In this document: piece by piece, positions 1 to 36,897 of the stretch | Layout: each line of letters starts with the position of its first letter | How positions within the stretch are numbered: the first letter of the stretch is position 1 | Assembly (NCBI GenBank): GCA_017964255.1 | Contig: JAGCSI010000073.1 | Span: forward strand, 1 to 36,897 | Direction of reading: 5' to 3' | Length of the DNA stretch: 36,897 bases | Source: Bacteroidales bacterium | GTDB lineage: Bacteria; Bacteroidota; Bacteroidia; Bacteroidales; WCHB1-69 | The notes under the pieces: generated by a model | Database searches by the model: none | What the model saw: the letters and a program-made list of their open reading frames with translations, nothing else | What the model was told of the DNA's origin: nothing | Program-made: the position numbers and the translations under genes

Positions 1-677
1 GTAAAGAGCAATGGAAAACTGCTCACCATGACGGTGGATCCGACAGCCGCAGAGGGTGTGTTGGTTTGCGTAAAACCTGCATCGGTGGTGGCCAGACCCG
101 TGGTTGGGTTGAAGCTCTTGCCGCCCTTGGCATAGGTGGTGCGAAGCTTGGCAATACCTGCCGGACGAGGGTCGGTTGACTGAATACAGAGCCACGAACT
201 GATTCGGTTGAGGGTTACACTCAGATTCAGCGGTGAAGCGCTGGTTACGGTGACACTCTGCGTAGCGCAGAAGGTTTCGCGCGGGCGTTCATTGGTGTAA
301 GCGGCTGAGGTCGGACTCATAAGCGTGAACTCGTCGCCATCGGAATACGCGTAAGCTACTGCCACCATGGTGTACGTGCCTACCTGAAGAGTGGCCGTAA
401 ACTGACCGAAGCTAGTGTACGAACCATCACCCTCGATTTGGGTGGCCTTATAGACCTCGGTACCTTCGGCATTGTAAAAGGCCAAAATTAGGGCAACCTT
501 TGTAAAGTAGCTTGCCGGATTCTCCTCATTCTTTGATGGAAACTCCTCTTGGGAGATGGAGAAGTCGTTGAAGTGAACGTTAACTTCGGCAAAACGGGTA
601 GTGGGGTTTTGCACTTTCTCTTTGCTGCAGCCTGCTACCAGCAGGCTTACAGCCACTAATAAAAACAGCTTTTTCAT
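1..677 (-). CDS. Lipoprotein, fimbrial subunit (FimB/Mfa2)-like, 3' end outside window
   Basis: The reading frame runs from an ATG at 677 to the window edge without a stop, giving about 225 residues of a longer protein. The N-terminus is a lipoprotein signal peptide: MKK, a hydrophobic stretch, then the lipobox LVAGC with the lipidated Cys near residue 17. The rest is rich in Thr, Ser and aromatic residues, as in beta-sandwich surface proteins. The pattern resembles the FimB/Mfa2 or Mfa1-like fimbrial lipoproteins of Bacteroidales, but I recognise no diagnostic motif, so this is inference. It has its own promoter-like box at 710-717 and follows the Wzz-like gene on the same strand, so it may be transcribed separately from the capsule genes. 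An unrelated Bacteroidales surface lipoprotein remains possible. Confidence 0.6.
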   Translation of the reverse strand, partial: MKKLFLLVAVSLLVAGCSKEKVQNPTTRFAEVNVHFNDFSISQEEFPSKNEENPASYFTKVALILAFYNAEGTEVYKATQIEGDGSYTSFGQFTATLQVGTYTMVAVAYAYSDGDEFTLMSPTSAAYTNERPRETFCATQSVTVTSASPLNLSVTLNRISSWLCIQSTDPRPAGIAKLRTTYAKGGKSFNPTTGLATTDAGFTQTNTPSAAVGSTVMVSSFPLLF

Positions 678-709
678 AAATGTTGAATTTTATAGTTATT
701 TGTACGGTG

Positions 710-717
710 CAAAGATA
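710..717 (-). promoter_or_regulatory. Bacteroidota -7 box for the lipoprotein gene
   Basis: Read on the minus strand the box is TATCTTTG, matching TAnnTTTG. It lies 33 nt upstream of the ATG at 677. No convincing -33 TTTG was seen. Confidence 0.5.
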
Positions 718-762
718 CTATAAAAACATTTATATTTAGCTATTTTTTTAGAAATATTTTTG

Positions 763-1878
763 TTATTTTATACTCCCCTGCTCCTGCCCGAAAAGCATCT
801 TGTAGTCGTCTTCTTTGTAGAACACCCAGGCGGTGACGGCCAGGAATGCCAGGAACACCCATACGATGCAGATTTTGGAGCGGCTGGGGCCGGCTTTCTT
901 CACGGGCACGGTGGCACTCTGCAGCGTGGTGAAAGCAGGGGTTTCTTCCTGCACCTTGGCTTCGGCCTGCAACACCTGTGCGGCTACCTGCATATACGCA
1001 TTGTACTGTATCTGCATCTCGTTTTCGAGTTCCACCTGCTTCTGGCGCACCGACTGCAAAATAACATTCTGGTTAGCATCCGCATAACGGGAATACTCCT
1101 GTCGCGCTTTGTCATAGCGCTCTTTCGCCTCCTCACAAATCTTTTTGCTATATTCGAGATCAACACGGGCCTTGGTGGTGCGGTAATCGGTGATAAACTC
1201 CTGCAGACGGCATTTGACCGAATCGGCCATGGTAGCACTGATCACAGGGTCCTGATCGGTAACGCTGATGGTAATCACCATGGTCTTTTTGTCCACATCA
1301 CACACCACTTTTTTGTCTAAGTCTTCCACAATTTTAGCCTGTTTTTCGGTCAGACGGAAGGGGTCGATATTGTCGGAACCCTCTTCTTTGTCTTTGGAGC
1401 GAAGTTTCTCGATCAACTTTTTAGGAGCCGCAAGAGCCTCTTTCCACCAAACCTTTTTCTGCTCGTCCTTCAGATAGTCGTAATAAGGCATCGTACGATT
1501 GGCCTCCCCTTTTTTCTTGCCCTCGATGGTGACCTGCGTGGGAAAGAGTGAAGTCTTGAAATCCACTGAATTCACCAATTCCGGATAAAGAGTGGGATAC
1601 AAGGCCTCGGTAGCATTGTTGGGAAGTGTGACCCCGAAACTGGACGCCATGGCCGCCAATCCGCTTACAGACTTCGAACCCGACATCTCCGGCGAGAGCT
1701 TCACCGTGCAAGTGTAATAGTTGGGCAGTGCCAGCGAAAGGATTGCCACCACCACAAAGGTGATGACCATCACGATGATGTACAACCACTTGTGCTTAAG
1801 AATATCCTTGAAAAGCTTGCGGAAATCGATGGAGCTCTGCTCCTCTTGGGCAACAGGAGTATTATTTTCTTCGTTCAT
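763..1878 (-). CDS. Wzz-type polysaccharide chain-length / co-polymerase protein
   Basis: This 371-residue inner-membrane protein probably controls chain length or export of a surface polysaccharide. It has the Wzz family layout: a cytoplasmic N-terminus, a transmembrane helix near residues 32-51, a long periplasmic part rich in charged coiled-coil segments (about 225-315), and a second transmembrane helix near 335-353. Just before that helix is the segment PVKKAGPSRSK, which fits the proline-containing stretch preceding TM2 in the family. There is no cytoplasmic tyrosine-kinase domain, so it is not a fused Wzc. Its start lies 3 nt after the stop of the Wza-like gene, so the two are almost certainly co-transcribed and act as the inner- and outer-membrane halves of one export system. 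Confidence 0.88.
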   Translation of the reverse strand: MNEENNTPVAQEEQSSIDFRKLFKDILKHKWLYIIVMVITFVVVAILSLALPNYYTCTVKLSPEMSGSKSVSGLAAMASSFGVTLPNNATEALYPTLYPELVNSVDFKTSLFPTQVTIEGKKKGEANRTMPYYDYLKDEQKKVWWKEALAAPKKLIEKLRSKDKEEGSDNIDPFRLTEKQAKIVEDLDKKVVCDVDKKTMVITISVTDQDPVISATMADSVKCRLQEFITDYRTTKARVDLEYSKKICEEAKERYDKARQEYSRYADANQNVILQSVRQKQVELENEMQIQYNAYMQVAAQVLQAEAKVQEETPAFTTLQSATVPVKKAGPSRSKICIVWVFLAFLAVTAWVFYKEDDYKMLFGQEQGSIK

Positions 1879-1881
1879 GGC

Positions 1882-4347
1882 TTATTTTTTTAACAGTGTA
1901 ACAAGCGAGACCACCACGGTGGCCAAAGTAGCCACAGAAGTCATGCTGGCGGCAAAGGTCGCCACGTTGAAGGTATGTTCGCGTTTCTTTTTGGTGGGCA
2001 CCACAATCTCGCAGCCCGGCTCAGGCTGGGCTCCCTTTGACACCAAGCCAACGGTGCCGTTTTGATAGACAATGAAGGTTTTCGACTTTTTGGCATGATT
2101 GCCATAGCCACCAGCTTCGGCCACGTACTTGTTGCAACGCTGTCCCCCTTTGAAAAACACCGTATTGGGGAACATCACATTCCCCGAAATCTTAACCACC
2201 CCGTTGTATTCGGGCACAAAAATCTGGTCGCCCTCACGAAGAACAATGTCCTTGTCGGAACCTGGTTTCTTCAGCGCCCCTTCCAAATCAATACCCACAT
2301 AATAATTGCTGCCGATATCCATTTTGCTCCATACAATAGAATCGCGTTCCATGAGGATATCATGGATAGCGGCTATGGTAGCCTGCTCACGCACTTTTTC
2401 CTCTTCGGTCAAGCGACGGGAAAGACGAGCCCCTTGCAGGTAAGCATTTTCGGTAAGTCCACCCGCCATAGCGATCGCATCACTCAAACGCATATCCTTG
2501 CCTTCCAAGGTAAAACCGCCTTCGTAATTGACCTCACCCGTAATGGTGATATTGCGGGCTGTGCTGAAAGCAGGACTACGGCGCACATGCACCACATCGT
2601 AAGGCTCAAGAATAAAGCCCGGTTGTCCATCAATAATCAGACCGTCCTTCAGACTGAAGGTGAAACTCTCGGCAATCTTATTGGACTTCTGGATGGCCTT
2701 GGGGTCACGGATTCTGCGCGACACATCCACCTTACCCGTAGAGGCCATGTCGGTGAGGCCGCCGGCCATCACAATGAGGTCTTCAATGGTGGTATTATCC
2801 GCATACTCATAAACACCCGGACTCATCACCTCGCCGGTGATGGTGAAGGTGCGCTCCACTCGCAATTCAGTCTCGGTGGGGATGAACAGCACATCCTCGT
2901 TCATCAACGGAATATCGGCCACCCTGCCGCTCATAATCCCCTGAATATCCACAGCAATAGTGGTAAGGCTGCGGTCTTCTTTCAAACGATGCAACACGGC
3001 ACGCGCTGTGAAAGCATCTTCCGTCAAGCCATCGGCCGCTACAATCAAGCTACGTACGGAATTCAAATTGTCGTCCAAACGGAACAAACCGGGGCGGAAC
3101 ACGGCTCCTTTGATCTCCACCATATTCTCAAAGCGGTTGATCATTCCATCCACCGTAACGACATCGCCGTCCTCCAAAGAAAAATGACTTAATTCGCTCT
3201 CATCCACATTATACACCTGATAGCGCTCGCCGTTTTGACGCACCAAGCGCACCGTTTTCTTATTGGCATCGCCGGTAAAGCCACCGGCATACTCAATCAA
3301 CTTGGCCAAAGACTCCCCTTCGCGCATCTCGTAGAACATGGGGCGTTTCACATTGCCTGTAATACCGACCAAACGGTTATAAATACCCACCTGCACAATG
3401 TCGTTATCCTGAAGATTGATGTTGCCGGACATGCGTCCGTTGAGGATGTAATCGTAGAGATCGACCACCGCCACCATCTTCCCGTCGCGATAAACCTTGA
3501 TGTCGCGCAAGGTACCGAGGTCGCTGGTGCCGCCGGCACGATAAAGGGCATAAAACACATTGGCGAAGGCCGAAAGGCGGTACGTGCCGGGAGAGTTCAC
3601 CTCGCCCATGATGTTCACCTGAATGGTGCGGGTGTTGCCCACCGTCATTTGCAGGCTGCTGCTCTGATAGCGAGAGCCCACTGTGCTGCGTAGCTTCTTC
3701 CGGGCAGCCTCCACGGTCAATCCGCTCAGATAAACGGGACCGTAATTGCCTATGGTAATGGTACCCTCCGGCGTGATGGTGTGAATCATGGTCTGCTGGG
3801 AAGCTCCATAGATGTCAATCACAATTTGATCGCCAGGTCCGAGCACATAGTCATTCGGAATGGACATGTTGACATTCGGCTGGAAGCTGGGGTTGGCCTG
3901 ATGGAAGATGTCGCGGCCGAATACTTTTTTGCCATTGGTTGTGGGGGCCACGCCCTGGGTGGCCTGCACATCGTGTTCCACCACCTGCACCTCTCCGGCA
4001 GCGTCAGCATACACTTCGCCGGAAGTACCCCGTCTGGCGGTGGTCAGCTCCTGACTGCTGGTGCCGTCGCTATTGCCCTGCATCCGCTCTGTAGCCATCG
4101 ACACCGCACCGTCTGCCGCACTCGACAAACCCCGTTCGGAGATTTGCTTGTCGTACTGGTTGCGCAAGCGGCGCGCCTGCTCAACCGTGACACCACGCTG
4201 CACCAGCTTTGTCATAATCTGCGACTGGCTGCTGCCCGCTTTCGCCTCAGCTGCAATGAACTGAATTACTTGCTCATCGCTCATCTGAGCGAAGGCTGTT
4301 GCGCACAGCAACAGCATCCCAAAAACAAAAAGGAATTTTTTAATCAT
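1882..4347 (-). CDS. Wza-like polysaccharide export outer-membrane protein with multiple SLBB domains
   Basis: This 821-residue protein is an outer-membrane polysaccharide exporter of the Wza/BexD group. A cleavable signal peptide ends at ATAFA|Q (residue 20). After a low-complexity N-terminal region comes the polysaccharide-export domain, about residues 160-245, with the hallmark DYVLGPGDQIVIDIYG. At least six SLBB-type beta-grasp segments follow, each with a core like GEVxxPGxY and a distal AGG (for example GEVNSPGTY, GNVKRPMFY, GEVMSPGVY). The last 25 or so residues are hydrophobic. It is much longer than E. coli Wza (about 380 residues) because of the SLBB repeats, which is usual in Bacteroidota. 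It lies 30 nt downstream of ugd and 3 nt upstream of the Wzz-like gene, supporting one export operon. Confidence 0.93.
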   Translation of the reverse strand: MIKKFLFVFGMLLLCATAFAQMSDEQVIQFIAAEAKAGSSQSQIMTKLVQRGVTVEQARRLRNQYDKQISERGLSSAADGAVSMATERMQGNSDGTSSQELTTARRGTSGEVYADAAGEVQVVEHDVQATQGVAPTTNGKKVFGRDIFHQANPSFQPNVNMSIPNDYVLGPGDQIVIDIYGASQQTMIHTITPEGTITIGNYGPVYLSGLTVEAARKKLRSTVGSRYQSSSLQMTVGNTRTIQVNIMGEVNSPGTYRLSAFANVFYALYRAGGTSDLGTLRDIKVYRDGKMVAVVDLYDYILNGRMSGNINLQDNDIVQVGIYNRLVGITGNVKRPMFYEMREGESLAKLIEYAGGFTGDANKKTVRLVRQNGERYQVYNVDESELSHFSLEDGDVVTVDGMINRFENMVEIKGAVFRPGLFRLDDNLNSVRSLIVAADGLTEDAFTARAVLHRLKEDRSLTTIAVDIQGIMSGRVADIPLMNEDVLFIPTETELRVERTFTITGEVMSPGVYEYADNTTIEDLIVMAGGLTDMASTGKVDVSRRIRDPKAIQKSNKIAESFTFSLKDGLIIDGQPGFILEPYDVVHVRRSPAFSTARNITITGEVNYEGGFTLEGKDMRLSDAIAMAGGLTENAYLQGARLSRRLTEEEKVREQATIAAIHDILMERDSIVWSKMDIGSNYYVGIDLEGALKKPGSDKDIVLREGDQIFVPEYNGVVKISGNVMFPNTVFFKGGQRCNKYVAEAGGYGNHAKKSKTFIVYQNGTVGLVSKGAQPEPGCEIVVPTKKKREHTFNVATFAASMTSVATLATVVVSLVTLLKK

Positions 4348-4377
4348 GATTGATGATATTATTTTCGTTACTATTGC

Positions 4378-5829
4378 CTAATCGCGTTTGAAGATATCGC
4401 GTGTATAAACCTTTGCCTTCACATCGTCCAAACAAGCGTCATAACGGTTGGCGATAATCGCCTGCGATTGGGCTTTGAATTTTTCTAAGTCATTGACCAC
4501 CAAGCTGCCGAAGAACATTGTGCCATCCTCAAGCGTAGGCTCGTAAATAATGACCTGGGCCCCCTTGGCTTTCACACGTTTCATCACCCCCTGGATAGAC
4601 GACTGGCGGAAATTGTCGCTATTGCTCTTCATCGTCAGTCGATATACCCCAATGGTCGGAACTTGGGATTCTGAATTTTGAATTTTGAATTGATTATTCT
4701 CGCTATAGGCGTAATAACCCGCCATCTTCAGCACCTGGTCGGCGATGAAATCCTTGCGGGTACGGTTGCTCTCGACAATGGCGCTCATCATGTTCTGCGG
4801 CACATCGGCATAGTTGGCCAGCAGCTGCTTGGTATCCTTGGGAAGGCAGTAACCGCCATAGCCGAAGCTCGGATTATTGTAGTGCGCACCGATACGCGGG
4901 TCGAGGCTCACTCCCTCAATGATATCCTGGGTGCTCAGACCCTTCATCTCGGCGTAGGTATCCAGCTCATTGAAGTAGCTGACACGCAAAGCCAGATAGG
5001 TGTTGGCGAAGAGTTTCACCGCCTCGGCTTCTTTCATGCCCATGAAGAGAACGGGGATTCCTTTGGGGGTTAGTTGAGAGTTGATAGATGATAGATTATA
5101 GTTAGAGGGGTGAGAAGGGGAGGGGGTGAGAGGGTGAGAAGAGGATGAATCGATTACAGGATTACAGGATGATGGATTTTGAGGGATGGGGGAATCTTTG
5201 GAGGGGCCGAGGGCACCTTCGACAAGGAGGGAGGCAAAGGTGTGGGCACGTTCGGTGAGCCAGTTCAGGTCGGTGAGCTGTTGGATGGCTTCATTTTCCT
5301 CCCGGTATTCCTCGCCCATCATTTTGGGAATACCCACAATGATACGGCTGGGATAGAGGTTGTCGTACAAGGCCTTGCTCTCGCGCAAAAATTCGGGAGA
5401 GAACAGCAGGTTGAATTTCTTGGTACCCTGAGCGGCATACTTCACGTAAAGGCTACGGGTATAGCCCACGGGAATGGTACTCTTGATGACCATCACCGCA
5501 TCGGGATTGACACTCAATACCAGGTCGATGACATCCTCGATATGGTGCGTGTCGAAGAAATTTTTCTGCGGGTCGTAGTTGGTGGGAGCGGCAATCACCA
5601 CAAAATCGGCATCACGATAGGCAGCGGCGCCATCGAGGGTGGCCGTCAAGTCCAGCTCTTTTTCCGCCAAATATTTCTCGATATACTCATCCTGGATGGG
5701 AGACTTTTTGTTATTGATCATCTCCACTTTTTCGGGAATCACATCCACAGCGGTGACGTGATTGTGTTGTGCCAACAACGTGGCAATGCTTAGACCGACA
5801 TAGCCGGTTCCGGCGACTGCGATTTTCAT
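4378..5829 (-). CDS. ugd: UDP-glucose 6-dehydrogenase carrying in-frame repeat-derived insertions
   Basis: The enzyme oxidises UDP-glucose to UDP-glucuronate with NAD+, feeding acidic polysaccharide synthesis. The N-terminal NAD site GTGYVGLS is at residues 7-14, [11 protein letters not shown] near 114-124, FSPEFLRE at 143-150, and the catalytic cysteine is C328 in [14 protein letters not shown]. The sequence follows E. coli Ugd closely but is 483 residues against about 388. Three expansions explain the excess: residues about 167-190 of ordinary composition, about 207-256 rich in Ser/Pro/Asn, and about 371-391. The second and third are translations of the same low-complexity repeats found between genes here (5069-5180 and 4667-4695 in DNA). 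Catalytic motifs are intact, so it may still be active, but this is untested. Family confidence is high; UDP-glucose rather than a close relative is likely from overall similarity. Confidence 0.92.
4667..4695. repeat. GAATTTTGAATTTTGAATT-type repeat inside ugd
   Basis: An AT-rich string with the period TGAATTT lies in frame within ugd and encodes roughly residues 379-387 (NQFKIQNSE). A very similar string occurs just upstream of the acetyltransferase start at 26186-26210, outside coding sequence. Confidence 0.75.
5069..5180. repeat. Composite intergenic-type repeat inserted within ugd
   Basis: Three modules follow one another: a GTTGATAGATGATAG-like string (5070-5105), GTGAGAGG/GTGAGAAG strings (5108-5142), and GATTACAGGATTACAGGAT (about 5153-5171). 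All three module types recur outside genes at 5840-5995, 6421-6490, 7300-7327, 7787-7912, 10052-10460 and 11790-12120. Here they stay open in the ugd frame and encode a Ser/Pro-rich loop. Confidence 0.85.
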
Positions 5830-5839
5830 GTTTTTACGG

Positions 5840-5995
5840 GGTTAAAAGGTTAGAGGGTTAGAGGGTGAGAGGGTGAGAAGGGTTAGGATGTAGGGCTGTC
5901 ACATTGTGGCAGCCGTGTGTTGAACCTGATGTGCCCATGACGGTTACACGGTGAGGAGGTGAGAGGGTGAGAGGGTGAGGAGGTTAGAGAAATTT
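5840..5995. repeat. Mosaic repeat block between ugd and the first four-helix-bundle gene
   Basis: GTTAGAGG/GTGAGAGG strings (5845-5885) are followed by TAGGGCTGTCACATTGTGGC, one copy of the 25-nt GCCGTGTG-type unit, CCCATGACGGTTACACGGTG, and a second GTGAGAGG string to about 5988. The same module order occurs in the long arms at 10052-10609 and 11647-12120, so this is a shortened copy of that element. Confidence 0.8.
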
Positions 5996-5997
5996 GG

Positions 5998-6027
5998 TTT
6001 GATTGTTATTTATTTTTTATATTTTTG
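5998..6027 (+). promoter_or_regulatory. Promoter of the first four-helix-bundle gene
   Basis: TTTG at 5998-6001 and TATTTTTG at 6020-6027 are 18 bp apart, close to the Bacteroidota -33/-7 arrangement. It lies immediately after the repeat block and 30 nt before the ATG at 6058. Confidence 0.6.
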
Positions 6028-6057
6028 CATTTTTTTATTCATCTAATAACTTAAATT

Positions 6058-6423
6058 ATGTATTCTTTTGAAAATTTAGAAGTATGGAAAGAGTCTAAAA
6101 CTCTTGTTTTATTAGTGTATGATGCATTAAAGCTGTTTCCTTCGTCTGAACGGTATGCTTTATGTGATCAAATTCGAAGGGCTATCATTTCAATACCTTC
6201 AAACATTGCAGAAGGTAGTGGTAGAAAATCCATCAAGGAGAAAGTTCACTTTATAGAGATTGCTTATGGATCTCTGATGGAAGTCTATTGTCAGTTGCTG
6301 ATTGCATCCGAATTAAACTTTCTACCCATGGAAAAATTGGATACGATCAAAAAATGTCTCAATAGAGTTTCATATTTACTCACAGGGCTACGCTCCTCCT
6401 TCACCAAAAAATTAACTACCTAA
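6058..6423 (+). CDS. Four-helix-bundle protein (23S rRNA intervening-sequence / S23 family)
   Basis: This 121-residue protein matches the small four-helix-bundle family first noticed in 23S rRNA intervening sequences. Typical marks are FENLEVWKESKTLV at the start, LCDQIRRAIISIPSNIAEGSGR at about residues 40-61 and the later helical stretch with GSLMEVYCQLLIASEL. Its biochemical function is not known. The fold is shared with Avd, the accessory protein of diversity-generating retroelements, but no reverse transcriptase or template/variable repeat pair is seen here. It is on the opposite strand to the surrounding capsule genes, has its own promoter, and is flanked by GTGAGAGG strings on the left and CCTCTCAC strings on the right. 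Its last codons run directly into the right-hand repeat. Confidence 0.9.
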   Translation: MYSFENLEVWKESKTLVLLVYDALKLFPSSERYALCDQIRRAIISIPSNIAEGSGRKSIKEKVHFIEIAYGSLMEVYCQLLIASELNFLPMEKLDTIKKCLNRVSYLLTGLRSSFTKKLTT

Positions 6424-6490
6424 CCCCCTTCTCACCTTCTCACCCTCTCACCCTCTCACCAACTATTATCTTTCATCTATTATCTATTAA
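6421..6490. repeat. CCTCTCACC strings plus TATTATCTTTCATCTATTATC module
   Basis: It begins at the stop codon of the four-helix-bundle gene and reaches the stop codon of nagB (6491-6493). The CCTCTCAC strings are the reverse complement of those upstream of the gene at 5840-5995, so the gene lies between inverted low-complexity arms. The second half is the AATAGATAAAAGATAATAG module in reverse orientation. Confidence 0.8.
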
Positions 6491-7282
6491 CTAAAAAGAA
6501 CACCTCTCGATATCTTTGAAATACTTCACCGTTCCGTAAGTCAGTTCGTCGCAGGCGGCATCGTCGCAGACAATAATGCCTTTGGGATGGAGCTGGAGAA
6601 CGGAGACGGTGCACATCTGGCTCACTCCGCCTTCGATAGCCTGGGCCAAAGCACGGGCTTTATTATGACCATTGGCCAGAATCATCACTTCGCGGCTGTC
6701 CATCACGGTACCGACACCCACGGTCAAAGCGGTTTTGGGCACCTTGTTGATGTCGTTGTCGAAGAAACGTGAATTGGCAATCACCGTGTCCATGGTCAGG
6801 GTTTTGACTCTGGTGCGGGAAGTCAATGAGGAACCCGGTTCATTGAACGCGATATGTCCGTCGGGCCCGATACCGCCCATAAACAGGTCGATACCACCGT
6901 AAGACTTGATTTTTTCCTCATAACGCTGGCACTCGGCCTCCAGGTCTTCCGCATTGCCATTCAGTATGTTGACGTTTTCTTTCAGAATATCAATATGGCT
7001 GAAGAAATTATTCCACATGAAAGAATGGTAGCTTTCGGGATGATTTTCCGGAATCTTCACGTACTCGTCCATATTGAAAGTCACCACATGACGGAAGGAG
7101 ACCTTGCCTTCCTTATGCAAACGGATAAGTTCCTTGTAAGTGCCTATGGGAGTGGAACCGGTGGGCAAGCCAAGGATAAAGGGTTTGTTTTCCGTGGGTT
7201 TGAAAGCGTTGATACGCTCTACAATGTGCTGGGCGGCCCAAGAGGACATGCCAGCGTAGTCGGGGTTGATAATTACGCGCAT
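6491..7282 (-). CDS. nagB: Glucosamine-6-phosphate deaminase
   Basis: It converts glucosamine 6-phosphate to fructose 6-phosphate and ammonia in the cytoplasm, linking amino-sugar use to glycolysis. At 263 residues it is close to E. coli NagB (266). The known active-site residues fall at the same numbers: D72 in TFNMDEY, and D141, H143 and E148 in [16 protein letters not shown]. The phosphate-binding segment LGLPTGSTP is at about residues 37-45. It lies between the UpxY-like gene and ugd, where it could balance amino-sugar and hexose pools for polysaccharide synthesis, though that role is inference. Repeats separate it from both neighbours, so co-transcription is uncertain. No clear -7 box was seen upstream. 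Confidence 0.95.
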
Positions 7283-7299
7283 GGTGTTTTTGATTAAAT

Positions 7300-7327
7300 G
7301 ATTACAGGATTACAGAATTACAGAATT
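7300..7327. repeat. GATTACAGGATTACAG string
   Basis: Three ATTACAG units lie upstream of the second four-helix-bundle gene. The reverse complement (CTGTAATCC units) lies downstream of that gene at 7805-7905, so the two form inverted arms. Confidence 0.75.
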
Positions 7328-7387
7328 TATGTAATTTTATTGTAATAAATCCGTTTATATTTCGTTAATATTATAAATTCAGAGATT

Positions 7388-7786
7388 ATGGAAGATTTGT
7401 ATTATAGTCCTTTGGCTAGTGATGAGGAGAAGAAAAAGATGAATGTTCAGTTCTTTTCTTTAAACTTTGCTCACAGAATTATTCGTTTATATCAGTACCT
7501 AACCAAAAAAAGAGAATTCATTCTTTCTAAACAAGTGTTAAGAAGTGGAACAAGTATAGGAGCTAATATAAGAGAAGCTCAAAGAGGGCAAAGTAACGCA
7601 GATTTTATTTCCAAAATGAAAATTGCACTAAAAGAAGCAGATGAAACTCATTACTGGATTACACTTCTTCGGAACAACGGATACATACCACTTAATCTAG
7701 CAGACTCATTACTTGATGATTGTAATTGCATCATTAAAATGCTTGTAAAAATTACCAGTACAGCAATATCCAAATCTAAAAAATGA
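7388..7786 (+). CDS. Second four-helix-bundle protein (S23 family)
   Basis: This 132-residue member of the same family as the protein at 6058 has the family core SKQVLRSGTSIGANIREAQRGQ at about residues 49-70 and the later helix KMKIALKEADETHYWITLL. Sequence identity to the first copy is clearly low, so they are different lineages and not a recent duplication. Function is unknown. It too runs against the capsule genes and sits between inverted repeats, but of the GATTACAG type. A degraded -7-like TATATTTC lies about 35 nt upstream of the ATG; promoter strength cannot be judged. The coincidence of two such genes, each framed by inverted low-complexity arms, is discussed in the findings. Confidence 0.9.
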   Translation: MEDLYYSPLASDEEKKKMNVQFFSLNFAHRIIRLYQYLTKKREFILSKQVLRSGTSIGANIREAQRGQSNADFISKMKIALKEADETHYWITLLRNNGYIPLNLADSLLDDCNCIIKMLVKITSTAISKSKK

Positions 7787-7912
7787 CCCCTCTCTTCACC
7801 CTCTCAACCCTTAATCCCTTCATCCTATAATCCTTTCATCTCGTAATCCCTTCATCCTGTAATCCTGTAATCCCGTAATCCTGTAATCCAATAATCAACT
7901 AACCAATCATCA
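7787..7912. repeat. CTGTAATCC / CCTTCATCC repeat array
   Basis: After a short CCTCTC string come about ten imperfect 8-10 nt units of the TAATCC type, fully occupying the space between the stop of the four-helix-bundle gene and the stop of the UpxY-like gene at 7919. The orientation is inverted relative to 7300-7327. Confidence 0.8.
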
Positions 7913-7918
7913 TTCCCC

Positions 7919-8443
7919 TCAAAGTTTTTTCAAGTAACACGACGGGATGTACGTGGTAGCAATCGCCACAATCCCTTCAATGGCCACAACAAGCCGTCGG
8001 TTACCTTTGATACGCTTGATATAGCCTTCGGCTCCCTCGAACTCTCCGCCCGTCACCAGCACTTTGTCCTCTGGAGAGAAGGTCATGGCTTCGGCATCCA
8101 CATAGTCCCAGTTATTGTTGCTCACCGAGGTCACCATCTTGAAGATCTCCATCTCGCGATCGGGGATGACCGCCACCTGGCGGGACTTCCTAAAGCGGTA
8201 CAAGGCCACCTTGGAACCCAAGTCCTGCTCTATCGCGGTCAGGTTTTCGGAAAAAGTACGGAAGAAAACCAATGAAGTAATCACCGGCTTGCGCACCGTC
8301 TTCTTCTCCCCTCCCACCGTTTTCTCCTCATAGCGCACCGGAAAATAAGTCTCGATATCTTTGGCTTGCAGATACGCTTCGATATCAAAAACCCTGTTTT
8401 GAAACACCTTCATCGCAAACCATGCTTTTCCCGCAACTGTCAT
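7919..8443 (-). CDS. UpxY/NusG-like transcription antiterminator
   Basis: This 174-residue protein has the NusG paralogue layout. An N-terminal NGN domain (about residues 7-105) begins WFAMKVFQNRVFDIEAYLQAKDI. A C-terminal KOW-type segment (about 120-150) contains FSPEDKVLVTGGEFEGAEGYI. In Bacteroides such UpxY proteins are encoded first in capsule operons and allow RNA polymerase to read through the leader of their own operon. Here it is likewise the most upstream gene of the minus-strand polysaccharide block and is preceded by a long non-coding region. The specialised role is inferred from family and position. No UpxZ-like partner gene is visible next to it. The ATG at 8443 gives a short MTVAGK lead before the domain and is a reasonable start. 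Confidence 0.87.
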   Translation of the reverse strand: MTVAGKAWFAMKVFQNRVFDIEAYLQAKDIETYFPVRYEEKTVGGEKKTVRKPVITSLVFFRTFSENLTAIEQDLGSKVALYRFRKSRQVAVIPDREMEIFKMVTSVSNNNWDYVDAEAMTFSPEDKVLVTGGEFEGAEGYIKRIKGNRRLVVAIEGIVAIATTYIPSCYLKKL

Positions 8444-8790
8444 ATTGTCAATAAATTACTGCAAAAATTTGTTTAAAACCATTCTTTCCTGCCAGTAGGA
8501 GACCAGCAGGGAACGGGAGGTGATTTGTAGGGTCTGGACCTCTTCTCTTTCAAACCCATACGGACTTTGCCTGAACCCAAGCAAAGGTGACCGCCCTCCT
8601 TACGAAAAACAGAGTTTTTGCGAAGCAAAATTAAAATATTATTTTGAGAAAAGCAAGAGAAAAATCCACAAAATTTATAAATTTTTCCATTTTTGAAAAT
8701 TTTTTTGTGCCCCTCTCTTGCTATGCATTTTTCAAAATTTTTACACCCTCCGTATCAGCCTAAAGTTTTCCTTTCCTCTGTGTTTTATTT
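8444..8790 (-). promoter_or_regulatory. Non-coding leader of the UpxY-like gene with hairpins
   Basis: No gene is seen in this stretch. Read on the minus strand it holds hairpins TTTTGC-TTC-GCAAAA (about 8615-8629), CTTTGC...GCAAAG (8565-8586) and GGTC-CA-GACC (8531-8540). It also has GGAGGGCGGTCACC at 8586-8599, which superficially resembles the GGCGGTAG core of the enterobacterial ops pause element. A regulatory leader would fit an UpxY-type gene. This is inference from structure only, and no clear TAnnTTTG box was found here. Confidence 0.3.
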
Positions 8791-8791
8791 C

Positions 8792-8811
8792 GGACGCGAT
8801 CCATCGCGTCC
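8792..8811. repeat. GGACGCGAT palindrome of the GTAGAGACGCG family
   Basis: GGACGCGAT and ATCGCGTCC are separated by CC and followed by CTACA. Related palindromes with different inner bases occur at 14903-14921, 33082-33117 and 35015-35044. Confidence 0.7.
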
Positions 8812-8847
8812 CTACAATTTTCCACCATCTATTTTGGTGTGACTTTT

Positions 8848-8988
8848 CCGCGGCGTTTCGGTATAGTGCTTCGGGGCAAATCCAACCTGCGCCGCGGACG
8901 GACACCCAAATCCATCATTCTCCCAGGGTGGCGGTGCTTCGCACCTTGCCCTGGGCTACCGAGCCATGCAGACCTGCGGCCTGCATAT
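8848..8988. repeat. REP-like double-hairpin element, copy 1
   Basis: CCGCGGCG (8848-8855) pairs with CGCCGCGG (8890-8897). CCCAGGG (8922-8928) pairs with CCCTGGG (8949-8955) around a nested GGTGCTTCGCACC, and a GCAGACC...GGCCTGC hairpin ends the unit. The same order of parts occurs at 9030-9126, 10477-10600 (inverted) and 11656-11790. Confidence 0.75.
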
Positions 8989-9029
8989 AATGGCTACATC
9001 AGCCCATTGGCAACTGTGCGCGGGGAATG

Positions 9030-9126
9030 CCGACGTGCGGTGCGGACGGACACCCACATCAATCATTACCCCAGGGTGATGCCCTGGGCTACCGAACCCT
9101 GCAGACCTACGGCCTGCATACAATGG
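9030..9126. repeat. REP-like double-hairpin element, copy 2
   Basis: This copy keeps GGACGGACACCCA, the CCCAGGGTGATGCCCTGGG hairpin and the GCAGACC...GGCCTGC hairpin. Its left GC-rich arm is degraded. It follows copy 1 in direct orientation. Apart from the repeats, nothing is seen between 8812 and 9228. Confidence 0.7.
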
Positions 9127-9228
9127 CAATATACAAACATGGCGATAAAAGAAAGAGGATGAAAAAAATAGTATGCGTTTGCCGTGGAATAAAATTTACA
9201 TGTCCGTGTGTAACTCAGAAAAATTATG

Positions 9229-9236
9229 TAAATTTG
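9229..9236 (+). promoter_or_regulatory. -7 box of thyA
   Basis: TAAATTTG matches TAnnTTTG and ends 20 nt before the chosen thyA ATG at 9257. This argues against the longer reading frame that opens at 9173. Confidence 0.55.
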
Positions 9237-9256
9237 CATTTTTTAACGACATTCCC

Positions 9257-10051
9257 ATGCGACAATACCTTGACCTTTTACAGCGGATTTTAGACGAAGG
9301 AAGTTTTAAGAGTGACCGCACTGGCACCGGCACCTACAGTGTCTTCGGCCATCAGATGCGCTTCAACCTAGCCGACGGCTTTCCCGTGCTGACCACCAAA
9401 AAGCTGCACCTGCGCTCCATCATTTACGAATTGCTCTGGTTTCTGAAAGGCGACACCAACATCAAGTACCTAAAAGACAACGGGGTATCCATTTGGGACG
9501 AGTGGGCCGACGAGCACGGTGACCTGGGACCCGTCTATGGCAAGCAGTGGCGCTCGTGGGCGACAGCCGACGGCCGCAGTGTGGACCAGATTTCAGAGCT
9601 CATCGAGCAGATCAAGACCAACCCCGACTCGCGCCGGCTGATGGTGTGCGCCTGGAATGTGGGCGAGGTGCCCCAGATGGCGCTGCCGCCCTGCCACGTG
9701 CTGTTCCAGTTCTACGTCAATAACGGGGAGATCTCCTGTCAGCTTTACCAGCGCAGCGCGGATGTCTTTTTGGGCGTGCCCTTCAACATCGCCTCCTACT
9801 CGCTGTTACTCATGATGATAGCCCAAGTGTGCGGCCTCAAAGCCAAGGAGTTTGTGCACACCTTCGGCGATGCCCACATCTATGCCAACCATGTGGAACA
9901 GGCCAAGTTGCAGCTCACCCGCACCCCGAAGGCGTTACCGACGATGCGCATCAACCCCGAGGTGAAGTCGATTTTTGATTTCAAGTATGAGGATTTTGTT
10001 TTGGAGAATTATAATCCGGAGCCGCATATTAAAGCTGAGGTTGCTGTGTAA
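9257..10051 (+). CDS. thyA: Thymidylate synthase
   Basis: It methylates dUMP to dTMP using 5,10-methylenetetrahydrofolate, producing dihydrofolate. From the ATG at 9257 the protein is 264 residues, exactly the length of E. coli ThyA, and it aligns from the first residue ([15 protein letters not shown]). The catalytic cysteine is C146 in [10 protein letters not shown]. The folate/dUMP segments [47 protein letters not shown] and GDAHIYANH are all present. The frame is open upstream to 9173, but those 28 residues do not fit the family and the -7 box lies inside them. No dihydrofolate reductase gene follows, although folA often does elsewhere. The TAA stop abuts a long repeat arm. Confidence 0.97.
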
Positions 10052-10609
10052 GAGGTTAGAAGGTGAGAAGGTGAGAGGGTGAGAGGGTGAGAGGGTGAGA
10101 GGGCTTGTTTGAGTTAATAGTTAATAGATAAAAGATAATAGTTAAGAGTTGTTTGATAGAGTAGTAGGGTTGTTATATTGTAGGGCTATCACATTGTGGC
10201 AGCCGTGTGATGAACCTGTTGCGGCTGCCGTGTGATGAACCCGTTGTGGCTGCCGTGTGTTGAACCCGTTGTGGCTGCCGTGTGATGAACCTGTTGTGGC
10301 TGCCGTGATACGACAGCCCTACATGATGTGCCCATGACGGTTACACGGTGAGAGGGTGAGAAGGTTAGAAGGTGAGGAGGTGAGAAGGTGAGAGGGATAT
10401 ACGGTTATGCGGGTATACGGTTAGAGGGTGAGAAGGTGAGAGGGTTAAGGGATTTAGAAGGTTGAAGGAGTACGCAGGCCGTAGGTCTGCATGGCTCGGT
10501 AGCCCAGGGCATCGCCCTGGGGAAATGATGGAAACGGGTGCATGTTCGCGGCACGGGGTGCACTTGCCCTGATGATGACACTTTCCTGCCGCGAAAGGGA
10601 GGCATGAGG
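10052..10609. repeat. Left arm of a long inverted repeat around the hydroxyacid dehydrogenase gene
   Basis: Order of parts: GTGAGAGG strings, CTTGTTTGAGTTAATAG, AATAGATAAAAGATAATAG, a TAGGGCTATCACATTGTGGC block, four full and one partial 25-nt units, GATACGACAGCCCTACATGA, CCCATGACGGTTACACGG, further GTGAGAGG strings, then a reverse-oriented REP-like element ending TGCCGCGAAAGGGAGGC. The arm starts directly at the thyA stop codon. The same parts occur in reverse orientation at 11647-12120. No gene is seen here; the open frames it contains are translations of the repeats. Confidence 0.92.
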
Positions 10610-10655
10610 ACAAGATGAGCAAAATCCCTCATCCTGTAATCCTGTAATCAATTAA

Positions 10656-11594
10656 TCATCTCATAGATCTTATCTTCCCGACGGCAATTTCCGCGTGGCG
10701 TTTTTCGGCTTCGAGGGTCTGGCCACCCACATGGGGCGTGAGGAGCACGCGGTCGGTTTCCGCCAATTCGCGTAATACCGCATCCCACTCGTCCTTTGGG
10801 GGAATTTGCAAACGTGAGCTTTCATATTCCAGCACATCGAAACAGGCATATTTGATTTTCCCTTCCTTGATGGCAGCAAGCACATCAGCCGTATTCACCG
10901 CCCAACCCCTGGAAGTATTGAGGAAGATAAAGGGATGTTTGATTTTCTGAATCAGATTTTTATTGATAAAATAATGATTTTCAGGAAGATAATTGATGTG
11001 CAAAGAAATCACATCACATTGCTCAAACAACTCTTCCAAAGTCACTGCTGTAGCGTTTTCATCCCCATAGTTCTGGCGATAGCGGTCGTAGCACAAAACC
11101 TTGCAGCCCAAGGCTTTCAGCAGTTTGGCAAAAGCCGGACCCGTATGTCCGTAGCCGATGATGCCCACGATGTGGGAAGCTAACTCGGTGCCTTTGTTTT
11201 TCTCACGCAGCCACTCGCCTTTACGGACCTCATCATTGGCCGTAACCACATGCCGCAAAGCGGTCAGCAAGAAGGTGAGGCACAGTTCCGCCACTGCATT
11301 GGCATTGCCCTCGGGCGTGCTCAGACAGCGTACCCCCTTGCTTTCAGCATACTGAGTATCAATATTTTCCATACCAGAGCCGATACGCACCACAAATCGC
11401 AGATGTGGTTTGGAATCGATGGCAGCGGCATCCACCGCAAAACGGCTGCGGATAATCAGTCCATCGTATTCATCAGGCAATACTACGAAACTATCGTGGG
11501 TTAGTTCCTTATTCGTCTCGCAGTGGAAGCCATGGGCCTCCAGCTGCTCCGCAAGGAGAGTGTGAACTCTGTCAACAATCAATATCTTATGCAT
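10656..11594 (-). CDS. D-isomer-specific 2-hydroxyacid dehydrogenase (phosphoglycerate-dehydrogenase-like)
   Basis: This NAD-dependent oxidoreductase of the D-3-phosphoglycerate dehydrogenase group has 312 residues from the ATG at 11594. The Rossmann motif GIIGYGHTG has glycines at 147, 149 and 152, followed by the NAD-selecting acid D170. Catalytic residues fit the family: R229 in NTSRGWAVN, E256 in FDVLEYES, and H288 in LTPHVGGQT. It lacks the C-terminal ACT domain of long SerA proteins, and no serC is adjacent, so the substrate is uncertain. A frame extending to a TTG at 11612 is less likely, because that TTG is part of the -7 box. The gene is alone between two inverted repeat arms, and both orientations would leave it intact. 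Confidence 0.9.
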   Translation of the reverse strand: MHKILIVDRVHTLLAEQLEAHGFHCETNKELTHDSFVVLPDEYDGLIIRSRFAVDAAAIDSKPHLRFVVRIGSGMENIDTQYAESKGVRCLSTPEGNANAVAELCLTFLLTALRHVVTANDEVRKGEWLREKNKGTELASHIVGIIGYGHTGPAFAKLLKALGCKVLCYDRYRQNYGDENATAVTLEELFEQCDVISLHINYLPENHYFINKNLIQKIKHPFIFLNTSRGWAVNTADVLAAIKEGKIKYACFDVLEYESSRLQIPPKDEWDAVLRELAETDRVLLTPHVGGQTLEAEKRHAEIAVGKIRSMR

Positions 11595-11609
11595 ACAGAC
11601 TATTTTTTG

Positions 11610-11617
11610 CAAAAATA
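11610..11617 (-). promoter_or_regulatory. -7 box of the hydroxyacid dehydrogenase gene
   Basis: On the minus strand TATTTTTG lies 15 nt before the ATG at 11594, giving a very short leader. It lies inside the repeat-bounded cassette, so the gene carries its own promoter. Confidence 0.6.
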
Positions 11618-11646
11618 CGATTTTTTTCCGTGATACGACTCCGTAA

Positions 11647-12120
11647 CCTCACGCCTCCCTTTCGCGGCAGCGTGATTCCATCATCTGGGCACGTGTATCC
11701 CGTGCCGCGAACACACACACGTTTCCATCATTTCCCCAGGGCGATGCCCTGGGCTACCGAGCCATGCAGACCTACGGCCTGCATACTCCTTCAACCTTCT
11801 AAACCCCTTAACCCTCTCACCTTCTCACCCTCTAACCGTATAACCGTGTACCCCTCTCACCTCCTCACCTTCTCACCTCCTTACCGTGTAACCGTCATGG
11901 GCACATCAGGTAGCATCATGTAGGGCTGTCGTATCACGGCAGCCGCAACAGGTTCATCACACGGCTGCCACAACAGGTTCATCACACGGCTGCCACAATG
12001 TAACAGCCCTACAATATAACAACCCTACTACTCTATCAAACAACTCTTAACTATTATCTTTTATCTATTAACTTAACTCAAACAAGCCCTCTCACCTTCT
12101 AACCCTCTAACCCTCTCACC
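11647..12120. repeat. Right arm of the long inverted repeat
   Basis: This is the reverse complement of the left arm with the same order of parts but only two full 25-nt units and other small indels. It carries a REP-like element at 11656-11790 with TTCGCGGCA and TGCCGCGAA arms. The outer end overlaps the last codons of xseA (stop at 12099-12101), while the inner end lies 53 nt from the dehydrogenase ATG. No gene is seen here apart from that overlap. Confidence 0.92.
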
Positions 12121-13499
12121 TTACTCACCACCACACCATCTACCACCTCCGTCACCAGCACATCCCCTTCCTTGGCATCAGCGGGATTGGTGAGGGCTTT
12201 GCCGTTGAGGCGGGTGATGGAATAGCCGCGCTTCAGCACGTTGTGCGGATGCAGCAAACGGATTTTCTCTTCCAGATTCTCCAACTCTTTATTTCTGATG
12301 ATAAACAGCTGTTTTGAAGACAGTTGTATCATTTTATATAGGTTATCCATCACATTTTTCTCCTGTGAGAGACGGTGCGTGGCACTGAGCTGGCAGCGCT
12401 GCTCCAGCTGTTCAATCTGATGTTTCTCACGAGTTAGCGAGCGGGTGGCGGTGAGGAGATAATCCTGTTCAATTTGCGCTACCCGCTGTTTTTCCTTGGT
12501 CAGCAGCTGGGTGGCCAGCAGCAGGTAGTTGTGCTCTATCTGTTCAATCTGATGTTTTTCGCGGGTGAACAGCGTTTCCACATAGCGGATAATCTTATCC
12601 TGAGCCTCTTCCACCTGGATGGCGAAGTTATGGAACTGCTGAATCAGAAAATAGGCCACCTCGGTAGGGGTGATTTTGTTGGCATACGACACCATATCGG
12701 TGACACTTTCATTAGTGGAATGCCCTATGCCAGAGATAATTGGCAACGGAAAAGTGGCCACTTTATGCGACAAACTGTAATCATCGTAGCAGCTCAAGCC
12801 CACATCGCCGCCGCCGCCACGGATGATGACCACACAGTCAAAATCCTTTTGCCGTTTGGCGATGGCCTCCAGCTGCGCCGTGATGGTAGTAATCGCTTTG
12901 TCACCCTGCAAAATGGACGGAAACAACTCACACTCAAAGCAATAGTTCCAGTTGTTCTCTTGCAGGGTCACCATAAAATCGCTGTAGCCCTTGCTGGTTT
13001 CGACTGAGATAACGGCAATGCGCTTGGGCAGCAAAGGGAGCTCCAATTGCTTGTTGGCCCCGAAAACGCCTTCCTTCTTCAGGCGGGCGATGACGGCCAT
13101 CTTGTTCTTCATCAGCTCTCCCAAGGTATAGCTCGGCTCAATGTCCTGGATATAAAGGGCCAGGCCGTACTGCGGACTGAACTCGATGGTGGCGAGGCAC
13201 AGGATGCTGATGTTGTCTTTGAGCGGTTCGCCGGTGATTTTCAGGAACTTCGCGTTAATCTCCTCCACCTGCGTTTTCCAGATGACCGCCCGCATCTGCG
13301 TCACAATCTTGTCGCCCTCTTTCTCCACCAGTTCCGGATAGCAGTGCCCCGAGTGGGGGTACTTGTTCAGCCGTATAATCTCCGCCTTGACATAGTAAGC
13401 ACGGGTATAGGTCTTGTTGATCACAGCTTTGATGCTGCCAGTGAGCTCCGACAAACTATACACCGGGCGGTCGTTAAAAGTCTCGCGTTGTTTTTCCAT
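12099..13499 (-). CDS. xseA: Exodeoxyribonuclease VII large subunit
   Basis: This is the catalytic subunit of a single-strand-specific exonuclease working with XseB. In 466 residues it shows an N-terminal OB-fold region (about 12-125), the nuclease core with VVIIRGGGGDVGL (223-235) and GIGHSTNESVTD (257-268), a long coiled-coil (about 285-415), and a C-terminal segment with LKRGYSITRLNGKALTNPADAKEGD. The coiled-coil holds three consecutive 22-residue repeats (312-333, 334-355, 356-377), each starting T-[RK]-E-K. The final residues VRGLEG and the stop codon are encoded by the GTGAGAGGGTTAGAGG repeat of the adjoining arm, so the native C-terminus may have been replaced. No xseB is adjacent. Confidence 0.94.
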   Translation of the reverse strand: MEKQRETFNDRPVYSLSELTGSIKAVINKTYTRAYYVKAEIIRLNKYPHSGHCYPELVEKEGDKIVTQMRAVIWKTQVEEINAKFLKITGEPLKDNISILCLATIEFSPQYGLALYIQDIEPSYTLGELMKNKMAVIARLKKEGVFGANKQLELPLLPKRIAVISVETSKGYSDFMVTLQENNWNYCFECELFPSILQGDKAITTITAQLEAIAKRQKDFDCVVIIRGGGGDVGLSCYDDYSLSHKVATFPLPIISGIGHSTNESVTDMVSYANKITPTEVAYFLIQQFHNFAIQVEEAQDKIIRYVETLFTREKHQIEQIEHNYLLLATQLLTKEKQRVAQIEQDYLLTATRSLTREKHQIEQLEQRCQLSATHRLSQEKNVMDNLYKMIQLSSKQLFIIRNKELENLEEKIRLLHPHNVLKRGYSITRLNGKALTNPADAKEGDVLVTEVVDGVVVSKVRGLEG

Positions 13500-13531
13500 G
13501 ATTTTTTAATTACAACTACCTCTGTCAGTTA

Positions 13532-14737
13532 TTAATACAAACAGCCAAACGCCCATAACGGAATTTTCCTGTTGGTGGCGTTATCAATATCATCCGCAGC
13601 CACATACGCATTTTTTTCTTTACTAACCTGGGCAAAACCCTTCTCTTTTCCTCCTACTTCGACTACAATTTTACCATCAATACGAAAATCTCCGCTTTTC
13701 ACTCCGCCATACTCCACCCTATGTCCTGCCGATATCAACTGATTACAAAAGAAAGTCTCACGTACTGTACCAATGGAAGGTTTCTCCGTGGAAAGGGTGT
13801 ATAACAAATTGGGGTTATCCAACAGTATTTTGTCCGGTTTCTGTAAATCTCCAATTGTACTGATATCTGTAAACAATCTGCAAATCAGAGCCGCCTCTTC
13901 CAGATTACGAATATATTTAAGGGTTGTGGCACGCTGAATGCCAATATTCTTGGACAATTTGCTTATATCCACCTCATAGGGGACCATAGAGGAAATCACT
14001 TGTAACAACGCCTTGATTTTTCTCGTGTTCCCCACCTCCAGACTGCGATATTTTGTCAACTCCACATCAATGATATAATTCACTACATTCTCCACACTGT
14101 TTTGATAAACTTTCTTGTTTTCAAAGTAATAAGGATAATATCCCTCTTTAAGATAATGGGAGAAATATTCCAATGGATGACATTTTTCTTTCACCATTGA
14201 ACAATATGCATTCGGTGCCTCCATCAAGGTTTTGAGATTGACGGCTTCTACTTGAATGCCTTTTTCAAACCTAAGATATTCGCGAAACGAAAGTCCCGGC
14301 ATTTTGTACTCCGTCATCCTTCTCGACAAGTCAGACTTTCCATCATTGATTTGTAACAATGACGAACCACTCACCACAATACGCAAATCCTTGTGCAAAT
14401 CATAAATTTCTTTAATCTCACTACTCCAATTCTCATATTTGTGTATTTCATCAATAAAAAGATGCTTTCCTCCCATCTTATAGAATTGATCGGCAGTATC
14501 CACCAGACTGTGAGTGGTGAAATAGCTGGTGTCCGCGGAGAAATAAAGCACATGTCTGTCATCTGCGGCATAATGCGACCTGATATATTGCAACATCATT
14601 GTGGATTTTCCCACACCTTTCGGTCCCTTGATAGCAATAAGCCGAATATCCCAATCTATCTGCTCCATGGTACTTCTTACGTATTCCATTGGCACATTGG
14701 CAACATACTCGTCATGCCTTTCAAATAATTTATCCAT
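13532..14737 (-). CDS. AAA-type ATPase with DUF4143-like C-terminus
   Basis: This 401-residue protein belongs to the common prokaryotic AAA_14/DUF4143 group. Walker A is GPKGVGKST at residues 38-46. Walker B is LFIDEIHKY with D96 and E97. A sensor-like VVSGSSLL follows, then SRRMTEYKMPGLSFREYL, a phrase very typical of the family. The C-terminal part (about 200-400) contains the winged-helix-like and nuclease-like region with FRIDGKIVVEVGGK. The cellular role is unknown; such genes are often scattered as singletons. It has its own -7 box and is the lone gene between xseA and the GT4 operon. Codons and composition look somewhat more AT-rich than the neighbours, which may reflect transfer, judged by eye only. 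Confidence 0.9.
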   Translation of the reverse strand: MDKLFERHDEYVANVPMEYVRSTMEQIDWDIRLIAIKGPKGVGKSTMMLQYIRSHYAADDRHVLYFSADTSYFTTHSLVDTADQFYKMGGKHLFIDEIHKYENWSSEIKEIYDLHKDLRIVVSGSSLLQINDGKSDLSRRMTEYKMPGLSFREYLRFEKGIQVEAVNLKTLMEAPNAYCSMVKEKCHPLEYFSHYLKEGYYPYYFENKKVYQNSVENVVNYIIDVELTKYRSLEVGNTRKIKALLQVISSMVPYEVDISKLSKNIGIQRATTLKYIRNLEEAALICRLFTDISTIGDLQKPDKILLDNPNLLYTLSTEKPSIGTVRETFFCNQLISAGHRVEYGGVKSGDFRIDGKIVVEVGGKEKGFAQVSKEKNAYVAADDIDNATNRKIPLWAFGCLY

Positions 14738-14772
14738 ATCGTTTGTGTCTTTTCTTTATTTTTTTTCGTTTG

Positions 14773-14780
14773 CAAAGATA
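14773..14780 (-). promoter_or_regulatory. -7 box of the AAA ATPase gene
   Basis: TATCTTTG on the minus strand lies 35 nt upstream of the ATG at 14737. Confidence 0.55.
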
Positions 14781-14902
14781 CGTTTTTTTTAAAGAACAAA
14801 AACATAGTAAAAGTGTTTTTTATAAAAAACACACTTGTGGGAGCATACGCAATGTTGGTGACACGTATATGACGGATATACACAGGGGAACATGCAAAAG
14901 GC

Positions 14903-15000
14903 GGACACATGCAATGTGTCCCTACAGATGCGACAACTCATCCCTCACTGCTCACAGCTCATCGCTCATCGCTCATCGCTCACAGCCCATCGCCCAACAC
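14903..15000. repeat. Palindrome plus GAGCGATGAGC string
   Basis: GGACACAT-GCA-ATGTGTCC followed by CTACA (14903-14926) belongs to the GTAGAGACGCG family. From about 14938 a run of GCTCATC units extends into the 3' end of the GT4 gene and supplies its stop codon. A similar GAGCAGTGAGCGGTGGGCGG string occurs at 20587-20612. Confidence 0.65.
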
Positions 15001-16137
15001 CCCCGTCATCGCTTCCCAGCTATATCTTTCCTTGACATACTGATAGCCTTGCTGCGCAATTTGCTGATAATAAGCGCTATCCGTGAGTAATTGGGTAATC
15101 GCCTTTACATAGTCTTCTACCTTGTCACAAATCAAGACATCTCGCTGATTCTCAACTCCTTTCAGCGGCTTACCGGCCAAAGGAGAGGTGACGCAGGGCA
15201 GCTGTGTGGCCATGGCTTCCAAGAGCTTGTTCTGCAAGCCTGTGCCCAAGCGCATCGGGGCAATGAAAATCTTCGATTGGGCATAGTACTCCGCAATAGA
15301 GTCCACCCAGCCGGTGACCGTGACATGCGGTCCCTGCAAGGCACGCACTCTCGGAGCTGGATTCGCCCCGCACAATACCAAGCGCAGGTTCGGAAACTGT
15401 GACAATAAGTTGGGAAGTATCTGTTTCACAATAAATTCAGCCGCATCCACATTGGGCGCATAGCTCATGTTTCCCGCAAAAATCAAATCGTAGATTTTCT
15501 CCTGCCCTTCATACTTATATTGCTCGAAATCAACACCATTGCCCACGATACTGATCTTGTCTTTGTCCTTCACAGGCATCAAATCCCGGTCCACCTCCGT
15601 GATGATGGTATGATGTTGGAACAAGGGGAAAACCTCGGCCTCATAGCGTTGCAAACGACGGGATTCCATCTTAAAGAAGGGCTTCTGCCAAAACGGGGCC
15701 CGCTCAGCTCTCCGTAACATGCCTTGTGAGAAAACATCCTGGTAATCAATGGTTTTCTCTCCTTCCAATTCCTGAACGTAAGGCACGGTTCTCACCAGCT
15801 GGGCATAAATAGCATCGGCTTTCACCTCATCGGCAAACTGCCGCAAAGCCCTTTTCGCTTCGCGACTGTAAAAATAGCCGCACTGTATAGGCCAGCCCTT
15901 GAAGAAAGCCCGCAAACTGTTGGTCAACATGGTCCACCAGCAGATACGCCCCTCCCTGATTTCCTTGCAGAAAGGCTTCATGGCCTCCATCGAAGAAGCC
16001 GGCACCTCGGTATCGGACAAGGCGAACAAATAAATATCATGCTGCCGCGACAACACCCGTATCTGGTGATAAGCACGCAGTTTATCCCCTTTTTCAAGCG
16101 GATACGGAAATCGGGACAGGACGACCAACAGCTTCAT
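14980..16137 (-). CDS. Glycosyltransferase family 4 protein
   Basis: This probable cytoplasmic sugar transferase has a GT-B fold, 385 residues from the ATG at 16137. The N-terminus MKLLVVLSRFPYPLEKGDKL and the segment FAGNMSYAPNVDAAEFI resemble the EpsH/PEP-CTERM-associated group of GT4 enzymes. The donor-site segment APMRLGTGLQNKLLEAMA carries the E-x7-E-like pattern of the family. I chose 16137 because it falls 4 nt after the histidine kinase stop; an upstream frame to 16176 would overlap that gene. Acceptor and donor are not predictable. The last residues (about GDGL) and the TGA stop lie in a GCTCATC repeat. It is the third gene of the barrel-kinase-transferase operon. Confidence 0.88.
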   Translation of the reverse strand: MKLLVVLSRFPYPLEKGDKLRAYHQIRVLSRQHDIYLFALSDTEVPASSMEAMKPFCKEIREGRICWWTMLTNSLRAFFKGWPIQCGYFYSREAKRALRQFADEVKADAIYAQLVRTVPYVQELEGEKTIDYQDVFSQGMLRRAERAPFWQKPFFKMESRRLQRYEAEVFPLFQHHTIITEVDRDLMPVKDKDKISIVGNGVDFEQYKYEGQEKIYDLIFAGNMSYAPNVDAAEFIVKQILPNLLSQFPNLRLVLCGANPAPRVRALQGPHVTVTGWVDSIAEYYAQSKIFIAPMRLGTGLQNKLLEAMATQLPCVTSPLAGKPLKGVENQRDVLICDKVEDYVKAITQLLTDSAYYQQIAQQGYQYVKERYSWEAMTGVLGDGL

Positions 16138-16141
16138 AAAA

Positions 16142-16849
16142 TCAATTTTCCTTATACAAAGGCAGTGTAAATACAAACGTGGATCCCTTGTCTTTATTGT
16201 TGTAGGCCCTGATGGTTTTCTGATGTTTTTCCAGAATAATTTTCACCAATAACAAACCCAGGCCGGTACCCGCTTCGTTTTGCAATCCCGGGGTAGAATA
16301 ATCGGTGTTATTGTTCAATTTCTCCTCAATTTTGGCCTCGTCAATACCCACACCTTCGTCTTTCACACTAATCTCATACGTATTTTCATCCACAATTTTA
16401 CCAGAAATCTCAATGGTGCTGTCTTCAGGCGAAAACTTGATGGCATTATTGATCAGGTTCACAAAAATAGACCGCAGCATCGCCACATTGAACAATACCG
16501 TCACAGATTTGTCCAGATGATTGAGTAACTTGATTCTTTTAAGATCCAAATTACATTCAATCATATAAGAATAATCCCTTAAAACTTCGTACGGACAGAC
16601 TTCTTCCACGGTCTTGTCCACCAGATTTCCCCTTACACGAAAAATCCTCATCAAATCCGTACAAACACTGGCCACATTACTGGCACAAAAGCCTATTTTC
16701 TTTGCCACCTCCGGTATTTTCTCCGACTCCACATGCCCATACTGGATCATCTCCGAATAGGCTGTGATTGGAGTGACCATGTTTTTCAAAGTGTGCATGG
16801 CTTCCGCCAGAAGGCGGTCGTCTTTTTCGTATAGTTCGCCTTTTTCCAT
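16142..16849 (-). CDS. Soluble sensor histidine kinase without a sensor domain
   Basis: This 235-residue kinase has the core only. The phospho-acceptor region is HTLKNMVTPITAYSEM with H19. The N box is FVNLINNAIKFSP (129-141), G1 is DEGVGI (164-169), and G2 is GTGLGLLLVK (194-203). No transmembrane helix, PAS, GAF or receiver domain is present, so it must sense through a partner or act in a relay. No response regulator is encoded in the window. It starts 20 nt after the outer-membrane barrel gene and ends 4 nt before the GT4 start, so all three are probably one transcript. The LKN rather than LRT context after the His suggests the HisKA-related groups seen in cytoplasmic kinases. Confidence 0.88.
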   Translation of the reverse strand: MEKGELYEKDDRLLAEAMHTLKNMVTPITAYSEMIQYGHVESEKIPEVAKKIGFCASNVASVCTDLMRIFRVRGNLVDKTVEEVCPYEVLRDYSYMIECNLDLKRIKLLNHLDKSVTVLFNVAMLRSIFVNLINNAIKFSPEDSTIEISGKIVDENTYEISVKDEGVGIDEAKIEEKLNNNTDYSTPGLQNEAGTGLGLLLVKIILEKHQKTIRAYNNKDKGSTFVFTLPLYKEN

Positions 16850-16869
16850 GATAGTTGTATTTAGAGTTG

Positions 16870-18321
16870 TCAGAACATATAATTCATCTTCACATAGAAA
16901 TTCGAAAATTGGTTGGCATTGTCTCTTTTGTCGAAGGGAACGGCCCAGTCCACCGACAGCACGAAATTGTCATTCATGGCAATCTTCAGTCCCAAACCTG
17001 CTGACAAATGCGGACGGTAAATCTGGGGATTGTCAAAAATCAGGTATTGATCCAAGTCGGCAAGATTGAATTCAGGATCATTCTGTTCGATATTTTTGAT
17101 GATTTCATCTTTGTCTAACTTATAGGGCTGCAATATGATAGCACCATCGAAGAAGGGGTTCAAGCCGATATAGAACTGCTCTTTTTTGATGGCGAACTTG
17201 CACAATTTGAAGCGGAATTCCACATTGGCGAAGGCGAAGCCATTGGCCGTGGCACGATGACGGGCGATACCACGGGTGGTGTTGCCGCCTCCCAATACCT
17301 CGTAGGTCACACGCTGAATGAACAAGGTGTTCCAGATATTATTCTGATAGAAAGGACTTTTCCCAGCGGTGGTCAGCTGGCAGGACAAACGGTAAGCAAA
17401 GAGCACATAATCCTTATACACAGGTACATAATGTCTGAAATCCAAATTTAGTTTAATGTTATTGTATGACTTTAACGCTCCAAAAGCAGCGGTATAAGTG
17501 AGGAAGGCATCGGCATAGATACCCTTGTTGGGATTCTGCTGGCGGTCGCGGCTGTCGTAAGTGACACCGGCCCGCAAATAAGGATGCCAGCCGCCCTTGG
17601 CCTCATCAGCACCTATAATGCCCCATTTCACATATTTTTCGTACATACCTTCCACACCTTCCGGCAATTTGTTCTCCTCTTTCTTGCCTCTATTGATCAT
17701 GGTCAGATTCACACTGCCGATATTGAACCAATACACACCTAAACCAGCATTCCAATACCATTTTCCGGAGATACTGCCTGAAAAATCAGCGGTAATTCGC
17801 AAAATGTCCCTTTTACTACGATAAAAAGCCCTGCTGACATAGGTATCCGGATACTTTTTATTGTTGATCCACTCCTTGTTCAGCACGGTCTGGTAGCCAT
17901 TGTAGCCATAGAAATCGCAAATGGCATCGGGCAGATAGGAAATGTCAACCGTAAGCCGATGATTGGGTATCAGGTACTTGGAATCGTAGTTGAAACGGAA
18001 AATGCCACAGTGCTTGGTGGTATAAGCCATTTCCACATAAAAAGAATGAAGATACTCCGGATAGGTGCTGCCATCACCGAAATAATAGATATTGGACAAT
18101 AATCCACCCTGAAAGCCCTTGTCCGCATCGTAAGCCACACTGGGCAGTATGCCGAAAGTCCAACCCTTGCGGATGCTGTCTTTGGGTTGTTTCTCTTTGT
18201 GAACCTTTTCTTTTTTGCTGAGATTATCCCACAACGATGTATTATAAACTTCTGGAACAGAAGCATTTAAAACTGTCGTAAAAAGAAATACAAAGGCCAA
18301 AAAAAGGGATATTTTTCTCAT
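16870..18321 (-). CDS. Outer-membrane beta-barrel protein, Omp85/BamA-like
   Basis: This 483-residue protein has a cleavable signal peptide (to about residue 20, VLNA|S) and an even distribution of alternating aromatic and polar residues ending in VKMNYMF, a C-terminal Phe as in outer-membrane barrels. GGGNTTRGIARHRATANGFAFANVEFRF at about residues 345-372 matches the RGF-type loop region of the Omp85 surface-antigen domain. No POTRA domains are present, so it is a short barrel-only relative and not BamA itself. Cargo or function is unknown. It is the first gene of an operon with a cytoplasmic histidine kinase and a glycosyltransferase, and has a good -7 box upstream. Confidence 0.83.
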   Translation of the reverse strand: MRKISLFLAFVFLFTTVLNASVPEVYNTSLWDNLSKKEKVHKEKQPKDSIRKGWTFGILPSVAYDADKGFQGGLLSNIYYFGDGSTYPEYLHSFYVEMAYTTKHCGIFRFNYDSKYLIPNHRLTVDISYLPDAICDFYGYNGYQTVLNKEWINNKKYPDTYVSRAFYRSKRDILRITADFSGSISGKWYWNAGLGVYWFNIGSVNLTMINRGKKEENKLPEGVEGMYEKYVKWGIIGADEAKGGWHPYLRAGVTYDSRDRQQNPNKGIYADAFLTYTAAFGALKSYNNIKLNLDFRHYVPVYKDYVLFAYRLSCQLTTAGKSPFYQNNIWNTLFIQRVTYEVLGGGNTTRGIARHRATANGFAFANVEFRFKLCKFAIKKEQFYIGLNPFFDGAIILQPYKLDKDEIIKNIEQNDPEFNLADLDQYLIFDNPQIYRPHLSAGLGLKIAMNDNFVLSVDWAVPFDKRDNANQFSNFYVKMNYMF

Positions 18322-18337
18322 TTTCCATATTTTGTGG

Positions 18338-18345
18338 CAAAGTTA
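18338..18345 (-). promoter_or_regulatory. -7 box of the barrel-kinase-transferase operon
   Basis: TAACTTTG on the minus strand lies 16 nt upstream of the ATG at 18321. Confidence 0.55.
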
Positions 18346-18419
18346 CGTAAAAATATCAGAAATTGTACACATTTTTGAAATTTTCTGCAAGTTTCCTGCC
18401 TGCGCGGAAGGGTGGAACT

Positions 18420-18836
18420 GTGACATATATATCACATCTCGGCGAAGCCGTTCCTCATTAGCCTCGCAGAGGCGACATCTCAATAACCCCAGACGTGAGT
18501 CTGGGGTGGGAACGGCATCATCTCCTCCCCCTCTTCCCCTCACACGCATCATCAAGACTCACCACCTCCATCTGCCAGTCCCACACGCATTGCCAGGACG
18601 GGATGAGGCCCATAGGGCCGGCCAGATTACAGACAGGGGTGAAACCCCTGGGACAGACAGTCCTCCACATACATCACCATGGCAGGGCAAGGCCCGTAGG
18701 GCCGGCCAGACTACAGACAGGGGTGAAACCCCTGGGACAGACAGGGGCAAAGCCCCTGGGACAGGACGGCACATATACATCCTCGCGGCACGGGGAACCC
18801 ACGCCCTGAAGACGACACATGACTGCCGCGAAAGTA
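18420..18836. repeat. Cluster of GC-rich hairpin repeats
   Basis: No real gene is seen in 18346-18865. The cluster contains CCCCAGAC-GTGA-GTCTGGGG (about 18486-18505), two direct copies of a unit with GGGCCGGCCAGA...CAGGGGTGAAACCCCTG (about 18614-18655 and 18697-18738), an extra CAGGGGCAAAGCCCCTG (18744-18760), and a terminal CGCGGCACGGGG...TGCCGCGAA pair (18783-18832) that matches the arms of the REP-like element. The long plus-strand open frame across this area is antisense to the GT39 gene for most of its length. Confidence 0.75.
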
Positions 18837-18865
18837 TGGTACGAGATTACGAGGCCAGCGTATTC

Positions 18866-20497
18866 TTACTCAAAGCTCACCGCCTGGCTATTCACCGAAA
18901 CATTACTTATGTTATCCAGACAAATGACACAAATCTGATGCTGACAATACTTGAACTTAAGTTGTGTCTCAAGCGTGCCATTCGGCATAATAGGTTGTAT
19001 ATCAGAAATTTCACATTTTTCCATACGACAAATATCGCCCAAAATAAAAGCGGCGTAAATACTTACCGGCATTTCCGGATGGCAGAAATCAAAGGGCACC
19101 GCATACGGATTGCTGAGCGTGACCTCCAAGATAACGCTATCCTGCTCTATGCGCTGACGATTCACCTGCAGCTCTATCCTGTTAGTTCCTTGGAAATGCT
19201 CAAACCGACGACAATAATATTCGTAATTTCCCACTTGACTATAATCCGTCCTTGGAGTCTGCAAAACCACCATCACCTCCTTGCCCTGCAAATTCTTGTC
19301 CATCTGCAAGATATCATATTGGGTCTGACGGTTGTACAGCGAGCTGAGTGCCATACCATTCTCCTTTGTGTAATAGCGGTACAACGAAGGTTTTTGGAAA
19401 GAGGTATAAAACACCACCGGTTTGTCTCCCGCCTGTTGATGAATGGCCTCCATGGCCGGCTGATCGTTGCCAAAACCCGTGATATCGGGCACAAAAGGCG
19501 TACAAAGCCCTATGCGGACCAGCAAAACGAGAACCGCCATCGGCAGGATATATCTCAGTATTCTCTTATGCCACAGTTCTTTGCGTGTATTCCTATACAA
19601 TAAAAACAGCATCGGTATCGTGATGGCAATGGTCCAATGCGGCTCGGCATGGCCGTTGACCGTCATCACCCAGAAAAACAGGACAAAGCCCACACAGGTG
19701 AAGACACAGGCTTTGGTGAACCTGTCCTTGTTTCTGCGCTCCTGCCAGCAGAAATAGAAGGTCAGAAACAAACATACCGGATTGAAAACCAGCAGCTGAT
19801 TGGGCAGAAATTCCAGCACGTAAGCCCAGGAAAACGGATCCTTGCGTATCAGAAAATGATATTTTAGGCTCGGGAAGTCTTGATTGAACTGCCATAGTAT
19901 ATGGGGCATAAACAAAAGCGCAGCCAATACAACAGCCAACCATAATTTCCAGTCTTTCAACAATTTAAAATTCGACAATACGACAAAGCCTATCACCAGA
20001 ACCGCCATATACTTGCTGTACAACATTCCAGCCATGGTAATCCCCAGCAACATTGCCAGCAGGAATGAATCTTTTTTCAAATATTGCTGATACAGGTAGA
20101 AAAACAACGAGGTGAAGAAAAGCAAAGGAGCATCTGGCGTGGTGATAAAGCCGTAGAGCACAAACATAAAAAGGGAAAAAGCGATGAGGAAAAACTCGTT
20201 GACATCCCTGACTGTCGCATTCACCGGCGAAAGGGTTTTCCACACCAGCCAGATGGTTGCCCCATGCAAAAATACTGTGCAGAATCGCACCGACAGCGCC
20301 CCGATACCGACAAAATGGCTGAGGTAGGTCAGCAGAGCTACCATAGGCGGATGGTCGTAATAGCCCCAGTCCAGAAACTGGCCGTAAAGCGCATAGTACG
20401 CCTCGTCGGCATGCATGTTGGTGAACAAGGCCTGCACCAAGTCCGCCAGCATCCATATCAGCAGGTACAAATAAAACCGTTTTTCCACTTTATTCAT
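18866..20497 (-). CDS. GT39-family membrane glycosyltransferase (ArnT/PMT-like)
   Basis: This 543-residue integral membrane protein has many hydrophobic helices in the first 350 residues and a soluble C-terminal part. The first periplasmic loop carries the family signature HADEAYYALYGQFLDWGYYDHPP (about residues 29-51), with the acidic pair DE and the WGYYDHPP motif. Family members transfer a sugar from a polyprenyl-phosphate donor to lipid A, protein or other envelope acceptors. The donor and acceptor here are unknown. The gene stands alone, preceded by a -7 box so close to the ATG that the transcript is nearly leaderless. The plus-strand frame opposite its 3' half is a shadow. Confidence 0.92.
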   Translation of the reverse strand: MNKVEKRFYLYLLIWMLADLVQALFTNMHADEAYYALYGQFLDWGYYDHPPMVALLTYLSHFVGIGALSVRFCTVFLHGATIWLVWKTLSPVNATVRDVNEFFLIAFSLFMFVLYGFITTPDAPLLFFTSLFFYLYQQYLKKDSFLLAMLLGITMAGMLYSKYMAVLVIGFVVLSNFKLLKDWKLWLAVVLAALLFMPHILWQFNQDFPSLKYHFLIRKDPFSWAYVLEFLPNQLLVFNPVCLFLTFYFCWQERRNKDRFTKACVFTCVGFVLFFWVMTVNGHAEPHWTIAITIPMLFLLYRNTRKELWHKRILRYILPMAVLVLLVRIGLCTPFVPDITGFGNDQPAMEAIHQQAGDKPVVFYTSFQKPSLYRYYTKENGMALSSLYNRQTQYDILQMDKNLQGKEVMVVLQTPRTDYSQVGNYEYYCRRFEHFQGTNRIELQVNRQRIEQDSVILEVTLSNPYAVPFDFCHPEMPVSIYAAFILGDICRMEKCEISDIQPIMPNGTLETQLKFKYCQHQICVICLDNISNVSVNSQAVSFE

Positions 20498-20501
20498 TCA
20501 G

Positions 20502-20509
20502 CAAAAATA
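20502..20509 (-). promoter_or_regulatory. -7 box of the GT39 gene, almost leaderless
   Basis: TATTTTTG on the minus strand ends 4 nt before the ATG at 20497, so transcription would start at or next to the start codon. Confidence 0.5.
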
Positions 20510-20519
20510 CAATTTTTTT

Positions 20520-20640
20520 CAATTAGCAAATTAGTTTTTTTCAATTAGCAAATTGGTTAATTAGTAAATTAGCAAATTATTATTGCGGTGAGCAGTGAGC
20601 GGTGGGCGGTGGGCATGGAGATGTGAGGGGTGAGGACGTT
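20520..20640. repeat. AATTAGCAAATTAG strings and GAGCAGTGAGCGGTGGGCGG string
   Basis: Four to five AATTAGCAAATT/AATTAGTAAATTAG units (20520-20578) are followed by GTGAGCAGTGAGCGGTGGGC-type units. The AT-rich units reappear in inverted orientation after mutS at 23385-23430. Confidence 0.75.
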
Positions 20641-20734
20641 GGTGCTGACGCCGCGAATCAATTCATTAAACAAAAAGCGCATGGCTCATAGCTGAAAACT
20701 CAATGCCAAAGGCCTATAATTAGCACATTTTTTT

Positions 20735-20742
20735 TATCTTTG
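20735..20742 (+). promoter_or_regulatory. -7 box of mutS
   Basis: TATCTTTG lies 16 nt upstream of the ATG at 20759. A TTAGCACATTTT string of the repeat family lies just before it (20720-20731). Confidence 0.55.
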
Positions 20743-20758
20743 CCAAAAAATTTTGATC

Positions 20759-23362
20759 ATGGCAAAGATGGCGGAAACTCCTTTAATCAAGCAATATAAC
20801 CAGTTCAAGGCACAGCACCCTGATGCGATTCTCCTGTTCAGGGTGGGTGACTTTTATGAGACCTTCGGAGACGACGCCATCAAGACCTCGCAGATACTGG
20901 GTATCGTGCTGACCAAGCGTGCCAACGGCTCTGCCCAGTCCATCGACCTGGCAGGTTTTCCTCACCATGCTTTGGATACTTACCTGCCCAAACTGGTGCG
21001 TGCCGGCTTGCGAGTAGCCATCTGCGAACAGCTGGAAGACCCGAAACTGACCAAGACCATCGTGAAGAGAGGTATCATAGAATTGGTGACCCCGGGTGTT
21101 TCCACCAACGACAAGGTGCTGGAACAGAAAGAGAACAATTTCTTGGCGGGTATCCATCTCACCGACAGCAAAATAGGCATCTCCTTTGTGGATATTTCCA
21201 CAGGCGAATTTTATGTGGCCGAAGGCAATGCCACCTATATCGACAAGCTGCTGCAGAATTTCAAGCCCTCTGAAATTGTCCTTCAGAAAAACAAAACCAA
21301 CAGCTTCAAAGAGCAATTTGGCGAGAAAATCCTGCTTACCGCTTTCGACGACTGGGTGTTCACCACCGACTATGCCATGGACCTGCTGACCAAGCATTTC
21401 CAGACCACCTCGCTGAAGGGTTTCGGGGTGGACGGACTGGAATATGGCATTATCGCCGCCGGAGCCGCCTTGCATTATCTGTATGAAACTCAGAATCATA
21501 AGATTCAGCATATCAATAAATTAAATAGAATTGAAGAGGAACTATACGTTTGGCTCGACCGCTTTACCGTTCGCAATCTGGAACTGATTCACTCGCCCAA
21601 CGAGAATGCGGTGACCCTGCTGCAGATTCTGGACAAAACCCTCACCCCTATGGGGGCACGTATGCTGAAAAAGTGGATGGTGCTGCCGCTGAAAGAGAAG
21701 GTGATGATTGAAGAACGCTTGTCGGTGGTGAAGTATTTTATTGATAATGAATCTATTGCAGAAGATATCAAACGAAGTTTGCGAGAGATGGGCGATGTGG
21801 AGCGTTTGGTGTCCAAAATCGCCACGGGCAAAATCTCACCCCGCGAGGTGGTGCAGTTGGCCCGCTCCCTGCGCGCCGTTGAGAAAATCAAAAAAGCGTG
21901 CGAACAAACCGACCTTCCTTCGCTGAAGAAGATTGCCGAGCAGCTGAACCCCTGCCTCAGTGTATGCGAGCGCATTGAGAAAGAGATTGTGGAGGACCCG
22001 CCTGTGGCCGTCAACAAAGGCCGTGTGTTTGCCAAAGGTGTTGATGCCGAGTTGGATACTCTTTCTTCTTTGGCTACCAACAGCAAACAGATTTTGGCAG
22101 ACATCCAACGCCGCGAGTCGGAACGCACGGGCATTCCTTCTCTGAAAATCGGCTTCAACAACGTGTTCGGCTACTATCTGGAAGTGACCAACACCCACAA
22201 ATCGAAAGTGCCGGAGGATTGGATTCGCAAGCAAACGCTGACCAACGGCGAGAGATATATCACTCCTGAGCTGAAAGAACTGGAAGACAAGATTTTAGGA
22301 GCAGAAGACAAAATTCTGGAAATCGAAACTCGCCTGTTCAACGATTTTGTGCTGGGTCTGATGGACTATATCCCTATGATTCAGTTGGATGCCCGCCTCA
22401 CCGCCCGCCTGGATGTGCTGCTGTGCTTTGCGGCAGTATCCCTCGAAAATAACTATACCCGTCCCGTTGTCAATGATTCCACCTCGCTGAATATCAAGAA
22501 CGGCCGCCATCCGGTCATTGAGAAACAGCTACCGCCAGGCGAGAAATACATTGCTAACGACGTGTATCTGGACAACGAGCATCAGCAGATTATCATCATC
22601 ACGGGACCAAACATGTCGGGTAAGTCAGCGTTGCTGCGCCAAACCGCCCTCATTGTGCTGATGGCCCAGATGGGCTGTTTTGTGCCTGCGGAAAAGGCGG
22701 AAATCGGCATTGTAGACAAGGTGTTCACCCGTGTAGGCGCCTCCGACAACATCTCCACGGGCGAATCCACCTTCATGGTGGAGATGAACGAGACCGCCAG
22801 CATCCTGAACAACGTGTCCAACCGCAGCCTGATATTGCTGGACGAGATTGGCCGAGGCACCAGCACCTACGACGGCGTGTCTATTGCCTGGTCCATTGCC
22901 GAATACCTGCACGAGAACCCTCGCCACCGTGCCAAGGTGCTCTTCGCCACCCACTACCACGAGCTCAACGACATGGCCGAGCAGTTCCCACGCATCAAGA
23001 ACTTCCATGTTTCCGTCAAGGAAATAAATAATAAGATACTGTTTCTGAGAAAGTTGGAAAAAGGCGGTAGCGAGCACAGCTTCGGTATCCATGTGGCCCG
23101 CATGGCCGGTATGCCCCAAGCGGTGCTGAAACGTGCCGAAGAGGTACTGAAACAATTGGAGGCCAGCCGCAGCGGCAACGACCCCATCAAAGTGGAGAAA
23201 AAAGAACCCGGCTACCAGCTCAGCTTCATCGCCCTCGATGACCCGCTGCTGCTGGACATCAAGGACCAGATCATCGACCTCGACATCAACAGCCTCACCC
23301 CCGTCGAAGCCCTCATGAAGCTCAACGACATCAAAAGCCTCCTCTCCAAAAAGAAGAAATAA
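20759..23362 (+). CDS. mutS: DNA mismatch repair protein MutS
   Basis: This mismatch sensor of post-replicative repair has 867 residues from the ATG at 20759; a TTG two codons earlier is a less likely start. The mismatch-binding F-x-E motif is F32-Y33-E34 in [12 protein letters not shown]. The ATPase has Walker A GPNMSGKS at 616-623, Walker B LILLDEIG with D695 and E696, then [14 protein letters not shown] and the switch ATHYHEL. Length and order of domains are those of full MutS1, including a C-terminal dimerisation tail ending LLSKKKK. mutL is not in the window. The gene is isolated between inverted AATTAGCAAATTAG-type repeats, and the repeat string after it runs to the stop codon of the convergent peptidase gene. 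Confidence 0.98.
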
Positions 23363-23384
23363 TTATTCGTGCTGAAAGCACAAT

Positions 23385-23466
23385 AAAATCATTTGCTAAT
23401 TTGCTAATTAACTAATTTGCTAATTAAAAAATTGGCACATTAGCACATTGTCTCATTAGCACATTA
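23385..23466. repeat. CTAATTTGCTAATT strings and TTAGCACATTGTC repeat
   Basis: TTTGCTAATTTGCTAATTAAC units (to about 23428) invert those at 20520-20578. The following 36 nt (23431-23466) differ by about two bases from 29889-29924. The string ends at the TAA stop of the DPP IV gene. Confidence 0.8.
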
Positions 23467-25584
23467 TTTAAGATGTTCCTCGTGGAACTTGGCAATCTTG
23501 TTCCAGAGGTGCACCCTTTCAATACCCGTCACATTGTGGTCGTGGATGGTGTAGGGGAAATAATCCACCTCAACACCAGATTTCACCGCCTCTTTCATCA
23601 GCTCTAACGACTGCTGCCACACCACGGTATGATCCTGGCAGCCATGCATCACCAGCAAATCGCATTGCACATTCTTGATTTTGTCCAACAAGCTTGCGTT
23701 GGCATAGCCCTCAGGATTTTCTTCGGGTGTGTCCATATAACGCTCGCCGTACATCACCTCATACCACTTCCAATCCACCACGGGACCGCCACAAGAAGCT
23801 GCCTTGAACACCTCGGGATGGCGGGTTACCAACGACAAAGTCATGAAACCGCCGTAGCTCCAGCCGTCCAAGCCGATACGGTTGGCATCGATATAAGGTA
23901 GTGATTTCAGGTATTCCACACCGCACATCTGGTCTTCCACTTCCAAATCGCCCAAATGACGGTGAATACATTTCTCAAACTCCGCACCACGGTTTGCCGT
24001 GCCACGATTGTCCAAAGTGAAAATCACATAGCCCTGCTGCGCCATGTAGTACAGGAAGGTGCCACCCGACATGAAAGTATTGGTAACCAACTGAGAATGA
24101 GGACCTCCGTACACATAAATCAAGCAAGGATATTTCTTGGTCTGATCCATGTTCGGGGGCAGTATCATGCGGCAATACAAGTCGTCACCAGCTTTGTTCT
24201 TGATGCTGAAAATGGAAACCTTGCCCATAGTGCAGTCCGCAAACGGATTCTTTGATGCCTTCAACAGTTTGGAAGTCTTGCCGTTGCTGCTCTTCAGATA
24301 AATTTCACGCGGAGTTTCCAAATTAGAGAAATAATCAATGAAATAGCTCATATCCGAACAGAAACGAGGGGTATGCGTACCTGATTCAGGAGTAAGATTC
24401 TCTACCTTCTTGCTTTTGATATTCACCTTGCAAACATACTGATCCACAGGCTTTTCCAGCGATGCCAGGAAGAAAATGTTTTCCTCTTTCGGATCCAGTC
24501 CCAGCACTTCGCTCACCTCCCAATTGCCTTGGGTTAACAGAGTATTGGTACCAGCGGTCAAATCATACAAATAAATATGGTTCCAGCCATCTCTGCGGGT
24601 CTGCCAAAGGAAACTGTTATTTTTCAAGAAGATAGGTCTCGTCTGGGGTTCCACATAGCGACTATCACGTTCCTCAATCAGCACGCGGGTTTTATTTCCC
24701 GTAAGCAAATCATATTCAATCAGTTTGGCATGATTTTGTGCACGGTTAAGATGAGTGATATACAAATACTTTTCATCAGGAGAGAAAGTGATATTGGTCA
24801 AAAACTCGCCATCGGCCTTGTCAGTTTTGATGTAATGATATACCGCCTTGCCTTGGGCCACCGAAGCCTTCACATCGAAAATACCGGCTTTCACCTCGTG
24901 GCTGGTACGGCCTGCCATGGGATATTTCATTGTTTCCACCGTGGCAATCGGAGTGGACGTGTTCACCAAGGGATAATCCTCCACCATGCTCTCATCCATG
25001 CGGTAGAAGCAGATGTAATTGCCCTTCGGTGAAAAATACTGTCCCTCGTTAATGCCCCACTCGCTGCGGTGCACACTCTCGCCAAACACAATGTTTTTGC
25101 CCGTGTCAGGACACAAAAGTATTGGTTTATAATCATTTAATATACTCTGAACATATACATACCCGTCTCTTTTCGCCACAAAAAGGAAATTTTCCAACTG
25201 ATAGTCGAAAACATCCTCCATGTCAATTTCGTTGACTGCATTGGTGAGAATATCCAACACCTTGCCATAAGCCGGAAAATAGAGCTTATCCTTGCCAATC
25301 CAATAAAATGAAGGGAAACGTTTCACCTCATCCTCTTTCAATGATTTTGCCAGCTGCTCACAGGTCAGCATGGTCATGTCCTTGCCACTTTTGGCATCGG
25401 TCAGCACCATCGTATTATCCTCAATATGAGCATATTGATGAGTTTCTGGTCGCCAATTCAAGTTTTTGATATTATCATAACTGTATTTTCCTTTGAAGAT
25501 GCCTTCCAAATCGATATAATTGATTTGGGCAAACAACATCACACATGAGAAACTCAACAATAACGAAAAGAGAAATTTTTTCAT
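23464..25584 (-). CDS. Dipeptidyl peptidase IV-type serine peptidase (S9)
   Basis: This exported peptidase probably removes Xaa-Pro or Xaa-Ala dipeptides. It has 706 residues with a signal peptide ending LFA|Q (about residue 19). The N-terminal beta-propeller (about 30-440) is followed by an alpha/beta-hydrolase domain. The catalytic triad fits S9B: S576 in GWSYGGFM, D651 in GCQDHTVV and H683 in IHDHNVTGIERVHL. Length matches Bacteroidales DPP IV proteins. The substrate-binding double Glu of the propeller could not be assigned by eye, so DPP IV against a relative such as DPP7/prolyl tripeptidyl peptidase is judged on overall likeness. It follows the acetyltransferase by 24 nt and is probably co-transcribed with it and the C69 dipeptidase. 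Confidence 0.9.
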   Translation of the reverse strand: MKKFLFSLLLSFSCVMLFAQINYIDLEGIFKGKYSYDNIKNLNWRPETHQYAHIEDNTMVLTDAKSGKDMTMLTCEQLAKSLKEDEVKRFPSFYWIGKDKLYFPAYGKVLDILTNAVNEIDMEDVFDYQLENFLFVAKRDGYVYVQSILNDYKPILLCPDTGKNIVFGESVHRSEWGINEGQYFSPKGNYICFYRMDESMVEDYPLVNTSTPIATVETMKYPMAGRTSHEVKAGIFDVKASVAQGKAVYHYIKTDKADGEFLTNITFSPDEKYLYITHLNRAQNHAKLIEYDLLTGNKTRVLIEERDSRYVEPQTRPIFLKNNSFLWQTRRDGWNHIYLYDLTAGTNTLLTQGNWEVSEVLGLDPKEENIFFLASLEKPVDQYVCKVNIKSKKVENLTPESGTHTPRFCSDMSYFIDYFSNLETPREIYLKSSNGKTSKLLKASKNPFADCTMGKVSIFSIKNKAGDDLYCRMILPPNMDQTKKYPCLIYVYGGPHSQLVTNTFMSGGTFLYYMAQQGYVIFTLDNRGTANRGAEFEKCIHRHLGDLEVEDQMCGVEYLKSLPYIDANRIGLDGWSYGGFMTLSLVTRHPEVFKAASCGGPVVDWKWYEVMYGERYMDTPEENPEGYANASLLDKIKNVQCDLLVMHGCQDHTVVWQQSLELMKEAVKSGVEVDYFPYTIHDHNVTGIERVHLWNKIAKFHEEHLK

Positions 25585-25608
25585 TTTTGAATGGATTATG
25601 GATGAATA

Positions 25609-26184
25609 TTATAATTTAACTACTTTATTTTCAACTAATTGATATTTTTCTCCTGTGACAGGACAAATGGCGAAACCTTCGGCATCAAACTGTAATTTCT
25701 GACCGTTTTCGCTCATCCAGCCGGCATGGCGGGCAGGGTTGCCGGTCACCAACTCGTAATCCTGCACATCGCGGGTAATCACCGATCCGGCGCCCACGAA
25801 GGCATAACGGCCAATGCAGTGTCCGCAAACGATGGTGGCATTGGCCCCGATGGTGGCACCTTGGCCGACTATCGTGGGTTTATACTCATTTTTCCGTACC
25901 ACTCCGCTCCGGGGATTGATGACGTTGGTAAACACCACCGATGGACCAACAAAAACCTCATCCTCAAGGGTAACGCCTTCATACACAGAAACATTGTTCT
26001 GGATTTTCACCTTTTTGCCGATGGTCACGCCCGAAGCCACAAACACATTCTGTCCCAGATTGCACTCCTCCCCGATGGTACAATTCGCCATCAGATGACA
26101 GAAATGCCATATTTTGGTGCCCTTACCAATCTGGCAAGGTGCATCCACCACCGCAGTTTCGTGTATATAGGTTTCGTTTATCAT
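25609..26184 (-). CDS. Hexapeptide-repeat N-acetyltransferase (WbpD/WlbB-like)
   Basis: From the ATG at 26184 it has 191 residues. It begins [28 protein letters not shown] and continues with a left-handed beta-helix of hexapeptide repeats such as [34 protein letters not shown]. It resembles the enzymes that acetylate the 3-amino group of UDP-2-acetamido-3-amino-uronic acid for surface polysaccharides (WbpD/WlbB). The C-terminal tail [19 protein letters not shown] is also common in them. The partner dehydrogenase and aminotransferase are not in the window. The frame is open to 26226, but the extra 14 residues come from the GAATTTTGAATTCTGAATTT repeat and are rejected. It lies between two peptidase genes on the same strand, an unexpected neighbourhood for a sugar-nucleotide enzyme. 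Confidence 0.88.
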
Positions 26185-26185
26185 T

Positions 26186-26240
26186 GAATTTTGAATTCTG
26201 AATTTTCTGTCCCCTGATACCTGCAACCTGACCCCTGATT
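26186..26240. repeat. TGAATTT string and CCTGATACCTGCAACCTG string
   Basis: TTGAATTTTGAATTCTGAAT is followed by imperfect CCTGAtaCCTGcaaCCTGac units reaching the stop codon of the C69 gene. The first part matches the repeat inside ugd at 4667-4695. Confidence 0.7.
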
Positions 26241-27840
26241 ACCAGGCTCCATCAAACACCGTCCAAATGTAATCACCTGTATCCCAAGCGGTTTCAATGG
26301 CAGTAGTTCCGCACAGGTTGGTATAATCCGTCAGCAGCTTCAGCGCTTCCTCACGCTGTCCCTTTTTGAGCAATGCAAGTGCCTTATCCTCAATACCTTG
26401 CTGATTATCAAAGAATTCCTTCTGCAGCGGTTTCCAAGTATTGTCAATCACCTTGTGCATATCTCCCCAACGCTGCGAAGCCAAGGTGCCCAAGCGGTTG
26501 AAAGCCCACCAAGCGGATTTGCGGCTAAAACCTGTCTCACGGCCACAAGTCTTGTATTCAGAAGGCAGGTCAGTAACATTGGCATAAATCGGAACATACA
26601 CAGAAGAGGCCACATTGTCAAGGGCAAACCAGCACAGTGCGCCCACCTCATCGGGCAGATCGCTGCGGCACTGGATGATGGTGGCATACACCGTGAACCA
26701 CACCGCGATATTGCGTTCTCCCTTGTCATGCCAGCCACCGTTCACCTTATGCAGTTTCAGCTCATCCGATTTCATGAAGGGATTGGCCAGCGGAGAGATT
26801 ACCGTCTTTCCTTCTTTGTCCGTCACCGTAAGGTTTTTGCGCATATCATATTCTGTTCCCTCGTAATAGTCCTGGAAAACACGCACCATATCCGACAATC
26901 TCACCAAGGAGTCGGGTTTCACCGAGAAAGGATAGTTTTCAGCATTGGGATCCAGTTTCAACGACGGGGCCAGCAGGTCGAACACACGCCATTCGCGACG
27001 GCGGCAGGCCAGCATCATGCGTGAATCGGGAGCATAGGCGTAAGCGAATCTGAAAGGCTCACCGCTCTTCTTGTTCCACCAGCCGTTCTCTTCAGCCACC
27101 GCATACACATTGTCGGAAGCCATAAAATAATCCTTGTTTTTCAAGTCTATTTCTCTGATAGTCGAGGCGTTAGCATTAACGGCGACATGGTCGTCGGGCA
27201 CCCTCTGGGCAGCCCAAACTGCTCCTAATTTGCCCTTGCCAGGACCCACAATCTCCAGATGCCACACCTCGTTCTTGTCGGCAATGGTCAGGCACTCACC
27301 CGCGTCAATCCAGCCATAAGTTTTCAGCAATTCACCTGCGGTTTTGATAGCCTCGCGCGCCGTGCTGCAACGTTCCAACATCAACTGGCAAAGTCGCTGG
27401 CAGTCAATGAGTCCGCTATCGGATTTCAGCTCGCTGCGACCCCCGAAAGTCGATTCGCCAATAGCCAATTGCTTCTCGTTGACACAAGGATAGGCAGTAT
27501 TCAGAAACTGGTAGGTATGTGCCACCTGCGGAATCTCGCCCACAGGAATATTGGCATAGCGGTGCATCTTGCCGGGTTCATCCTTGGCCCACACACGTTT
27601 ATACATGGTTTCCATTTCCCCTGCGGGGTGGTCTGCCGCCTTTTCCACCGTGATATTGGTACGCGAGCGGCCGCTGTCGTCGGTATGCGAGGTCATCACC
27701 GAGCCGTCTGCCGAGGCTTTCTTGCCCACGGTTACGCTGGTGCATTCCATTCCGTCGGTAAACTCGTCGGTAGTATACCAATTCTGGCCCTGCGCCCCAA
27801 AAAAGGCCAAGGCGAAAACAAGGGTCAATAATTTTTTCAT
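26239..27840 (-). CDS. C69-family dipeptidase (PepD-like), exported
   Basis: This 533-residue secreted peptidase has a signal peptide ending FGAQG (about residue 18) and the C69 nucleophile C33 in DGMECTSVTVGKKASADGSV. The family phrase GSVMTSHTDDS follows, then HTYQFLNTAYPCVNEKQLAIGEST (about 107-130) and DAGECLTIADKNEVWHLEIVGPGKGKLGAVWAAQRVPDDHVAVNAN (about 176-221). These match peptidase C69 / secernin-related proteins, which are made as Ntn-type hydrolases with an exposed Cys. It likely cleaves dipeptides in the periplasm. It would be the first gene of a three-gene run with the acetyltransferase and DPP IV. No -7 box was recognised upstream, where hairpin repeats occur. Confidence 0.92.
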   Translation of the reverse strand: MKKLLTLVFALAFFGAQGQNWYTTDEFTDGMECTSVTVGKKASADGSVMTSHTDDSGRSRTNITVEKAADHPAGEMETMYKRVWAKDEPGKMHRYANIPVGEIPQVAHTYQFLNTAYPCVNEKQLAIGESTFGGRSELKSDSGLIDCQRLCQLMLERCSTAREAIKTAGELLKTYGWIDAGECLTIADKNEVWHLEIVGPGKGKLGAVWAAQRVPDDHVAVNANASTIREIDLKNKDYFMASDNVYAVAEENGWWNKKSGEPFRFAYAYAPDSRMMLACRRREWRVFDLLAPSLKLDPNAENYPFSVKPDSLVRLSDMVRVFQDYYEGTEYDMRKNLTVTDKEGKTVISPLANPFMKSDELKLHKVNGGWHDKGERNIAVWFTVYATIIQCRSDLPDEVGALCWFALDNVASSVYVPIYANVTDLPSEYKTCGRETGFSRKSAWWAFNRLGTLASQRWGDMHKVIDNTWKPLQKEFFDNQQGIEDKALALLKKGQREEALKLLTDYTNLCGTTAIETAWDTGDYIWTVFDGAW

Positions 27841-27865
27841 ATCTGGTTTTGAATTATGTTTGCGT

Positions 27866-27995
27866 CACTACCCCGCCCTTCGGGCACCCGTTGGAGGCTT
27901 CGCCTCCTTTCTCCTTTCAAGGTACGGCTTCGCCGTGATATTTGCGTCACTACCCCGCCCTTCGGGCACCCCTTCTAACAGAAGGGGAATTTAAT
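27866..27995. repeat. Direct repeat with TTCG-loop hairpins
   Basis: TTTGCGTCACTACCCCGCCC followed by TTCGGGCACCC appears twice, at about 27860-27890 and 27939-27970. Between them lie GGAGGC-TTC-GCCTCC and ACGGC-TTC-GCCGT hairpins. After the second copy comes CCCCTTCTAACAGAAGGGG. Several hairpins share a TTCG turn. Confidence 0.8.
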
Positions 27996-28007
27996 CCCCC
28001 CCTATAA

Positions 28008-28036
28008 CTGTCAACTGTCAATTATCAACTGTCAAC
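28008..28036. repeat. AACTGTCAATTATCAACTGTC string
   Basis: Four CTGTCAA/TATCAA units run into the stop codon of coaE. Confidence 0.7.
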
Positions 28037-28557
28037 TAATTACTAATCACCATATCCGCCCTCCTGCACTTCTCCTCCTGAGACATCTGCGCGTTGATAC
28101 GGTCGGTAATCTCCTTCTCCGTAAGGTTGGGGTTCCGTTTTTTGATACGTTCCAACCGCACTTCCATCGGGGCATCCACCACAATCACCATATCGAAGAA
28201 CTTCTCCATATCGTTTTCGTACACAATGGCGGATTCCAGCATCACCGACGGAGCCTTTTGATCCTCTGCCCACTCATCAAACATCTCCATCACTCTGGGA
28301 TGAATCATTTTATTGATAATTTCCCTTTTTTTGGGATCCTGGAACACACAGTGCGCCATCTTCTTGAAATCCAGTCTGCCTTCAGTGAAAACCTCAGTGC
28401 CGAAATAAGAACGGATGGTATCGACAATTTCCCTGTCTTCGTAGCATTTTTTGGCTTCCTCGTCCGCATAGAACACCGGAATCCCCATCTGCACAAACTT
28501 TTTGGAGATATAGGTCTTACCTGTTCCGATACCCCCCGTGATAGCTATTTTTTTCAT
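28036..28557 (-). CDS. coaE: Dephospho-CoA kinase, C-terminally shortened
   Basis: It phosphorylates dephospho-CoA in the last step of coenzyme A synthesis. It begins MKKIAITGGIGTGKTYISKKF with the P-loop GGIGTGKT at residues 8-15. YADEEAKKCY and IHPRVMEMFDEWAEDQKAPSVMLESAIVYENDME follow in the family order, then RIKKRNPNLTEKEITDRINAQMSQEEKCRRADMVISN. At 173 residues it is roughly 20-30 shorter than typical CoaE. The protein stops just after ADMVISN, where homologues continue with a Gly- or Asp-containing turn and a final helix. The stop lies at the edge of a CTGTCAA repeat string. Whether the truncated enzyme works is unknown, but CoaE is normally essential, so some activity is expected. Confidence 0.92.
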   Translation of the reverse strand: MKKIAITGGIGTGKTYISKKFVQMGIPVFYADEEAKKCYEDREIVDTIRSYFGTEVFTEGRLDFKKMAHCVFQDPKKREIINKMIHPRVMEMFDEWAEDQKAPSVMLESAIVYENDMEKFFDMVIVVDAPMEVRLERIKKRNPNLTEKEITDRINAQMSQEEKCRRADMVISN

Positions 28558-28560
28558 CGA

Positions 28561-28989
28561 TTATTTCACATACAGCGTTAGCACCTCGGGTTTTTCCACC
28601 GAAATTAACTCAGGATAGCCATTATCCACCAAAAAGTTGCACAATTCCTTGTTGGAAAAGGAATATGCGCTACGTTTATTCTTGTTTTTGATCAGTTCTC
28701 TGACGGAAATATCCACAATGCGGTTTTCTTCAGCGTATTTCGGAGTCAGATAATCCAATCCTCTGGTACTGAACGTCAGCACCATGGTGGTGTCCGACAA
28801 AGTGCAACTTTTCTTCCCTTCCGGCAGCTCCGAGCATATCACCTTGTACTCCAAAGTATGTTCCTGATCTCTGGAGAAATTCATGAAAAACCATGCGATG
28901 GCCGACAGGATCAAACATACCAAAAAGGCCAATGGCGGTAATTTCATTCTGTTTTTATGCTCTTGCTTGGGCTGCCTTTCGATTTGCAT
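28561..28989 (-). CDS. YbbR-like membrane-anchored protein
   Basis: This 142-residue protein has a short basic N-terminus, one transmembrane helix (about residues 17-36, LAFLVCLILSAIAWFFM) and an extracytoplasmic remainder. The helix phrase and the following TLEYKVICSELPEG resemble YbbR-domain proteins of Bacteroidota, although at this size only about one YbbR-like unit could fit. Function is unknown. It lies 3 nt upstream of coaE and 6 nt downstream of yajC, so it belongs to the conserved cluster and is surely co-transcribed. Call based mainly on position and topology. Confidence 0.7.
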   Translation of the reverse strand: MQIERQPKQEHKNRMKLPPLAFLVCLILSAIAWFFMNFSRDQEHTLEYKVICSELPEGKKSCTLSDTTMVLTFSTRGLDYLTPKYAEENRIVDISVRELIKNKNKRSAYSFSNKELCNFLVDNGYPELISVEKPEVLTLYVK

Positions 28990-28995
28990 ATACTG

Positions 28996-29328
28996 TTATT
29001 TTTGAGCGTTTTTGGCCTCGTTCTCATCCACAGCTACTGCGGCTTTCTCAATGGTGATCTTCACACCGTCAGCGATTTCGATAACGAAAACCTTTTCCTG
29101 AACATCCGTAATCTTGCCATGCAAACCACCAATCGTGATGATTTTGTCACCTTTGGACAATTTGCTTCTGTATTCCTCAATCTGTTTTTGTTTTTTCTGC
29201 TGAGGTCTGATCATGAAGAAGTAGAAAATCAAAAGCAGCAAAAGGATAAAAATCAAAGTCATTGATCCGCCACCCGCTCCCTGTCCGTTATCTGCCGGAG
29301 CCATTAATAAAAATAATAAGTTGTTCAT
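28996..29328 (-). CDS. yajC: YajC, preprotein translocase accessory subunit
   Basis: This 110-residue accessory subunit of the SecDF-YajC complex has one transmembrane helix (about residues 22-40) followed directly by the signature FYFFMIRPQQKKQKQIEEYRSKLSKGDKIITIGGLHGKI. The ATG at 29328 is chosen. The open frame reaches 29532, but the extra part overlaps the DUF1573 gene in another frame and does not fit the family. The gene lies 26 nt after the DUF1573 gene and 6 nt before the YbbR-like gene. Confidence 0.95.
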   Translation of the reverse strand: MNNLLFLLMAPADNGQGAGGGSMTLIFILLLLLIFYFFMIRPQQKKQKQIEEYRSKLSKGDKIITIGGLHGKITDVQEKVFVIEIADGVKITIEKAAVAVDENEAKNAQK

Positions 29329-29354
29329 TTTCAGTATTTTATATTGATAAATAA

Positions 29355-29819
29355 TTAAGGTTCCACTACTGTGGCTTTCAACCTGAGGGTGGTTTGCACC
29401 GGATAAGTATTGGCCGACACCACCACCATTTTGTTCACCTCGCCATGCTGGTTCTTCGAGTCGAAGGTCACCCCGATTTCTCCGGATTCTCCCGGTCTGA
29501 TGGGAGCCTGCGGAGGGGTTGAGGTGGTGCAACCGCAGGAAGAGCGCGCGCTGGAGATAATCAGGTTGGATTTGCCAGTATTCTTGAATTTGAAAGAATA
29601 GCTCAGTTTCTCTCCTTTGATGACCCGACCAAAATCGTATTCCAAGTTCTCAAATGTCAGCACCGGCATCTTTTCGGCATCCTTTTGGGACAAGCCCTCC
29701 GCCGTCATCGGGTTATGCACATCCGCAGTGGTAAAGCCCTCGGAGTTGTTCTTTTCCCCGCAGGCCGCCAACAGAAAGACTGTCACACATAAACCAATGA
29801 TAATCGATATTTTTCTCAT
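29355..29819 (-). CDS. DUF1573 lipoprotein
   Basis: This 154-residue lipoprotein has lipobox LLAAC with the lipidated Cys near residue 20. The body is the DUF1573 domain, an immunoglobulin-like beta sandwich: FENLEYDFGRVIKGEKLSYSFKFKNTGKSNLIISSARSSCGCTT (about 56-99) followed by PIRPGESGEIGVTFDSKNQHGEVNK. The SSCGCT motif is the strongest mark of the family. Function is unknown. It occupies the usual slot between nusB and yajC in Bacteroidota. Confidence 0.93.
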   Translation of the reverse strand: MRKISIIIGLCVTVFLLAACGEKNNSEGFTTADVHNPMTAEGLSQKDAEKMPVLTFENLEYDFGRVIKGEKLSYSFKFKNTGKSNLIISSARSSCGCTTSTPPQAPIRPGESGEIGVTFDSKNQHGEVNKMVVVSANTYPVQTTLRLKATVVEP

Positions 29820-29831
29820 TTTTAATTTTGC

Positions 29832-29924
29832 TTTGAGCTATGAGCCTTGAGTTATGAGCTTTAATTTTTAGTTCTTCGTTCTTAATTTATTGGCACATTA
29901 GCACATTGTCTAATTAGCACATTT
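29832..29924. repeat. GAGCTATGAGCC string and TTAGCACATTGTC repeat
   Basis: GAGCTATGAGCCTTGAGTTATGAGC (29835-29859) consists of ATGAGC-type units. The 36 nt at 29889-29924 nearly repeat 23431-23466. Together they fill most of the nusB-DUF1573 gap. Confidence 0.75.
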
Positions 29925-29961
29925 AAATATTTCCTTGCAACTGAGAGACGCTGTTGCCTAC

Positions 29962-30918
29962 CTATACCAACCCTCTTCCCATCTTGTTCAATTGTCCTTC
30001 CTCTTTCAAATCCAGCGCCATCTTATCTAACATGCCGTTGATGAAGACCTTGCTCTTTTGGGAACTGTAGGTCTTCGCCAACTCAATGTATTCATTAATC
30101 GTCACTTTCACCGGGATGCTGGGGAATTCCGTGAATTCGCAGAGCGCCATCTTCATCAGAATGATATCCAGCTCCATGATACGCTCCAGCTCCCAGTTCT
30201 GCAACTTCTGTTCTATCCTTTCCTCGTACTCGTTATTATGTGCTAAAGTCAAGGTATAGAGGCGTTTATAGAACTGTTGATCGCTTTCTTCTCCCTCTGC
30301 CACCGGCTTGAACAAAGTCGCGATGGTGCAATTGTCTTTCTTCGATTCCTTGAATTGCTGGATATTTTTGTACAGCATCAGCAGGGCTTCGTTGTAATCG
30401 TCGAACCAGTGAATATTTTTCTCTTCGAAAAACCAATGTATCAGCTCGCTCTCCACAAAAACCTTCTCCACAATCGCCAGCACCAACTCCTTATCCTCGC
30501 TATAGCTTCGCTGTGGATTGGACATATACTTCTGATATTCAGGTAATTCAACTATTTCATGATTCACCTGAACGATAAAATCAGCATCATTAGCCCAATT
30601 GATTTTCAGTTCCTTGAACTTCTTGTTCAGCGTAACATTCTCATCAATTTGCAAGATTACCTTATTGTCCACGAACTTGGTATTGGGATTCAAATCCGCC
30701 TCGGTGGGGTTAATCTTGTTTTTCAAATCCTCTAACTTATTCACCCTATAGCGGTAAATAGCTGAAAATAAGGAGAAAAAATAGATGAACAGGGTATAGC
30801 AGGACTGGATGGCGTCGTTCAGTTTCTTCTCGCCTTCCACCACATCTTCCTTGTCATTCATCTGATGAGCGAAGATGGCCTGCATTACCTTGATTCTCAA
30901 ATAACGTCTGCTTACCAT
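29962..30918 (-). CDS. nusB: Transcription antitermination factor NusB, long Bacteroidota form
   Basis: This RNA-binding factor of rRNA antitermination acts with NusE (S10). Its 318 residues are more than twice E. coli NusB, as usual in Bacteroidota. It begins MVSRRYLRIKVMQAIFAHQ and has the NusB domain in the C-terminal third, with ELDIILMKMALCEFTEFPSIPVKVTINEYIELAKTYSSQKSKVFINGMLDKMA (about 249-301). The middle is a helical expansion. It is the first gene of the nusB-DUF1573-yajC-YbbR-coaE series, has a -7 box, and is separated from DUF1573 by repeats that may weaken co-transcription. Confidence 0.95.
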   Translation of the reverse strand: MVSRRYLRIKVMQAIFAHQMNDKEDVVEGEKKLNDAIQSCYTLFIYFFSLFSAIYRYRVNKLEDLKNKINPTEADLNPNTKFVDNKVILQIDENVTLNKKFKELKINWANDADFIVQVNHEIVELPEYQKYMSNPQRSYSEDKELVLAIVEKVFVESELIHWFFEEKNIHWFDDYNEALLMLYKNIQQFKESKKDNCTIATLFKPVAEGEESDQQFYKRLYTLTLAHNNEYEERIEQKLQNWELERIMELDIILMKMALCEFTEFPSIPVKVTINEYIELAKTYSSQKSKVFINGMLDKMALDLKEEGQLNKMGRGLV

Positions 30919-30936
30919 GTTTTTCTTTTAGCGCTG

Positions 30937-30944
30937 CAAATATA
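30937..30944 (-). promoter_or_regulatory. -7 box of nusB
   Basis: TATATTTG on the minus strand lies 18 nt upstream of the ATG at 30918. Confidence 0.6.
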
Positions 30945-30988
30945 CTATTTTTTGTTGGATTGTTGATATGTTTAATTGTTTATTCGTT

Positions 30989-31130
30989 TAGACGTGGAGG
31001 CGTGAAGACATGCACTTCGTGCATTCGTTAAGGCGGAATCCGTCTCTACGTCTTCACGAACGAGCGAAGCGAGTGTCTTGACGAACGAACAAAGTGAGTG
31101 TCTCCACGTCTTAACATCTCCACGTCTAAC
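30989..31130. repeat. GACGTGGAG-bounded hairpin repeat
   Basis: TTTAGACGTGGAG at the left and CTCCACGTCTAAC at the right form the outer arms. Inside are GCACTTCGTGC, GGCGGAATCCGTC and two direct copies of an ACGAACgagcgaagCGAGTGTC-like unit. The right end supplies the TAG stop of ftcD. Confidence 0.8.
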
Positions 31131-32823
31131 CTATAACTTCCTCCACCTTTGCCATCAGGGCGGTCTCCAGCTCTTTGGCTTTCACCACGTAGGCCTGGGC
31201 TTTGCTTACCATTTCCTCTGCGAAGGCCTTGTCCTCCAAGCTGGAAGCGTTGATTTTCACGTTCAGGTAGGCACCCATGACGGCGGCGCGGGCGCACAAT
31301 ACACCAACACCAGCATCGGTCACAGAGTTCGGATTGCCTTTCTCTATCATGGCGGCGCAAAGCTCGAACACGTCGAAGCTGCGCTGGATGGTCTTATAAG
31401 GCACCTCGATAGCATATTTGGTTGCATCTTGGATAGCCTGCTTGCGAGCGGCCTTCTCAGCATCGTTGCCCTTAGGCATGCCGAAAGCTTCCATAATCAG
31501 ATTGAAGGAATGGGTATCCTCATCAACCAGCCACAAGAGGTCGTCTTTGATTTTCTGACCTTTTTCGGCCCACTGTGAGAATTCTTCCCAGCGCTCGTCC
31601 CAACCGGGTTTGTGTGACGACAGGTTGGCCACCATCGTACCCAGAGCAGCACCCAGACTGCCCATGTAAGCGGAGATGGAACCACCGCCAGGAGCGGGAC
31701 TTTCGGAAGCGGTCTCGTTGGCGAAACCGGTGCAGGTCATGTCCATCAGCTTCTCGCTCTTGTTATCTTTTTCAATCAGATATTCAATAACTTTTTCTTC
31801 CGGAATGAAGGGTTTCAGGTCATCCAGACCCATAGATTTGATGGCAATCTTGATGATTTCGGCCTCGTCGATACCCAGTGAACGCTGCTGTTTTCTCAGG
31901 AAATATTTACCAGCGTCAATCAGGGTTTTCTTGGGCACCAAACCCACGATCTCCGTACCGGTCACGCGGATGCCACGGGCGTCAGCTTTTTTGCGCACTT
32001 CCTCAAAAGCCACATGCAGCGGAGTCGCGTTCGTATCCGTGATATTCATGGATACCTGAGCCACACCGTATTCCTTGATGAACCAGCCGATAGCCTTGGT
32101 TCCCTTCAGTGTGCCGGGAATATTAATCGGATTGCCGTTCTCGTCTTTCATGATTTTGCCAGTGATCGGGTTACCCTCGCGTTTCGGACGACCTTTTTCG
32201 CGTACGTCAAAGGCAATGGCGTTGGCGCGGCGGGTGGAAGTGGTATTCAGATTGTAGTTCACTGCGATGAGGAAATCACGGGCACCGATAGCGGAGGCAC
32301 CGCTCTTGGCTACCTCTTCGGTGAACTCGCACGGACCGAAATCGGGTTTCCATTCAGCGCTGGCGATACGCTCTTTCAGTGCCTCGTACTCGCCCTGACG
32401 GCAGTTGGCCAGGTTACGGCGTTTGGGCTCGAAAGCGGCGTTTTCGTAGCAGAACACCGGAATGTTGAGTTCCTCGCCCACCTTTTTGGCCAGCTTGCGG
32501 GCATATTCAGCGGTCTCTTCCATGGTGATGTTGGAAACAGGCACCAAGGGGCACACGTCGGTGGCACCGAAACGCGGATGGTCACCATGATGACCTCTCA
32601 TGTCAATCAGTTCCTTGGCCTTGGCAATAGCTTTGAAAGCCGTGGCAATAACTTCGTCGGGAGTACCTACAAAAGTCACCACCGTACGGTTAGTGGTAAA
32701 GCCGGGATCCACATCCAGCAGTTTCACACCTTCCGATTTTTCTATTTCGTCGGTAATCTGTTTGATCAGGTCCAAATTACGTCCCTCGCTGAAATTGGGA
32801 ACACATTCGATTAATTGTTTCAT
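31126..32823 (-). CDS. ftcD: Bifunctional glutamate formiminotransferase / formimidoyltetrahydrofolate cyclodeaminase
   Basis: It transfers the formimino group from formiminoglutamate to tetrahydrofolate and then cyclises it, joining histidine breakdown to one-carbon metabolism. The 565 residues comprise the two-part transferase (about 1-325), with the likely catalytic H82 in RGHHGDHPRFGATDVCPLVPVSN, and the helical cyclodeaminase (about 355-565), with FANETASESPAPGGGSISAYMGSLGAAL. Length and fusion match the animal and Bacteroidetes form. No other hut genes are nearby. It has its own -7 box. The last codon pair and the TAG stop (31126-31128) lie within a GTTAGACGTGGAG repeat, so the extreme C-terminus (EVIG) borders repeat sequence. 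Confidence 0.97.
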   Translation of the reverse strand: MKQLIECVPNFSEGRNLDLIKQITDEIEKSEGVKLLDVDPGFTTNRTVVTFVGTPDEVIATAFKAIAKAKELIDMRGHHGDHPRFGATDVCPLVPVSNITMEETAEYARKLAKKVGEELNIPVFCYENAAFEPKRRNLANCRQGEYEALKERIASAEWKPDFGPCEFTEEVAKSGASAIGARDFLIAVNYNLNTTSTRRANAIAFDVREKGRPKREGNPITGKIMKDENGNPINIPGTLKGTKAIGWFIKEYGVAQVSMNITDTNATPLHVAFEEVRKKADARGIRVTGTEIVGLVPKKTLIDAGKYFLRKQQRSLGIDEAEIIKIAIKSMGLDDLKPFIPEEKVIEYLIEKDNKSEKLMDMTCTGFANETASESPAPGGGSISAYMGSLGAALGTMVANLSSHKPGWDERWEEFSQWAEKGQKIKDDLLWLVDEDTHSFNLIMEAFGMPKGNDAEKAARKQAIQDATKYAIEVPYKTIQRSFDVFELCAAMIEKGNPNSVTDAGVGVLCARAAVMGAYLNVKINASSLEDKAFAEEMVSKAQAYVVKAKELETALMAKVEEVIG

Positions 32824-32878
32824 AGTTGTTTTTCTATTTTATTGATTATTAATATCTTGATAATTTACACTATAAATA

Positions 32879-32886
32879 CAAAGGTA
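32879..32886 (-). promoter_or_regulatory. -7 box of ftcD
   Basis: TACCTTTG on the minus strand lies 55 nt upstream of the ATG at 32823. Confidence 0.5.
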
Positions 32887-32918
32887 CATATTTTTCCCTA
32901 ATAACGCACGGATTTAAA

Positions 32919-32950
32919 CAAAAAAAGGCCGTCGATTGACAGCCTTTTTT
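32919..32950 (-). terminator. Rho-independent terminator after tRNA-Cys
   Basis: On the minus strand AAAAAAGGCTGTC-AATC-GACGGCCTTTTTTT forms a stem with one G-T pair, flanked by A and T runs. It separates tRNA-Cys from the ftcD promoter and could act in both directions. Confidence 0.8.
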
Positions 32951-32953
32951 GAG

Positions 32954-33024
32954 AGGTCTCTTCCAGACTCGAACTGGAGTAAATGGTTTTGCAGACCAGC
33001 GCCTAGCCACTCGGCCAAGAGACC
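32954..33024 (-). tRNA. tRNA-Cys (anticodon GCA)
   Basis: The minus strand reads GGTCTCT (acceptor), a D arm with GCC...GGC, an anticodon arm TGGT-CTGCAAA-ACCA with GCA in the loop, a T arm TCCAG-TTCGAGT-CTGGA, and AGAGACC closing the acceptor stem. The discriminator base is U, as expected for Cys. The 3' CCA is not encoded. Length is about 71 nt. A terminator follows and a -7 box precedes it. Confidence 0.93.
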
Positions 33025-33037
33025 TTTTTTGGGACTG

Positions 33038-33045
33038 CAAAAATA
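33038..33045 (-). promoter_or_regulatory. -7 box of tRNA-Cys
   Basis: TATTTTTG on the minus strand lies 13 nt before the mature 5' end at 33024. Confidence 0.55.
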
Positions 33046-33081
33046 CAACTTTTTTTTGAATTGGCAATAGGTGTTGAAAAT

Positions 33082-33117
33082 TTTTTTAGAGACGCACGAC
33101 CGTGCGTCTCTAAAAAA
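33082..33117. repeat. Palindrome TTTTTTAGAGACGCACG, directly after typA
   Basis: TTTTTTAGAGACGCACG (33082-33098) and its exact complement (33101-33117) are separated by AC. The palindrome touches the TAA stop of typA (33118-33120) with no spacer. It belongs to the GTAGAGACGCG palindrome family and may stop or protect the transcript. Confidence 0.85.
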
Positions 33118-34938
33118 TTATTGCGCTTGTTGCTGGACCTTGATATTATGGCGTTTGCGTTCGGTTTCATCCAGGATGATCTTGCGGAGGCGGAGTGAGT
33201 GCGGCGTAATTTCCAGATATTCATCGGGACCGATATACTCCATGTATTCCTCCAGCGACATCTTGATGGCCGGAGCAATATGCATCTTCTCGTCACTACC
33301 AGCGGCACGCATATTGGACAGCTTCTTTGACTTGCACACATTCACCACCAAATCATCGGGACGAATATGCTCGCCAATCACCTGGCCGGCATATACCTGA
33401 TCGTTGGGGTCGATGAAGAAGCGGCCACGGTCCTGTAGCTTGTCGATGGCGTAAGGATAGCTCTGTCCTGTTTCCATGGCGATGAGCACGCCTGCGTGAC
33501 GGCCTTGGATTTCGCCCTTCCACGGCTGGAATTCGATGAAACGGTGTGACATGATAGCTTCACCTTCGGTAGCGGTCAGCACCTGGTTGCGCAGACCGAT
33601 AATACCTCTGGAAGGAATCTGGAAATCCAGATGCACACGGTCGTTCACGGTTTCAATATTGACCAAATCACCCTTGCGGCGGGTCACAAAGTCAATCACA
33701 CGACTGGAGAACTCTTCCGGTACCAATACCGTCAACTGTTCCACCGGTTCGCATTTTTGACCATCAATTTCCTTGATAATGACCTGAGGCTGACCCACTT
33801 GCAATTCATAACCCTCGCGGCGCATGGTCTCAATCAGCACCGACAAATGCAATACGCCTCGTCCAAATACGTTCAGCATATCGGGAGAGCCGGTCTCTTC
33901 CACACGCAAAGCCAAGTTCTTTTCCAACTCAAGGAACAGACGGTCACGCAAGTGTCTTGAAGTCACATACTTGCCTTCCTTGCCGAAGAATGGGGAATTA
34001 TTGATGGTGAACAACATACTCATGGTCGGCTCATCCACCTTGATCGGCGGCAAACCTTCGGGTTCCAAAGCATCGGCCACAGTATCGCCAATTTCGAAGT
34101 TGTCGAGACCCAGGACAGCGCACAACTCACCAGCTTCCACCGGAGTTTTGATTTTCTCTTTGCCCAATCCCTCAAACACATACAATTCCTTGACTTTTGA
34201 AGGGACAATGCTGCCGTCGCGTTTTACCAGCGATACATTCTGACCCCATTCCAAACTGCCTCTTCTGATACGGCCTACAGCGATACGTCCTACGTATGAG
34301 GAATAATCCAAAGAGGAAATCATCATCTGCAACGTGCCCTCTTCCACCTTCGGAGCGGGAATATGCTCAATAATCTGGTCTAACAAATAGGAAATATCGT
34401 TGGTCGGGGTTTTCCAGTCGGGACCCATCCAGCCTTGCTTGGCCGAACCATACACCGTGGGGAAGTCCAGCTGGTCGTCGGTAGCACCCAGATTGAACAT
34501 GAGCTCAAAAACGGCCTCCTGGGCGAGTTCCGGATTACAGTTGGGCTTGTCTACCTTGTTGATGACCACAATCGGTTTAAGGCCCAATTCTATGGCCTTC
34601 TGGGTCACAAAACGGGTCTGGGGCATGGGACCCTCGAAAGCGTCCACCACCAGCAGCACACCATCGGCCATATTCAGCACACGTTCCACCTCACCACCGA
34701 AGTCACTGTGGCCCGGAGTGTCAATAACGTTAATCTTGCAGTCCTTGTATCTTACCGACACATTCTTGGAAAGAATGGTGATACCTCTTTCTCTTTCCAG
34801 GTCGTTGTTGTCGAGTACCAGCTCCTGTACCTGCTGGTTGGCGCGAAACAGATGGGCTTGGTATAAAATACGGTCAACCAAGGTGGTTTTGCCGTGGTCA
34901 ACGTGAGCGATAATCGCAATATTTCTAATGTTTTGCAT
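33118..34938 (-). CDS. typA: Translational GTPase TypA/BipA
   Basis: This ribosome-associated GTPase is needed for 50S assembly and growth under stress. From the ATG at 34938 it has 606 residues, the normal length. G1 is AHVDHGKTTL (residues 9-18), G3 DTPGHSDFGGEVER, G4 NKVDKPN and G5 GSAKQGWMG. The C-terminal half carries the TypA-specific phrases GRGVLHLSVLIETMRREGYELQVGQP, SSRVIDFVTRRKGDLVNIE and NVCKSKKLSNMRAAGSDEKMHIAPAIKMSLEEYMEYI. The open frame continues 13 codons upstream to 34977, but that part contains the -7 box, so the shorter start is preferred. It is a single-gene unit with promoter and 3' palindrome. Confidence 0.97.
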   Translation of the reverse strand: MQNIRNIAIIAHVDHGKTTLVDRILYQAHLFRANQQVQELVLDNNDLERERGITILSKNVSVRYKDCKINVIDTPGHSDFGGEVERVLNMADGVLLVVDAFEGPMPQTRFVTQKAIELGLKPIVVINKVDKPNCNPELAQEAVFELMFNLGATDDQLDFPTVYGSAKQGWMGPDWKTPTNDISYLLDQIIEHIPAPKVEEGTLQMMISSLDYSSYVGRIAVGRIRRGSLEWGQNVSLVKRDGSIVPSKVKELYVFEGLGKEKIKTPVEAGELCAVLGLDNFEIGDTVADALEPEGLPPIKVDEPTMSMLFTINNSPFFGKEGKYVTSRHLRDRLFLELEKNLALRVEETGSPDMLNVFGRGVLHLSVLIETMRREGYELQVGQPQVIIKEIDGQKCEPVEQLTVLVPEEFSSRVIDFVTRRKGDLVNIETVNDRVHLDFQIPSRGIIGLRNQVLTATEGEAIMSHRFIEFQPWKGEIQGRHAGVLIAMETGQSYPYAIDKLQDRGRFFIDPNDQVYAGQVIGEHIRPDDLVVNVCKSKKLSNMRAAGSDEKMHIAPAIKMSLEEYMEYIGPDEYLEITPHSLRLRKIILDETERKRHNIKVQQQAQ

Positions 34939-34966
34939 CTTCTGAGAACGTATTTTTTTGAGGGTG

Positions 34967-34974
34967 CAAAAATA
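34967..34974 (-). promoter_or_regulatory. -7 box of typA
   Basis: TATTTTTG on the minus strand lies 28 nt upstream of the ATG at 34938 and directly follows the T-run of the preceding terminator. Confidence 0.6.
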
Positions 34975-34975
34975 C

Positions 34976-35005
34976 AAAAAAACGGGGAACCTTGCGATAC
35001 CCCGT
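34976..35005 (-). terminator. Terminator of the T9SS surface-protein gene
   Basis: On the minus strand ACGGGG, a 12-nt loop, CCCCGT and a T-run (TTTTTT) form a typical intrinsic terminator. It ends 1 nt before the typA -7 box. Confidence 0.7.
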
Positions 35006-35014
35006 GTAATATTT

Positions 35015-35044
35015 TGTAGAGACGCGATTAATCGCGTCTCTACA
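35015..35044. repeat. Perfect 30-bp palindrome TGTAGAGACGCGATT
   Basis: TGTAGAGACGCGATT is followed without spacer by its exact complement. It lies 11 nt after the stop codon of the surface-protein gene and is the cleanest member of the palindrome family. Confidence 0.85.
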
Positions 35045-35055
35045 GGAATAGGTTA

Positions 35056-36897
35056 TTATCTAACGATAGCCACTTTGTAAACACCAACACCGTTTTCGGT
35101 AGCCAGTCTCACTACATAATTGCCGTTAGCCACGCTCAGAGAAATCACCTCGGGGCTGCTCAGCACCTTGCCAGTGTAAACCTGCTTGCCATAGATGTCA
35201 TAGATGTCAACATTGCTGATAGCGATACCGTCTTCGTTCACAATGTAAACATTGTTCTGGAAGCTGTAAACCTTGATGCTTGACATGTCAGCGTTAGCAA
35301 TACCTTCAACAGGTCCAAGAGGCAGATCTCTGGTGGTGAATGCATTGGTAGCCCAATCAGAAGTCATGTCAGTACCGCAAAGAGCTCTAACACCATATTC
35401 GTACAAAGTACCAGGAGTCAAACCGGTCAACTGCTGTGAAGTAGCGTTAGCTGTCAGAACGGTGTAGTTAGCTTCGTCAGCAGCTTTGTAACGTACTTCG
35501 TAGCTAGGAGCGGTACCCATCCAAGTCAATAATGCAGATGTAGTATCGATATTCATAGCGGTCAAGTTGGTCGGAGTCTGGCAGTTAGCTTCGAATACAG
35601 CGGTAATAGTATGGTTGCTGGTTACATTGTAGAAGGTATATGAGCTGAGAGCACCTCTGCTTGAACCATCAACGATAACGTCAGCAATTACATAGTAATC
35701 ATTAGGAGTAATAGTGAAGGTCTTGTTTGAACCATATTCAACTTCGGTCTGGGTATCAGGAGCGATAGTACCATTTTCACCCTGAGTAACAGTGATTTCG
35801 AACTTCTTGATGCTTGTAGTAGCGGTCAAGGTGATATCCTGCTGCAGTGCATCCAAAGTGAAGGTACCGATACCGTTGTTGTAGGTAACATTCACAATAG
35901 CGTCGCCAGCGGTTACGCTAACCACGTCATAACCCACTTCAGGAACAATCATGTAAGAAGGAGTAGCACCGTATGCGTAAGTCATGGTACCAGGAGTGAT
36001 AGTAGCATGTTCGGGCTGATCAACGGTAACAGTCACATAGTTGGGTGCGAAGTTAGCGAAGATGGTGTAATCGCTCTGAACATCGCTGATAGTGAATGCA
36101 TTGTTGGTCACAACAACTTCTTCACCGTTAGCCATAACGTTCACCAAGTGATAACCATTAGCCACGGTCAAAGTGTAAGCCACATCGCTACCAGCCTGAA
36201 CGGTAGTAGTAGCAGGAGTAATAGTGCAGCCTTCAGTGTTGGAAGTAGCGGTCAAGGTGTACATGATAGCCTCGAAAGAAACAACTACATTGTGGTTTTC
36301 GGTAATGTTGATGAATTCGTATGAAGTGATAGCACCCATGCTTACACCGTCGATAACCACGTCAGCAACCTGATAGTTGTCTTCTGCGTCGAAGGTGAAT
36401 ATTAAGTTAGTACCATACTGAACAGTTTCAGTTAATGAATCATAGACATCGTTGATATAACCATTTCCGCCATCAACAGCTGTAGTAATGGTGTACATGT
36501 AAGGCAGGAAGGCCACCACTACTTCGTGATTATCATTGATATTGGTGAACGGTACATCCAAGGTATTCATAGCATCATCCTGAGTGTAAGAAGTAGTTAC
36601 ACCATCAATAGAGGTTTCAGCAATATAATAACCTTCATTAGCATTGATTGTGTAAACCACTTCAGCACCATAGTTCACTATCTGAGTGCCAGAAGGAGTA
36701 ATTGTACCACCATAATTATAGGCTTCACCAGTCATAGTGTAAGTGTTGATAGCGAAGTGAGCGTTGATTACATAATTGTCAGCAACGTTTTCGATAGTGT
36801 AAGTGAAGTTTGCAGGATCAGTGATTTCCATTTCTTCATTGTTGATCACAACAGAAGTAATGTGATAACCTTCAGCTGCAGTTGCAGTGAATTCATA
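35056..36897 (-). CDS. Large repetitive surface protein with T9SS C-terminal sorting domain, 5' end outside window
   Basis: The frame is open to the window edge, so 613 residues are seen. The GTG at 36849 is internal, because an in-frame upstream stretch (YEFTATAAEGYHITSV) belongs to the same repeat. Residues about 1-440 are six or so repeats of 65-75 residues, each with GxxYxIAxVxxDG, a Tyr/Phe-rich core, and ENHNVVVSFEA-like ends. These resemble the bacterial extracellular repeat family seen beside InlB-type B repeats. A fibronectin type III domain follows (about 441-525), then a Por secretion tail (about 527-613) with VDIYDIYGKQVYTGK and the final YKVAIVR. It is probably exported and anchored by the type IX system; its ligand is unknown. 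DNA is more repetitive and AT-richer than the rest. Confidence 0.9.
   Translation of the reverse strand, partial: YEFTATAAEGYHITSVVINNEEMEITDPANFTYTIENVADNYVINAHFAINTYTMTGEAYNYGGTITPSGTQIVNYGAEVVYTINANEGYYIAETSIDGVTTSYTQDDAMNTLDVPFTNINDNHEVVVAFLPYMYTITTAVDGGNGYINDVYDSLTETVQYGTNLIFTFDAEDNYQVADVVIDGVSMGAITSYEFINITENHNVVVSFEAIMYTLTATSNTEGCTITPATTTVQAGSDVAYTLTVANGYHLVNVMANGEEVVVTNNAFTISDVQSDYTIFANFAPNYVTVTVDQPEHATITPGTMTYAYGATPSYMIVPEVGYDVVSVTAGDAIVNVTYNNGIGTFTLDALQQDITLTATTSIKKFEITVTQGENGTIAPDTQTEVEYGSNKTFTITPNDYYVIADVIVDGSSRGALSSYTFYNVTSNHTITAVFEANCQTPTNLTAMNIDTTSALLTWMGTAPSYEVRYKAADEANYTVLTANATSQQLTGLTPGTLYEYGVRALCGTDMTSDWATNAFTTRDLPLGPVEGIANADMSSIKVYSFQNNVYIVNEDGIAISNVDIYDIYGKQVYTGKVLSSPEVISLSVANGNYVVRLATENGVGVYKVAIVR

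Follow-up and report, generated by a model that had tools for sequence, protein, structure and literature searches.

A single dehydrogenase gene between inverted intergenic arms occurs in both orientations among related Bacteroidales

Inversion between homologies on one chromosome has been described for the inversely oriented tuf genes of Salmonella, where, in the account given in PMC8262849, recombination homogenizes the two copies and a minority of events inverts the interval between them (up to a quarter of events, with 5 of 59 clones in a cassette test). Intergenic inverted repeats in Caenorhabditis keep their structure better than their sequence; arm conversion is one proposed cause, and the authors of that study favour selection for structure (PMC1803023). 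In invertons, as characterized in PMC5903667, a small segment between inverted repeats is found in both orientations, and the elements of REP/RAYT systems are short palindromes dispersed among intergenic regions (PMC3733652). In bacteria, GC skew is a frequent basis for inferring that a gene has changed orientation, according to PMC6220195.

Here we compare with these systems a locus in the window, which is the entire 36,897-nt contig C11 of a 2.5-Mb genome bin (151 contigs, 74% complete, 4.6% contaminated) from a group of uncultured gut bacteria. In this locus, a single gene for a D-2-hydroxyacid dehydrogenase (dhd) lies between long inverted arms. Related genomes of the genus are labelled G001–G008. 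C89 is a second contig in the same bin; because its thyA and xseA are ~90% identical to those of C11, it is probably from a co-binned relative, that is, contigs of two species probably share one bin.

As in the tuf system, the locus has inverted homologies on one chromosome. Those long enough for general recombination are found in C11 and C89, and are not found today in G003, G001 or G002; the interval occurs in both orientations between species (C89 and G003 carry it reversed, seven others do not). Unlike in the tuf system as PMC8262849 presents it, where the homologies are genes, the homologies in C11 are non-coding gaps around one gene, and arm sequence is replaced between species. The locus shares with the Caenorhabditis repeats an inverted structure that persists while the sequence differs between species; those repeats, as set out in PMC1803023, occur in an animal and between paralogous gene pairs, whereas here the host is a bacterium, the arms enclose an unrelated gene and they are absent in some relatives. 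As with invertons, a small segment between inverted repeats is found in both orientations. Unlike the invertons of PMC5903667, with sites of 10–20 nt, the dhd locus has long arms, no recombinase among the window proteins scanned, and a promoter-like box that is carried along with the gene. The arms differ by species; an inverted pair of REP-like elements is common to C11, C89 and G006, with G003 and G001 lacking the full pair. A recombination site may lie inside this REP-like pair; the window proteins scanned give no support for assigning the locus to the site-specific inversion systems.

The process is known, and the locus is a variant of it in its setting: the non-coding arms on either side of one gene differ in sequence by species. 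The Caenorhabditis repeats, in the form described in PMC1803023, are the nearest published parallel we found, and none of the best-ranked matches in the open-licence literature described a single gene inverting between intergenic arms in Bacteroidales. Inference from GC skew misses the event itself, whereas here the gene, both orientations, approximate breakpoints and inverted repeats are visible in close relatives.

Anatomy of the dhd locus

The locus lies between thyA and xseA and has the following features (window positions, strand, description):

9248..10051, plus: thyA, left neighbour (gene search; query start 9248, ATG 9257, stop 10049–10051)
10052..10609, plus: left arm, with 8-bp array, AT-rich stretch, 25-bp array, 8-bp array, palindrome and REP-like element (alignment, self-comparison)
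10194..10307, plus: 25-bp tandem array, 4.6 units (tandem-repeat listing)
10545..10595, plus: REP-like palindromic element on the 3′ side of dhd (motif search, folding, alignment)
10656..11594, minus: dhd, D-2-hydroxyacid dehydrogenase, 312 aa from ATG (Pfam, PF02826/PF00389)
11610..11617, minus: promoter-like box TATTTTTG, 15 bp upstream of the dhd ATG (sequence)
11647..12129, minus: right arm, the left-arm modules in unchanged order, inverted, overlapping the final xseA codons (alignment, self-comparison)
11661..11711, minus: REP-like palindromic element on the 5′ side of dhd, inverted relative to the first (motif search, folding, alignment)
11935..11998, minus: 25-bp tandem array, 2.6 units (tandem-repeat listing)
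12099..13499, minus: xseA, right neighbour (gene search; stop 12099–12101)
10546..11710, no strand: dhd block that is reversed in C89 relative to the window (for G003, window 10674–11710; nucleotide comparison)

The initial annotation had described a lone 2-hydroxyacid dehydrogenase gene between two arms that carry one series of modules in opposite orientation, the left arm starting at the thyA stop codon and the right arm overlapping that of xseA. This description holds: dhd, with its promoter-like box, is the only gene between the arms, and the arms are collinear inverted copies that reach both stop codons. Inward from each stop codon, the modules are an 8-bp array (GGTGAGAR), an AT-rich stretch, a 25-bp array and a second 8-bp array, followed at the inner end by a CCCAGGGC/GCCCTGGG palindrome and then a ~51-nt REP-like palindrome next to dhd. 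In self-comparison, 10062–10609 pairs inverted with 11647–12129 over 559 columns (79% identity with gaps counted, E 2.7e-151), and when the left arm is aligned with the reversed right arm, 444 of the 480 ungapped columns are identical (92.5%; alignment columns 22–588). Gaps in this alignment span 50, 16, 10, 8, 2 and 1 columns, those of 50, 16 and 8 being multiples of the internal 25-bp and 8-bp units. The long identical stretches that had also been reported are present (the longest exact run common to both arms is 69 nt), but the identity is patchy, with missing repeat units separating the matching stretches. The C-terminal residues of xseA in C11 are encoded by the 8-bp array of the right arm, and the last residues of xseA vary among the five species compared.

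Single arm modules recur scattered across the genome. In searches of this 74%-complete genome, with up to 40 candidates scored, the best match outside the arms covered 103 bp of the inner part (84%) and 43 bp of the outer part (93%), and no second full arm copy turned up. We rejected chance matching of dispersed modules as the source of a whole arm, because all modules recur in one order over ~550 bp and the candidates scored included no other complete arm. In 728,117 sampled bases from C11's genome and its relatives, the C11 arms are the longest inverted pair at 200–8,000 bp spacing, and this sample held no excess of inverted over direct repeat pairs (24 versus 27 rows, overlapping rows counted).

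The dhd product matched 24 NCBIfam models, each with a score under the cut-off. Its promoter-like box, a putative −7 element of the Bacteroidetes type, is conserved in C89, G003, G001 and G007 in the form TATTTTTG or TATCTTTG. Orthologues of dhd were found in 60 of 104 genomes of the family (E 1e-80), including the nine of C11's genus. Adjacency of thyA and dhd was absent at the 11 thyA loci checked in other genera of the family (L017–L027, flanks of up to 1.5 kb) and at eight more distant dhd loci (L106–L113).

Orientation of dhd and arm sequence among relatives

We compared the orientation states of dhd between species. thyA adjoins dhd in C11, C89, G001, G002, G003, G005, G007 and G008; the G006 contig ends before thyA, and dhd lies at another place in G004. 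xseA is next in line in C11, C89, G001, G002, G003 and G006, and is located elsewhere or more distantly in G005, G007 and G008. The gene has the minus orientation, toward thyA, in C11, G001, G002, G005, G007 and G008, and in G006 as judged by xseA. It has the plus orientation, and thus is reversed, in C89 and G003, or two of the nine loci whose orientation is readable against a neighbour. The minus orientation is probably ancestral, because the outgroups G002, G005, G007 and G008 and the sister G001 are all minus.

When C11 was compared with G003, C89, G001 and G006 (collinear blocks of at least 250 bp, E 1e-20), a single collinear gene block was reversed, that of dhd, in the comparisons with C89 and G003 and in neither of the others; comparisons of C89 with G003 and G001, and of G003 with G001, G006 and G008, agree on dhd. 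Short intergenic modules that match at non-corresponding places were excluded from the reversed blocks (for example, C11 18427–18687 with the xseA–dhd gap of G006). The thyA-side gap of C89 still matches the thyA side of G001 and its xseA-side edge matches the xseA side of G001, with the middle reversed. The C89 arms sit at or next to the inversion junctions, and since repeated modules lie on both sides, these breakpoints are approximate and not placed to the base.

The REP-like elements travel with dhd on inversion. The left end of the block in C11 matches the right end in C89 over 86 bp (86%), versus 65 bp (80%) for the C89 left end, and the C11 right end matches the left ends of C89 and G003 over 116 bp (81% and 86%, respectively). 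An inverted REP-like pair flanks dhd in C11, C89 and G006; the element is one-sided in G003, and one-sided with a truncated half in G001.

The initial annotation had called the locus a cassette and had raised the possibility of its inversion by homologous recombination between the arms. An inserted unit is not borne out: in the outgroups G002, G005, G007 and G008 dhd adjoins thyA without flanking arms, and insertion of a dhd cassette was rejected on this ground. It follows from the same adjacency that the arms probably arose later than the thyA–dhd arrangement. Inversion, in contrast, did emerge between relatives, in C89 and G003, with the arms as its putative cause.

In trees of thyA, dhd and xseA, the best tree splits C89 and G003 and requires a minimum of two changes, its inner forks being weakly supported, and an AU test weakly rejects a single clade of C89 and G003 (P = 0.032). 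This rejection is lost (P = 0.157) in a gene set that omits dhd and includes NusG-like and UDP-sugar dehydrogenase genes. C89 and G003 are collinear for ~9 kb upstream of thyA, and a sugar-phosphate isomerase/lactonase-type gene present on the thyA contig of C11, G001, G002, G005 and G008 is on neither the C89 nor the G003 contig. Two independent inversions, which we favoured at first, were dropped in view of the result from the wider gene set, the collinearity of C89 and G003 and this gene content. Because the wider gene set does not reject a clade of C89 and G003, we limit the claim to at least one inversion of dhd, with one or two compatible with the trees.

Self-comparison gave inverted arms of 163 bp at 97% in C89 (longest exact run 97 nt), plus a REP-like part at 81%, and in G006 arms of 196 bp (90%) together with shorter pieces of 78 bp (85%), 33 bp (91%) and 64 bp (75%). 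It gave no inverted arms in G003 or G002, nor in G001 beyond 22 bp; G003 thus has the plus orientation without an arm, its longest exact inverted run being 8 nt. The C11 arms match each other over 526 columns, and match the dhd gaps of other species over only 25–116 bp adjoining dhd; outside the REP-like part, the arms of C11 and C89 are unrelated. The C89 arms, which look recent, are 97% identical to each other versus 78–89% for overlapping segments between species. Matching within the G006 genome (85–90%, one piece 75%) is no better than some between-species matches. Judged from these alignments, C11 and C89 each own a matched arm pair, and G006 owns a third, less clearly homogenized. The outer module of the C11 arm is found in a different gap of G006 (120 bp, 90%) and an inner module in G003 beside xseA (82%); such matches trace the arm parts to a shared pool of intergenic modules.

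Recombination between intergenic repeats and its alternatives

We lean towards homologous recombination between the inverted intergenic repeats, by conversion and sometimes by crossover, as the process that flips dhd and keeps the arms alike. Under this mechanism, dhd and its promoter-like box would form a self-contained single-gene unit between two non-coding gaps, and the gaps would have become inverted copies of each other on which general homologous recombination acts. Non-crossover events would copy one arm onto the other, such that the arms stay alike, and occasional crossovers would flip the 1.17-kb unit. The matched arms and the reversed dhd agree with these two outcomes. Because the promoter-like box travels with dhd, flipping is probably little harmful, with either orientation tolerated, and no on/off switch is expected. 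We infer that homologous recombination is the agent, that the matching of the arms comes from conversion and that flipping continues today. If both states occur in one population, the locus would be a natural assay of conversion versus crossover between inverted intergenic repeats in Bacteroidales.

Several observations speak against this mechanism. G003 is reversed without arms, and C11 and G006 have arms and the ancestral orientation, so that arms and orientation are uncoupled; dispersed modules of the arm kinds are also present elsewhere. Nor does conversion alone explain the source of new arm sequences, given that the arms of C11 and C89 share only their REP-like part. Also on this side are the lack of an excess of inverted over direct pairs in the 728-kb sample, the imprecise breakpoints of C89, and arm matching within G006 that does not exceed some matches between species. 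A tentative extension, possible though we would not bet on it, is that the locus is a self-renewing flip site. Its inverted symmetry would be rebuilt repeatedly with different intergenic sequence in each species, gap being copied onto gap from inverted REP-like seeds, and the single gene would keep switching orientation with no recombinase and no fixed site. If true, this would give bacterial genomes a way to move single genes from one strand to the other.

The main rival to homologous recombination, which we consider unlikely, is that the arms are scars: an inversion by staggered breaks or template switching at short inverted REP-like elements would have duplicated breakpoint sequence in inverted form. 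C89 fits this account equally well, since its arm sequence is found in G001 on the thyA side only, and in C89 a near-identical copy (97%) lies on the other side along with the inversion. The inverted REP-like elements that flank dhd in C11, C89 and G006 could seed such an event. However, C11 and G006 fit less well, as the combination of arms and ancestral orientation would call for either an even count of inversions or copying that left the orientation unchanged, and the inversion in G003 has no arms to show for it.

It seems quite improbable that selection maintains the arms because they form a long RNA or DNA hairpin at which the thyA and xseA transcripts end or are stabilized. The arms do start at both stop codons and contain palindromes, but they are absent at the corresponding place in G003, G001 and G002, and no RNA family at the arms reached the Rfam gathering score, on which ground a known RNA element was rejected. 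A hairpin is less likely still for the dhd message, because the promoter-like box (11610–11617) lies inside the block, so that a transcript from there would contain the left arm only.

Highly improbable, too, is an artefact of assembly or binning in which the orientation of C11 or C89 was mischosen at repeats. The sequences are metagenome bins, C11 and C89 are probably two species in one bin, and the C89 arms contain a 97-nt exact run. However, the exact run in the C11 arms is at most 69 nt, inside ordinary short-read length, and G003 is reversed in another assembly without such a repeat; with no arm in G003, an assembly swap at repeats is unlikely to account for its reversal.

Small invertible segments between inverted repeats are common in gut Bacteroidales. 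A site-specific recombinase that flips dhd as a phase-variable switch is nevertheless scarcely credible, even though the orientation of dhd does vary: the promoter-like box travels with the gene, so off-switching is not expected; arm sequences differ between species; the sites of such systems are typically 10–20 nt and not 0.5-kb arms, as reported in PMC5903667; and the earlier statement that no recombinase gene is seen was borne out in a Pfam scan of 19 window proteins, a set without some of the smaller ORFs (such as 28036–28557 and 28996–29532), although one could be encoded elsewhere in the genome.

REP-like elements and other intergenic repeats

The palindrome TTCGCGGCA...TGCCGCGAA of the REP-like elements is dispersed, with 17 places and 33 strand hits in the 728,117 sampled bases; of 20 shuffles, 19 gave 0 hits and one gave 1 hit. 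Four copies folded as single strands had modest z-scores (−1.3 to −2.2). Like the REP/RAYT elements described in PMC3733652, these elements are short, palindromic, dispersed and intergenic, and the genome has one Y1_Tnp gene. Unlike in the REP/RAYT systems of that report, a conserved GTAG or CGTC tag was not seen by eye in nine aligned copies, for which the element ends are provisional, and the 3,333-base locus around the Y1_Tnp gene has no CGCGGCA/TGCCGCG core. REP/RAYT mobility was rejected as the cause because the dhd-flanking palindrome is missing from this locus, which contains the only Y1_Tnp match in the genome. At L138 (G000:C58 14415–14747), a Y1_Tnp (IS200-like) transposase gene has nearby CCCCACACTTACGTG repeats and is possibly part of a REP/RAYT pair of another family.

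Intergenic gaps also hold many degenerate 8-bp tandem arrays with several unrelated units (GGTGAGAR, ATTACAGG, TTAGCAAA), as well as 7-bp arrays (AGTTAAT, CTCATCG), the period being common to unrelated units; examples in the window are the gaps at 5108–5139, 5839–5988, 7794–7896, 20521–20579 and 23391–23466. Heptamer arrays (TAACTGA) have been described in five Bacteroidetes in PMC4679880. Two 80-bp direct copies (85%) with a AGGGGTGAAACCCCTGG palindrome lie at window 18581–18744, followed by a REP-like element at 18781. An AAA_14-type ATPase gene adjoins xseA (window 13532–14737), and the end of such a gene adjoins xseA in C89 too, with no matching block there in G003, G006 or G001.

A UDP-sugar dehydrogenase gene in G003 lies between inverted repeats of 106–135 columns at 82–88% (G003:C57 86581–86741 and 88138–88270), and shows no inversion relative to C11 or C89. 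Intergenic DNA in the genus turns over, with modules common to several gaps, right up to stop codons. Between related species, modules of 120–300 bp match at gaps that do not correspond, in either orientation, as though sequence were exchanged from gap to gap; such matches include window 18407–18687, G006:C24 21333–21457 (L135) and G003:C57 75844–76017 (L136).
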